From: Phytophthora sp. 'mugwort' | Taxonomy: Eukaryota > Oomycota > Peronosporomycetes > Peronosporales > Peronosporaceae | Length of the DNA stretch: 64,000 bases | Direction: 5' to 3' | Assembly (NCBI GenBank): GCA_033558025.1 | Contig: JAUCEF010000003.1 | Span: 992,001 to 1,056,000, forward strand | Shown: positions 1 to 64,000 of the stretch, in pieces | Numbering within the stretch: position 1 is the stretch's first letter | Layout: each line of letters starts with the position of its first letter | The notes under the pieces: generated by a model | What the model saw: only the letters and a program-made list of their open reading frames with translations | What the model was told of the DNA's origin: nothing | Database searches by the model: none | Position numbers and translations under genes: made by a program

Positions 1-1083
1 TAGCTCGGTCACGAAATAAAGTTGTCCAGCACAGTCTGAAAATGCTCGCTTGCGCGTTGTTGACGTATTCACCGAAGCACTTGTACTTGCAGTGCTTTCA
101 CCACCACTTTCACTCCACAAACTGTCGTCACTGTCGGAATGGCTCCGTGCTGCGCAACATTTACTTCTTGTTCTTCTTCGCGTTCAGCATCTTTTGCTTC
201 GCCTTCTCTTTCAGCCTCATCACGGGGAGAGACCTCGTCACAAGTGAGTGCACCAGTATCTTGCACAGGTGCAATCCCATCACTGTCTGTTTCGTCACTG
301 TCTGACCTCATTAAATCGCCTTCATCATATTCTTCAATGTTGCTCGCAGCCATCTCGGTCTCCCTCTCCTCCTCTCTGTTCATTGCACGCAGGATGGGTC
401 CTGTCTTCTTTGTGTGAGCCATAACTCTTCCTGGATAGCTGTGAATGCATAGCAATATGGTAGAAACCATGGGCAACAAATGGTGGGAACACAGAAACCT
501 GGCGGAAGCACGTTAAAACATGTGAATGTGCGTCTCCACGTACACGTACACTTGCAGCAGCAGAAGGGGTCACGGGAAGCGGGATCGATACAGGGAAGCG
601 GAAGCGATCACAGGACTCAGGAGCGATCCCGGGGTTCTGGCTGTGTGAAGGACCTGCTGAAGCGCAAACAAGCACGAACAAAGCAAGATTAGCTGACAGA
701 GATCATACCCTCTTCGTGCAGCGTTAAGCGTACCTCTCACCTTCCTCCAACACGCGTTAGATTCCATCCCAACAGGCGCTAGGAGCAGATCAGGTTTTGG
801 GCGCGATGCGACTCATCTCAGTTTCTGGCGCATTGCGGCTCGGTGCACCACCAGCGCGGCGACAAGTGGCCTTCTCTGCGTCGGCGGATGGAGTTTGGGG
901 GGCGTCGGGGTACGGCGAGGAGCAATGCTTGTGCGGGCGACCGTGGAGCGCTCCGGGCTGGCAGAGCTCACGGGGCAGCAGGTGGGAGGGAAGGGGAGGG
1001 GGGCTTCTCGTTTGAGCGACACGTGGCGGAAATGAGTGGCGCCAAAATAAAACTGCAAGATAATTCATAAATTACAAACATGG
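1..1083. other. No supported gene; acidic ORF fragment
   Basis: I see no recognisable gene here. On the minus strand, 69-479 is open for about 136 codons and reads as a strongly acidic, Glu/Asp/Ser-rich stretch (for example SDSDETDSDG). It ends in a stop close to the window edge, with possible continuation in another frame. Such acidic stretches are common at the N-termini of oomycete transposases, so a transposon fragment is the likeliest reading, but no domain is visible. The rest (480-1083) has only short overlapping ORFs. Confidence 0.25.
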
Positions 1084-2390
1084 TCAAACATGTTTCCGAA
1101 ACAGGTCTATACATGGGAAGAAAACATGGGCGGTAGGTTTCCGTTTTGCTTTTGCGGTACCTCCGCTGCGTCTAGCACTATTTCTTAGCTTCGCTTTAAG
1201 TGGTCCCATTACGCCGACTTCAAGAGGTTGACAAACCGACGTACTGTTCGGTGGTAATGGGACCACAGTAGCGTTAGCTTCCTCTGCTACAACCCGCCGT
1301 CCTTCCTCCGAAACATGACACTCAAAGTTGTCAAGGAGAAGAACAGCGGGGTCATCTATTTCATATTTAACAACCTTTTTACATATAGCCTTCAGACGTC
1401 CTTGTCCATCCATGAGTTTTCTTGAACTGCGTAAAAATGTCCATCCGGGTATGTTTCTAGCTCGTCCTGCTCAATTTCCCACCAGGAACGCCGCGTACAA
1501 CAAATAGAATCCGTATTTTTTTTTCCTAACATTCATAATAATATATCACAGAATATTAATAAATTAAATAATAATTAGCAAATAAATAAAATTACGATCC
1601 TCTCGAACAGTCAGAACAGTAGTCAATCGACCCGCGCGTTTGTTAATTCCCAAAATGCGCGCTGAGTTTCTGCGCCCCTTCAGTGCCCAGCTCTTGGTCT
1701 GCGGCATATCAAACAAAATGGCGGTTTCGTTAACGTTAATATGCCGCCACCTTCGTACGTTCCGTACTAGCCCAAAACTCTAGTGAAAAAGCCGCCCGGA
1801 CTTCTTCGAACTCCGCAAGTGACTTTTTCGCAGCCTGCGGCTTTTGCGCAGAAAATCCATAACTCCAATACAATAAGATAAAGTAAAAACGTAATCATGG
1901 TAAATTAGCATTAAATTGAATTTAATCAATATGTACGTACCGGTTTGTTACACGCTGCACCATGCGCTCAAGTGCGACCTCACCGTTCTCTTTGCCATCG
2001 AGATAGAGAGTCATCCAGCCTGGGAGAATCCTGCACATGAATTCAATCATTCTAGAGGTTGAAAGAACCTAAAGTGTACAGTTAAAAAATCACAAAAGAA
2101 ATTATTAATAAGTTAGTCACAATTTCTGTTAATTAGGTCAATAATAATAATATATAAGCTTACGGCTTCGTCCCGTCGAACGTCTTTCATGTAGGTTACA
2201 AGGGCAGGGACTTAAGGAAAAGTTCCTTTCGTCCCTGGCCTTTCAAAGTCTTCGACGATGCATTGTTCTTGAATTCGCGGATGGCTCTGGCTTGCTTGGC
2301 CCACCCGTGTACTGTTCCACGGGCAACGCTAAGCTTCCGTGCCACCTCCTCAACGCCGACTTGGTTGATGAACGCTAACGCCCCCGAGCT
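1084..2390 (-). pseudogene. Pogo/Tigger-type (CENP-B/DDE_1) transposase remnant A
   Basis: Three separated pieces of one transposase family lie in gene order on the minus strand. Near 2390-2240 the translation gives a helix-turn-helix piece (VARKLSVARGTVHGWAKQA), as in the Psq/CENP-B DNA-binding domain. Near 1760-1600 comes the first catalytic block (NVNETAILFDMP, then KGRRNSARILGINKRAG); the Asp/Glu in this block is the family's first acidic residue. An open frame at 1413-1084 carries the third block, LLLDNFECH followed by LPPNSTSVCQPLEVGVMGP. AT-rich sequence with stops separates the blocks, so the gene is decayed. The family assignment rests on these motifs. No terminal repeats were identified. 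Confidence 0.7.
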
Positions 2391-2982
2391 TCTGCTTAAT
2401 GCTAACGCTGTGCTTGGGGCGCGGTATTGCGAAATGAGTAAGATTTGGTCGATCTCTAATGCAGTTTATTTTACTTAGAGCCATTCCTCATTACATGTTC
2501 GTAATTGGGTTTAAAATTTCTAATCGACATGATTTGATTGGTCAAAACGAATAATGGCATTAGTATGGGGTTTGAAAAGTGACCACCGTTCAATGCCGTA
2601 TTTTTGTGGTGGTGGATTTATGCGTCGTTGTCTGTACTGCACTTGATTGCACAACAGCTGATGCGACACATTTATACGATTTTCGATTGGATAAAACTGC
2701 TGTGAGTTACACGACATCACGATGTGGCCAAGACCTTCCGTTCTGAAATTCATCATGAACGTCGTGATTACGGGTTTACGTTGCTGGCATGGGATTTATC
2801 GCGGCCCTCGCAGCAAACCCTACATATATATACCCCGTTACTTACGCAACCTGATGAGCTCCACCCAGGACTCGATTTGAAGGCGACATCAAAATATGCC
2901 GCATTAAATTAAAACGTACCGATCTTTACCCGTTATAAGGACCGTTTTGTTATAAGTTCCATCAATATTCAACCAATCAAAA
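2391..2982. other. Intergenic sequence, nothing recognised
   Basis: Only short ORFs without recognisable motifs are present. The stretch lies between two pogo-like remnants of opposite orientation and may contain their terminal regions, but I could not pair terminal repeats. Confidence 0.3.
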
Positions 2983-3860
2983 ATGTCTTTAATGTGGACA
3001 GTGCAACTGTTTCTTGTTATAGTGACGGTGCTTACGTTGCCGATGGAGCAACGTAAGCAGAACACAAATTGGCTGGTTACAAGCGAAGTTACATTTATAG
3101 CTAGAACAAGACAAAGACAGACGACCCCAGACGACGCTGCACAGGTTACAGCAGCATTTACAGCAAGAGTTCGACAAGCAATGGTGGAGCAAGGTATATC
3201 GAAGCCATACTACGCCGATCAAACAAGTAATTTTGCTGTATCAAAACAATTCACCTCAAGGCTCTGAGATTTACTAACTTTAACGTTACTGTCTTCTTTG
3301 AATATTTGCCTAGTATAATTATCGATTCGTGCAATGCACGCACTGTATGGATCAAATGTGCCGGCAAAGAGAAAGAATGTGCAACCTCAATGCTTCTTGG
3401 CGATGCCGACGGCAACCCCCCCCCCCGTTTTGATTTGTTTATTTAACGCGCCCATCGACCAAACTAGATGAGCGCGTAGCGAACACAAAATTTCGAGACG
3501 GCTTCGGCAGGACGCTATGGAAAACTATTGCGCCGCTCAAAAGTCATCAGGGTGTCAAATGTTTGGGATACCGAGTGGTCCATCGCTTTCTTAAATTTCA
3601 CTTCGCTAGCGTGAGAACTGCGCAGAGCCCATTTTGCTGCTCCGGGATGACTTGTTGGGACATTAGGCGGAGAAGGTTTGTCAATATGCATCGTCTATTA
3701 AGGCCTTACTGCGGAAAGTGCCACCACGGTACACATATGTCTGCCAGCCGGCCAACATTTACGTGGAACAAGTCACTAAAGATCAGATTCGTCAAGCATG
3801 GGTAGCTCAGATGAGAAAGCAGGTCGCTAAGCACCACTCTGTGGAGGCGGTGTGACGGGA
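2983..3860 (+). pseudogene. Pogo-like DDE transposase remnant B
   Basis: The plus strand carries consecutive blocks of a second pogo-like transposase, different from remnant A. Around 3160-3225 it reads RVRQAMVEQGISKPYYADQT, then at about 3298-3410 FEYLP, RTVWIKCAGKEKE and SMLLGDADGN, and near 3730-3790 PPRYTYVCQPADI in another frame. These match the order of the ADQT, TVWxKCxGKxK and YVCQPAD blocks in the oomycete pogo-like family known to me. Frameshifts, a stop after FTSRL at 3267 and a poly-C run at 3417-3427 break the reading frame. An open frame up to 4062 (VARRTEETEQQVVRRAVEVQ) may be the charged C-terminal tail. This is an inactive copy. Confidence 0.65.
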
Positions 3861-4062
3861 AAAGGTGGCGCGGCGGACAGAAGAGACAGAGCAGCAGGTA
3901 GTGCGACGAGCGGTGGAGGTGCAGCAGCAGCTAGAAGCTTATGCCGAGGATCTGGGAATGAGAAATACCAGCAACATTTTGCTGCTACACAAGAAGCAGA
4001 ACAAGAACAAGAAGCAAGTCAGGCACCACAGCAACGACAGCAGGAGTCTTCATTGTGGTTAG

Positions 4063-6229
4063 CTTACCGCGAGTGTGATGGCACTGCGTCCGACGTCTTG
4101 GACAACAGCAACATTAGGTCCGCATGTCCTCAGCGCCGCAGGAAACCGCGCACGAAGCCTGGTAATGGCTTTGAACTCACGCTCAGTCACGATCTGATAT
4201 TGCTGCATGGATTTCAAGCGCGTGGGCGAACCTGGCGAAAGATACAATTACAGGAGAATTCAAGCACATTGGCCTTCTGAACGATACACGCGCACAGCAA
4301 CATGTCTTTCCTGAGGGGACGACTGGTTCAACCGGGCTACTACGAGCTTTTGCTGGGCTCTTAATATCGGCTCCCATCTCCCGACGTTGCTGCGTGTACT
4401 CGAAAGATGATATGGCAACTGCAGAGGAAACAAAGATCTCAGATAGAGCATTAACATCAATACATTAGCCTTTATCCGTCAACGGGGGCATCGCTTCTGG
4501 AGGAGCACGATAGTAAGTATTCCGATCGGAGTACGGCCATATATAAGCCAGAGTGTGCGACGTGAGGAGGCCGGTGTTGATTATATGATCTGCAAGCCAG
4601 ACACAAGTAGCGGCAGTATCGCGTTAACAATTGCACCCACCCCAGCAGTGCTGTATGCACAAATACGCACCTCTGTTCCCCTGCCCTCGAGATCCCGTCA
4701 GCATCACCCTCGCTGAGCTGCTGGAAGACCACCGTCAGCAAATGCTGTCTGTGCAGAAACAGCATGATGTTAGCCTTTGAGCAGTTCAGAGGCGACATGC
4801 TTAGCAGTGCGCCGATCACTTGCACACACATTAGCGCATCCGAATGCACAAGCATTTAAACGGCCTGCTTGCCGAGAAGTCGCCACGCGTTTACCAGCCG
4901 GCTTGATGCCAAATACGCATACAAAAGACGCCATAGTTAGCTAGTGTGTGAGCCAGAGTAGCACAAGGACGCCTGTGAAGCTCCGAGGGCGAGTACCGAC
5001 CTCCTAGTGTGCCAACTGCGTGCACCCACTCGGCTTAGCTGGCGCGCAGTCTCCGCGATTCTTTCCTGCTGCTTCTGTCGTTCCCAGTTGATGAGTGCGT
5101 GCTGCGCCAAATCATGAGTGCAACTATAATGCAAATACGTACGATTCATCTGTTTCTGACACGTGGGCTCTATAGCCCTAGCTAGCTTCACATGCATTTA
5201 TGGCGGCCCATATGACAGGTAAATGTCGGTATGAGTAAATATAATGTATATAGTTTGGACAGAAATCTGCAGCAATATGGAAATGAAGTCTGCAACTGTA
5301 CCGTGTTGCGTTAAACCTCGACTGTACTATAGAGGGAAATGCTTTTTAAAATAATTCTTAATACCCTCCTTGCCTAGCAGCTTTCATGTGAATCAAGCGC
5401 TGCTGTCGTAGGTAGTGTCGACCTCAGTCAACCACTTTTTTTAACCTCTTGTATTTTGAAAGTGTATCACGTTTCCTACAGGGCATCGAGCGCTGTCTAC
5501 CAACCATTTTACAGAAAACATATTGTTTTTTGATTGGGTATAATAGTTTTTTATGTATAAACTAGGAGTACCAGGGGATTGGCCCTTTCGCAGGAAGTTT
5601 CTAAGCTAGAGGCACACGGCGTGGATTCATAAATTAATACACTTTGGGCTTGCCGTATTGCTTGAAAAATTGTAGGGGAAAATATGGTACTTTACGCAAG
5701 ATATTCTCAACGGAAGTGGTTTTACGCGCATCGTCTTAGAAAGAGGGGTGAAGGTCACCTAACCGACCGAGCGGTTGCGACCGAGCATAACGGATAGAAA
5801 ACCCTGAGCGCAGTGCTCGTGAAGAACGGCTACGCGGTATTTGATGAGCCGGGTCTAGCGCCGAGCTTCCCAGTTAGCCAAGCCTTGTACCGAGCCGTGT
5901 TGGAAATCGTTTCCAGGACTATCATGTTGAAGCAACTGCTTAAGTACGAGAAGTAGCTTTGCATCTAGACAAGGAATGTACCGTTACATATTATAGTTGA
6001 TACTTGGAAGTCGTGGTTAGCAACCGACGCCTTGAGGGAACACCTACAAATGTAACCACCGTAGGAAAGGGGCGGTAGCTTAAATACATCAGTTCAATAT
6101 TTTACCACCTTGCCTCGTAGGGATTCGTTTATCAACAGGGTTATGAGCCTAAGAGAACTCGCACTGTAAGGTATTTGTGGAGAACCAAGTATATCAGATC
6201 CCAAGGAAAGTGCCAGATCTGCGAAAAAT
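4063..6229. other. Gene-free stretch
   Basis: I find no supported gene. The longest open frame (4855-4472, minus, 127 codons) has no recognisable domain, and its composition gives no reason to call it coding. From about 5220 the sequence becomes more AT-rich with only very short ORFs. Confidence 0.3.
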
Positions 6230-7420
6230 ACAGTCCCGGCAATGAGGAAAAGGGACGATCCATCCAGATCAAGATATGATATAAATGCGGGACAGTGCTC
6301 GACCAAACCAGGATCCGTGAGGGGATTCTTCGATAAAGGGAACCAAGACGAAGACAATCATCAAGAACGAATCAATCATGATTGTCGGACCGGCTTCGAC
6401 CGATCTTGGATCGGATAGACACCTGAGATCGAGATCAAGGCAACGCATGACAATCGGAGATCGAAACCGGGCGATGGCATGCACGTCGGGGACGATATGG
6501 CTCGATCCGATATCTGCTACCCTCGGTCATGGTGACCTTAGCTCAGATCGGTTGTTGGTTTCGATATCGACCAAAGCGGCTAGGGTCGGGACCGATCGAG
6601 GTCAGACACATCGGGTCCGATCTGGCATGGCCCACCCATAGCTGGTACCGATGGAACCTCGATCACGGCAGTCACCGATCAGATAAGTTATTGAATGAGG
6701 ATCGGGGCAAGGGACGGAGGTCGAGGTTGATCGGAACAGCAGATGTTTTCCCGGGCGATCTGAATCGACTCCCGATCGGACCACCGTTGATCCCGACCTA
6801 TCCTCGACCTGGATCGGTCCTCGATCGGAGTGCAGCCAATCATGATTCAGTTACTTCTGGTTGGTACTCGGCCTAATCAGCGCCATGCCTTGCAGATGAA
6901 GCGAAGGAACAGGATCGAGCCTTGCTGGCGACCGACGGATCGCGACCGATCAAGTTCGGCCTCGATCAGATCGGCACACAACTTCCGGTAGATCGGCGTA
7001 CAGGTTCGACCTGAGTTTGCAGATCAGGTTCCACTTCAGGGATCTGGCCGATCGGGAGCCGATTTGCCGTCATCTTAGGAGATGTGCAAGCTTGGCGGCA
7101 GTGTGTGTTTAGTGGTTGAAAAGGGACATAAATCTGGGTGGTTGGGTGGAGTTCAGGGTGGAAGATAGGACAAGAAATGATAAACAACAGTCAGGCTCGA
7201 ATTTGCATTGGGCGACTTAAGCGACCGCGGACTGGGAAGTACATGGTCTATCAAGTTGTCGGCAAGTCAAGGGTAGGAGATCTAGTGCTGTGGTGAAAGG
7301 ATCGGATCGTATTTTGGCTGGCTGCCTCTATGCTAGTGAACTAGTGCTCAAGCGCTTAGCTCGGTCGATCGGTATTCAGTGCTCGGTCGACTATTTTGAC
7401 CGATCCCGCTACACCACATG
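6230..7420. repeat. GATCGG/GACCGATC-rich repetitive tract
   Basis: Over roughly 1.2 kb the hexamer GATCGG, its complement CCGATC and close variants (GGATCGG, CTCGATC, GACCGATC, GGTCGATCGG) occur dozens of times at irregular spacing on both strands. Neighbouring DNA lacks this density. The units are not a clean tandem array, so this is not a satellite with a fixed period and not a CRISPR array. It resembles degenerate cis-repeats of a transposon terminus, or old clustered binding sites. Open frames in the tract reflect this composition and look non-coding. Confidence 0.55.
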
Positions 7421-7699
7421 TTCAAGATGGACAAGTAAACGACGAGTCGAAGCCGGAAGGGGTTTTATACACCTGGGATAGCAAGGACAGGCGAAGGTTG
7501 AAGTTGGCGATGCGGACGATTTTCGTTAGCACGGGCTTCTAGATATCGTTAAAGGGAAATTCAAACGGGAACAACTTATTCGTGAAGAGACGCAGACCAT
7601 TTCGGCAAGAACCCACTTTAAATCATCAACATGATAGGCACCACAATCCCTCTCCCAGCTAGGGTCTCCAGCAAACCGATCACTGCGGAGACCGTAACC

Positions 7700-7880
7700 G
7701 AGGGTGTATTGGTTAGAGCATACCGCTCATAACGGTATAGTTGTAGGTTCAAATCCTACTAGTTGTATGTGCTAAACCACCATAATAATTAATAAATCTT
7801 GTATGATATCGATCAATTTTTATACTAAAGATTTATTTGGATTAATGATCTTATTTTTGATTTTTTTTATTTGTGTGGGC
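7700..7880 (+). other. Probable nuclear insertion of mitochondrial DNA (NUMT) with cob fragment
   Basis: An unusually AT-rich island sits in GC-richer transposon DNA. Besides the tRNA-like piece, 7815-7871 translates as NFYTKDLFGLMILFLIFFI. This closely fits the transmembrane segment of cytochrome b that follows the conserved FYPYFYxKD motif, as I remember it from oomycete and other mitochondrial cob genes. The similarity stops abruptly at about 7814 upstream and at about 7872 downstream, where ordinary nuclear composition resumes. I infer a short mosaic NUMT of two mitochondrial pieces. Confidence 0.55.
7702..7772 (+). pseudogene. Mitochondrial-like tRNA(CAU) remnant
   Basis: The stretch contains a five-pair anticodon stem, TACCG/CGGTA, closing the seven-base loop CTCATAA. 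The anticodon is CAU (Met, or Ile read by modified CAU). It is followed by a perfect T arm, GTAGG/CCTAC, around TTCAAAT, and preceded by a D-loop-like TTGGTTAGAGC. The acceptor and D stems no longer pair fully, so it is probably not a functional tRNA. AT-rich DNA and a cytochrome-b-like fragment directly downstream point to a mitochondrial origin rather than a nuclear tRNA gene. Confidence 0.55.
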
Positions 7881-8420
7881 GGCGCTAGTCGAGATTACGA
7901 GAAGCGACAAAATGCAGCCATCCGCGAGAGAACTATACAGCGTCTCCTTGAAGGACGGAAGACCATTAAGTGTCCATGGAGCGAGGACGTTCAAGAGAAC
8001 ACGGCCAAGATGTGTCGGTCGAACACGGATGGGGCCAGCAACGGATACGAGGTGAACAGCATACATGATTCGATATTGCTGGACAGTCTGCTCGACCAAT
8101 ATGTATTTGAGCAGCTTCGAGGTGCTGTAACGTCCGGGGCATTACCCCCCCCCCTCCCCCCGAGGAACTCCGTGTGTTCATTGATGAAGCTTCCGATCAA
8201 CAGGCAAGAGGCCTAGGAACTTGACAGAAATCGAGGCTCGGGACGCAGAACGAAAGTAGCAGGAACACCAAATCACCGCCCCGGTCGTCGTGGCGGTGAT
8301 CGTTGGGACCTTGATGTAGCTACATAGCAACATGAACCTCCGAGTGATCGTAAAAAAGACAGGGTGTGTTTTACGTGCTGTGATTTTGGACACTTTAAGG
8401 CAAACTGTACCGACCACAAG
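7881..8420 (+). pseudogene. Retroelement gag remnant with CCHC zinc knuckle
   Basis: At 8367-8408 the plus strand encodes CFTCCDFGHFKANC, which fits the retroviral-type zinc knuckle C-x2-C-x4-H-x4-C. No continuous frame connects it to a larger Gag; the upstream open frame (to 8216) ends in a poly-C interrupted region (about 8151-8160). An LTR retrotransposon Gag remnant is the best explanation. Nothing around it identifies the superfamily. Confidence 0.45.
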
Positions 8421-9950
8421 ATGAAAATGCTGACAATAGTAAGCGACAATTACCATGTCATGTTTCCAAGCTGATCACACAAGCTACAAGCTCTCGATAA
8501 ACTTGCTGTCTGCAGCGATATTGCGCACAATATTCTTCTTTTGTATCCTGATTTACTCCCTTATTTAAGTTTAACAGCCAAAACACAGTAATGTCGGTAT
8601 GGCCACGGAAAACGCGACTACGTTAAGGCGTTTTTTGTGCACGTTCGTTGTGCAAGCAATGAAAAGTACGCAACAAAAGCGAAGGGACCGTCGTTCCACA
8701 GGAGGAGGCTTGCTTAGTTCATTGGAGAAACGATGCGCGACGAGGAGATGTCGTTAAACCCTACAAGGCTCGGCACCAGTATAAAGCGTCGTTTATAACG
8801 CAAATCCCCATCATGTCGGGCCTCGTGGATGCCCTGAACGCTAAGCGGTTGCGCTCGGTTATTTAGTATTGTACTCGTCATTGATGAATTAGAACCAAAC
8901 TTCCTAACATGCCTGATTTAGTAGCATCGCTCCACGATATGCACCTGGAGACCAGGAACAGATTCGATTTGGATGTAGCGTATTCATAGCACCTTTACTT
9001 CTGATAGAATGCCCGAGTGCGCCCGATAGAGCCGATGGCGACTCTCACCGGGCATCAGGCGACCGGGAAGTAGGTCGTGCTCTGCTTTGCGTTCATGATT
9101 GCCCAAAAGGAATCAGGGCTCTTTCGAAGGCAAAGCCAAGGGATCTTGTAGCGCAGTACTTTGGTAGTGGTGATGGTGTCATTACAACCGTGATGAACGA
9201 GTTCAACGACGACAACAAGACCAAGTTTGAGCTAAGGTGATTTTTGCGGTGCATTATCGTTAACGTTTAAATATTATATTTGTCACCAATGATGAGTCAG
9301 CTCGTAACGAATTCGAGCGGGAGCTCGTGGCATCGAACGATACACTATGTACCTCTTAAAAACACGTTTGTCTTTCTCACCTAGACAAACTTTTATAATG
9401 TTCGAGTAATGATTGAACGCTATTGTAGTGTGACAAATCGCGGTCGCCAACTATGGCACCAGCAAAACAATTTTTTTACCAGACGTTTTCAATTTTTTTT
9501 TCTACCAATACCATTTGGGACTTGTTAAAGGTGTTGGGGCCTTGAAGATAGGCTTGGATTGAGCGAAGGGAGTTCTGCACTTGGTGCCGGGGCCGGAGTG
9601 AACCCCACTTGAGTTGAAGAAGAAATACTCGAAAGTGGATGATTTACTAGATATTACACTGCCTTCATTACGTAGTCTGCACACACACACACTTATCCTT
9701 TCGCAGTATAACTAAACTTTCTATAAGCTGTAATTTTAACTATCAAACGGGCTTGACGCAGCACGCGTGCATTGGTTCTCTCACCAGCTCGTGATGTGAA
9801 GTTACGATGGATCGCACTCTGCGCTTGACCAATCATCCTGATCACCCAATCATCGGTGGCGTAAACAACTTACGGTAATTATCGCGGACCGTGTTGGTCC
9901 GGTTCGAGAAAACTGGTTTCAGCAAATATAACTGGTTCAAGTACTCAAAA
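8421..9950. other. Degenerate sequence without supported genes
   Basis: Stops are dense in all frames, with only short ORFs. The stretch probably continues the retroelement whose zinc knuckle is at 8.37 kb, but I recognise no protease, integrase or reverse transcriptase motif. A short CA microsatellite lies at about 9678-9690. Confidence 0.3.
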
Positions 9951-10297
9951 CGCTCAACGCTGACGTCACCATTATGTTAACGGTGAGTCATGATGACTGT
10001 AAGGATGAGAACGTGGCAAGTGATATCTAGCGGTCGGGCTCGCAGTGATCGCCAGTACAGCAACCAAACGAAGCAAGCAATGAAACGGTATGGTAGCGCG
10101 GCTACGACAGACAGCTCTTTCATTTTTTCAGTAAGCAATGACATCAGAGAAAAAGGCGACGACATCATCCCTGCCTATGAACAATGTCGCAAAGTAACTA
10201 ACAGGTGAGCAAAGAGGAGCGACAGCTGTAGCTCGAACGAGGACGCAAACAATTTGTATGTTCGTTTCAGTTTAACCATCAACTACTCAAGTCGTAT
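9951..10297 (+). repeat. LTR-like repeat, copy A
   Basis: This segment is clearly homologous, with many substitutions, to 20318-20659. Shared landmarks in the same order include CTCAACG, GTCATGATGACTG, GGATGAGAACGT, GCAATGAAACGGT, GACGACATC, AACAATTT and CCATCAA-TACTCAAG. A second block follows in both copies (10495-10580 here, 20660-20740 there) with GGCGCC-CACGAACGT and CTACACGAGTG. Because copia-like coding fragments lie between the copies, they may be the two LTRs, or LTR plus leader, of a broken copia element, or independent insertions of one family. Confidence 0.5.
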
Positions 10298-11088
10298 CAT
10301 CTTCGTCAGTAGGCAATCCCTCCGCGGTCGTGGGAGTCGCAACAGGTTTTGAGTCAAAGCGGCAGCCTGTTAAGTGAACGGCAGTGTCGATGTCTGCCAC
10401 AGGCAAGCTCGACTTCACGGACTTGGATACATGGCACGTGCTGCAAGGGCAGAGCGGGTCCATTCTGCGGTGTTACGTAATGCTTACGGGGAACGGCGGC
10501 GCCACACGAACGTCTTTGATTTGTGCTTCGCTGCCTTTGATTGGTCAACACAATGGGCTACACGAGTGGAGCCGATTAAGCCTGCGCTTTCTGACCTCGG
10601 CTCAAGATCGAGCCCATCAGCCCATAGCACGCATCTGTCAGATGAAGACAAGGTTGCGGTGCTGAAAGCTCGATGGGACCGCGATAACGAAATCGAGCTC
10701 CAGCAGAGAACGATCCGGAAGGACAAAATGTCAGACGACAATAGCTACAGGAATTGCGGGGGGACTAACCGTGGACGAGGAAGTCGAGCAGCAGGATGAT
10801 GATGGGATAATATCAATATCTGTTGCTCAGGTGCTGAACGCCTGTTGTGCACAAATCACTGCTGCTGTTGCAACCATGAATCTGTTGCGAACTTAACAGA
10901 CAGAAAATCAATGCTGAATTGCTGTGCAATGGCATCTCGAGCTAGAACCCTGACAAACTGTCGCGATGGTTAAACTGCAGTAAGGGGACGTGAAAGGCGT
11001 GTATTATCTTATATTAGAAGCGAAGCCTTGAGCGGATGCACGTTGGCCTGCATAGCGAGAGATCTGCGAACGGCGTGTGCAAGCTTCT
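10298..11088 (+). other. Possible retroelement leader/gag region, unresolved
   Basis: Open frames on the plus strand (10374-10799 and 10384-10665) overlap in different frames. One contains a charged stretch (LKARWDRDNEIELQQRT). The position right after LTR-like copy A suggests a gag remnant. I see no zinc knuckle or other defining motif, so no function is assigned. Confidence 0.25.
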
Positions 11089-13897
11089 TCACCTTGTACT
11101 CCTTCCGTCCTCTGTCAACGAACGTCGCTGTCCAGATGTATACTCCGTTCTGAGGAGATAGCCGACACCGGCAACTTGCCCAATACGGTGGTCTGGGACC
11201 ACCATCCTCCGCAACAACTCCTTAACCACCGGCCATTTTAAAGCCCTTCCCGGCTGTTTAGTGAAAATGTCGATGAGTCGATCAACGTCACACGCGTCGT
11301 CGCGATGCAACCCGCCTCCAATGGTTTGTGGTCGTCCAGGTGGACCGTGCATCGGGACTGTCTCTAGCGCCTGAGCGATTTTCAACTTGTCCAGAAGATG
11401 CAGAGAAGGAATAACATGAGAGCAGATCCATCTCGAATGTTTGTATCTCTTACATGTGCAGCTCAGCGCCCTGCGAATAACTCAATCTACATATACATCG
11501 TCAGCTTGCGTCTGTAATATTCCCGCGAACACTTGCGTAAAACTTACCATGGGAAGTCGCCATCTCGATCGCATTGGTATTGGCTCCATTTGGACCAGAA
11601 GTCGATAATTGAGCGTGACTTGATGTAGAGAAGAAAAAAATAATTTGGGTATCTACGATAGGGTCTTCATGGTCAAGTCAGCCTCGCAACGATCGCTGAA
11701 ATCTGGAGCATACATATATGAGGTTCTGTGATGCACGCAGAGGCACTTTTGCATCATACCTTTCAGTTCTTGTTGCTGTCACAGCCGATCCGGAACGGTA
11801 TTTGGAATGTACCATAGACCTGGTGCTGTTGAAAAATATTCGAGCGGGGCGCTTAGTCACCTTGGTGGTAACAATGCTATAATTTTGAGAGTCGAGTAAG
11901 AAGTCTTCCACCTTCATCACCGCACCTAATGGCAAAGGACCTGGACAATTGTATAGTTAATCAGTGAGTGGGTTAACTGAAATGATGCTGGAAAGTGACA
12001 CTTACCTTCGGAGTAGTGACCTTGGCTGCCCGACGACAAATTCGCTGCGTCGTACAGTAATACTCGGGGCACACAGAGTTTAACACCGAGATTGTCGGGG
12101 CTTTTTTGTAGTCTGTCGCAAGGACCTTAATTACTAGATGGTGGCTCTCGATAGGCTGTTGAGTTGGTAAAAATCCTGGGATTGACGAGCTGCCTACACT
12201 CCAGCGTTCCCAGCGAGGAGTCAGGTACACAGCTTGTGGCCAATCGGCAAGAGCAATTTCATTTTAATCTCTCCAAGCTTGTACTACTCTCTTCGTCAGT
12301 GCACGAAATTGTTTTAGAGAGAGAGTGTGTAACAACCTAATGTGTGGTTTCACTCGGTCGATCACGAAGGTTTTCGCTATCGACAGCTTTGACTGCTTGC
12401 GAGTCTGTCGTAGAAGATGCTCCCAACATGTAAGTATCTCGATCCTTGGCCACACCGAGACCAGCGCAGAGGCAATTGCGTCAGAGTGATCAATATTAGC
12501 ACTGCGCACAGCCAATCTACATCGTAAATACCTGTGCGTACTTGATCAAAGCTCGGAATAACTGCTCTTACGCAAATGTGTTCTCAGTGCGAACGAACAT
12601 GTACAACCAGGGCCGAAACCGTTGTACATATCCAGCATCCGTCGACTCCACTGAGATGCCACTACAATCCACGAGAGTCCACCCACCAAAATGGATCCGA
12701 TAAGTACCATCGGTTGACATTACCAAGTCAGCACATTGATCTTGCACTGCTTGGCGGACTTTTTTTAAAATGAGCTCGGGTAGTGACAACAAGGCCCATC
12801 GATGCAACTTCTTTGTCTCCCATGGTGACCATGTGCTAAAAATCATCAAGCACGATCATTGCGTTCACATCGGCGATGTAGTTTCCATCAACACGATAGA
12901 ATGTATCGCGGTCCTGACATATTTTGAGAGCATACCAGCTCTTTAAAGTTGCGAATTTGTTTTCTCCCAGCCGCCCATGGCTTTTTTCTTCAGGTAAGCC
13001 TTACGGTTTTCCATTTTACAAACTGCAGGCACATATTGCAGCATACCAGGCTCTCGTATGTACTTGAAAAGCATCGTGTTTCGCACTCGTCCTGCTGACA
13101 TGCCAAGGTTTAGCAGTGCATCAATTTCTAGTTTCAGCACTAGCGAAATACCTCGCGCAGGTAAATGAACACTTGGTCCGCAGTACTGTCCTTGTTGTAG
13201 AAGTTCGTAACTAAACGACGTTTCGTCTGCGCGGTCCGTGGATAACTAGAAGTGATGCGCGCATCCTAGATGCGAACGACACTGGTACATCTTCCCAAGC
13301 ACAAATGGCGAAAGGTATCTAGTCCGATAGGTATAGACGAATCGATTGAAGCCGTGCAGAGCTTGTTTCAGCCTCGGCTAATGAGTTGTAAAACCCGATT
13401 CGGCTGTATGCCTATGGAGAGCTGCTAAACTATTCGGGAGCGCAACCCCAAAACCATCGGTATCACTTCCAAAATCAAGAGAGGCGTCTGAATCATGATT
13501 ATCCACAGGCACGGCTGAACCAGCCAGCTCACCGCCATACGCGTCTGGCTGGGTGCGGTCACGCTGGTCTTTTCCTGTTGCATAAGCGTTCTGCACTGTC
13601 CAAGGTTGAGGCTATCACTTCCCCACCGGACAGGTCCGATTGGGTGCCGTCTCGCGGGCCTTCGCCTGTGGGGAACGCGCCCGCCACCACAGGGAGCTCC
13701 AAGCCGCTAGGGCCGTTACCATTGTCACCGTTGCCATTGTTGTTGACGTCGCTGTCTTCATCTCCCGACACGTACGCCAACACGACGGTGGCGTCGCTTT
13801 CGTTTCCGGGCAGGTCCGTCGCTTCCTCCACGTCTTCGGAAGAAGGAGCCGATGGAGAGCTGCAGGTCCAAAGACAGAAACCCATGAGGCGCTGCAT
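11089..13897 (-). pseudogene. MULE transposase remnant with SWIM zinc finger (MULE-A)
   Basis: A Mutator-like transposase can be followed on the minus strand through several frames. An acidic low-complexity N-terminal part lies at 13897-13378. Next is a probable N-terminal zinc-binding region at 13300-13140, and then the catalytic domain: FGGWTLVDCSGISVES and RFRPWLYMFVRTENT at 12849-12568, and DHSDAIASALVSVWPRI at 12515-12264. Further conserved blocks follow (PGFLPTQQPIESHHLVIK at 12230-11973). Near 11455-11410 is CTCKRYK...WICSHV, a CxC...CxH SWIM finger, then a C-terminal APGR-like tail (GPPGRPQTIGGG). Stops and frameshifts separate the blocks, so it is inactive. It probably interrupts the surrounding copia element. 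Confidence 0.7.
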
Positions 13898-15300
13898 TGC
13901 ACTTAATTATAGGCTGCGTCCAACCATCGCTTCAGCGTTCTGATGTTGAAAATAAAGTGGCAAGCGTTCAGCGTTACATTCTATTGTGGTAAGGGCTGCA
14001 ATCCGAGCACCGTATTTTTCAGACAGAGCAACAGAACTTCAGAATTACCTTTGGACAACAGGCGTTCGGCATTTGAGTAACAGTTATTAATTAGCAGCCG
14101 ACGGTGATGACGAGTTGACCTCCGGTACCGACGACGGACCCATGTTGGGCGGTACGCAGCAAACCAAATGAAGTAGCAGCCCTAAAACCCCAAGGCGGGT
14201 CGCAGCAGGAAACTACAAGATCTAGGTAAGATGATGATCACTGTCCAGAAAGGAGCAGCGACGAATAATGCAACACCTGGACTGCATAAATTTTCTGGAG
14301 GCTTCGCAACACTAAACAAGCAAGGGCAGATAACAGAGCTTGCACAGAACCCGCCGGAATTAACGCAGGCGACATCAGAATACCCGATAGTGGAGAGGCC
14401 ACTAAGCGCAAGGATATTCACTGAAGTACCCAAGTCTCAGAGCAGGAGTTGAAAGCCTCCGGAACATTGCGTTCTTAAGGAGCGCCTCCTCAAAAGTTGA
14501 CGTGGCCAAGCGAGCTTAGGCGTGGAATCTTCCGGAATGGCAATGCGAGCAGAGCTTACCATGACTTCACGTGGGGCCGCGATGTCGCCTACGAAGATCT
14601 GGTTGCCCATCTGGAGATGGAATTCGGCTGTAGCCTCACGCAGTATGAGTTTGGTAAGCGCCTCGACACAGACAAGCCGCATGCGATACGTGGAAGCAGT
14701 ACGTAATGTGCATGAATTACATTAAGCGGTTGATGATTAGGGATAGATCCCAGTTGCTACTCGGAACTGTCTGCAGCAACGCATACCCGAGGTGAAGCCA
14801 ACACCGTCGAGCAGAATTAACGAGATCAGCTTTAAACAAGAAAAATCATGGTGGGGCTGGACAAAGTGCTTGACCTTTAAATTCGCTCTCAAGGTGATGG
14901 TCATCGCGTTGGCCAGGCAAGACAGGGTGGCCGCGGCAACACAGTCGGCCATCCTCAGTATTAGCGCGGTCAACAGAGCAGCAGCAATAACCCTACAAGA
15001 ATAGTGGCCATCTGAGAGGCAAACAACAGAGCTCAAGTAGCTCAACAAACAGCATCGACAAGGACCACGACCTCACAGCAACTTATCAGGCTAACGAGCG
15101 TAAAACGACTAGACTGCCGAGAAACCAGCCACACGTTTTCTCAGTGCACCAAGCCGAACCAGATCCAGAGATCACCTCAACAGCGATATCTTGCGCCTGG
15201 TGGTGAAAGTGGCGGTGAGAGCGCGGAGGTCAAGATGGCCTCGGCACTTAACCCGTGGTTGATGCCAACGACTGGCGGAGTGATTTATGAACTTCACCCT
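13898..15300. other. Transposon-derived sequence, unresolved
   Basis: No gene can be supported. Short frames on both strands (for example 14682-14437 minus and 14792-15004 plus) have no motif I recognise. The position between MULE-A and the copia pre-integrase fragment suggests interrupted copia sequence. Confidence 0.25.
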
Positions 15301-15640
15301 ACATGTTCTCGTACTGGACCGCATTGTTTGGCACATCGCCCTCCTGTTTGACGATTGACGTTGAAAAGGGAGGGATGTTGCACACAAGCACTAAAGGCAG
15401 TTGTATTCTTCGCGTACTGTGCTGCGTCGCGAGGTACCCTTCGTCCCCGGTCTGGATCAAAACCTACTGCCAGCAACCCATCTTGGAGAACACGGGATCA
15501 CAGCCACGTTTGGCATATCCCAGTACAAGTTAGCCAACTGGCATGAGGACATCGTTGCAGTCGCCGAGCAACAACGAAAGTTGTGTATTCTTCGTGGTGA
15601 AATCATGCGAAAGTCAACGCTCCAGCACTAGCACGGTTGC
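15301..15640 (+). pseudogene. Copia-type protease/pre-integrase fragment
   Basis: On the plus strand the frames at 15355-15631 contain REVPFVPGLDQNLLPATHLG. This fits the conserved copia stretch between the aspartic protease and GAG-pre-integrase domains (the vLyVPxLxxNLLSVxxL block), followed by a plausible ITATFGISQYKLANWHED continuation. Frameshifts are present. It is a broken part of the same copia-like element whose integrase and reverse transcriptase pieces lie at 17.9-20 kb. Confidence 0.5.
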
Positions 15641-16085
15641 CTCGAGCACGTGAACTGCCAAGATCTGCTTCGGATATACACTAATAGGGTAACAAAGATA
15701 CGGAACTTGTGGCAAAGAAGCTGCGTTCCACATATCATGTGCATAGACCAAACAGACTAAATCGAAGAAACCAGCCGTGGATACATCCGCATCCACACCC
15801 ACAGATGAAGTCGGAGTACTACTCCATTCCAGATTAAGAGCTCCCTTCCAGAACAAGGTGCGATATTAGTTCATTTGAACCACAACAGGGTGAGCCTTAA
15901 GACCAAAAGATGCGACGTACCGCCACCATTCGTTTCATGTGCGCAGCTCCACAAGGCGCCAAGCTTTGGCGCTAACCTGGTGAAACGCGTGAGTGGCCTT
16001 CTTCTTCCACAATGAAAATTAACTGTCATCGCAAGATTTCGCCCCTCCCGACCAAGCTGAACCAACATCACCAACCATAACTTGG
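15641..16085. other. No gene recognised
   Basis: Only short ORFs are present, between the copia fragment and the Thr-rich repeat ORF. I see nothing specific. Confidence 0.3.
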
Positions 16086-16089
16086 TCCG

Positions 16090-16425
16090 CACCACTCAGG
16101 ACCACGCTGCCCATGCTCGCGCTGGCCTCGACCTCGTATGCACCGGACTTGACCGCTTCCGTGCACAACTCGACCAACGCGCTGGCGCCCTACTTGACCA
16201 CCGGGCCTGTACTGGACTCGACCACCGCGCCCAGGCTGCACTCGCCCAACGCGTCCATGCTGAACTCGACCACCGCGCCGCCGCACTACTCGTCCACCGT
16301 GCCCATGCTGCGCCCGACCACCGCGCCCGTACCGGACTCGACCACCGCGTACGCGCTGGCCTCCACCACAAACGCGCTGAGGTCGACCACGAACTCGACC
16401 ACGGTGCCCATGCCGTTAATCATTG
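16090..16425 (+). repeat. Degenerate tandem repeat encoding Ser/Thr/Pro-rich (mucin-like) sequence
   Basis: Irregular repeats built on CGACCACCGCGCC, at roughly 27-36-bp spacing, make all frames open. In the frame at 16113-16688 the repeat reads as STTAP-type units (DSTTAPRLHSPNAS, NSTTAPPHYSSTVP, RPTTAPVPDSTTA), a composition seen in mucin-like domains. The same frame then runs into non-repetitive sequence (LIIEFTNMTLFERV). From about 16550 that sequence aligns in position with the start of the mariner remnant. Whether the repeat was ever translated is unclear. A repeat of this type also opens antisense frames, so ORF length is weak evidence. Confidence 0.5.
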
Positions 16426-16549
16426 AGTTCACGAACATGACACTCTTCGAGAGGGTGGGAGAGGACGAAGCGCCGGTTGAAACAACAATGCTGACCGATG
16501 CAGATATGCCTGCTTGCGACCGCTCCCGTCGCCGCACCTGCAACCTTAC

Positions 16550-17800
16550 AGCGGGTGAGCTGGACCAGGTGGTCCAGTGTCTACTGACGCGTCTAAAGAA
16601 TGGATCGCCCCGGGAAGGGGCCAAGGCTGAGGTAGCTACACCTTCACCTGCATGTCAAGACGGTCTGCCGCATCTGGAAGCGTGCTGAACGCGAGATGAA
16701 GCGATCAGGGGTCTACCGCGCCGTTTCCCGTAAGCACAACAGCGGGCGTCGGCACCGAGACCGTAGCCAAGCCCTCGAGGTTCTATGGCAGACACCTCTT
16801 GCTCGACGCTCGATTATTCGTTCCGCAGCTGAAGCTTGTAGCCTTCCTCCGACAACGCTTTTTCGAGAGTTAAAGCGCGGCAGTCTGCGCTCCTATAACA
16901 ATGTGGTCCGCCCACTACTGACCACTACTGAAAACAAGCGAACGCGGCTGGGTTTTGCTTGGAGTACGTTGACAAGACATGCATGCTCTTCTCCGGTATG
17001 TACAACACTGTGCATCTGGATGATTTTTTTTCTACATTTCGGAGCCGCAGCGGCGCTTCCAGTTGCTGCCGGATGAACCTGCACCGATGCGACGCGTGAA
17101 GAGCAAGCGTTTCGTGGCTCGTGTGATGACGTTAGCGGCGATCAGTAGGCCTCATTACACTGATGGAACGTTTTTCGACGGGAAGCTCGGAATTTGGGTC
17201 TTTACGAAGCAAGTGACTGCTAAGCGCTCTAGTCTGCGTCGACCTGCTGAACGCTTGAGACGAAGGAGGTCTCAGTGACTAAGAACACCTATCGCGAGAA
17301 GCTGGTGACGAAAGTGCTGCCGTCAATTTGTGCGAGATGGCCAACCGACGGGTGGGTGGTCATTCAGCAAGACAACGCTCCCGCTCACATCACCCGTGCG
17401 ACCATGATTTCGCTGTTGCCGTTGAGCACTGCAATATACAGGTGGAGCTGCGATGTCAACCTCCTAACAGCCCCGACATGAATTGTTGTGACCTTGGAGG
17501 TTTTACAGTGATCCAGTCTCGGCAGAGGAAGAAGAAAGCTCGCAGCCTCGATGGCCTCATCGCGACCACGACGGGAGCGTATTGGGAGCTGCCACCCCGT
17601 GCGTTGAATGCTGCGTTCTTAACGTTGCAGAGCTGTATGGACTTGTGCACCCAAGCCGACGGACACAATGACTTCAAGCCACCTCACATGGGAAAACAAC
17701 GACTGGAGCGGGAGGGCAGACTCCCTGCGCGTCTTTTCTGCTCGCCAAAGACAGCTGAAATCACCGCAGCATTGCCCCCGTCCAGCACACAACACTATAG
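16550..17800 (+). pseudogene. Mariner-like transposase remnant
   Basis: Pieces of a Tc1/mariner-type transposase follow each other on the plus strand. An N-terminal HTH region (about 16550-16690, VVQCLLTRLKNG) is followed by RSIIRSAAEACSLPPTTLFRELKRGSLR at 16810-16890 (second HTH, described here in parts) and PLLTTTENKRTRLGFAWS. The first catalytic block falls near 17015-17040 (HLDDFFSTF in another frame). Later come KSKRFVARVM, FDGKLGIWVF, the second catalytic block VVIQQDNAPAHI (Asp of QDN) at about 17350-17395, and ELRCQPPNSPDMNCCDLG (third catalytic position, Asp) at about 17440-17490. At least three frame changes occur, so it is inactive. It appears to sit inside the copia-like element. 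Confidence 0.75.
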
Positions 17801-17863
17801 TTAGTTCAGGTAAGACTTGAGAGCTCCTGCTCTGGAACAATATAAAACGTTCAATATTTAAAA

Positions 17864-18560
17864 ATGGAGCACTTAATCTGGTATAGAGTAGTAGTGCTGA
17901 GTATGGACTTGAAGACTGACATCAGTCCTGATCGTAGCGGGAACAAGCACTTGCTTACAATCGTGAGCTACGGACCCAGATCTAATCGTGCTTACTTGCT
18001 TCAGATGAAGGATGAATCCCGAAAGAAACTTCATGATGTTCGTGCCGGAATCTGAACGTCAATATGGAGCGACGTGAAGGTCAACAGATCTGACGTAGGT
18101 GCGGGATTTCAGGATCGTGAATTCATGGCCTTCGGCTCTTGTAATGCAAACACCAGTCGACGCTTCCCGATACCTCCGCTTCCAAGTGCAAAGTGGAGCG
18201 TATGCACCGGACACTGATGAACTCCGATCGGGCGATGATATGGGTCTCCGGTCAACCTAACCGCTGCTTGGGCAATGCCGCCACCTACGCGCCATACATC
18301 CGTAATCGTCTGCCAATCAGAGCTAATTCCGGCAATGTGTTCACAGGGAAGCGGCCCAAGGTTTGAAGGTTGGGCAAATCCTGATATTTGGATCCCATGT
18401 ACCACGCACATCTCACACAAGTGAGAGCATCGGTGAACAACGTGCTGAGAAAGCAGTGATCATCGGGATATACGATGGCCAGAAAGGCTATCGACTCCAT
18501 TTCACGAATGCGACAAATTGTTACAAGCGCCGATGTGCAGAACGTCGGTGTTGAATGCTA
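17864..18560 (+). pseudogene. Copia integrase C-terminal remnant
   Basis: Frames on the plus strand include VLSMDLKTDISPDRSGNKHL, reminiscent of the integrase core start (DxxGP...GNKY). Around 18363-18554 are LIFGSHVPRTSH and KAVIIGIYDGQKGYRLHF, which match the copia block after the integrase core (LRVFG...A.....FLGY....KGYRL). Several stops interrupt it. It links the pre-integrase fragment upstream with the reverse transcriptase remnant downstream. Confidence 0.5.
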
Positions 18561-18843
18561 ACGAAAAGGTGACACGATATGCACTCAACGATCTCCACGG
18601 TGTAACGATACGCCGATGGTCAAACCAAACGCACCACCCGAAGCCCAGCAAGATCCGGGAAACGAGTTGGAGGCGATGTCGAGCAGGACATCAGCGTGGA
18701 TATGTTGCGGAAGCGTGTTAGACAGATCGACAGTGCGTACTGTTCACGTGACAGCGAAGATGACAAGTATTCCGGAAACCCCACCAGCGCTGCCGCACTA
18801 CGGTGTATGTTTAGGAGAGACAGCAAAGTGGGGTTTTCGCTAC

Positions 18844-20164
18844 CGCTGGGTTTGGTGGAAGAAGGTGCAGGGTCAGCAGCCCTGGCTATTGCGGAAGTTA
18901 TGTCGGCTATGATACCCCCCACACAATATTGACGAGGCGCAGCCTACTCCTGAATGGCCCCAAATGGAAGGTGGTCATCGAGAAATAATTAAATGATCTG
19001 CAAGCGAACGGAAAGTGGAAAGTGGTGAAGGCGCTGGCCGGGGCAAATATGGTTTCGTATAAATGAGTGTTCAAGATTAAGTTGAACTCGCGTGGCGAAC
19101 TGGGCGATTCAAGGCACGTTAAGTCGCTCGGGATTTTCGCGGTGGTACGGCGTCGATTTTGAAGAGCCCTATCCGCTAGAGCTGAAAATCGCAAGCTTGC
19201 TGTTCTTGGCGGCATTGACGGTACAATGGAGGCGTCAACTTCGCCGAGGTGACGTACCCAATGCCTACGTTAAGACAAACTTCGATCGACACATAAGAAT
19301 GCCCCCCCCCCCCAAAAAAAAAAAAAAAACCATCCTGAGATGGCACTTCATGGCTCTTGCTAAAGTGGCTGTATTGATTGCAGCAGAGTGGTCTGCCGAA
19401 GCACTTAGTAGTGTCGCCCATAGCCTTGATGTCAAACTCCCGCTCCAATCTGCAGGATCCCGTCGATAACAGCGTCATCTTTGCTCGCGATGATCACATC
19501 ATCGATATACGGTCCAAGGGCAGTCAAATTTCCGCCGTGGTGACGGGAATACGGACTTGGATCAAGCTTGCTCCTGGCGCACCACAACGACAGCAGTACG
19601 TATTGAACTCCTTGTTCCATAGGGGATCTGCATCGAGTGTACGAGGACCGGTATACTCCTACACCAATGTGACACCGTTGAGGCGTTACTCGTTAACATG
19701 GAGATGGCTACGTTTAAGACAGTCCCTAGTCCGGTGGACACCTCGGAGGTCTTAGACGACGGCGTAATCGTGAAGAAAATCAGCATGACGACTGATGAGC
19801 CGTGCAATTGGATCGCAGTTGTGGTCTCTAAAAGTCAATTGGCTCGCAGTTGTGGGTCTCCAATTGCGCTCACCCATATATTACAACAGCTATGAGCTAT
19901 CTGGGTGGATTTGTTGCCCAACTTCGCCAAAGCCACTGACAGGGAGTAAAGCTCGCGCTGCAGTACCTTTGCGGTACTTCGTCAATTGGACTATCTTTCG
20001 AATTCGGCCAAGGTATCGGATGCAAGTGGGTAGCGACTATCTACGTAGATGCTGAGTGGTTGGAGATTCATCAGACGCGAAGTCGGTCTGCGGGCTGTAC
20101 ATGCACTAATGCTGAACGTGGTTGTAATCGCTTGGGCCTCTGAAAAGCAGCCATATGTCGCACT
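18844..20164 (+). repeat. Left arm of a 1.32-kb inverted repeat
   Basis: The reverse complement of this arm recurs at 20744-22063, essentially identical over 1.32 kb. The only difference I noticed is six versus five C/G at about 18915-18920. Paired positions sum to 40,908 (40,907 outside the indel). Identity starts sharply at 18844/22063 and ends sharply at 20164/20744. The arm holds copia reverse transcriptase fragments in both orientations, meeting at a C12-A16 run (19302-19329). Confidence 0.9.
18950..20060 (+). pseudogene. Copia reverse transcriptase fragments, partly inverted
   Basis: From 18990 to 19301 the plus strand reads like the start of a copia RT: WKVVKALAGANMVSY, SRWYGVDFEEPYPLELKIAS and RRGDVPNAYVK. 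The latter two correspond to the GVDYxETYAPV and GDVxNAYVKA blocks. To the right of the C12-A16 run the RT continues on the opposite strand (19620-19330, minus): LGPYIDDVIIASKDDAVIDG contains the Y-x-D-D catalytic motif, and REFDIKAMGD follows. One half of the RT has therefore been inverted relative to the other. The same mosaic is duplicated in the right arm. Confidence 0.6.
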
Positions 20165-20317
20165 ACCCTGAATATGGCGCAGCATGTATGGCTCACCTTC
20201 GAGGGAGGCCGTTCGAAGGAAAAGCGCACCGCAGCGGTTTTGCTGCCTGACGTCGGCCGCAAGTTCATGGCGTGGCTTGAAGTTATCGGTGTAACGTCCA
20301 CGACAATGGAAACGAGT

Positions 20318-20659
20318 GGCTCAACGTTGACGCCGCCGTTATGTCACCGATGGGGTCATGATGACTGAATGGATGAGAACGTATAACGTGAGAGCTAGCT
20401 CGCGGATCCGCAGTGAGTATAGCAAACGAACGAAACTAGCAATGAAACGGTGTGGGAGCGCAGCGATGAGAGTCAGCCCACTGCATTTTTACATTGATCG
20501 ATGACGTCAGGGAAGAAGAAGACGACATCTTTCCTGCATACTAACAAGGTCGCAATGTAAGTAGCAGGTAAACAAAGGGGAAAATAGCTGTAGTGCGAGC
20601 AAAACGCTAACAATTTATATGTTCACTTTCGGTTTAGCCATCAAATACTCAAGACGTAC
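20318..20659 (+). repeat. LTR-like repeat, copy B (in the palindrome spacer)
   Basis: Diverged copy of 9951-10297, in the same orientation. It lies in the spacer (20165-20743) between the inverted arms and is followed by a shortened version of the block that follows copy A. If the two are LTRs of one element, that element has been interrupted by MULE-A and the mariner. They could equally be separate family members. Confidence 0.5.
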
Positions 20660-20743
20660 AGCGGCGCCGCACGAACGTTTTCGCTCCACGGAACGGTTAA
20701 TACGATGGGACTACACGAGTGAAGCCCATTAAGTTGCCGCATC

Positions 20744-22063
20744 AGTGCGACATATGGCTGCTTTTCAGAGGCCCAAGCGATTACAACCACGTTCAGCATT
20801 AGTGCATGTACAGCCCGCAGACCGACTTCGCGTCTGATGAATCTCCAACCACTCAGCATCTACGTAGATAGTCGCTACCCACTTGCATCCGATACCTTGG
20901 CCGAATTCGAAAGATAGTCCAATTGACGAAGTACCGCAAAGGTACTGCAGCGCGAGCTTTACTCCCTGTCAGTGGCTTTGGCGAAGTTGGGCAACAAATC
21001 CACCCAGATAGCTCATAGCTGTTGTAATATATGGGTGAGCGCAATTGGAGACCCACAACTGCGAGCCAATTGACTTTTAGAGACCACAACTGCGATCCAA
21101 TTGCACGGCTCATCAGTCGTCATGCTGATTTTCTTCACGATTACGCCGTCGTCTAAGACCTCCGAGGTGTCCACCGGACTAGGGACTGTCTTAAACGTAG
21201 CCATCTCCATGTTAACGAGTAACGCCTCAACGGTGTCACATTGGTGTAGGAGTATACCGGTCCTCGTACACTCGATGCAGATCCCCTATGGAACAAGGAG
21301 TTCAATACGTACTGCTGTCGTTGTGGTGCGCCAGGAGCAAGCTTGATCCAAGTCCGTATTCCCGTCACCACGGCGGAAATTTGACTGCCCTTGGACCGTA
21401 TATCGATGATGTGATCATCGCGAGCAAAGATGACGCTGTTATCGACGGGATCCTGCAGATTGGAGCGGGAGTTTGACATCAAGGCTATGGGCGACACTAC
21501 TAAGTGCTTCGGCAGACCACTCTGCTGCAATCAATACAGCCACTTTAGCAAGAGCCATGAAGTGCCATCTCAGGATGGTTTTTTTTTTTTTTTTGGGGGG
21601 GGGGGGCATTCTTATGTGTCGATCGAAGTTTGTCTTAACGTAGGCATTGGGTACGTCACCTCGGCGAAGTTGACGCCTCCATTGTACCGTCAATGCCGCC
21701 AAGAACAGCAAGCTTGCGATTTTCAGCTCTAGCGGATAGGGCTCTTCAAAATCGACGCCGTACCACCGCGAAAATCCCGAGCGACTTAACGTGCCTTGAA
21801 TCGCCCAGTTCGCCACGCGAGTTCAACTTAATCTTGAACACTCATTTATACGAAACCATATTTGCCCCGGCCAGCGCCTTCACCACTTTCCACTTTCCGT
21901 TCGCTTGCAGATCATTTAATTATTTCTCGATGACCACCTTCCATTTGGGGCCATTCAGGAGTAGGCTGCGCCTCGTCAATATTGTGTGGGGGTATCATAG
22001 CCGACATAACTTCCGCAATAGCCAGGGCTGCTGACCCTGCACCTTCTTCCACCAAACCCAGCG
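20744..22063 (-). repeat. Right arm of the 1.32-kb inverted repeat
   Basis: This is the reverse complement of 18844-20164. The two arms flank a 579-bp unique spacer, so the locus is a 3.2-kb palindrome-like structure. Near-identity over 1.3 kb means either a recent duplication-inversion or an assembly or cloning artefact. Beyond 22063 and before 18844 the sequences differ at once. Confidence 0.9.
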
Positions 22064-23510
22064 CCAGCAAAACGGTGCTCTGCTACCTCTGCTTCTTCCC
22101 AAGCGAACGCGAACGCTCGCCATATCGTTGATGACAGCTCTGAGAGCCGTGAATTTCCTGATTTCCCCCCGCCATGCCTCGAAAACGCGTGATCGCATAA
22201 GCGCATCCTGATAACGAAAAAAAGCGGCGGGGTAACAACAGAATGCTGAAGCTCCCAGTAATCACGCCACATACTTGGCGCTGTCACTGGAGTGTGATGG
22301 TAGTTGGGCGGATGTCCAATTCTCTACGCGGCCTCGACAAACAATATCGGTATATTTTTTCTGATGTCCCGGCGACGGATGATGGTCAGGAGTACTTGCT
22401 TGAGGAGGAAGCAGTATGCGGCATTCCGTACAAGCGATGCGAACGCGGGCTGGGGGGTTGAAAAAAAAGTGTGACGGGTGCTCCAGATATTAAGTACTAA
22501 GTACTTGAGATTTTCACTAAAAAGCCGGCTGTGCTTGTTTCCGACGAGTCAAATCTACAATAGGATGGGCGCATCGTCAACGTTTGAACCAATGAGCGGT
22601 GACCCGGGGTTACACCAGCAATTCGGTGTTCCAATATACCATTAAAAAGCATATTCTATGTTAATACAATTAGAATTGTCAGCGGACTCAAATAGACCAA
22701 CGTGCTGTTGAGAACAAGGTTCGCCAAACCCATGGTTTCAAATTTGGCTGGGTGGGTGTGACAGTCACAGCGGGTGGGTGGGTTTAGATTTTCGTTTTGG
22801 CCCGAATGACGTCATCCACACGATAACCCATGTTATATACAATAATTTCGTACTCGCACCGGGATTGCAACGGTCCAAGTTTAAACTCGGAGTCTTCCTT
22901 AATAGCTCGGTTAAGCCTTAGGACAAGATTCACGGTTGGAGAAGTTCATTGATCATCAAAGGGTCCTGTCGGTACATGTGCACAGCTCCCCGAAGCACAT
23001 AAATTTGATCTAAATTGGTGTGTGGCCCGCACCTCAAAAGTCAGATCGCGACGTCAATTAATCGATAAAAACGTTTAATATGTCAATTTTCTTTTGGAGT
23101 GCGCTGCTACCACAGCAAACAGACATCAGCTTCTGTGTGACTTCAGTGCATTCATGTGAGGCTTCGGTGTACAAATGGAGCCGTTTTTCGTGTTTCGGGT
23201 TGAATTTCGGGGCAAAGGAATATAAATGCCTTTCGTTTGGAGCGGGATACTGATTTTTCAAATTTCGAAGTTGGCAAACCACTGACAGACGTGAATCCCC
23301 GCCCCCCTCCCTTTGGCACCAACCGCGGCTTAGTTGACATGTCCAGCCCCCAGCGTCACAGCACGGTAAAGTCCATGGCGTCCTATATCGTTACTTGCGT
23401 TTGTCCTAACTATCAACTGCTTGTACAGACTGGCAGCTCGGAACTCCTTCCGTTCCCCGGGCACGGAAAAATATCAGCAGCACAGCGGAGCAGCGCGGAA
23501 CTAGAGCGTA
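22064..23510 (+). other. Copia RNase H-like remnant and gene-free DNA
   Basis: At about 22283-22350 a plus-strand frame reads CDGSWADVQ, then STRPRQTIS. This resembles the start of the copia RNase H (CDADWA...TRRSTSG block). A run of stops follows. From 22460 to 23510 I see no gene: only short ORFs and AT-rich sequence. Confidence 0.35.
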
Positions 23511-23519
23511 TCCGGCTTC

Positions 23520-26500
23520 GTGAGCACGGCCGAAAGATCCACCCTGACGCCCTATCCAATTAACCAAACGCCAATCGTTCCTGCACAACGCGAGGAGTCT
23601 ATCGGACGATCGCGTCAAGAGCAGGAGTTTTGGCTGGTAACGAGCGGCGGGAAGAAGCTTACTCGAAATGTCGCGGCCCAGCTGCGTAAGAAACTGGATG
23701 CTGAACATGGCGCTGGCGGTACCCATCATATAGCTGAAGACCGTTCGGAAAGCCGCTGTCTGCATGATTTATTTGAGATTTCGCCTGGTACTAGTGAAGA
23801 CGAAGGCTCGCACCAGCCAAATAACGCAGACAGTATTCCTGCTTCAGAGGATGAGGAAGCCGACGATGGCAATGCGGACGATGACGAGAACAAAATCGAC
23901 GAAAAGACGCGGGTAAGAACAGCGAGATGGATGACAGTGATGAGGAAAAGACAGATGGTGGGCGCGATGACAACAGTGATGGAATGGAGGAAGACAGCGA
24001 CGATGCAAGTGACGAAAAGGGGGACGACGAGGATGAAAATGACAATGATCGTCTAACCCAGACATCCCCTCTCTTTTTCCAAAGTTCACGTCCATGTTCA
24101 ACTCGTGGGAGGAGTTTCATGACGCTTTCGCCAAGTATCAGGAGGCGTCGTTTCAGCTTTTCTCCAGCGCACAAGTACGTCTGTCGCAACACGGAACATT
24201 TAAATAAAAAAAACGGCCTCAGCACTGAAGCGCGCTGGGAAAAGGAAGAACAAGGGCGTATTGTTGGTCCCGGAGGACTGGGATACATACTCGGAGACGT
24301 TGTGCACGCAAGGTCAGCCGTTTAAAGCACGCGGGGAAGGAAAGCGGAAGCACAAGAAGGTGCGCGGAAGGAAGTGTTCAGCCCGTGTCAACGCGTGTGT
24401 TACGGAAACGCTGAGCGATCTTGGGTACGGCGAGTGACAGCTTCTGGGAACCATAACCACGACCTGAACGAGCACGTCTGCCAGCTACGCGGAGAATAGG
24501 ACTGTGAAGTACCCAAGCTTGAAGAAGACGTAGCAGTACTGCACAAGGCTGGTGCTTGTGCGAAGGGCATTCTGCAGTATCTCCGAGAGCGAAGAGGTAA
24601 ATCTTTAGTGTATATTTTGTATATTTTGGTTAATTTTAAGTTTGGTGTACGTTCGGTATGTATTCGGGGGCTGACTACATTATATCGATTCTGTACTGTT
24701 TCGCTTTGAAGGCAAGAAGACAACCCTAAAGGATGTCCACAATGAGGTCCAAGAAGTCAAAATCAAGGATAAGGCGGGCCTGAATGACACCCAACGAGCT
24801 CTGGTGAATTAGGACGAGTTCTACAAGCAAAACGGTTGATATTCCGCCGATGTGTTGGTGGACTGTGATTCAAGTATCGCGCTCGTCGTGATGTTCCAGA
24901 CGGCTAGGATGAAGCGTCTATTCACGGCGTTTCCGGAAGTGGTGATGGTGGATTCAACACATAACACCAACGCTAATCGTTATAAACTATTTAGCTTCGT
25001 TGTACATGACGTATTTGGAAAGGTATGTCTGTAGAGTTTTTCGTGTTCATTGATATCCTAAATCTAACACAACCCATAGGGTCAATATGTCCACCATTCA
25101 TTTGTTGAGAGCGAGCATAAGGTAAACCTTCGGCCCGTGATTGAAATTTTCAAGAGGGACAACCCGGAATGGAGAAAAATCCGAGTTATCATGACCGACA
25201 AGGTCATTCATGAAACAGCTGTGCTTCGCGAGCAGTTCCCCGACGCTCGTCAGCTTCTGTGTCAATGGCATGTACTGACATGAAACAGGCTGCTCGACTT
25301 GCGCCGACGGTTAAGAAGGATGTTAAGGCAATCATGGGCCTTCTTGTCAACGCGAGAAGCAAACCCGATTGCGATGACGCCAAGGCCTGCATGTTGGAAT
25401 TACTGGGTGGTGACACCTCCCACCCGCTTTACAGCACTTTCATGGAAAACTGGGATACAACTCAAGATGAGTGGGTGCTGTACCAGCGAGGCGACGTACC
25501 CCACCTTACAAACAACACGAACAGGATTGAATCGAAGTGGGGCAAGATCAAGGATGTTATCAATGACTCGTTTACCATTGACCAAGTCTTGTCGGCCCTC
25601 ATTACGCTACAGGAGTACGCTGAAGAGCAGTATCGCGTCGAGTATCATCGCATGGAGGTCGTCTGCGCGATCCGAGTGAAGATCCTGAGTTGGCGTCGCT
25701 GGCAGGGCAGATGAGCGAATTCGCATTCAATTTGCTATCGAAACAGTATGCACTGGCAACAGCAGCTTCTGTAGATTACATCGTTGAGCTTGGGGCTCCA
25801 GGCAAGGCTACCGTAATGAGTCGGAATAGAGGAAACAAGTATGATGTCCACGTACCAGTAAGTCTTGCAGTTTGGTGTAATTTCGGTGTTCTGTGCATAT
25901 TCTGTATGTTTCTAACTTGCGTGTTTCTTGTTTCCCTTATAGCTCAATGATTGCAGTTGTGCGTTCAGGAAACCCTGCTTGCAGCCTTTCCGCCATATCA
26001 TGCAGATCAGAATAGAGTGCAGCTACGAGACAGTGGTTCTTCCATGAAGATTTCCCAGTGATGTGGTTTGTACACAGCCTTGTGGACAACATTGAGCACG
26101 GTAACGTGTGCGCAGGTGGACTCAAACAGAGTATGTGTCCTCCACTACCCAAGGTGAGCGCGCTTGCAGGGACTGATACGCACATGGAAACCAAAGCATT
26201 GACCGAGAGAATTATTGGCAGAATGGCGCTGCAGTCTACCCCTACGTATCGAGTTGCGCATCAGTGGCTTGAAGTTTTTTACGAAGCACTCAACAAAGGT
26301 AATGTCGTCGACTTCACCGAAAAACGAGTGTCCTTCGCCGGCAATCCAGTCTTCACCGGACTGTCGCAAGTGACGTCCGTTGGAGAGGCTAGAGTTTCCC
26401 AAATGTCGTTTGCTGATGAAAGCCTCTCCCCCGCTCGCTCGAGAGATTCGTTTGGCTGACGCGAAGCAGAATATTTATGTCGATGTTGAAGTTTACAAAA

Positions 26501-26643
26501 CAGATATTGATACAACGGGGAGTAGCGGACCAGACGTCGGGGCTGACATTGCACTTACTGACACTGAAGCTAAAGTCGACACCAATGTCAGTAGCAATGA
26601 GGACACGCAACCTCATGGTGCGAACGCGGAATTGGATGATTAG
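23520..26643 (+). pseudogene. FAR1/MULE-type transposase pseudogene with two recognisable introns
   Basis: An acidic N-terminal part (23520-24060) is followed by a FAR1-like DNA-binding region (FNSWEEFHDAFAKYQEASFQ at about 24090-24150; GKRKHKKVRGRKCSARVNA at about 24340-24400). The MULE catalytic domain follows: VMVDSTHNTNANRYKLFSFV at 24940-25005 with the first Asp, and RVIMTDKVIHE with a later Asp near 25190. Then come CQWHVLT and the C-terminal SWIM finger LNDCSCAF...CLQPFRHIM (25943-26000). Introns at 25023-25079 (57 bp) and 25858-25942 (85 bp) have GT/AG ends and restore FGK-GQYVHH and HVP-LND. One-base shifts near 25285 and 25660, plus stops in the FAR1 part, disable it. Confidence 0.7.
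25023..25079 (+). other. Intron within the FAR1/MULE pseudogene
   Basis: The 57-bp segment starts GTATGT and ends CCCATAG. Its removal joins FGK to GQYVHH in frame, as expected for the family. It contains an in-frame TAG, so an unspliced reading would stop. Confidence 0.6.
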
Positions 26644-26699
26644 CAGAAAATTTCCAGAGGTACACACAAAACAAACAAAAGTGGGGAAGATCAGGTGAT

Positions 26700-27860
26700 A
26701 TGGCTGTTTTCGGAGAGTCTATCGCTTCGTGGCATGACCAAGGCACAAAAGCAGAAAGCGAAGGCCATACAAGAGCTGAAACGGGGTTGGAACTTGCAGA
26801 AAAGTACCATCGGGTAAAATATTTAAGGCATGCAATCTCGAAGATGTTGCCGTTGTACTCGACGGCCCATACAGCATGTTCATGCTACGACAATTGTCGA
26901 CGCGCTGATGTTGCCTTCGGTCGAGATTCGCGCAAAAGTTGAAGTGCATACCTTCAGCGCCGGTCAAAGCGTCAAAGTGGTCAAGGAGATTCCACAACTC
27001 GACAAACTCAATTAAGTTACGGCAGAATATCGACCTGCTAGCGTACTGGTCTGACGACGGCTACGCTACGTTCAACCAGCTCGACGCAATGGTAGATGTG
27101 ATCGAAGGGTGCGATTACTTTCGGCTGCTGATGCGCACAACTGCATGGCTTGATCAAGTCAAATGGAACGTGGGTGACCTTCGAGATCCATTCCAAGATA
27201 CTCGCGGTGTTACTAACGTACTAATGGCTATCATTATTTGGCCATTATGGACTGATGACTAACAAATGGTTTATGTGTTGTGTTGCAGTCAGAGTAGAAA
27301 AGCTATATAGAAAATCTTAATTCTACGTCTATTTTGATGTCACTGTTAGCGCTTATGGATGAATATGCGGACGTTATAATCGTGGACCCGAGCTATCATG
27401 GGTTCGTGGACGGTGAGCAGAAACGACGGGTCGCAGGAGGATTCGGTGCTAGCAACCCCCATTCAAACGCGTGGTTGGAATATTCAACATAGATCTTCAT
27501 TGGGTTGCTTTCGTGGTGAAGAAGGAGGAGAAAAGTGTGCTACATGTTCTACCTGCAACAATCCCAGAACAACTACAGGATTATTGAAAAAAAGTATGCG
27601 CAAGGTGGTCGAGAAGGTGTTGAACCTGGAGGGACAGTTGGGGAGTACAAGGTGATCAATTGGTGCACTCATCAGGATGGAATATGGCGCATCGCGATTA
27701 TTGAGATGCTGCTTGCAAGGCATCGTGGGACGGCTGCATCTACAGGTTGCAACCGTATCTGCGTATGCGCTATATGTACAAGGCTATCTGTCTGCTGACG
27801 AAGCCAACGGATGGGTAAGGTACCAACAAGTGATAGCAACGAAAAAACAAACAGGCAGAT
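26700..27860 (+). pseudogene. MULE C-terminal tail and Ulp1/C48 peptidase-like remnant
   Basis: Frames after the SWIM region read LSLRGMTKAQKQKAKAIQEL, then VVLDGPYSMFMLRQL and VEIRAKVEVHTF, a tail I associate with FAR1-like oomycete MULEs. Around 27335-27560 the plus strand gives VIIVDPSYHGFVDGEQKRRV, then LHWVAFVVKKEE in another frame, which fits the catalytic-His region (HWv) of Ulp1/C48 peptidases. A convincing catalytic Cys block is not visible downstream. Many stops make this a relic, and whether it belongs to the preceding MULE is inferred from adjacency. Confidence 0.4.
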
Positions 27861-30539
27861 AAAGAAAATTAAATGCATGTCAGTTTATCACCGCAAAACA
27901 TACATAGAGATCGTACTTTTGGTGTTACCAAAGAAAAATACCGAAAATACACACTATACAACTGTTGCGATCACGGGAATCTGCTAAGTCCCACATTTCC
28001 GAAATCTAGACTTGCCAATAAAAGAGTCATTGTGGTATGTAAACTCCACACCAAACCGAAGATAAAATAATATACTGTGCTTAATGGGTGTATGATCGGT
28101 AATGTTATCCTAGCCGTTTGAACTTGAGCCTAAATCAGTACAGCAATATTGGTATATGTCAAATAATGTCAGTCTACTTTTTGTGGTAGTAGCATCGTCC
28201 AATTTGTTTTTATAGAAAAAAAAACAATCTATAGAAATCGCTGCGAAAAGCATAGTGTATTGCCCGTCTGGTGTGCTGCCATCCCACAAATGGTACCAGC
28301 GCGTCTTTCGTCACACCGCATCTGTTAGGCGGCACACCAGACCGCCCAGATGCCCTTCTGGTGCTTCGCATAGTTTAACCCAAATGTTCCCATTTTCCTC
28401 ACCGGCGGGTGGGTGAGTTTTTCTACTTCCCAGCCCCCCCCCCCCCCCCCAAAAAAAAAAGAAAATCGATTTCCGAACGCTGGTTGAAAACTAGCGTGAT
28501 ATAGGGGGCTGTAGGCGACTACCATGAACTCCTGGAGTTGAGAGAGCTTAGTTGGTCTTGGTGGGGATGTCCGGCGTGCTGCTGCTGGGACGTCGGTGCA
28601 GGTGGAGATAGCGTGCTGCTTCTAGAAATTACAGCCGTATTCTGGTCACCAGTACACGTAGTTGGTTGGAGAAATGTGAAAATTGAAGGTTGCTTGCTTG
28701 CTAGGCTTTGACATTTACGCGTCCTTCCGATGTTTTAATTTGCTTTCGGCTTCACTCGTACCGCAAGCTTTCTCTTTACACCACTTTCGACAGTTTCACC
28801 TTCATTCCTACGTTTTTCTGTGGCGCTGGATACTACGATCGGTGCTCTCGAGGGGTGGAGAAATACTTCAAATGATAACGATTTACGCTTTCTCATTGTC
28901 AGGTCGAGGAAGGGTTGCCTTTCTAAGCGAACATCATCCTCTGTGATTTTGTCGAGATTGTATTTATCACCAGGAGGTCAGTAAGGAATGCTTTCCGTAC
29001 AAGATGTGGACCATCATTACCAATCATTTGAAAATGTTTCAACAACAGCATCCTCTGTTGACATTAATGCTGCATCGAAACTATCCCAGGTAGATCTCGA
29101 ACAAGTAATTGCAAGTGTACTTTGCAGGCATCCGCATAAAGTACTTCGAAAGCAAATCTTCCCAGTCACAAAATAATGGTCGGCCGTTCTTGCGATGGTC
29201 CAGGAATTCAGCTCTTACTGACATTCATCTTCACGACAAGTTTCTTGGGGTCTTCAGCTTGCGAGACACCATACGACGACACGATCCGCTGCATTGTGCG
29301 AGTGTGCAGGTAAGACAAAACAACCAAACTACCTTCTTGTAAAATATAACGGACATCATCGCGTAGAACATGAACACCGCACGCAACTTGTTCTGCCCAA
29401 CACAATTGTCAAGTACTTGTAATAAGGTGAGCGTGCGTTTGGGGTCATCGTGGCCAGTTTACTGGGAGCTTTTGCGCTGGTTCAGATGGTTCAAACGTCG
29501 GAGGCTGCACACCGCATCCACACCTTTGTCCTGGGTACATTCATATACCGCAGAACCTGATTAAATCCATTCCTCAAGTCCCCTACACGAAATTGTACAT
29601 CATAAGGTAAGAGTTAAAGTAGTCGGTTAAAGGTCATAGGAAAACCGCCTCCAAAGTCTTCAATCTGAATAAGCAAAAGTGGTACACCTGTGTGAATCAG
29701 GGGCTCCATAGTTAATGACATTTCGGCGTGGTCTAAAATGATCTCCGGTGGGATAGCTTGCTGTGGTACTATGGCTGACACGTATTGTTTGACGAAAGCA
29801 GATATAGTTCGCCGTTGGACAATAGCGGCATCTAAATGCAATAGTTTTTCTGCTAACAGCTCGCTTCGATCGGCATCAGAGAAGTTGGAATCCAACAGAC
29901 TAGTATCGATTCAAATGCAACCATAGCACAAATCTTGTTTTGTTCGAGAAAATTGGACTCCTGAAAACTCAGGTGCATATATTGTAACCAGCGACAGTAG
30001 TCCATCACTCGATGCGTGGCGTCTACCGCTTTTACTTCGTACTTTTCTCGTAACTTCTTCCAGGATATACTTACCAGGATACACCATGTATTGGCGCCGT
30101 CGCCGATGAAAACAAGGAACCCATCCTCGAGTTCACAAAATTAGTGTCATCATCGGATAATGCATGACTAGGGATCTATGCCGCCCTGCGCGTATGAAAT
30201 GCGTCGATTACATTCTTCGTCAAATTATTTAGCCGTCCTAACTTGGTTCCACCAATGCCGAAAATTGATCGAATCTGTACGTCCGACAAGACATCGGTAC
30301 CTCAATTGAAGTTCCCGCACTTCACCTTCACTAACCGAGCATATGCAGCTCCATAGCCTCGGTCTATCTCGATGGGGGCGGTGTTGTCGCAGTGTGGTTT
30401 GACTGGACCCACCAGGCCCACCCGTGTGCCGTTCGGAGGAGAGTCGTTCGTTTGAGGCATCCTCAATGCAACGATCGCGATAAAAAATAAAAGAGGACGC
30501 GTCTAACGCCCAGGTATAATGAAGGGAGCGCTTTTCTTT
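27861..30539. other. Gene-free accessory DNA with a C17-A10 homopolymer junction
   Basis: I recognise no coding motifs. A C17 run directly followed by A10 lies at 28434-28460, like the C12-A16 run in the inverted repeat. The minus-strand frame 29895-29614 (93 codons) looks somewhat protein-like but has no domain known to me, and it could be a transposon fragment. The rest has short ORFs only. Confidence 0.3.
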
Positions 30540-31870
30540 CACTACATGTATTGACCAGGTATTTGCGCAGGTATCGCCCAGGTTTGCGAGATGCGTAAAC
30601 CGTGATGAAAGTTTAAGCTGAGATGTGCTACAGGTATTTCACAGGTATGATTACCTGGAATATGCGAAACATACCTATAGTAACACAATCTGGCCGCTAC
30701 TCTTTTGCCAGGTAGTGAGCGAAGTGCCCGAGTATCCACCAGGTATTGCCCATGTATTAAGCGAACGTTTAGTTCAACATGCATTCGACGACTCCCTGCC
30801 AGCTACTTGCAGCGCGCGTCGTCTTCCAAACAGCAAGCAGCATCTCCCAACGGAGCTTTGTTACACCGGATGCAGACACATCCGTCGGTGTCTCGCTTGA
30901 CTTGCTTCCAGAAGTACAGGCAGACGAAGACTCCACCACTGTCACCGTCCTTCTGGATCGGTATCTTCGAGACAGTGACGTCGTACTTGTAGCCCACAAC
31001 ATCCCTGATAATTTCGTTGGCCATGCTCACCAACAGGTTCTTCGTCTTCTTCTTGTTCAGGCTGTCATACACGTGCTGTTTCTTGGCTTTTCGACCTAGG
31101 ACGAGGCAACATCAGTGGCTTTTGCCGATGTTCAAAGGCAGCAACACGTGGTCGGTACTATCGGTTTCCATACACACACGGATCTCCAGAATAGTCACTA
31201 CTGAGATCACTTTAACCTTTTCGTTTGAGTATGTTGTCGCAGACGAAGCTGGCGGAAGAAAAAGGATGGCGTTGTTGCTGTATGTCCGCTCCAGGTATAC
31301 CGCGAACGCCCCGGACCAGTGGGTCGCCCTCACCAGTGTTACCATCGTCGGCAATGTCGTCGATATCCGCTGAGGTCTCCTCAGCACTTCTAGCTTCCCC
31401 CGAGCCTTCCTCGCCACCTTCCCCAGCACCTCCAGCATTCTCCTCGTCTTTCGCATCGTCTTCCCCCTCGTCGCTCCCTTCAGCAACACCAGCGCGGCGT
31501 TCAAGCTCACACTCGAGGGACTTTCGAATGCGCGCTATAGCTTCTGTCTTCTCAGCACGAGTCCGTGCACTCGCCACATCCGACCTGCGAGCTTCTTTCG
31601 GCCACGCGAGCCTCCTCCTCTCTCTGTACAGCCTCTGCCACCGGCTGCTTGATGAGATGGTCTTGTACGTTCTTGCCATGACCTCGTTGCGTCGTAGCGC
31701 CGCGAGCGACGGGACTAGGACAACTAACTGCCTGCCGTGTCACCTCCGAGCTGAGTGGCTGTGGCTGAACGACAGAGCGAGAAGAAAAAAAATACGTTAA
31801 GGAAATTAAAACTTCGACCTGGCCAATACCTGGTCGCTATCCTGTCCAATACCTTTACCTGGGGCGTACC
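30540..31870 (-). mobile_element. Putative C48-peptidase-bearing element with CAGGTA subterminal repeats
   Basis: The left flank (30553-30760) carries about eight copies of CAGGTA (for example CAGGTATTTG, CAGGTATCG, CAGGTATGA). The right flank (31818-31870) carries the same motif inverted (AATACCTGG, ATCCTGT, AATACC, TTACCTGGGG). Between them lies a single degenerate C48 peptidase gene. Clustered inverted motifs around one gene suggest transposon subterminal repeats. I found no long terminal inverted repeat or target duplication, so the boundaries are approximate. Confidence 0.45.
30769..31679 (-). pseudogene. Ulp1/C48-type cysteine peptidase pseudogene
   Basis: The minus strand begins with a charged N-terminal part (TRAEKTEAIARIRKSLECEL, then an acidic EGSDEGEDDAKDE stretch). 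It shifts frame to a domain reading VLLPLNIGKSH-stop-CCLVLG, with the catalytic His in HW (the Trp codon is now TGA), VYDSLNKKK (catalytic Asp) and IPIQKDGDSGGVFVCLYFW. In Ulp1/C48 enzymes that last block is Q-x-D/N-x-x-x-CG. Here the catalytic Cys position is Gly (GGT/GGA codons near 30940). A final frame shift leads to VSASGVTKLRWEMLLAVW. A stop, frameshifts and a lost nucleophile all argue for a dead gene. Confidence 0.6.
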
Positions 31871-32206
31871 TTGCCGATAAAAAAATCAATTTTTGTTTGG
31901 GATTGGGGGTGATTGGGCATTTGCCTTACCCCTTTCTTACTCTCATGCACTTTTCCTATTGGCAAAAAAGTATATCCCTTAAGTGCGATTACGAAACATG
32001 CCTCTTCGAACTGACCTTCACTCCACACTTCCGAATCCTTCGAGAAGACGTCGTAGCGTACACCCGTCGTCGCCGCGCTGCGCTCACACCCACACCTACA
32101 TAGGCTCCGTCGCCTGCACAAGTCGCGTGCATCTTCCGCGCTCTCTCGCCTCTCTTCTCATCCCAGAAACCACCTTTAGAATCGCCATCTTCGCGTGTAA
32201 ATTGCC

Positions 32207-35200
32207 ATGTTTGACGGCAGCTTCAAGTCCTCGCGAAAGGTGAACCTCAGCGGTCGCAAGAAGCCCACGACGGGCTACAACGCGCGTCTCGCCTCGCTAT
32301 CAAGTTCCAGAGGTCATCATGACGACCTTCTGGCTGGCTCCAAGGAGGAGCTCATGCTGCAGAACCGTCTGGCCAGAGAGGAGCGTCACGCGATGAAGTC
32401 GCGCACGGCCGCCAGTATCCGGATCCAGACCCAGTACCGCCGTCTCCGGACCGCTGAGCAGGCCAGAGCCGAGGTGTTCAACCAGTTGGAGCAGCAGCTC
32501 ACGCAGACTTTACTGACGGGGGATATCCAGAACAGGGCGCTACCGACTCCGCAGCTGCAGCTTTTGCTGAGTCAGTTCCTCTTTGCCCGACCCCGGAGCG
32601 AGAAGAGTCGGGTGCCGATCGACAGGATACGCAAAGTACAAGACTATTTGGTGTTTATGCTGCTTGTGAGCTGTCTGAAGGGGACTAAGGACGCGAACAT
32701 GCTGGAAGCGGAGAAAGATGCGCGTTGGGTGTATCAAGTCACGAGGATGAGCGAGATTGCACTGCAGACTTTAGTCCAAGAGGAGTTGAGGACGTCGGCG
32801 ACAAACCCGGCGATTGCAGTGAACCCGTATTTGCTGCTGCTGGACACGTTGACGAATGCAGTCAAATATCCGACGCCGGAGGCACAGACGGCGCTGTCCA
32901 GCGTGTTATATCATCTCGGAATCACGGTGAGCTATGGGACTTTCGACGCGGCGAGCGCGTGCATTGTGCAGCAAGCGAAGGAGGGGGTATTTCGTGTGGA
33001 GAATGATCGATTGGTTCAAGTGATTGTTAATATTGTGGCTCAAACACTAAAGTTATTTGTTGAAGACCGACAGGAGCGAGCTGTTAAGATATCCCGACAA
33101 TTTGCGACGAGATGTTTACTCTCTGCCTCGTCAGCGAGCTCATCCATCACGAGTTTTGTGACGAATACTGTAGTTGGAACGACCCAAAAGCAGCAAGGTC
33201 TCTTTTGGACGTCCATGGTACAGCATCTTCGCGATAGTCCCGAGATGGCAAAATTATCGTGGCAGCAGCGCGCAATTGTCGTTGGAAATGTCGTCGAGCT
33301 GACGTCCATGTGCTCATTTGATGAAGCACTTGTAAGGATCATCCCATTTGTATTGTCAGAACTTGTGACACCTTCTCTGGTGCAATGGGCGTTCGATGTG
33401 AAGCATACGCAGCAAGATCCTATGGCACCTCAAGACGATTACGACATGGATGATGAAGCAGAAGTTCCAATCGTGCCTGCGACGTATCTGTCCATTGGAG
33501 ATTTTGCAGCAGACGAAGAAGTGCGATGTGGTGTCCTAGCGCTGGGCGAAACCGAGGCCACTGTGCGTGCACAGTGGCAAAAGCTTTGCCATAGCAACTT
33601 CAGTGCGCGATGCCTCGACGTGCTGTTGCACACGAACGTAGCGTCGTCGCAGTCTGGGGAGAATGCTGTTTCTCGGTTCTGCCATGTCTTGACTACAGTG
33701 CTTCTGTCTACTGGAAGATCGTACGTGTTGAGTGTGGCTGCAAGGTTTGCAAATCCACCTCCAGCATTGTTTGCTCTGCTGAGTGGAATGACAGTCGAGC
33801 AGTTTGCTGCCAACTCTTTTGCCTCTACGAACAACAAAAGTGTGATCAACAGTATGTGGCAGTGGATAAAGCCGAAAATTGAGAGCATCGCAGCTCAATG
33901 CTCGACGGGTTCGCTCATGAATGGGCCGCTGGCGTTTTCGACGTCCCAGTTGCACGTGCTGATTGTCTTTAATGCCATCTACAGTCACATGCTTTTGGGT
34001 CTTGACGACGAGGCTTTCTATGATGGCCAATGGCCACTTCGTTTGACTGAAGTGGAAGCCATCGTGACGTTTTTGAAGCAGTTTATCTACGATACATGCT
34101 GGACCATCACTAGCAACAACACACTATCGGTGAACAATATGGACGAAACGGAACTGGTATTGTTTTCCGCAGTTGTGTCGTCGATTAAGCTGTTCAACCA
34201 GCTCTACGATCGCGATTGTCGACGCCGCTTCATGCCTAGTGGAGCGTGGCTGTGGCCTTCCATGCCTGTGGTAAAGGAAATTGTGGACCTCGAATTGATG
34301 AAGGAGAACGGTAATCACGACGCTCATGCGATCTACATGCTGATGAATGGGAAGGCGTCGTCCCCTTATGCACGTGCAGCCTTAATCCTCGTGACAATCC
34401 CGCAAGTATTGTCGTTTAATGACCGTGTCCAGCTTTTCCAGAAATTGCTGGAAGACGGGAAGGCCCAAATTGGCAATATTCGTGATGAATTCTCTCGAGC
34501 TTTGCAAGTGCTGGTGAAACGCGATGAGATTGTAGACGACAGCTTTGATTTCTTTCAGAAAGTATGCGTGACGATGTCCCCTGCAGCTCTCAAATCGCGC
34601 GTCAAAGTCACTTTCATCAACGAGCAGGGCCTTGAAGAGGCTGGTATTGACGGTGGTGGCGTGTTTAAGGAGTATATGGACAGCCTGACCAAGAGTGCTT
34701 TCTCGCCCGAGTATGGCTTCTTTCTGGAAACCGAGCAGCACCTATTGTACCCGAATCCAGGCTCGAAATATCTTGTAGACACGCGCAAAGAGGCTCTGGA
34801 CCGTTATCGCTTCCTGGGTCGTGTTCTGGCCAAGGCTGTATACGAGAATATCCTGGTGGAGCCACAGTTTGCGGCATTTTTCTTAAACAAACTTCTGGGC
34901 AAGTTTAATTACATTGACGACTTGCATTCGTTGGACCCGGAACTGTACAAGTCCCTCATGCGTCTCAAACACTACGATGGTGATGTGGAGGACCTGGCGC
35001 TGACATTTAGCGTGAGCGAGATGGAGTTTGGACAAGTGGTGACACGGAACCTCGTACCTGATGGAGCGAACATCCCCGTCACGAATGACAACCGGATTCG
35101 GTACATTCACTTGATGGCCAACTACAAACTCAATGTGTTATCCTCTATAGAGAGTGCCGCGTTCCTCAAGGGTTTTCGGGACTTGATTCCGGGGACTTGG

Positions 35201-35605
35201 ATTCAAATGTTCGCCCCTGCTGAGCTGCAGATGCTTATTGGTGGCACTGCCACGCACATCGATATTGACGACTGGGAGCGCCATACGGTATATGGTGGCG
35301 GCTACCACCCGTCCCAACGGATTATCCATTGGTTTTGGGAGATTGTGAGGGAGGATTTCACAGCTGAAGACCGCGCGGCAATGCTCAAGTTCGTCACGAG
35401 CTGCTCTCGGCAACCATTGCTAGGCTTCTCGAAGCTGCAACCTCAGATATGTATACACCAAGTGCGTGTGGAAGACGATGAGCGATTGCCGTCCAGTGCG
35501 ACGTGTATGAATCTGCTCAAGCTACCAGCATATTCCAACAGAGAGGTTATGCGCAAGAAACTGTTATACGCCATTAGATCCAACGCAGGCTTCGACTTGT
35601 CATAA
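32207..35605 (+). CDS. UBE3C: HECT-type E3 ubiquitin ligase, UBE3C/Hul5 class
   Basis: This uninterrupted gene of 1132 codons encodes a HECT E3 that would take ubiquitin from an E2 onto its catalytic Cys and transfer it to substrates. UBE3C/Hul5 proteins act with the proteasome in protein quality control. The N-terminus (MFDGSFKSSRKVNLSGRKKP) matches the UBE3C start pattern. An IQ-like motif lies at residues 67-83 (RTAASIRIQTQYRRLRT). The HECT domain spans about 790-1132, with AGIDGGGVFKEYMD near residue 810, the catalytic Cys1100 in SATCMNLLKLP, and the typical end GFDLS. The start at 32207 (TGCCATG) is supported by the family N-terminus. The papain-like gene starts 122 bp downstream on the same strand. 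UBE3B is the main alternative assignment. Confidence 0.93.
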   Translation: MFDGSFKSSRKVNLSGRKKPTTGYNARLASLSSSRGHHDDLLAGSKEELMLQNRLAREERHAMKSRTAASIRIQTQYRRLRTAEQARAEVFNQLEQQLTQTLLTGDIQNRALPTPQLQLLLSQFLFARPRSEKSRVPIDRIRKVQDYLVFMLLVSCLKGTKDANMLEAEKDARWVYQVTRMSEIALQTLVQEELRTSATNPAIAVNPYLLLLDTLTNAVKYPTPEAQTALSSVLYHLGITVSYGTFDAASACIVQQAKEGVFRVENDRLVQVIVNIVAQTLKLFVEDRQERAVKISRQFATRCLLSASSASSSITSFVTNTVVGTTQKQQGLFWTSMVQHLRDSPEMAKLSWQQRAIVVGNVVELTSMCSFDEALVRIIPFVLSELVTPSLVQWAFDVKHTQQDPMAPQDDYDMDDEAEVPIVPATYLSIGDFAADEEVRCGVLALGETEATVRAQWQKLCHSNFSARCLDVLLHTNVASSQSGENAVSRFCHVLTTVLLSTGRSYVLSVAARFANPPPALFALLSGMTVEQFAANSFASTNNKSVINSMWQWIKPKIESIAAQCSTGSLMNGPLAFSTSQLHVLIVFNAIYSHMLLGLDDEAFYDGQWPLRLTEVEAIVTFLKQFIYDTCWTITSNNTLSVNNMDETELVLFSAVVSSIKLFNQLYDRDCRRRFMPSGAWLWPSMPVVKEIVDLELMKENGNHDAHAIYMLMNGKASSPYARAALILVTIPQVLSFNDRVQLFQKLLEDGKAQIGNIRDEFSRALQVLVKRDEIVDDSFDFFQKVCVTMSPAALKSRVKVTFINEQGLEEAGIDGGGVFKEYMDSLTKSAFSPEYGFFLETEQHLLYPNPGSKYLVDTRKEALDRYRFLGRVLAKAVYENILVEPQFAAFFLNKLLGKFNYIDDLHSLDPELYKSLMRLKHYDGDVEDLALTFSVSEMEFGQVVTRNLVPDGANIPVTNDNRIRYIHLMANYKLNVLSSIESAAFLKGFRDLIPGTWIQMFAPAELQMLIGGTATHIDIDDWERHTVYGGGYHPSQRIIHWFWEIVREDFTAEDRAAMLKFVTSCSRQPLLGFSKLQPQICIHQVRVEDDERLPSSATCMNLLKLPAYSNREVMRKKLLYAIRSNAGFDLS

Positions 35606-35687
35606 AATATGATACTTGAGAATGTAAAGTTCTTGCTATAGTCGTTCTGATTCAGAACTTCTGATCGCATGTTCCCTGTTTGCACAT

Positions 35688-35695
35688 CATTCTTG
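35688..35695 (+). promoter_or_regulatory. Inr-like motif upstream of the papain-like gene
   Basis: TCATTCTT fits the oomycete initiator consensus (YCAYTYY) and lies 40 bp before the ATG at 35728, a usual distance in oomycetes. The assignment rests on motif and position only. Confidence 0.4.
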
Positions 35696-35727
35696 GACCC
35701 CCCAGTCACTGAAACATCGGACGGAAA

Positions 35728-37685
35728 ATGGTTAAGAGCTACGGAACGGAGACCGTCGACTTTGCGCATGAGGAGGACGCTTTCGTCGAGCGTCCAGTCC
35801 GTGTTAGCCAGCATCGCAAGTCATGGAAGACGATGGCGCTCGCTACGGTCCTGGGGATCGCTGGCTTAAGCTACGTCGTCACGATGCACAAGACGTTGGC
35901 AGCTCAGCACCAGCTTCTTACCAAGATGCAACAGCAACTGTGACAAAAAGCTCGATGTACATGACACGATAATGGTCTCGCAGACACTTATACGAGGTGT
36001 GTTTGGTATGTTGCTATAGGGATGCGATGCACTCTGCTGTCGTCATGGACGATACTTCCTCGGACAGTAAAAAGTTTAAGAAGGTCAAGAAGGTCCCAAC
36101 CAAGTTCGCAGTCAGCTACATCACCCCGTTGAAGACGCAGGACGAGCGTGGCACGTGCTGGGATTTCGCTACGGTCGGCGTCTTGGAGAATAGCTACAGA
36201 CAGCAGGGAGTTGCTCACGGTTGGCTGCAGGAAGACGAGTACATGGCGATCTCGGAGCAAGCGTATGGCGCCGAAGTGCTGCGACTGTGTGCTGGTGAAG
36301 GCACTCCTGGTTCTCCACAACAAGTGGCGTGCTTGATCCCGGGCAACGGCATCTGGAAGAACTCGACGGAAGGAGGTGACGCGACGTTGCTCTTATACTT
36401 GATGAACGGGCTAAAGGACAACATTTACCCCCATTCAATCTGTCGATACTACCCCGATGATGGCAACGACACGACGTGTGCTGGCTTGACATCTGACAAG
36501 CGCCAGACGAATCCGCTACGTCTGAAGCTCAAGAGGATGGAAACGTTAATGGACGAAATGTCGATTAAGCGCACAATGCTTAAACACCGCCAAGCCATGG
36601 CGTTGACGACAGCGACACCTTACACGACGCATTATTACCCATGTATCGGCGAGCTTGCTGGAGAAGACCGTTGTAATCCTGTATCAACGGAGTGTACACT
36701 ATGTCCACCGGAATTATTGATGACAACTTGCTGTATTCCGATTGATAATGGAGAGAACTACAACATGAATGGCGAGTTCATCACGAGTCATGTCATGAAC
36801 CCTGAGGGGGGTCATGTCATGACTTTGGTCGGCTACAACGACCTTTTCCGTACCAAACAAGGCTACACCGGCGGATTTATCCTTAAAAACTCGTGGTTCG
36901 ATGGCATCCACCCCACGCTTGGACCCATGCACGCTCGAGGCAGCCACAGTCTTAAGTACTGGCTGCAGGAAATCACAGACTGGGAGGAGGCCAGCATGTG
37001 TCCCAACAGCTACGATCCCGAGAACTGGTACCAGTGCGGCAACACGGCCGAAGTGATCGATGCAAGACGCCATGGGGACCCAGGCATGAACATTCCACTC
37101 CCAATCAAGCGCTCGAGCACCATCAGCGACGGGGTGGAGTCGTGTCTGTCCCAGGAAACGGAGTTGTACGCGAACGTGAGCTTACAGCCCCTTCATTTGC
37201 GCTGCACTGACCCGAACTGGTGCGTCGTTAGCGATGATTACACGTACTTTGTGCGCAATACGACGCAGTGGGGCGACCGCATGCTGCGGATGTGCTTGTT
37301 TGAGTACAACACGGTCAGTAGCAACTCGATGGAGCTGTGCTTACCGCCGATGCTGGCACAGAAGATCGCGTATGTGTTGTCGCCTGTGCCCGAGGAGGTG
37401 CGCGAGAACGACCCGGACGTATGCGGTTTCTACTTGTACCCGTACGAGGTGCAGCAGCAGTACAAGGCGCAATTTGGCAACTTTTACGTCAATAACTTCG
37501 AGATCGAGTGGCACGCGCAGTCGTACGCGGCGAACAAGGCGTCGTACCCGGGGCTGGACTACAGCGAAGTGGAGCAGTCGACGCGCAAGCAGAACGCGTA
37601 CAAGTTCGTGGGTCCGTTCCCGTTCGCTCGCATCGTCGACAAGAAGGACCTACCGAACGTGAACGACGTACGTGTATCAGTTTAA
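35728..37685 (+). CDS. Membrane-anchored papain-like (C1) cysteine protease, one intron
   Basis: The coding region is join(35728..35939, 36020..37685), 625 codons. The 80-bp intron starts GTGACA and ends GCTATAG; its removal joins CT to G (Leu71) and keeps the reading frame exactly. The N-terminus has a short cytosolic tail and one hydrophobic segment (about residues 35-53, MALATVLGIAGLSYVVTM). This suggests a type II membrane or secretory-pathway protein. The C1 catalytic residues are all visible: Gln111 and Cys117 in QDERGTCWDFA, His336 in GGHVMTLVGYND and Asn361 in LKNSW. About 219 residues separate Cys and His, far more than in classical papain (about 130), because of Cys-containing insertions. 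A 200-residue C-terminal extension follows the peptidase domain. The substrate is unknown. Confidence 0.88.
35940..36019 (+). other. Intron of the papain-like protease gene
   Basis: An 80-bp GT...AG interval with an in-frame TGA at its start. Splicing places the N-terminal anchor exon and the protease exon in one frame. Intron size is typical for oomycetes. Confidence 0.8.
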
Positions 37686-37804
37686 AAAAATCACAGTATC
37701 CGGATAGGATAGGAAATAATCATGGATTTTCTTGTTACTTAAGTAAGTCTTAGATTTGGTGACCAGCACTCTTATATGAACATATTTGACTTGACGATTC
37801 TATT

Positions 37805-38296
37805 TTACTCGTCATTTCCGACGCTGTCGTCTCCTTGGAGACTCCCATCGTCCTCGAGATTGACGTCGACGCACTTGTTGAATGAGCAGTAGTAGCCGTC
37901 CTCGCAGCCATCTTCAAAGAAACCTGTGGCGAGGTTGAAACACTCGCCGTCGTAGCTCGGGCCACGGCACTTGATGCTGCCGTTCTCGCAGAACTTTCCG
38001 GCGGAGCAAAGGATGTGGCAGGTCCGGCCGTCGACTGGCTCGGCAGACACCCGACAGAGGTCGTCGATGCACGCGTACCCGTCGTCACATCCGTCTTGGA
38101 ACAGAGCCATCGTGGCGTTGTAGCACTCGGTGTCGTTCTTGGCAGCTCGGCATTCACCGATGGAGCTGTCGCAGTATTCCCGGGTGCCGTTACACCCGTC
38201 AGTTAAGCACACAGGTTCGTACGAGCCGGTAGTTGCAACTGCCCCCAGACACAACTTTGAGGTGAGGACGGTACATACCAGCGCCGAGATCTTCAT
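37805..38296 (-). CDS. Small secreted cysteine-rich protein (16 Cys, two modules)
   Basis: The 163-residue protein has a signal peptide (MKISALVCTVLTSKLCLGAVA), so secretion is expected. The mature part contains 16 cysteines in two tandem eight-Cys modules with matching spacing: C-x3/4-C-x5/6-C-x6-C-x8-C-x11-C-x5-C-x4-C. Both modules end in DGC-(D/E)DGY-x-C. Eight disulphides are plausible, four per module. The tail is acidic (EDDGSLQGDDSVGNDE). The start at 38296 is chosen because it puts the signal peptide first; an in-frame ATG at 38392 would bury it. I do not recognise a named family; Dickkopf-like or protease-inhibitor-like folds are possible. It converges on the papain-like gene with 119 bp between the stops, which hints at, but does not show, a functional link. 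Confidence 0.75.
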   Translation of the reverse strand: MKISALVCTVLTSKLCLGAVATTGSYEPVCLTDGCNGTREYCDSSIGECRAAKNDTECYNATMALFQDGCDDGYACIDDLCRVSAEPVDGRTCHILCSAGKFCENGSIKCRGPSYDGECFNLATGFFEDGCEDGYYCSFNKCVDVNLEDDGSLQGDDSVGNDE

Positions 38297-38655
38297 CTTG
38301 AGGACAACTTGCGGTTCAGGCAGCAAAATCAGGAATGACTCGAAAAGGACGCGCAATCCTTGTCCCAGCGACTTCTCGGTCAGGATGCGCACCTGCCAAA
38401 TGATTCATGACTTAAGGGCTCATTTCTGCCGGCCAATAGCTTTCATTCACACTGCATTTGCGTTGGAGCACTTGGTGCAGCCCGATACTTGTCGATGCAG
38501 TATGTACCGGGTAATAGCTGGGGACGTCGACCGAGTGGTTGCTGAGCGACGCCCCTGGAAGGCGTGTGAAGATGAAGAATTGTTTAATTACTTAGTGACC
38601 AACCACTGGGTAGCCTCGCTCACCTTATGGTGGGTGAATAATATGCTTGCACAGC

Positions 38656-38809
38656 AAATCATGAATCATTAATTCATCTTACACCTCCAATCTGGAAATC
38701 ATGAATCATTAATTCATCTTACACCTCCAATCTGGAGGTGTAAGATGAATTAATGATTCATGATTTGCATAAGATGCTTACACCTCCAGATTGGAGGTGT
38801 AAGCATCTT
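38656..38809. repeat. Compound fold-back repeat (MITE-like)
   Basis: A 40-bp unit (starting AAATCATGAATC, ending CCAATCTGG) occurs twice in perfect tandem at 38656-38695 and 38696-38735. The second copy and the following DNA form a perfect palindrome with 34-bp arms and a 3-base loop (38696-38729 / 38733-38766). A second palindrome follows at 38771-38809 (AAGATGCTTACACCTCCA facing its complement). Both palindromes share the core CTTACACCTCCA/TGGAGGTGTAAG. This could be a nested miniature fold-back element. Confidence 0.8.
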
Positions 38810-38829
38810 ACTAAGATGAAGCTGGAGTC

Positions 38830-39535
38830 CAACCCATTGGCGACCCCCAAAAATTTGTCTGCCAACTGCGTTTCGACACTAAGATGCAGCGACATGAGAA
38901 GGGAATTTGTACGTATTCTAATTGAGGAATACAACGGATCCGAGCTTTTTTCTCAATTAGAATGCAAGCCAACCTAGTTAAATAAAACCTGTTTTACCAG
39001 CTACAGTAGTCGCTGTAACTTATTGTTAGGAGAAGCGGGAATATCTAACCAGCTAAGGGGTTGAAGCTTGCAGGTGCGAGCTGCGGTCGGGCGATGTATT
39101 ACTGACTGCAGGCGTCTGGCCGATCAACTGGCATATATCGTTGACGCACTGGTAAATGCTCGCAAACCACCATCATCACAAGATGAACGGTACTATACAT
39201 GTAGTTGAAAGCCGAAAAAACGAAAACTAGCAAATTGGCAAGCGTTTATCGATGCTGGCGTATTTTGACTCTTAGTACTCGTCGTTTTTTAGTTAGGCGA
39301 GCGACTCTCATTGAGTGAGGCATCAGAGTATTATTTGACTACGTCGCATGGCCTACTCCAGTTGCCTTCTAAGCTTGATACTCTCCCCATCTCAGGTCGC
39401 GATTGTCCCGTTGAACGGTTGAAGCATTCGTCGTCGTTTAGGCAGCTGCAAAAGGGTAGCTACATATGTTTACCTATTTGAACTTGGACCAGTACCGGTA
39501 GTAATTAAGAAAAAGGTACTACGAAGGATATCTGG
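38830..39535. other. Gene-free intergenic DNA
   Basis: AT-rich, with only very short frames. I see no gene or named repeat between the two fold-back structures. Confidence 0.3.
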
Positions 39536-39540
39536 TAGTT

Positions 39541-39610
39541 AGTTACCCTTATCTGGAATTTTTCAGATTCCAGTAAAGGGAGTTTGAAAAGATTCCAGAT
39601 AAGGGTAACT
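39541..39610. repeat. Short perfect hairpin repeat
   Basis: AGTTACCCTTATCTGGAAT (39541-39559) and its exact reverse complement (39592-39610) flank a 32-base loop. The loop contains a degenerate extra copy (ATTCCAGTAAAGGGAGTT). The locus starts and ends in TAGTTA/TAATTA, so a solo MITE or a remnant of terminal inverted repeats is possible. Confidence 0.6.
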
Positions 39611-39829
39611 AATTAGGGAAGACGTGTTCTCTTTTTTGGTTAGGGACAGCGTTGAAAGCGAAAAATTCATTAGAGGCTACTGCAGTCTATCCTACCTCTT
39701 TACTACGGAGCAGCGTGTATGTCTGTCAAGTCCTGTGCCGAGCGCTCGAACCATCTCAAGGCCGTCAATCGATCTCTTGAGCTTGCTGCCTGAAATCCCA
39801 GTGTCCATCTCGTGTATAATACCATAGTT

Positions 39830-39957
39830 CGCGCGGCGGGGTAATGTTGTATCGCCGCGCGAGTCCGCGACCGAAGTTAGTAGACTCGCCATTTGTGATG
39901 GTGACATACATTCGAGCTTTGGTGTTTGCATGGTGTGAAGTTCACACTGTGAACTTC
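39830..39957. repeat. Two small palindromes
   Basis: CGCGCGGCG (39830-39838) pairs with CGCCGCGCG (39853-39861) across 14 bases. A 21-bp near-perfect palindrome, GAAGTTCACACTGTGAACTTC, lies at 39937-39957. They could be protein-binding sites or transposon relics. The open minus-strand frame here (39931-39692) has no recognisable domain. Confidence 0.4.
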
Positions 39958-41780
39958 AAGTGAATTCATGCCATTCGACTAATCAGAAATGTAGATGCTT
40001 TAACATCAAAAACAAAACCTTGGCGTCATATATTTTACTGAGTCCTTAATCCTGTGGAAGGGGACCAGTTTAGCGTCAAGCCACTTGCCGTTCTTGACGA
40101 CTTCCGCCAAGCAGACTAAGGCAGCAGCGACGAGAACGGCGGAAGCTCCATTCCTGTCGTGTGTGAATCTTGCTCAGCTTCGAGAGGGACTGTAGGGCAA
40201 ACTCTTCACACACCTGAAACTGGAAGGGTTTTAGTTGGACGAATGGTGTGCGAAGCCAAAGATTTTGACAACTACATGTACTTCCTGCAGCAATGCTATT
40301 CGCGGCACGTAGAGCTCGAAAATAAATAAGCTCTGGCTGACCCAGTCGGCTATCTGTCCGCGTGGAACAGCGCGCACTCGACATACTTGGCGGCGCCGTT
40401 GACATCACCCTGAGGGGTCAGGATCCCTGATCATTGAGTATACTTGGCCAGGGACGGAAAAGAAACATTCGGCAACTGCGGTGCCACTTGTTTTTGCGCC
40501 CAAGTCATTGTCCATGTGATAATCTTAGTGAGGCGCGCTGTCTTGCTCAACAGCGGCCTGTACCTTCGCCATGACCGCAGTGCTGCAAGGATAGCGCCGC
40601 TCAAATTCTGCCAATTGCCCCGTGCTCCCATTTGCTTCTGAGGCGCTTCGTGGCACACACGAATGTCATCCGAGGGCGAAATCTGCTCGTCCGATTAATC
40701 CTGCCATAGGAAATAAGCTTACCCCTCAAACAACGCACCTAAGTCCAGGCTGGTGGCATTGAGCTGTCAGTGTCGAGCACGTAAGAACTCCACGGATACC
40801 TCCTGAAACTGAAAGATAGTACAGCGAATACATTTCTAGGGGGTAGACACGATGGCCAGCTATCTCAGCGATATGAGTACTCATGTTTGGCCTCTGGCCT
40901 CGTCGTACAAACACGCTTTCCTGCGCGAGAATTAAGCTTTTCATACGGTCAGATGTCTTCTAGTTTCAAAGTCCAATGGGTTCGTTTGTAGACTTGTAAA
41001 TCAGCTCGCGTCCAGCATGCCGATTTTCGTTTGACACAGAGTTCACGCGGTTCAGATTGCAGTATCTTGGGTCGGAAAGCAAACCATCGGCCAGGCTGTC
41101 CAGCGCACTGCAAGCTCGAAAGACAGCAGCAGGTAGCAGAGGCAACAAGGAAGCTGCCACAATGGCTACTGGGACACTGACACGCCGTGCTCACGTGGAT
41201 ATCTGGGAAAGCCTTGTTCTTACGATTCAGGTCCTGGTTGGGGGCCCACACATTATCGGTGGCAAATCAGGCAGATTAAACCTGCATCGCGTCTTGCTCG
41301 CCAACGACGTCAGGTGCTGGCGAACGGTTTCCGACGGCCAGGATTGTTCGCAAACGCCTTGCCATTCATGCCTCCTCGCAGCCATTCCAAGCTTGAACTT
41401 GTTTCAACCCAGAGGCTGCATCAGATCATACCTTAAAGCCACTCACTCCCAACTTGCACGTATCACTGCCTTCAAGTACGAGCGGATCACCTGACACTAC
41501 GTAAAAAGTGGCAGCGATCCCTACACGGAGCATAGATATGTCCTCGGGGTCGTTTTGCTTGCGGACACGACGCTACACTGCCTCCCTCAATCGACATGGC
41601 GAAGGTCAATATCAAGTAGCGATCACAGTCCACAACGGCCTCTATGCCCCCCTAGCAGCGTCTTGGAGCACGCGAGTGTCTCTCGAAGCTTTTTTTTTTA
41701 ATGCAAAACAAAAGTATCCATGTTCACCGAAAAGGTGAACAATACGTTTTCGTAATCAACTTCTTATTGGCTAAATCACA
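39958..41780. other. Unresolved region, possible decayed gene on the minus strand
   Basis: Several minus-strand frames read somewhat protein-like (MAASLLPLLPAAVFRACSAL at 41160; VCEEFALQSLSKLSK near 40215), but they lie in different frames and I could not join them with convincing introns. I therefore treat this as an unrecognised or decayed gene. A plus-strand frame at 41057-41494 overlaps and is probably a shadow. Confidence 0.25.
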
Positions 41781-41840
41781 TTCTCCACTAGCTATTGGAC
41801 AAAATACTACCGATCTATTTTATTGTTACGTTGCCGCAAC

Positions 41841-41846
41841 TCATTT
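41841..41846 (+). promoter_or_regulatory. Inr-like motif upstream of the ADP-glucokinase gene
   Basis: ACTCATTTGG fits the oomycete initiator and lies about 40 bp before the ATG at 41882. If it is the start site, the upstream in-frame ATG at 41795 would not be in the mRNA, which supports the chosen start. Confidence 0.4.
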
Positions 41847-41881
41847 GGAGCTCTTCGACCCTCCCTCCCCCTCTTGCCGCC

Positions 41882-43573
41882 ATGTACAGCGCGTCGCAGC
41901 TCCTGGCGCTTGGCGTGTCCCTAGCGATCTGCGCGGCCGCGGTGCTGTATGCCGACTTCTTCGCTGAGCTGTTCCCGACGCGTGAGGTTTCGCTGAGCGT
42001 CGTGGAGCAGCAGCAGATGCTGGCGTCGCTGGTCTTCCACGCGTCCAAGAGCGGCGACGCTGCGGCAAATGGCGCCGGCGACAACGAGACGCGCGAGCCA
42101 CCTCGCCTCGCTTTCTGCTGCAGCGCCGATCTGGACGTGGCTGTCCCCGCCGTGGAGCTCATGCAGAGCGTACAGGAGGTGGAGCGTCAGCATCTGCTGA
42201 AGAAGAAGAAGAAGAGCAAAGGCTTTAACAAAGCCGGCAAGTTCTCGGAGGGTCTGGCTAAGCGCCATCATGAGCGCATCGGCTCTCTCAAGGAGCTTCA
42301 GGAGAGTTTCGCTTTCTATTTCTCTTCGGGAGCTGCTGCGGAGCAGAGCATGCTCTCTCCGGAGCAGTTCCGAGAGGTGGTGGCCCTGGCGGACGCTCTA
42401 CCTGGCGTGAAGAGAAAGGTAGGTGGCAATGCTGCTACCATGGCCGAGCGAGCCTCAGCGGAGGGATGTGTAGTGCTGCTCGGAGCGGCTATTGGCAAGG
42501 AAATGAAGCCGTATTTCGTAGACCCGCGGATTCAGCTCGTCGGTCACTTGGAGGAACATCAGCACGAAGATGTGCACCTGGTGCTTGAGTACTCGAGCGG
42601 AGACGAATTTAGGGGACACTCGTCGCCCCGTGCGAACAGATATTACCTGAACCACGACGTGCACAATGCACGATTGTCGGTACTGGAGGAGTTTGAGCAG
42701 TCGCTGGACGCTTTCAAGCCCGATCTGGTGGTGTTTGGAGGACTGCAGCTAATGGAGGTGGAGACGGATGAACGGGGACGTTTAATGCGTCTTCAGGCTC
42801 TGTCAGAAGTGCTTCAGAACCTCTTCCTGGCTCAGACGCCCACCCACTATGAGTTTGCGGCTGTGTCGGACTTCAGTCTCTTCGATGACACGGTTCGACT
42901 CGTACTGCCTTGGGTGGACTCCATTGGACTGAATGAGCAGGAGCTCTTTATCCTTCACCACTATCTCGTTACCGGCGAGGAAGGTACGGCCACGACTTCG
43001 CGTCCTACGGTGGCGGAAATCAGCTCACAGCTTCACGACGTCATTCAATTCGCGTCGAAGGCTAAGCAAAACTTCCAGACGAGCGGACAGGACAAGGACA
43101 AAGAGGAGTCGCTGGCATTGGCTCAGCTCTCTCGTATTCATTTCCATACACTACAGTTCCACATCGTGTGCCAAAAAGTGGGGAGTATGTGGGAGAACCC
43201 CACGACGGCACTGGTGCAGAGTGCACTCATGAGTTCGAAGGTGGCGTGCGGCAAGCCGCCGGTTCCAGGAAGTGCTCCTGGTGACGGCGACAAGCCGAAG
43301 CCTATGCGCACCAGCGCTGAAATGGAAGTGGATCCGGAGCGTATTGAGCTGCTGCTGGGTCGCCAGCAACTGCTCAGCAAGCGCCAGGGACTCAAGGTGG
43401 AGTTGGACCCATTCTCCCCCGTCGTCACGTGGCAGGAGGCGGACTTCCAGTGCCACCTGGTGCCGATGCTGGCGTGCAAGAAACCTGACCACACGGCCGG
43501 CTTGGGGGACAATATATCGGGCACTGGCGTGGCGTATCACCGCGTCCAGAAGAAGAACGAGGCCAACAACTAG
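41882..43573 (+). CDS. ADPGK: ADP-dependent glucokinase
   Basis: The 563-residue protein belongs to the ribokinase-fold ADP-dependent glucokinases, which phosphorylate glucose using ADP as donor. Supporting blocks include FGGLQLMEVE, VDSIGLNEQELFIL (the conserved sLGxNEqEL block) and IHFHTLQFH. The C-terminal AGLGDNISGTGV carries the catalytic Asp (about residue 543) of the GxGD anion-hole motif. The N-terminus has a hydrophobic segment (MYSASQLLALGVSLAICAAAVLY, residues 1-23), a signal peptide or anchor; animal ADPGK is also found in the endoplasmic reticulum. A Lys-rich patch (KKKKKSKGF) follows at about residue 110. The start at 41882 (GCCGCCATG) has the best context. The stop is 92 bp from the stop of the convergent PTGES2-like gene. 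Confidence 0.9.
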   Translation: MYSASQLLALGVSLAICAAAVLYADFFAELFPTREVSLSVVEQQQMLASLVFHASKSGDAAANGAGDNETREPPRLAFCCSADLDVAVPAVELMQSVQEVERQHLLKKKKKSKGFNKAGKFSEGLAKRHHERIGSLKELQESFAFYFSSGAAAEQSMLSPEQFREVVALADALPGVKRKVGGNAATMAERASAEGCVVLLGAAIGKEMKPYFVDPRIQLVGHLEEHQHEDVHLVLEYSSGDEFRGHSSPRANRYYLNHDVHNARLSVLEEFEQSLDAFKPDLVVFGGLQLMEVETDERGRLMRLQALSEVLQNLFLAQTPTHYEFAAVSDFSLFDDTVRLVLPWVDSIGLNEQELFILHHYLVTGEEGTATTSRPTVAEISSQLHDVIQFASKAKQNFQTSGQDKDKEESLALAQLSRIHFHTLQFHIVCQKVGSMWENPTTALVQSALMSSKVACGKPPVPGSAPGDGDKPKPMRTSAEMEVDPERIELLLGRQQLLSKRQGLKVELDPFSPVVTWQEADFQCHLVPMLACKKPDHTAGLGDNISGTGVAYHRVQKKNEANN

Positions 43574-43665
43574 GCAGATTAGATGGAGATTTGCGTCAAG
43601 ACATCTCTTATATAGAATTCCCAACTAACCAAAGCTTAGCGTCATGTCGTTCACCTCTCGAGTAT

Positions 43666-44655
43666 CTAATTGCTAGCTGTCCGCGAGCTGGAGCCGACTT
43701 TGGCCGTCATGCGCGTGAACCACGGCTCGATATTCGTCTCACGCATCACGTCGCTGTACGTGTCGAGTCCGTGCATGGCCCGCAGGACGCCAAAGACCGA
43801 GAGGTCCGCCATGTTGGGCTCGTCACCTCCGAGGAACGGACGTTTGTCGCCAATAGCGTCCACCCAGCTGCCTAGCGCCGAGTAGAGCGCTTGACGTTCG
43901 TCGTCAATGTTGTATTTCTTCTTCGCCCGCTTCGCGACGAGATACATCACCACCGCTCCAGCGTATTTGGATAGACGGCGTTCCATGGGCGTGAACTTGC
44001 CCTCCGTCAGGCAGTAATCAAAAGCCTGCAGTGCTTCTGGCACGGTGCGGTAGATGTTGGGCGGCGTCAAGAGGATGAGTTTCTGGTCGACCCATTGGCG
44101 CCACTGTTCCTCTTCCTTCAGCGCCTCCTCGCTCTCCTGTTGTGATTCCTTGGGTATCGTCACGAGCTCCCGCAGCCGTGATATGATGGCGGAGGAGTCT
44201 AGCACCACTTCATCATCGATGCGGACCACTGGCACCTTGCGGTAATCCGTGAAAGCTTTGGTCTCCTTCTTCGAAAGTGGGTTTACCTCTACCACCTCGT
44301 ACGGGATCTTGAGGTAATCCAGCACGGCCTTCACCTTGCAGCAGTACGGGCAAGGCTCGTACTGGTACAAAACCACGTTGGATAGTGCGTTGCCACCACC
44401 ATTTGATACAGGGCGAGTGTCCACGGCGGGGGCAGAACAGAAGGCGCAGGCGGCGCTGGTGCTGACAGCTGCGGCGGCCACGAGACCCACTTTCGGGAGA
44501 AGCGGAGAGACGCACACGGGGATCGATGACCGCCATCGCGACGAGCTGAAGTGCGCGATGTTGGTGCCGAAGGACTTGGACGCCGAAGGGCGCGCGAGGA
44601 CCGCCGAAGCTGAGCGCAAGCCGAGCGCGGCGCGCAACACCCTACGTTGCAGCAT
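43666..44655 (-). CDS. PTGES2-like mitochondrial glutaredoxin/GST-fold protein
   Basis: The 329-residue protein starts with an Arg/Ser/Ala-rich presequence (MLQRRVLRAALGLRSASAVL), expected to target mitochondria. A glutaredoxin/GST-N domain follows, with the dithiol motif C102-P-Y-C105 in YEPCPYCCKVK, then KVPVVRIDD with the cis-Pro loop and DSSAIISRL. The GST-C-like helical domain extends to about residue 320. This order matches membrane-associated prostaglandin E synthase 2, and the CPYC motif is the same. In an oomycete the role is more likely thiol redox or haem/GSH binding than prostaglandin synthesis. The start at 44655 was chosen over the in-frame ATG at 44775 because the presequence then begins at residue 1. 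Confidence 0.85.
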   Translation of the reverse strand: MLQRRVLRAALGLRSASAVLARPSASKSFGTNIAHFSSSRWRSSIPVCVSPLLPKVGLVAAAAVSTSAACAFCSAPAVDTRPVSNGGGNALSNVVLYQYEPCPYCCKVKAVLDYLKIPYEVVEVNPLSKKETKAFTDYRKVPVVRIDDEVVLDSSAIISRLRELVTIPKESQQESEEALKEEEQWRQWVDQKLILLTPPNIYRTVPEALQAFDYCLTEGKFTPMERRLSKYAGAVVMYLVAKRAKKKYNIDDERQALYSALGSWVDAIGDKRPFLGGDEPNMADLSVFGVLRAMHGLDTYSDVMRETNIEPWFTRMTAKVGSSSRTASN

Positions 44656-45001
44656 CTTGTTGCCGTTTTGATGTGGGGCGGGGACGAGAGGAGGATAGGA
44701 TTGGCTGAAAGGGGTAGTAGAGCAGTGAATACAATTGGTTGAAAACTGGAATGCAGTGATAAGTGGATAAAACAAGAAGCGACATTGCGATTGGTTGAAA
44801 AGAAACGGTACAGCGTACCTGGTAGATGACGTGCGTCAGGAACGGACCGTGTCGGAGCATGGGAAGGAGCTTGTCCGCCGATGCGGGTGGATGGCATGAT
44901 CCCTCCGAGCAGTGCAATCAACCTTCAAACACGCAGCGACAGTCGGGTGCTACGCGTCTCTACACCTTAAAAAGTATGACGAGCTCTCCAGTCGTGATGG
45001 A

Positions 45002-47542
45002 TACATATGAGACGGCGCAGAACAAAATCGTCCATTTCATTTTTATTATAGTAGAGATGGGAAGGAGCGAAGCTCAGGGGTTGCACAATCGTACTTAAAC
45101 CAAATTTCGAGAAAACTCGTTTTGAACATTTTGTCTTTGTTTTATTCAGTAGCTGGCTCTCTTGGACCACTCATTACAATATTTCGAGCAACACCCATGG
45201 ATCAAGGAGATCGCGCAGCTTCAGGCGATGACGACGAGGCCAGCGTCTCGAGTGCATCTTCGTATCACAGCGAAGACGACGACAACAAGCATGTGGAGCT
45301 TGATGAGGCTGTGGTTTAGCACATCGATACAGTTTTAGGCGTGAGGTGCTGCGACAAAGAGTGTATGACATCTCATTGAGGCTGTAAGGAACTTTGTTAG
45401 GGGGTACATGATGATGCCTAAGGACTGTCAACGCGCCAGCATGATTACCTCACTAGCTATGTGCCTGGGATTTGCGGAAGGCAGCCAACGGCATCAGACG
45501 ACAGGAGCTCGACAACGCTACACGTATTTTCTCCCTCTCGCTGGGCAGGTTTGCAGAACAGCTTATCAGACGGCGTACAATGTGAGCAACGACACGATCA
45601 ACAGGTTTGGCATTAGACTGCTTGTGATTTGCGGCGATTTTAATACTCATGTTGTTTTGTTCTTGACATTTATAAAGCTGTCGCGGCCAAGTAAAAAAAA
45701 GGTGAATTCGCAGTGCCTATTCATGGAAATGTCGGTAACGACCACGCTCGGATTGTTGACGAAGAAGCTTTAAAAGCCTTCTATACTCGCTTAGCTGCCA
45801 CACATGCTGATGTCGTTCCCATCAGGTTTCGCTACCAAAACCCGGAGGCAGGCGAACTGACCAGGCATTATGCGAAGAATACCAGCTCTACCTTCTTACT
45901 TTACCTGGGCAATGATGAACACCTGTATATCGAGTGGGCTAAGAATGCGCGCGTTAGAATCAAGGAGACCTCACTCACGTCGTTTCGAACTGTTCTCGAG
46001 CGCATCTGCCCAGAAATTCGAGTCCGATTGGTGCGCGATAATATATGCGACGCCTGCGTGATATACCGCAATATTATGGGTCTTGAGCCTTCTGTGAACG
46101 ATACAGAAGCTATCGCAGCCCATATTCGAGACGCCAAGGCCATGCGGATTCACTACAAAGCAGACTGCGAAGCCGCTACTTTTGATAGCATAGTCACTAC
46201 TATCGACTATGCTCAGACATCACGCTCCCTCACAGTTCTCAAATACCAACAATGTGGTATTTTCTGAGTTTAGTTTCGGTGAACGTGTTCGGAATTCATA
46301 CACACCCGGAAAAGCTGCAATGGAATATGATATACACCGAGCGTAAGGCAAGAAAAGGGAGCACCGAAGTTATCTCGATGCTGGATACGTACGCACAGAT
46401 GAGGAATATCTATTCGAAGGTGCAGGGTCCAAAACTTGGCATGTATACGCAGACAACTGCGGGAGCCAAGCTAAGAACAACTACGTGTTGCGCTTCCTGC
46501 TGTTTTAGTGCACTCGGGGGCACTAAAAAGCGCGAAGCTGAGCTTCTTGGTGAAAGGCCATACCAAGAATCATTGCGACCGTCAGTTTGCCTATATCAAG
46601 CGGTATTATGCTAAAACAGATTTATGGATTTTGGACGACGTGGAGAGAGCCCTACAGGAATCATCTCCAGACAACAGGTGCATCCATCTCGAGCAATCAG
46701 CCCACACGTTTCGAGAGTTTATGTCCACTGGGGAAGCTTTATAAAAAGCTACCCAAAATTCAGTCCTACCAAATTTTCGAGATCAGGGTGGCGAGCTTGG
46801 TATAGTGTACTGTCGTAAACGTCCCACCAGCGAACCTGTTGTGCAGAACCTACTGTATGAAGACGCAACCGTGCTCTTGAGCGACGAAGAAGTGTCAGCA
46901 ATCCGGACAGAGCTTACCCCGCTTACACCTCCGCCGCCAAACAAAGAAAAGATTCAAGATATCCACAAAGAGGTGCTGCAGTATGTTCCCGCTCAGCTAT
47001 GTAGTGATCCATTGTACGTCGTACCGGTCGAAGAAGACGAGGAAGAAGTAGCAGCCACGAAGAGAGATCGACACAATAGATCGTTACAAGCTAAGAAACG
47101 TCCTACTTCAAAGTCGGCAACTATGCGGAAGAAGAGAACTCTGGCGAGCATTTAAAATGTAAATGCTCACAGTTAATCAAATTCGGTTTTAACGCCGTTT
47201 GGACATATATGTGATTTACAAGTGATTTTTACAAGATATTTTGTTGAAACTAAATGCATTTTGGAAAGGTTATACTTCGAATCCAGAAAAACCAATACCA
47301 TCATTCGATTCTACGCGTCCAATTACGACGATCTAGACAAAAAAAAGCACAAAAAAAAAACATTTTGTACATCTAGATCTCGGCCTTCTCACGACAAGCT
47401 CCGCAGTGAAAGCCAAAGAGCTCGTCTGAAGTCAGGGAATAGCTCGAAATGAAGCTAAGACACCCCTCTGCACGATAAGTAGCTAAATGGAATTATATAC
47501 TCAGGCATTAAGACGATAATGTTTTGCGCCGTCTCATATGTA
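45002..47542 (+). mobile_element. DNA transposon with 30-bp terminal inverted repeats
   Basis: TACATATGAGACGGCGCA... at 45002-45031 matches the reverse complement of 47513-47542 at 27 of 30 positions. The ends face each other around a 2.5-kb interval that contains one transposase-like gene. A TA lies at the outer edge on each side (TA-CATATGAG / CTCATATG-TA), consistent with a TA target duplication or with TA being part of the repeat. The element sits between the PTGES2-like gene and the purine gene and disrupts neither. Confidence 0.8.
45197..47155 (+). pseudogene. Transposase of a DDE/RNase H-like oomycete family (degenerate)
   Basis: The coding blocks follow in order. An acidic N-terminus (45197-45319) precedes a CCDKEC zinc-like piece and RQRYTYFLPLAGQVCRTAY (45510-45590). 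A probable intron lies between 45605 and 45680. HGNVGNDHARIVDEEAL and the CDACVIY motif follow (45720-46070). Then come WHVYADNCGSQAKNNYVLRF (46437-46500) and LSFLVKGHTKNHCDRQFAYI (46535-46600), with Asp and His/Asp residues typical of RNase H-fold transposases. A Lys/Arg-rich tail ends at 47155. Stops near 45320 and 46507 and frame changes break it. I recognise the blocks from a family repeated in oomycete genomes but cannot name the superfamily. Confidence 0.6.
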
Positions 47543-47792
47543 CTTAAGTACTTCCTGCAATACTCACACCACTCGCGCGTTGCTGTCCAAGCAATGGCGG
47601 TGCCAGGTGCGGTTTGGCACCTTGTCCGTTTGTGATTGGCTAGCAAGGAACTATACCGATGTTTCATTGGATTAAAATGATAGCCAGATCAAGCGACTGG
47701 CCACGGCTGCAAGATGAACACGCACTACGCAATTTGCAGTGTCCGCCCCACCTCGCCCCCCGCTCCTCCGAGCTTCAACGTCCTCTCTGACC
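47156..47792. other. Right end of the transposon and upstream region of the purine gene
   Basis: No further gene. 47156-47512 is AT-rich transposon DNA inside the right terminal repeat. 47543-47792 is the promoter region and 5' leader of the FGAM synthase gene. GTG-initiated frames that extend upstream of 47793 are not supported. Confidence 0.4.
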
Positions 47793-50700
47793 ATGGCCTC
47801 ATCGCCCGAGAAGAAGCAGAAGACGGCGTCCGTCTCGTCCGCCAGCTCGCTGCTGCGCTTCTACCGCACGCCGGCTTTCACTGCGCACGCCAACCGCACG
47901 CTGCTTGCTTCCCTGCGCGCGCAGGTGGGCGCTGACGCCGGTCTGCAGGTCGACGAGCTCGTGACAGAGTACTGCTTTTACGTAGAGACTAAGGCCGACG
48001 CCGGCCCGCTGTCGGCCGCTGATCAGGAGACGCTCCACTGGCTGCTCAGTGAGACCTTCGAGCCGCAGCAGACGCGTCCGGACCAGCCCTTCCTGATCGC
48101 CGCGGAGCAGAGCAAGGAGTGGCTCGTAGAGGTTGGGCCGCGCATGAACTTCTCCACGGCCTGGTCCAGCAACGCCGTGGCCATCTGTCAGGCCTGTGGC
48201 ATCTCGGCTATTAAACGCATTGAGCGCGCCACGCGCTACCTGGTGCGCTACACGGCCACCAAGCCCGAGGCCCTCGAGACGCTCAAGCAGGCGTTGCTCC
48301 GTCAGGAGTGCGACCGTATGACGCAGCAAGTGTACGAGATGCCTCTCGTCAGCTTTTGGCACGGTAAGACGGTGCAGCCTGTGCGTAAGATCCCCATTAT
48401 GGAGCGTGGCATTGACGCGCTGAAGGAGATCAACGAGGAGATCGGCCTAGGCTTTGACGACTGGGACCTGCAGTACTACCTTAACCTCTTCAAGGAGAAG
48501 CTACGTCGCAACCCGACGGATGTCGAGTGTTTCGACATGGGCCAAAGTAACTCGGAGCACTCGCGTCACTGGTTTTTCGGCGGTAAGATCGTCGTCGACG
48601 GCCAGGAGATGCCCCAGACACTGTTCCAGATGGTCAAGGACACGCTCACGGAGAACTCCAAGAAGAACAGCATCATTGCCTTCCACGACAACTCTTCGGT
48701 CATCACGGGCGCTAACATTGTAACGCTCGGACCTGTGAACCCCGGCGAGCCCTCCCCTGTGCAAGAGCGCACGCTCGAGAGCCACCTGCTTCTGACTGCT
48801 GAGACCCACAACTTCCCGTCTGGTGTCGCTCCGTTCCCCGGCGCTGAGACTGGTACAGGTGGACGTATCCGTGATGTGCAGGCCACTGGCCGTGGTGCTA
48901 ACGTCGTTGCTGGTATCAGCGCGTACTCTGTGGGTAACCTCAATCTGGAGGGTTACAAGCTGCCATGGGAAGATGAGAAGCTCGAGTACCCGTCCAACCT
49001 GGCCCACCCACGTGACATCCTTATCCAGGCTTCCAATGGTGCTTCGGATTACGGCAACAAGTTCGGTGAACCCGTTGTGACGGGTTTTGCGCGTTCGTTT
49101 GGGATGGTGCTACCGAACGGCGAACGTCGCGAGTATATCAAGCCAATCATGTTCTCGGCTGGTCTTGGCCAGCTGGACGGTCGTCACTGCACCAAGGGCG
49201 AGCCTGAGATTCAGATGTGGGTCGTGAAGATCGGTGGACCATGCTACCGTATCGGTATGGGCGGTGGTGCCGCCTCCAGCCGTATCCAGGACGCCAAGAC
49301 TGCCGACTTGGACTTTAACGCTGTCCAACGTGGCGATGCCGAGATGGAGTGCAAGCTGAACAAGGTGATCCGTGCGTGCTGCGACCTGAGCGACAAGAAC
49401 CCCATTGTATCGATCCATGACCAAGGTGCCGGTGGCAACGGTAACGTACTGAAAGAGATCGTTGAGGTGTCGAACTCGAAGCCGGGCGATGCGAACCGTG
49501 GTGGCGCTCGTTACGAGGTACGCGACATCCTAGTGGGCGACGACACGCTGTCCGTTCTTGAGATCTGGGGAGCTGAGTACCAGGAGAACGACGCTCTGCT
49601 CCTGCGTCCTGAACACGTTGAGCTCTTTGACAAGATCTGCAAACGTGAGAACTGTCCGTACGCATTGCTGGGCCAAGTGACCGGTGATGGCCACGTTGTG
49701 TTACACGACGCGCAGGACGACTCGACCCCGTTCGACTTGGATCTTGACCTGGTGCTGGGCAAGATGCCTCAGAAGACCTTTACGGATGTAAAGGCTACAG
49801 AGCCCGTCTCGGAGCTGTTGCTGCCTGTGGACATTACTCTGCGCGATGCGCTGGACCGTGTGCTACGTCTTCTGTCGGTCGGCTCGAAGCGCTTCCTCAC
49901 CAACAAAGTGGACCGCTCGGTGAGCGGTCTGATTGCTCAACAGCAGACTGTTGGTCCTCTTCAGCTGACACTTGCCGACTGTGCCGTTGTGGCGCAGTCG
50001 AACATTCCTAACAAACACGGCAAGTTCACGGGTGTAGTGAGCGCTTGCGGTGAACAGCCTGTGAAGGGTCTGGTGAGCCCCGGCGCTATGGCTCGGCTGA
50101 GTGTGGGCGAGTCGCTGACCAACATGGTGTGGGCAGCTCTTGGCGGACGTGGTCTAGATGACTGCAAGTGCTCGGCCAACTGGATGTGGGCTGCTAAACT
50201 GCCCAACGAGGCTGCTCGTATGTACGAATGCTGTGAAGCTATGACCACTTTCATGAAGCAAGTCGGTGTGGCCGTTGATGGGGGGAAGGACTCGCTGTCC
50301 ATGGCTGCCAAGGTTAACAAGAAGGACGTGAAGACGCCCGGTACACTCGTGATCACTATGTACGCCCCGACGGACGATGTGGAGCTGAAAGTGACACCCG
50401 ATCTCAAGACCCACGCTGGTGACAGTATCCTGTACTACGTGGACGTGGGTAAGGGCGCAAACCGTCTTGGCGGTTCAGCTCTGGCTCAGGTGTACGGCCA
50501 GGTTGGTAACGTGTCCCCGGATGTGGAGGATGCCGAGCTGTTCAAGAACGCGTTTAACGCTATCCAGATTGGCATCAAGAATGGCCATCTGCTTGCTGGT
50601 CACGACCGTAGCGACGGTGGTCTCATTGTTACCCTGCTTGAGATGTCGTTCGCTGGCAACTGCGGCCTCGACGTGGACATCCCGTTCGCGGGTGGAAAAC

Positions 50701-51890
50701 CCACAATGAAGGACGTTATCCAAGTGCTGTTTGCTGAAGAGCTGGGCTTTGTGTTCCAGGTGGCTGCTGGCCAGCATGCTACAAAGGTGGAGGCGATCTT
50801 CAGCCAGCTGAAGGTGCCGCTTGTCAAGCTGGGTAAGGTGACGACTGACAGCTCTATTAAGGTGAGCGTGAACGGCGAGAGCGTCCTGGAGGACCAAATG
50901 GTGGACCTGCGTGACGTATGGGAGGCTACTAGCTTTGAGCTTGAGAAGCGTCAGTGCAACCCCGAGTGCGTGGCGCAGGAGCAGCGCTCTATGCGTACGC
51001 GCACGGCCCCGGCCTGGAAATTGTCGTACGAACCAAAGCCGACACCGGAGCGCCAGCTGAGCACACGTACACAGCATCGTGTGGCTGTTCTTCGTGAGGA
51101 AGGAAGCAACGGTGAGCGTGAGATGCTTGCTGCGTTCCACCACGCCGGCTTCGAGGTGTGGGACATCACAATGTCGGATCTGGTTCACAAGCGCGTGGTG
51201 TTGGACGAACGTTTCCGCGGCGTGGCGTTCGTCGGAGGCTTCACGTTCGCTGACGTGTTGGGCTCGGCCAAGGGCTGGTCGGGCGTGGTCAAGTTCCACG
51301 GTGACGTGCTCAAGCAGTTTGCAGCATTTAAGGCTCGTGACGACACGTTTAGTTTCGGGGCCTGCAACGGTTGCCAGTTCATGACGCTACTTGGCTGGCT
51401 CGACCACCCGGAGACCAAAGCTTTGGAACAAGAGACCAAGACATCGGCCCAGCCGCGTTTTGTACACAACGAGTCTGGCCGCCACGAGTCTCGGTTCGTG
51501 TCCGTGCAGATCCAAGATTCGAACTCGATTATGCTGCGCGGTATGGCTGGCTCGTCCCTGGGCGTCTGGGTCTCACATGGCGAGGGTCGAGCGCACTTCA
51601 CGCACCCGAAAGTCCAAGAGAAATACTTGTCAAGTGGCGCCGCTGCCATCCGCTACGTGGACGACTCGAACGTGCCGACGGAAGAGTATCCGTTCAACCC
51701 GAACGGGTCGCCACAGGGCATTGCTGGTCTCGTGTCGAGCGACGGCCGTCACATGTGCCTCATGCCGCATCCGGAGCGCTGCTTCCTCAAGTACCAGTGG
51801 CCTTACATGCCGGCTGAGTTCGAGGCGCATCCTGTGAGCCCGTGGATGCAGATCTTCCAGAATGCCAAGACCTTCTGTGAGGACCAATAA
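47793..51890 (+). CDS. PFAS: Phosphoribosylformylglycinamidine (FGAM) synthase
   Basis: Single-exon gene, 1365 residues. It catalyses step four of de novo purine synthesis: FGAR + glutamine + ATP to FGAM, in the cytosol. Its length and layout match the large eukaryotic/gamma-proteobacterial single-chain form. An N-terminal PurS-like part is followed by two AIRS-type synthetase halves (SNSEHSRHWFF near residue 250 and PAETHNFP-like TAETHNFPSGVAPFPGAETG near 335; DRSDGGL near 940). The class I glutamine amidotransferase domain at the C-terminus has nucleophile Cys1191 in FGACNGCQFM and His1326/Glu1328 in PHPER. The start at 47793 has an excellent context (GACCATGG). The coding sequence is strongly GC-rich at third positions, as expected for a highly expressed oomycete gene. 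Confidence 0.97.
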   Translation: MASSPEKKQKTASVSSASSLLRFYRTPAFTAHANRTLLASLRAQVGADAGLQVDELVTEYCFYVETKADAGPLSAADQETLHWLLSETFEPQQTRPDQPFLIAAEQSKEWLVEVGPRMNFSTAWSSNAVAICQACGISAIKRIERATRYLVRYTATKPEALETLKQALLRQECDRMTQQVYEMPLVSFWHGKTVQPVRKIPIMERGIDALKEINEEIGLGFDDWDLQYYLNLFKEKLRRNPTDVECFDMGQSNSEHSRHWFFGGKIVVDGQEMPQTLFQMVKDTLTENSKKNSIIAFHDNSSVITGANIVTLGPVNPGEPSPVQERTLESHLLLTAETHNFPSGVAPFPGAETGTGGRIRDVQATGRGANVVAGISAYSVGNLNLEGYKLPWEDEKLEYPSNLAHPRDILIQASNGASDYGNKFGEPVVTGFARSFGMVLPNGERREYIKPIMFSAGLGQLDGRHCTKGEPEIQMWVVKIGGPCYRIGMGGGAASSRIQDAKTADLDFNAVQRGDAEMECKLNKVIRACCDLSDKNPIVSIHDQGAGGNGNVLKEIVEVSNSKPGDANRGGARYEVRDILVGDDTLSVLEIWGAEYQENDALLLRPEHVELFDKICKRENCPYALLGQVTGDGHVVLHDAQDDSTPFDLDLDLVLGKMPQKTFTDVKATEPVSELLLPVDITLRDALDRVLRLLSVGSKRFLTNKVDRSVSGLIAQQQTVGPLQLTLADCAVVAQSNIPNKHGKFTGVVSACGEQPVKGLVSPGAMARLSVGESLTNMVWAALGGRGLDDCKCSANWMWAAKLPNEAARMYECCEAMTTFMKQVGVAVDGGKDSLSMAAKVNKKDVKTPGTLVITMYAPTDDVELKVTPDLKTHAGDSILYYVDVGKGANRLGGSALAQVYGQVGNVSPDVEDAELFKNAFNAIQIGIKNGHLLAGHDRSDGGLIVTLLEMSFAGNCGLDVDIPFAGGKPTMKDVIQVLFAEELGFVFQVAAGQHATKVEAIFSQLKVPLVKLGKVTTDSSIKVSVNGESVLEDQMVDLRDVWEATSFELEKRQCNPECVAQEQRSMRTRTAPAWKLSYEPKPTPERQLSTRTQHRVAVLREEGSNGEREMLAAFHHAGFEVWDITMSDLVHKRVVLDERFRGVAFVGGFTFADVLGSAKGWSGVVKFHGDVLKQFAAFKARDDTFSFGACNGCQFMTLLGWLDHPETKALEQETKTSAQPRFVHNESGRHESRFVSVQIQDSNSIMLRGMAGSSLGVWVSHGEGRAHFTHPKVQEKYLSSGAAAIRYVDDSNVPTEEYPFNPNGSPQGIAGLVSSDGRHMCLMPHPERCFLKYQWPYMPAEFEAHPVSPWMQIFQNAKTFCEDQ

Positions 51891-53833
51891 GCGTCTACAG
51901 CGCTGCCAACAACATCATCAAACTTCACATTAGACGAGCATTCCTACTAGAAAAATGCATGATGCGTCGTATATTTTGTACAAACATGTCCTGCCTAGAC
52001 TAAAATGCGCAGTTACCATGCCTTACCGAAAGCACCACTTCCTGGTGGGGTCTAGGATGTAAAGTACCAGTACTTTAGTAGTAAAGCTTTGGCCCAAATT
52101 GGTTAACAAAGTGGTCATTCATTACATCGAGGACGCTGTTTTTACCTGATTAAATATCACCAATCGTACTGTAACATTTAAATTTTAAAAGTTACAGTAC
52201 GATTGGTGGTTTTCGCCAAATTATGAAGCCGTTATTAGTACTGTCGCATTTCAGTAACCCGCACTGCTCCCTAATAAAGTGTGCAATTAAAAACCGGTTG
52301 TATATTTCAAAAATCAAAATGCTTATATATTATGAAGTTTAGGTCTCATTTAATGAGCTCGTTCCCTGATCAGACGCTGTCCTCTTCAGATGACGATTCC
52401 TCGTAAGGCTTCGAGATGCTCCTTTTAAAGCCTCATTAATTATGTAGTCTCCGTATCATCACAGCCTTGAACTACTCTGTTGTATCCGCAACCGCGAGCT
52501 GAAATCTCGGATAAATATTTGTAAATGTTGTCTTAGTCGGATATAGGCGACCGACTTCGCCTTTTACTAGTCATACAAGTTCGATAGGTTGTAGATCAGA
52601 ACGGTGACCACTACGCTGTGCACTTTCGTTCTTGCTTTATCGACAATTACAGGAACAATCTTGCCTTTGATGTCTTCGGAGAGTATTTCCATCGGAATAG
52701 GCTTCGTTGCATTGTCAGGAACCGTTAATTCGTAAGCATCCATGCAGTTAAGCGTTTGGCACTCTTGCTTCCCCTCTTAGGTGTCGATGTCGGCTGCAAT
52801 TTATAGTACTTACATTACCCATCACGGACAGAGGTCCGCCAATACCGTAAAAAATGTATTGGCGACGGATGTCTTCAATAGTAAAGATTGCAATTTGATG
52901 GCAAGCAGTAATAAATAGTGCCATACTTTTTATTGTATAGTTAGTTAACTAACTTCGTCGGGCGATGAAGCCCGCGCCCCTTCTTCCGGTTGGGACGCCT
53001 ATAAGGATTAAGGCGCTGTGGTCGACAAGCCACGTTCAGCCCGACTCCTCCGTTCAAATTCGTTTATCATATCCTGCGGCAAATCAGCCGCAGGTTGCCA
53101 CGTCGGCCTTGGGACCCCATCCACGCAACGAAGTAGTATATGGCGCCGATCGGACTCGTCTACTTGGCGAAGATGATATCGACCGTAAAGAGGTTAGGCC
53201 CATGGAAGTCCTCGGCACTTTCCTCGGACGATGTGTCGTCGCTGGCCACGCTGGACCCAGGCGAAGCTGGCACGCCAGTTGGGGTCGCACCTACCAGCTC
53301 TGCTAGGGTGGCACGCCGAGCTTGAAGGCGATCTCTTGAACGCCTCGCGCTGGCCAGCGCGGAAATATGACTGAGCCGCTTGTTCTTCTTGGGCATTGCT
53401 TGTGTTGCCTAATGAAGCTCTTACTACTTTAGCCTGCTAGTTTGAAGTTGAAGTGCTACTAATATGCGCCTTATGATTGGAATATGCTCTCAGTTCGAAT
53501 CTGACTATTTTTTACAAATGGTATCGCTATTATTGTGGAATCATTTTAGCCAATGGCAAATCCTCAACCACAAACAGGAAGCGAATGGCTGACCCCATCT
53601 GTTTAAGAGGGAAAGTAGGGTGCCAGGCGGATACGGTTCACTAGAAGAGCTTCGTCTTCATAAACATGGATGCTACCAGCAGCAAAACCTGTATTGTATA
53701 GTTGAATGGTATACTTTCACAACTACGATTGTTTTTGAATTGGAAAGTGTTTAGTTTGCTGACGATATCGATTTATAGAAATGCCATACATTTTAGACGT
53801 GTAATTAAGCACTTAACGTTGTTGAGTTACGAT
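51891..53833. other. Intergenic region with fragments only
   Basis: A perfect 18-bp inverted repeat lies at 52158-52208 (separate entry). On the minus strand about 52760-52560 gives a protein-like stretch (HCMDAYELTVPDNATKPIP) that I cannot assign. The frame 53396-53160 (MPKKNKRLSHISALASARRS) is basic and may be a transposon N-terminus. I support no intact gene. Confidence 0.3.
52158..52208. repeat. 18-bp perfect inverted repeat
   Basis: CACCAATCGTACTGTAAC (52158-52175) is followed after 15 AT-rich bases by its exact reverse complement (52191-52208). It lies 270 bp past the purine gene stop. It may be a small fold-back element; a terminator role is not expected in a eukaryote. Confidence 0.6.
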
Positions 53834-54316
53834 CTAAATCGTTTCCTCCGAGCTAACACTAACAACCATACTCACATTCCACAACTCGCGGTTAACACGC
53901 AAGAATGCCAGCTGCTCGAAGTTTGCCGGAAGCATAGATCGACGCTGCGGTGTCAAGACGAGCTTGCACTGGGAAAACAGGCGTTCCGCTGTGTTCGAAG
54001 TGGGCGGTATCAGCTTCACGATGGGCATGTACTGCGTTGGGCTCTTTGTCTTCTTCTTCTTATCACCACCTCGAGGTAACAGCGAAGCGTAGTCTTCTTC
54101 CCGCTCCTTGCGCTTTTTTCCGGTAGCTTGGTTCACCTTGAATCACTTCAGTTCCGTTTCTTTCGCTGACGACAGTGAAGATCCTGCGATCACCTTGGCG
54201 ACACCAGTTTCAAACGCGGGAGTGTGGACACTCTTTGGCAATAGCCCGCAGGTGTTCTGCCATGTCAGGGTACTCCGCGATTGGCGCGTCAAACATGAGG
54301 CGCACCGCTGCCATAT
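53834..54316 (-). pseudogene. hAT transposase, C-terminal part (interrupted by Cryptons)
   Basis: Read on the minus strand, the gene resumes at 54314 with MAAVRLMFDAPIAEYPDM, shifts frame, and continues as VHTPAFETGVAKVIAG. After a stop (TGA at about 54138) it reaches the hAT dimerisation block PTSNTAERLFSQCKLVL, ending at 53834. The missing upstream half lies at 60363-61200, beyond 6.05 kb of inserted DNA. Rejoining the two halves at the shared ATATGG restores an uninterrupted hAT frame (QRDSTDM-AAVRL). The copy is dead because of the insertion, the stop and a frameshift. Confidence 0.75.
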
Positions 54317-54712
54317 TATCACGACTCCGACCGTCGCCGCATTTCCGACTAGCATCCGACCATATCGCAGAATTTTATATCGCACCAAGTTGTGGAGGCT
54401 TTCGTAAAATGACATACAGCCCGTAATAAATCCCCTCGAAAATGACTGGCTCATGGATAGGTGGCAGGCGTAATTACATCTTGCAAATGAGTGGCACACA
54501 TGCAATTTTGACTGCGCCATTTCGCCTGCGACCTTAGTGATCGATTGACCACCTGGCCTGGTGAATTGAGGGGTTGTGCCCATGGCACTTCTAAGAGGGT
54601 TGTCTGTCGCTTCCACAAAGAACCGTGGTCGTTAATTCCCCGTCGATCCTCCAGCTGAGTATCCCTTGCGATGTTGTTGTCTAACCCCCCCCCCCCCCCC
54701 ACCACCACCACC

Positions 54713-54777
54713 ACCGATGTAGCTCAATGGAAGAGCTCCCGAAAGGGAAGGAGGTGGTTCGATTCCACCCGCCGGTA
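54713..54777 (+). tRNA. tRNA-like sequence inside Crypton 1
   Basis: The acceptor strands ACCGATG and CGCCGGT pair at six of seven positions (one A-C mismatch, one wobble). The D arm is GCTC-AATGGAA-GAGC. The T arm, GGTGG-TTCGATT-CCACC, is perfect. The A box (TAGCTCAATGG) and B box (GGTTCGATTCC) of Pol III promoters are intact. The anticodon arm is shortened to about CCC-GAAA-GGG, so it cannot work as a normal tRNA and no anticodon is assigned. A poly-C tract and (ACC)n precede it (54683-54715). Confidence 0.6.
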
Positions 54778-54874
54778 AATTTCTCTATACTCTATTGACT
54801 GTGGCAGACCTCCAAGCGAGCGACATCTACGGAAGCACCGACCACAAGGATACGGGTGAATACGGCGTGTTGTA

Positions 54875-56882
54875 TTACAGAAGCGGCCTGAGTGTGCCTT
54901 GGTGATGGAGTGGCGCAGGGTCTACAACTTTACCGATTGCAAGACGTTGGTGGTAGGCGCTGATGAGGTCATTGAGGCTTCCCTCGCGATGCAGATGACG
55001 AAGCTCCTTGAGCACAGCGTTAGATCCCGTTGACGGTACGTTTCGCGCGCGGAGGTGCGCCACGACTTTGCTTGATGTTATCTCTCCAAGCTGGGGGACA
55101 TTATCCTTGTAGCTCGGTGACAACTCGTCGAGCGCGTATCCGTCTTCAATGAAGAGCTTCATGAAGGCCACGGGGTGGTTGGCGTCCGACTTCTTGTGCT
55201 TGTTAGTACTCAGCCATCCACGCGGAATTGCCGTGTACCACGCAAACCAGGTGTCGACGAGAGGTATCGTATTCGATCTACGTCGGCGCTTCACTGGTAC
55301 GTTTTCATCTTCATCTCTTGGTCGCTTTGCCTGCTCGCCGCGGTGTCCTGATGTGTTCTATCCAGTGTTGATGCTTGTAGCTTCTACCAAGTTGACCCGA
55401 GCCTCGAGGCGACAGTTGACTGCGATTAACCTTTCTATCCATGCAGTCTGATGATCGAACGCAACTTTGGCCTTCATGTTTCCTTCCGTCAAGTCATCCG
55501 CGGTGGTGTGAGCGGGATCAGCAGACCTCGTGGGTTCCAGTGACCAAGCAAGCAGGTTCGACGTGGTCACACCAGAGGCCTTGGCGCAGCGCTGGATCGT
55601 TGTCATCACTGGCCCCTGCGCGTTGGTCTTCATCAGTGACGGGTAGTGGAGGATGATGGTTGCTGTCAGCATGTCTCTCACAGCAGCGCAAACGTTGAAG
55701 GCCTTGTTACCCAGCGCATGACTCGCGTTGAAGAGCTTGTGGCTAACTTCTCTAATCTGCTCTTGTGTTGCCGAGTCGAAGACTTCCAGCGATGGAAGAA
55801 TAGAGGCTTGCTTTGGCGCCATTCCGCTCAGTACCTTCGCGACTTGATGGTCTTCTTTCGGAGTATTGAAGACGTAGGCGAAGGCTTGTTCGTCGTGGTC
55901 AAGTTCCAGGATCCGCGATCGAAGATCCACTGCGCCGTCAGCTCTGAGCACGCGTTGGCATGCTGGGCACCGCTGCGTCGAAACGAATGAGAGGTTAGCG
56001 GCTGTTCGACACCAGTGGGTCCAGCGACACGATCGAGCAAGCGATTGACAAGAGCGTGAATACCAATCGTCGGCGACGTGTGGACTGTGCTGCTTCTCGT
56101 CGACGCCTGAGAAGAACCCAGGGTGCCGGTTTCCTCAAGCAGGTCCAGCAACGGGATGGAGTCGGCCAGCTCAACGTGAACGTTTTCGACTGCACTGGTA
56201 AATGGTTGAGGAGCGCTGCGCACGGCGACGCCTGGGTGATCAAAGCCAGCGCGAGCGCCAGCTGCGGACAAGTCGCGAAGTCAGCATCGGGGAAGAGCAA
56301 CAGTGCCTGCTCGTCGGACGTCTTCATGCGGATGAAGCGGATGACGAACGCGCCCGCCAGCACCTATGGAGAGCTGCTGCTTCCGAACGAAGGTCAGGTC
56401 CGAATCGCGGCCAAATAGGTACCACAAGAGGCATAACAGAGCTACCTCTTGGTAGTCTGACGCACAGCTAGCCTTTGAATACAGATACCTTGCCATCTTC
56501 TTGAGATCCTCCTTCGTGCATGCAACCGCCTTTTTGACAAATCCACCACTTTCGCGCTTGATGCAGTGCTGCTCAAGCGTGCGCCCCATGCTCTGCAGCT
56601 GCCGTGCTACAGTGCCGCCTTGGACAGGATACTCGTCCAGGATCCAGCACTTCACCTGGCGGAAATATTGAGCGACGGAGTAGCGCACAGGTGCTGCCCC
56701 CGTGCTCCTGAGTGAAATGCCAGGTACACGCCAAACTTGTCCATTAGCGTCACTAGAATAGCGCCTGCGCGGCTAACATGATCCATGCTCGTGATCTCGG
56801 CGGAGAGGAAGCGCTCGAACGCCTTCATGGACGTCGCTCGCGCGCGCTTGGTGTTGGCAGGCTTCAAGTCGTTCAGGCTCAT
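54875..56882 (-). pseudogene. Crypton tyrosine recombinase gene, copy 1 (frameshifted)
   Basis: Starting at 56882 (MSLNDLKPANTKRAR), the protein continues through LLCLLWYLFGRDSDLTFVRK with the first catalytic Arg at about 56410, and TSHSFRRSGAQHAN with the His-x-x-Arg motif at about 55985. FAYVFNTPKEDH follows with the candidate catalytic Tyr at about 55880. A C-terminal DNA-binding-like region has TWFAWYTAIPRGWLS and KKSDANHPVAFMKLF (55250-55150). It ends at 54875. At least four frame changes (near 56680, 56320, 56200, 55900) break the frame, so the copy is inactive unless several are sequence errors. The gene aligns block by block with copy 2. Confidence 0.75.
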
Positions 56883-57683
56883 CGTTATTGGTCGGAGAGG
56901 CGGCAAATACGCGAGTGATATGTGGCACACCACACGTTTGTAGCACGATACACATATCTGGGCATCAGCTCCGACCTGATACGTCGGAATCGCTCTGCTT
57001 CCGACTGCAACCTCTATTCGCGTTCTTATTGGATGAAGCTGAATTTTTTTAAGCGATTTTACTCGCTAAAAACTTTGAAACTGGTTTTCGTTGGCTAAAA
57101 TGAATCGGAGAATAATCTCATTGGCTAGTATGCACTATACTATGATCAGGTCTGGTCGGAGAGATAATGTTATTCATCCATACCATAAAATATCCGACTA
57201 GCGGACCTCTCCGACCTGTACCATAGCAATGGTACATTTAACAAGGAAGGTCCGGCGTACAGTACAGACTGCCATACTGCTTAAGTTTAAGGGAGTCATC
57301 ATAAGATGCGAAAGGGAAGTAGAAAGCCTATTTTTTAGTCTCAGTTTATAAGGTGAAGGAAATCGTCTGAAACGGCCTGTGGGCTTCAAAAAAACGCAGC
57401 TAATCAAAACCATGCAAATTTGCCTGAGCGACATGTGCGCTCGAGACGTTCAAATCAAAAGTGAGCCCCAGATTTCCGTGGAGGGGTCCACTATTAGGAG
57501 TAGCAATTTAGCCACCTATGTCTGTGTCTCCTTATTGGCCGATTATCCCCCTATCAAACCTCGCCACATAGGTTTATAAGACATGCGGCCATTCAGTGGC
57601 TTGCAGCTTTAAAGCAACTCCGCTTTTGAGCAAGCTGCCCTCAGTCTTACTTTTTTATAACTACTGCGCAGATCTCCAGTGCG

Positions 57684-57749
57684 CTGACCGTGCAGCCATC
57701 AGCTCAACCTCGTGACCCCGGTGCCCTGACCGTGCAGCCATCAGCTCAA
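57684..57749 (+). repeat. 24-bp direct repeat beside the tRNA-like sequence
   Basis: CTGACCGTGCAGCCATCAGC (plus TCAA) is present at 57684-57707 and again at 57726-57749, a 42-bp period. It lies directly upstream of the poly-C/(CA)n tract (57760-57786) and the tRNA-like sequence of Crypton 2. Confidence 0.7.
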
Positions 57750-57785
57750 GCAGCGCGACCCCCCCCCCTCCCCCCCCACACACAC

Positions 57786-57857
57786 AGTGACGTAGCTCAA
57801 TGGGGAAGAGCGCTGGGCTGCGGCCTGGAGATGCCTGTTCAATTCGGGCCGTCACTA
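57786..57857 (+). tRNA. tRNA-like sequence inside Crypton 2
   Basis: A perfect seven-pair acceptor stem (AGTGACG with CGTCACT, discriminator A) encloses a D arm GCTC-AATGGGGAA-GAGC, an anticodon-like arm CTGGG/CCTGG with a six-base loop CTGCGG, and a T arm GCCTG/CGGGC. The total is 72 nt. TTTT (57858-57861), a Pol III terminator, follows at once. The A box is TAGCTCAATGG; the B box TGTTCAATTCG is weaker. The six-base loop is unusual; if U33 is the T, the triplet would read GCG. It may be a decayed tRNA gene or a tRNA-derived module. Confidence 0.65.
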
Positions 57858-58066
57858 TTTTATCAAGATGGGTATGGATGCGGTGTCGTGTCGCGCTGTG
57901 GCTGCTCCTGTAGCTGCTATCGCTCCTGCTACTGTTACCGCTCCTGCTATTGATGCAGTCACTTTCGTGCCGCCACTGCCTCTGCCTCTGCCGCGTCTGC
58001 TGTGCTGATGCTGAAGAAGGGCGGGGTTCGTACATGAATAAATTCTGCCTCACTGACTAACTACCT

Positions 58067-60083
58067 CTAGTACATCTTGCGTGTATCCAGGAGCAGGGTC
58101 AACGATGACAGCGATATGCAGTAGTCGTTGTGCTGCACGATCTTCGCGTTCAGGTCGCCCGAGCGGTGGAGAATGTGCAAGTGCTTGAGAACTGCGTCGG
58201 AGCCACGCGAGATGATCTTGCGTGCTGACAGGGACGCAAGAATGGCTTCCTCCCCTCGCTGGCCCTAGTCCAGGACGCGGTCATGGTAGTCCGGCGCATT
58301 CAAGTCGAGCGTGAAACCGTCCTCCAAGAAGAGCTTCATGAAGGCGTCTAGCAGTTTGGCATCCGACTTTTGAGATCGGAGCCTTCCACATCGGTGGATC
58401 CTGTACGTACCGCGCGATCCACGCTGTGTGAAGGTGAGCCACAGCAGTGCGTCTGCGTTTGGGCTTATCGGGATCTTGGCTTGGTTCTTGCTGACGCTTG
58501 TTTTGCTTATCTTGTGCTGTCTTTCCTTCCAGCTTAGTTTCTAGGTTATCCAGGCGAATATCCTGACCCTTGATGTGCCCTAGTAAATAGTCAATCACAC
58601 TGCGCTGATTGTCGATAATCTTGCTCTCGTTACTTGGATGCTTGTGCGGTGGACTGGTTTGTTCGTGCTCTTGGCTTGGCTTGGTGCTTGCATTTCCACA
58701 GGTAGCAAGGTGCGACGACCACGCTAGAAGCTCACACACAGATGCTCCCGCATTATCAGCAGCCGACTCCAAACGCTTGACGGCAGGACCATCCGGCTGG
58801 ACCTTCTTCATTGCTGGGCAGTGCAACATGAGGTTGGCTGTGAGGACGTCGGTTGCTTGCTGACTGAGGTTGTACTTGGAGCTTCCCATCTTATAACAGG
58901 TCACGAATAGCGAGCGTTGGACAGCGGCGATTTTCTCGTGCGTTTCAGCATCAAACGGCTTCAAGTTCTGAGGCTTGATCTCGGCCGTCGTGGCGTGCCC
59001 GCTGAGTGACTTACTAACCATGTGATCTTCTCGACTTGTGTTGAAAATGTAATTGAAACCCTTGTTTGTCGTACTCATATTCTAGGCTCCTCGGTCGAAG
59101 ATCCAGCGCTCTGTGAGTCGATCACATCCGTTGACGTGCTGGGCACCACCACGACGGAACGAGTGCGACGTAAGCGAGGCTTGGACACCGTCAACGCCGG
59201 CAACGCGGTCAAGGAGACGATTGACGTGGGAGAATATCGTCGGCGTGGTATCGATATACACAGGAGCCGCGGGAGCTGGAGCACCGGCGGCCTCGAGCGC
59301 AGTGAACTCGTCGGGCTGATTCAAGACTTCCAACAGCGGCGCCGAAGGCGCCAGCATAACAGTTGCTTGGACCGGGATCTCGGGGAGGTTGTCAATCAAG
59401 GCGACGCACGGTGCTGTTTGTGTGATGAACGCTAATGCGATCGCTTGCAGGGGGCATATGATGGATTTCGGCGTCTGGAAACAGCGACAGCCCCTGTTCT
59501 TCGGACGTCTTCATGCGAATAAAGCAGACGAAGAACACGCTCGTGCGTCGACATAGAGGTTCTGCTTGCGGAAGAGCGACAAATCCGAAGCTCGCCCAAA
59601 TAGGTACCACAACATACACAGCAACGCTGCGTCTCGATAGTCATTAGAAGAACATGCATTCTGATACAAATACAGCATCATCTTTTTTAGATCACTCTTT
59701 GAGCATGGTGGTGCTTTGTTGACTACCTTTCCGTCTCGCTTCATACAGAAGCTGTCCAGCGTCATCCCCATGTTATGTAGCTTTGCTTCCACAATGTGTC
59801 GTTGGACAGGGAAGAGCTCGAATAGCCACATCTTATTATGTCGGTAGTATTGCATTGCAGTATTCTAGGCAAGTGACTTGCCGTTCTTGCCCTCGTTAAA
59901 TGCAAGATACATACCAAACTTATCCAAATCGGCCGCAACACATTTACCTATAGTATCCTGCTCAATGCAGCGCTTAACATATTCAAATTCTACATTTTCG
60001 CTTTTTACAAAGGTCTTGAAAGTCTTGACGGCCGTTTCCTTTGCCCGCTTTGTGTTGCCAGGCTTAAGCTCGTCTAAGCCCAT
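58067..60083 (-). pseudogene. Crypton tyrosine recombinase gene, copy 2 (few lesions)
   Basis: It starts at 60083 (MGLDELKPGNTKRAK). A single in-frame TAG lies between GKSLA and NTAMQYYRH (59864-59866). The first catalytic Arg is in LLCMLWYLFGRASDLSLFRK (about 59600), His-x-x-Arg in TSHSFRRGGAQHVN (about 59150), and the candidate catalytic Tyr in FNYIFNTSREDH (about 59045). A DNA-binding-like C-terminus has LHTAWIARYVQDPPMW, then a shift to KSDAKLLDAFMKLFLEDG. It ends at 58067-58069. Other frame breaks occur near 59520, 59090 and 58380. It is less damaged than copy 1. Confidence 0.78.
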
Positions 60084-60362
60084 ACTGGATGGATTGGTCG
60101 GAAAGGCTGCAAATATGCAAATGGTACGCTCATAACTTGTAATTTGAATGGTGATACACATATTTTTCTTGTCCCTCCGACCAATACGTCGGAAAGACTG
60201 TCGTAGATGACCTACCTAACCCTAACCAAAAGGATTAATCAAAACGTTTTGACAAACATCATCTGATTGGTTGTTTATAAGTAAAATTCGACGATTGGCC
60301 ATATATGAGCAACTATATCTAATTCAAACATTAAGTAAGGTCGGATAAGTGGTCATATCCAT

Positions 60363-61200
60363 CCATATCGGTGCTGTCACGCTGCAGCCGCAAACACACA
60401 CTGTCGAACTTCTTCAGGTACTAGAATAAGACGACCAGCTTCCTGTGTTTGACGCCAGGTGGGTTCAGATCCTCAACTGCCTCGACCTTCTTGGTGTCAC
60501 CGCGAATCCAGTTTGGCGCTGCACCATCGTGAATGCTGACGACCAGCGAGTGGCATTGCGCTTAACAGGCAGGAGCTCTGTGTGCTTCTTGAGCTCCGCG
60601 AAGTTGTTTTCCTTGCGGAGCTCTACCATGAGAGTGTTCACGTTATCCAGCAAGTCCTCGTATGGCGCCAGAAACTTGTTGACCGCGAGGCTGAATCTGT
60701 GGCTGGCACAGCCGACGAGAGGTACCCCCATCTTGGTTGCAATAGACTGGTTGGTGGCGCAGTTGTCGCCAATCAAAAACGCAACCATAGCGTTGATCTT
60801 CTTGTAAACGTCGAGAATGTTGTCGAATAACTGCACGTGTGCATCTGCTGTCTGTGTACCATCCGCGAGATAGGATAGTCCAAGCAGCGGCACGCGAAGC
60901 TCTCCGTCTGCGCCGCAAACAGCGTAAAGGCCACATAATGCACTCCCGCGTGCGTCCAGCCGTCGAACATAAGACCAAAGAGTCTTTCGATCTCCTTCTC
61001 GACCTTCTTGCCGACCTTGATCGCAATGCCCGCCATGCACTTTTTGATAGCCTTGACTTGACAGGTCGCAGCTTGCTCATGGCTCGTATGAGCGATATAA
61101 TCGAAGATTCACAAGCTAAGGTGCAGGTGGCACACAAAATATATGTGTACCGCAAAGATAAGAAGCAGGGATGTGGCGGAGCCAGCGGGTGGACGAGGAC
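60363..61200 (-). pseudogene. hAT transposase, N-terminal and middle part
   Basis: Minus-strand frames give RLFGLMFDGWTHAGVHYVA (about 61000-60910, with the first catalytic Asp), then PLLGLSYLADGTQTADAHVQ. These are followed by FLIGDNCATNQSIATKMG (second Asp), GCASHRFSLAVNKFL (the conserved C-x2-H block) and PVKRNATRWSSAFTM. It then shifts frame through VEAVEDLNPPGVKHRKLV to CLRLQRDSTDM at 60366, where the Crypton insertion begins. The C-terminal half is at 54316-53834. No BED zinc finger is recognised upstream of 61200. Confidence 0.75.
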
Positions 61201-61658
61201 CATCCATCCATCGCGCGGCCCGTCATGGCCCTATCACCTCATTCGTCAAAACTAAGCAGACAAGCGACAGCACCGCGGCGTGCCTAGGCCGTCAATGCAG
61301 CGGACTCGGCGAACGGAATGCTCGGAAGACACTAGCGCGGCGTGCCTCGGCCACAGCATGGCCGGTAAGGCGTCGCACTCGGGGGATAATCGCGTGGCAC
61401 GGCCGGCAAGGCGACTCATCGGCGGACTCGGCAAACCTTGCGCAGATGGGCGTAGGCAACTGGTAATCCTGGTCTGTGCGGAGCAAGTTGAAGGGGCTCG
61501 CCCCCTGTACTGCTCTATCTGAAGGCATGGATTGCATGGTGTCTATGCGCATTCCGCGCCAGTTGTTGCAATACAGACGTCATTATGTAGGTATCGTAGC
61601 CCTAAGAAAAAGCATAGTGACATGTTTTAAATAAAAATTCTGAACTGTGCATTAGTTT
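61201..61658. other. GC-rich repeats, no gene
   Basis: Short repeats of GCGGCGTGCCT-GGCC type occur at 61276-61350, with related GTGGCACGGCCGGCAAGGCG at 61393-61413. I support no coding sequence. Confidence 0.3.
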
Positions 61659-63626
61659 TTACTTCTCTTCCTTTGCCTCCGCCTCGATGTAAGCGTGTTC
61701 AACGTGACGGTGCTTACGTTGTCTGTACTTCTTGATCTCACTCGATGGCAGGTTTTCCGCCGGCTCTAGCGTAGGCTCCCATGATGTAGGGAACAGGGTC
61801 TTGCCATTGACGCGAACGTCATCCAAAATTCTACGCATCTGGTAGGTTGGGCAGCCACTAAGGTTGACATCAACCGACAGCACCCACTCTGCCTCGCCAG
61901 CATCGTCGCCCTGAAGCGCCGCCTCGATGAGACGAGCCTTGGTGATGCGCGCTTGAGGTACCGCGTCGAGCAGGCGCTTGATTGCACGCCCGGTATCTGC
62001 GGACGGGTTCGCTGAAGCGAGTCCCCAAGTCCTCAAATAACGGGCCACAGACTCATCCAACCCCCCACCCACGCTGTTGAAGGTGCTGTTCGCACCAGTC
62101 GAAAACTGTCTTGGAAGTGGTGGGAGGCGCTTGCCTGGAGCTTGAGTTCGCCATAAGGAGTAGATGAAGTGAAGTAAGTTTGCAATGAGCATGTTGAAGC
62201 GAAAACAGAGCAGGGTGGTTCCATTTTTGTAGTATTTAAAGATAAAAACGGATGCGAATGTGCAATAATCAGTATATTTTTATTATCACACGGTCTCACA
62301 AACCTCATTCAATGCTTAGGGCATGGCCGTTGTTGCGCGGATGACCAGCATAAATACGGGCGGACGTCGTTTCCTTGGGACTGAACGGTTGACGGGGGCC
62401 CGCTTACCGTCCAAACCGGTGTATTACTGGACCTGTAGAGCAAAGAGGACGTGAAAGCAGATGACAAACTTGAAGTAGTACTTGCATCCGCAAGTAAGCT
62501 TGCTCACATCCACATGCCAGCCACCCTCTGACTGTCTTTCAAGCTCTATTCGGGCATGGTTGGCTCCCATCGGAGCCGAGACAGGAGCTAACTCTTGACT
62601 GCGACCCAGCTCAGGTAAGTGTACCCGCTCACAACCACGTGGCAGCACACGAACTTCGTCCGGGTTTGGGGATACCAACAAAAACTCGATGCTTAATCAG
62701 TTTGGGGTAGATCCCGAATAAGTTCGCGGCGCCGAATGTTGGGCACCCGTGCCTTTAACAGCTGTGAAGCCTGGGGCATCTCCTCGAACGATCTTGGCCT
62801 GACTGACTGGTGTCCACCAGTCAGCAAGAAGATGGATAAGCGTTCCAATTTTTTGCTTGGCACGGAGAATGTAATCGCGTTTGATCAAGCGGTTAAACTG
62901 CTTCACGGGGTTGTTCGTGGTCGCGAAACCACCTGGCGTGTGAAAACACTGCCAACGATGAAACTCGCTCGTCATCCACACGCTCGTAAAGTAGCTTCGA
63001 AACGCCACCAGATGTGTGTCACGTGACCACTTCGCCAGAACGATTACAACCAGTTCGTCATACACGTGCTTGCAAGCGGCAACATGCAGATCATAAATAT
63101 CTCCTACCTGTTCACACAAGAAACTTGGTAGACCTTTGAGTCTCTCGGGAACCTTGGCCATAACGTGGTAGAAACACATCAGATACTGATAGTCGGAATC
63201 CACTCCAAAACCTTGCTTGACGGCAACACGGTCAACTTCGTGGAGCTGTCAATTGTTTCAGGGTGATGCACTGCAAGCCACTCTACCATGCCCTTTATTT
63301 TTCGACTGATACGTTCGCTTCGTGCTTGCATTCGTCCGTTTAGCTTGGAGAGACTGAGCCACAGCAGCTCCGTCAACAGCGTCGTCAATTGCTCGCTTCC
63401 GGCCGCGCGCCATTTTTCGTTCATTTCAGCCCTACCAAAGGTCACAACCGACGTGTGATTTTCGCTCTATCACACTTGCTTCTAATCTGAAATGTTTACC
63501 TGCTGCATAGTCAATATCAGTCGATTGCCACAGATTGCAGCAGCATTTCATGCAACTATGATGGCCTTCTATCACGGTATTGTACCGGATTCTCACTTTG
63601 ATATCACGATTGCAGCGACAGTTCAT
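61659..63626 (-). pseudogene. MULE transposase remnant with SWIM finger (MULE-B)
   Basis: On the minus strand, an N-terminal FLYWCH-like piece (about 63600-63430: RIRYNTVIEGHHSC) precedes the catalytic C-terminal half. That half reads YQYLMCFYHVMAKVPERLKG (63190-63130), WQCFHTPGGFATTNNPVKQF and NRLIKRDYILRAKQKIGTL (62950-62850). After a stop at 62697 a SWIM finger follows at 62681-62424 (KLTCGCKYYFKFVICFHVLF, CxC...CxH). An open frame of 177 codons (62192-61659) follows, with AIKRLLDAVPQARITKARLI; it may be a C-terminal accessory part or an unrelated gene. The central catalytic Asp blocks are missing or scrambled. Confidence 0.6.
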
Positions 63627-63835
63627 TCAGTATTTAATCCTGATTTGGTAAGCTATTTACAATTATAGCCACATATACGTTTCTACGAGATGTTTATAAA
63701 TATCCATGGAAAGGCGTAAAACCTATGTGAGAAACACAAAAATCAGGCAGAAATCAGATCACCAAGATCGCCGTCCACCACCACTTTAAAGCTCAGTTTC
63801 CGATCGGCAAGCACCCCCCTCCCAGCCTATTCAAG

Positions 63836-64000
63836 ATGCAAATCCTCTCTACGCTTACCGCCGCCGCCGTGGCCACTGCCGCCTTAGTGCTTGTGCTTGC
63901 AGAGCAGGAGGTGCACCTCAGGGTGCACGTGCACGACAAGTTCTACGTGACGCCCATCGGCAAGCAGTGCGCCTTCAACAGCTGCGTGGACCCGTCCCTG
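63836..64000 (+). CDS. Secreted protein, 5' part (runs off the window)
   Basis: An ATG at 63836 opens a frame that stays open for all 55 codons to the window end. The first 23 residues (MQILSTLTAAAVATAALVLV, then LAE) form a clear signal peptide. Next is a His/Val-rich stretch (VHLRVHVHDKFYV) and the first cysteines (KQCAFNSCVDPS). Third positions are strongly GC-rich, like the host genes and unlike nearby transposons. A Cys-rich secreted protein is likely, but the family cannot be told from this fragment. No RXLR motif is present in the visible part. Confidence 0.7.
   Translation, partial: MQILSTLTAAAVATAALVLVLAEQEVHLRVHVHDKFYVTPIGKQCAFNSCVDPSL

Follow-up and report, generated by a model that had tools for sequence, protein, structure and literature searches.

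The window analysed here, a 64,000-nucleotide stretch of Phytophthora sp. 'mugwort' (GCA_033558025.1, contig JAUCEF010000003.1, forward strand, positions 992,001-1,056,000), contains a hAT transposase gene on the minus strand that is split into a 3' part (53834..54310) and a 5' part (60369..61093), both identified from the uninterrupted relatives L009 and L010. The 3' part encodes the C-terminal dimerisation domain that marks a hAT transposase (53834-54142; Pfam Dimer_Tnp_hAT, PF05699, E 1.9e-4, 21.6 bits against a cut-off of 21.4). The first-pass annotation described an exact, in-frame interruption of this gene at a shared 6-mer, and its positions and bases were the same when the window was re-read. 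The empty sites confirmed the interruption: both flanks aligned to L009 and L010 with a 6-base overlap, CCATAT, and the copies L036 and L037 were also uninterrupted, reading ...CTGCCATATCGGTGCTGTCA... All four hAT copies read across the site lacked the insert: 54311…60363 of the window corresponds in them to a single CCATATC, and the insertion is therefore exact. Three further, more distant matches to the right hAT flank (71-73%) lie outside these four. When the window flanks were joined by script, the frame across the site was that of L009 and L010; the window hAT gene carries stops of its own, 17 codons ahead of the site and 35 past it.

The insert (54311-60368) is a two-element head-to-tail array of CryptonS-type DNA transposons, Crypton A (54311..57182) and Crypton B (57178..60367), each about 3 kb with its recombinase gene on the minus strand. 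The two were correctly described as related but diverged Cryptons in the same orientation, with 72-82% identity in aligned DNA blocks D1-D5 and D7. The extent of A was measured against the genomic copies L011-L028. Twelve of the 18 loci matched positions 1-2872 in a single BLAST piece (91-96% identity), L014, L017, L025, L026 and L027 reached both ends in pieces, and L023 lacked the last 172 bases. The ends of B were compared with copies L029-L035. Of the element ends first proposed at 54311, 57182 and 60368, those of A stood, and B was refined to 57178-60367.

On the plus strand, three attachment cores were found: host/A at 54311..54317 (CCATATT, with CCATATC in most A copies), A/B at 57178..57184 (CCATACC, with which B copies without A start identically) and B/host at 60363..60369 (CCATATC, placed by the empty-site alignment). 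The left arm TCCGAC lies 8 bases beyond the core in A (54326..54331) and was found in B by the left-end pattern search (57193..57198). The right arm GTCGG lies at 57155..57159 in A and, from window bases and B copies, at 60340..60344 in B; its position 18 bases ahead of the core is the same in A, B and two further right ends. From genomic copies the left end was refined to CCATANC-N8-TCCGAC, which had 110 exact matches in the genome against 3 for the control, and the right end to GTCGG-N18-CCATA. Most copies of A and of B had CCATA at each end, matching the 5-6 bp terminal direct repeat, usually TATGG, of CryptonS. Among 17 non-Crypton right flanks of A, of which two probably represent a single duplicated locus, 16 had C at the seventh core position (chance 3e-9), and the core is therefore better written CCATANC. 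The ATATGG target first proposed holds for this hAT site, but the target that recurs is CCATANC, or GNTATGG when read from the opposite strand, and its sixth base varies. The two adjacent CCATA copies reported at 57178-57187 are present as bases but are not two sites: they are one shared core and the next bases of B. The left end was read in eight other B copies. Four (L029, L030, L031 and L055) began exactly CCATACCATAAAAT, L032, L033 and L034 had this end with one base changed, and L035 was degraded. The second CCATA (57183-57187) is thus B's own, and since B copies without A carry both, we rejected two cores at the junction.

The tyrosine recombinase genes of A (54875..57065, minus strand, broken by frameshifts and stops) and B (58281..60215, minus strand, also broken) were located from the open reading frame list and tblastn, and an open relative lies at L011:2215-4089. 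The protein has the recombinase fold and the active-site residues of the R-H-R-Y type. The Pfam scan of the 624-aa protein returned only DUF3435, below cut-off, and found no GCR1_C DNA-binding domain, as expected for CryptonS. Pfam searches put no name on the recombinase; its named homologues are oomycete proteins. The CryptonS-type assignment is made from the active site, the lack of GCR1_C and the terminal repeats. A structure model built from 11 sequences was poor (pLDDT 54.7), while one from 62 sequences reached pLDDT 80.5. Foldseek with the model gave no match below E 0.001 (best 0.007), a PDB sequence search gave one chance match only, and a scan of viral contigs found no relatives.

Genomic Crypton copies supported the earlier proposal that repeated integration at (A)TATGG built the head-to-tail array. 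The tandem is no isolated case: such arrays are common and apparently polar, with 20 exact matches to the junction pattern in the genome. Of 30 loci, 14 had a Crypton left end next to the A right end (11 of 28 by strict count; clustering that merged loci with same-family neighbours brought these data down to 9 of 26), and a Crypton right end adjoined the A left end at 2 of 37 loci with an exact match required. The end-motif test tolerated one mismatch on the right side and was exact on the left; with one mismatch on both sides the left count became 3 of 37 (L061 added; p 4.9e-4), and the strict count gave p 4.8e-3. In a motif-free test, a same-orientation recombinase lay right of at least 8 of 35 A right ends versus left of at least 3 of 38 left ends, the latter taking in L071, where a neighbour recombinase is near but A's left end has no right-end arm. 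By recombinase positions alone, among the matches listed, the side difference was not significant (p 0.10). Neighbour pairs had the same orientation in 14 of 15 cases. The arm was shifted in the L014 neighbour, and one of 27 junction matches (C5:7228928) had no right arm (L023). In the A family tree, built without a clock, 14 of 18 terminal branches were between 0.009 and 0.026, so the family resembles a star-shaped burst; this bears out only in part the view that these insertions can be dated.

These arrays likely arose as newcomer Cryptons entered at the left ends of residents, an order of arrival that we infer. The same junctions would be produced if A was the first to arrive and its right end then took in B and other families, which would also account for the Crypton left ends found there. 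We consider this growth at the right end unlikely. The left ends of A's right neighbours are of several kinds (ATAAAATA, ATAAAATC, ATAATATC, GTGACGGT, ATCAAAGG, ATTAAAGG and ATACAATC), and every one of them would need a preference for A's right end; A copies that have a neighbour are no older than those without, their terminal branch lengths not differing (n=10 and 8, p 0.76); and B copies are abutted on the right as well, at 2 of 9 flanks. Pairs moving together as a composite unit would fit the ATAAAAT-type left end in the neighbours of seven A loci (six without one duplicated locus), but this was rejected as very improbable because neighbours differ from locus to locus, 37 of 38 A loci have a left flank of their own and A is also found without a neighbour. 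That known CryptonS elements, with their published TATGG ends (PMC3212892), fell in tandem by chance since the target is short is hardly credible, as chance does not yield 11-14 left-end matches or the shared orientation of the pairs.

Each element also carries a tRNA-like gene on the plus strand, antisense to the recombinase, which the first-pass annotation did not mention. The gene of A (54713..54777; Rfam RF00005, 43 bits; folding) follows a poly-C and CCA-repeat tract (54685..54712), and that of B (57786..57857; RF00005, 50.9 bits; ARAGORN, undetermined anticodon) follows a poly-C and CA tract (57759..57785). Among fetched loci, 27 of 31 distinct tRNA-like genes had a run of at least six C within 60 bases upstream, against a background of 75 in 7434. 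Rfam scores were above cut-off for A, B, C and the L018 neighbour, and supported a cloverleaf made up of acceptor, D and T arms; for B-family members, energy favours another fold over the cloverleaf. Instead of a seven-base decoding anticodon loop, both window copies have tetraloops: the anticodon arm of A is a short hairpin with a GAAA loop, and the loop of B is UGCG (UNCG type). ARAGORN reported an undetermined anticodon in six of eight tRNA-like genes and nothing in two, and made no call on those of the A copies. A TTTT terminator directly follows the gene only in B.

The position of the tRNA-like gene is shared by at least five Crypton families, four of which mostly have a tetraloop where the anticodon loop would be. 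We dropped the idea that every family has such a gene with a tetraloop, as the L019/L020 neighbour family has a seemingly longer open loop and no tetraloop, and the neighbours in L011, L014 and L026, which bear a recombinase, showed no tRNA-like match. The UNCG pattern includes the loop, and therefore loops in its matches prove nothing about loops. A genome search with the tRNA family model was drowned out by tRNAs of equal score on small contigs. An alignment of 16 rows (5 of 19 A loci, 5 B, 5 C-type and 1 L018 neighbour; the degenerate L013 neighbour and L079 left out) showed compensatory stem changes. Three of five covariation measures were reached by 0 of 500 shuffles, pairs changed on both sides by 15 and pair types by 401; the paired percentage is flattered because rows were picked for fit to the tRNA model. 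Wobble asymmetry (G-U versus A-C cells, 13 versus 8) gave no strand call. The gene has polymerase III boxes, would be transcribed by polymerase III, and most likely makes a structured, non-decoding RNA.

The tRNA-like segment could also be a SINE or captured tRNA that landed in Cryptons by chance as a passive passenger. The available text of PMC3522703 takes this view of P. infestans Crypton6, describing a 'tRNA-like infSINEp insertion'; SINEs typically contain tRNA-derived sequence, and some recombinase-bearing neighbours have no such segment. We think this quite improbable. The UNCG-type pattern lay beside Crypton parts, in one orientation, in 32 of 32 matches (27 + 5), and the A-type pattern did so in 38 of the best 40 of 51 candidates, the last two (C6:4777834 and C18:2381503) lying about 390 bases inside A left ends. 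No dispersed free SINE copies were found among these 32 UNCG-type and best 40 of 51 A-type matches, all of which were in Cryptons. A chance passenger would also not be expected at one place in at least five families with compensatory changes, and the gene looks integral to these Cryptons.

The best overall explanation, and one we consider probable, is a stacked CryptonS array in which A integrated into B's left end and each element carries an antisense, non-decoding tRNA-like gene. Each element would move by its tyrosine recombinase, probably via a circle, into a CCATANC target, and the joined ends of the circle would read GTCGG-N18-CCATANC-N8-TCCGAC. B would have entered the hAT gene at CCATATC, and A would later have integrated into the left end of B, because CCATANC-N8-TCCGAC amounts to the core and one putative recombinase-binding arm and so resembles the joined site. 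Integration into residents' left ends would therefore give one-sided array growth; had a late element instead entered at the right end of A, the junction would be the same as with A arriving last. By convergent transcription the tRNA-like gene may restrict the recombinase transcript or supply small RNAs.

Cryptons are one of the less well understood groups of eukaryotic DNA transposons. Bacterial tyrosine-integrase islands undergo tandem accretion at attL/attR, and like them the elements here build tandem arrays by site-specific integration into the end of an existing element. They differ in host, element size and the short core, and the polarity here comes from counts, not experiments. The mascRNA-type tRNA-like RNAs are also tRNA-shaped and non-decoding, but are not known to be linked to a transposon recombinase. 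CryptonS are the oomycete and diatom Cryptons with published TATGG ends (Kojima and Jurka 2011, PMC3212892). They share with A and B a tyrosine recombinase without GCR1_C, TATGG (CCATA) ends, short terminal direct repeats and an oomycete host, whereas the elements here add fixed arms around a core of 7 bases, polar arrays that recur, and a tRNA-like gene antisense to the recombinase. In the main text of that paper, a word search found no mention of tRNA; the word tandem occurred solely among its references. A circle for Cryptons has, in the available text, been proposed by analogy only. The available text on P. infestans Crypton6 (PMC3522703) gives a size of about 3.2 kb and a tRNA-like region near the 3' end with abundant antisense small RNAs from it. 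Size and tRNA-like region are shared with the elements here; compared by description only, the Crypton6 segment is described as a SINE insertion in one element, whereas here several families carry such a segment and no free copy was found among the matches listed.

We tentatively propose, as a joint claim, that CryptonS elements are self-seeking and build polar arrays, their recombinase preferring a resident left site (core and one arm) over plain targets, that most autonomous families carry their own antisense tRNA-like gene, usually with a tetraloop, and that the RNA of this gene is the source of the Crypton6 antisense small RNAs and a working part, not a SINE. The defined 7-base core, fixed arms and natural hot spot make the attachment sites open to testing. 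A probably non-decoding, tRNA-shaped gene, kept in a DNA transposon by compensatory change, would be a new transposon part. If true, an integral tRNA-like gene would reinterpret published Phytophthora small-RNA data.

The genome (86.3 Mb, 154 contigs) was searched for uninterrupted copies of the hAT transposase gene that the insert at 54311-60368 of the window interrupts. Four insert-free copies were found. At the insertion point they read CCATATCGG, which corresponds to the two CCATAT copies of the window (at 54311 and 60363). The first-pass annotation held that removing the insert rejoins the gene in frame, and the frame over the empty site was that of two uninterrupted hAT relatives; the window copy itself has stops near the site. 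The observation of two head-to-tail Cryptons, A (54311-57182) and B (57178-60367), within this gene was confirmed as a whole.

Genomic copies gave the rule CCATANC-N8-TCCGAC for the left end and GTCGG-N18-CCATA for the right end, and most A and B copies carry CCATA at both ends. The left-end pattern had 110 exact matches in the genome versus 3 for the reversed control. In the 17 right flanks of A that were not Crypton, the seventh base of the CCATANC core was C in 16, and the sixth was T in 10, A in 4 and G in 3. TATGG ends are common to most CryptonS elements, according to a passage of PMC3212892. The earlier interpretation was mostly right, but its two adjacent CCATA copies at the A/B junction need correction. 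Because B copies without A begin with CCATACCATAAAAT or a close variant, only one of the two belongs to the junction core (57178-57184), and the CCATA that follows is B's own sequence.

The recombinase search of the genome scored 150 out of 297 candidates and gave 157 matches, of which the 150 that were listed formed 135 loci. Among the matches listed, 15 pairs of adjacent loci lay less than 4.5 kb apart, 14 of them in the same orientation, versus 0.92 expected. The junction pattern matched exactly at 20 places and with one mismatch at a further 7 (control 1), and A was on the left side in 13 of these 27. Two of the 27 (C5:8052264 and C13:3687239) are one duplicated locus, and C5:7228928 was rejected as a true junction since it failed the arm test. 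The same array of A and a neighbouring Crypton, with the same left flank, was seen in a duplicated segment at C5:8052-8055 kb (loci L040/L071) and C13:3684-3687 kb (L039/L072).

We read 35 right flanks of A, of which 30 remained after duplicates (L039/L040, L043/L044, L050-L053) were removed by hand. A Crypton left-end arm with at most one mismatch stood at the fixed place in 13 of the 30 (the arm of L045 has one mismatch), and adding L014, with a shifted arm and recombinase downstream, gave 14/30. The neighbours at L013 and L015 may be non-autonomous or cut down, since tblastn with A and B pieces showed no recombinase in them. Collapsing loci with alike neighbours gave a strict count of 11/28. 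At the left of A, an exact right-end arm was found in 2 of 37 distinct flanks (L020, L070), a set including two non-intact left ends (L069, L073); allowing one mismatch added L061 (3/37). Fisher's test against 2/37 gave p = 1.0e-4 for 14/30 and 1.2e-3 for 11/28, and against 3/37 gave 4.9e-4 and 4.8e-3, respectively. A motif-free test by recombinase positions gave 8/35 on the right versus 3/38 on the left among the matches listed (p = 0.10). The simplest interpretation is that new elements insert at the left end of resident ones, and the polarity is probable; a resident left end would offer the newcomer a core and one arm. We took A to be the newcomer, a role suggested rather than proven, because of its star-shaped burst and the diversity of its neighbours.

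Other arrangements were also seen. At C6:5203-5231 kb (L050-L053) lies an inverted duplication in which 230 bases separate the right ends of A. At C17:255977 and 256713 (L057, L060) an A copy is apparently inserted within another, and A coding sequence can be read in the left flank of L057.

Both elements carry a tRNA-like gene opposite to the recombinase, at 54713-54777 in A (Rfam tRNA, 43 bits) and 57786-57857 in B (50.9 bits). Rfam placed 11 of 16 A copies (L011-L026) above its curated cut-off, with a second tRNA-like match in the neighbour at L018 and an additional ordinary tRNA-Ile at L021. Across L027-L035, five places were above the cut-off (L027, L030, L031, L032 and the neighbour of L028), L029 was just under it (28.2 bits), and the Rfam matches included none for L033-L035 or for the A copy of L028 itself. 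The tRNA-likes of a further Crypton family, C (L075-L078), scored 49.6-61.5 bits. A custom model built from 16 tRNA-likes added L028's A copy, L034, L035 and L079, as well as the neighbours at L013, L019 (30.4 bits) and L020 (38.1 bits). It had no match in the neighbours at L011, L014, L015 and L026, of which those at L011, L014 and L026 have recombinase pieces.

The B/C-type tRNA-like pattern had 32 matches in the genome (control 0). Of these, 27 lay either 1.1-1.75 kb from a downstream recombinase on the opposite strand or 0.4-0.9 kb from an upstream left end, versus a mean of 0.12 and a maximum of 2 under random placement; the other five also lay beside Crypton parts once their surroundings were read. 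For the A type, 38 of the 40 matches listed were in Crypton context and the remaining two were inside known A copies. Tandem tRNA-like pairs about 200-212 bases apart were seen within one Crypton at C16:1803498 and 1803710 (L075 region) and at C7:6068673 and 6068873 (L081). ARAGORN found a tRNA-Met gene at 7694-7767 of the window, and small contigs C15-C115 hold 62 tRNAs of equal score (66.2 bits), which may be organelle copies within the assembly.

Among 16 aligned tRNA-likes (15 distinct), 9 of 16 stem pairs had changed in both partners, and 95.8% of cells paired, a share of only 32-47% when the partners were slid. Of the five covariation measures, three beat all of 500 shuffles and two did not. 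Folding energy favoured the cloverleaf for A (except the last acceptor pairs) and C, and another fold for B. A has GAAA as its anticodon loop. Three of four family C members have UUCG (CUCG in L078), four of six B have either UGCG or UACG (L029 has UACC, and the loop of L032 is altered), and the neighbour at L018 has CUUG. The A and B boxes of polymerase III, read against their consensus, were recognisable in A, B and C and also in the neighbour at L018, and 27 of 31 tRNA-likes had a run of at least six C within 60 bases upstream. The neighbours at L019 (7971-8041) and L020 (4720-4790) carry GC-rich tRNA-likes of another Crypton family, which have a seemingly longer anticodon-type loop and are perhaps closer to the ancestral tRNA.

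The named relatives of the recombinase, among the best 120 of 183, were Phytophthora and other oomycete proteins. Seven Phytophthora matches (P0010, P0014, P0022, P0023, P0033, P0047, P0095) bear host-enzyme names such as RNA-binding protein 42, glycine cleavage H protein, PI4-kinase, histone methyltransferase and pectin lyase F; these entries are gene-model fusions or misnamed. Five recombinase-bearing contigs (P0001, P0002, P0003, P0007, P0021) are 2.8-2.9 kb, about one element long, and may be repeat collapse or circles, which look alike in these data.

A passage of PMC3522703 reports abundant antisense small RNAs at the 3' end of P. infestans Crypton6 (3.2 kb), at 'a tRNA-like infSINEp insertion', and 32-nt Crypton6 RNAs unaffected when Dcl1 or Rnh5 was silenced singly. 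We suggest that this infSINEp region may be the same part of the element as the tRNA-like gene described here. PMC4272539 assigns small RNAs to clusters of tRNA and tRNA-like sequences, and a word search of it did not find 'crypton'. In titles and abstracts of the open literature, a scope that leaves aside subscription papers and Repbase reports, neither polar arrays nor a conserved tRNA-like gene was found for Cryptons. Beyond the first-pass annotation, the analysis adds for these elements an attachment rule, recurrent arrays with probable polarity and a tRNA-like gene.
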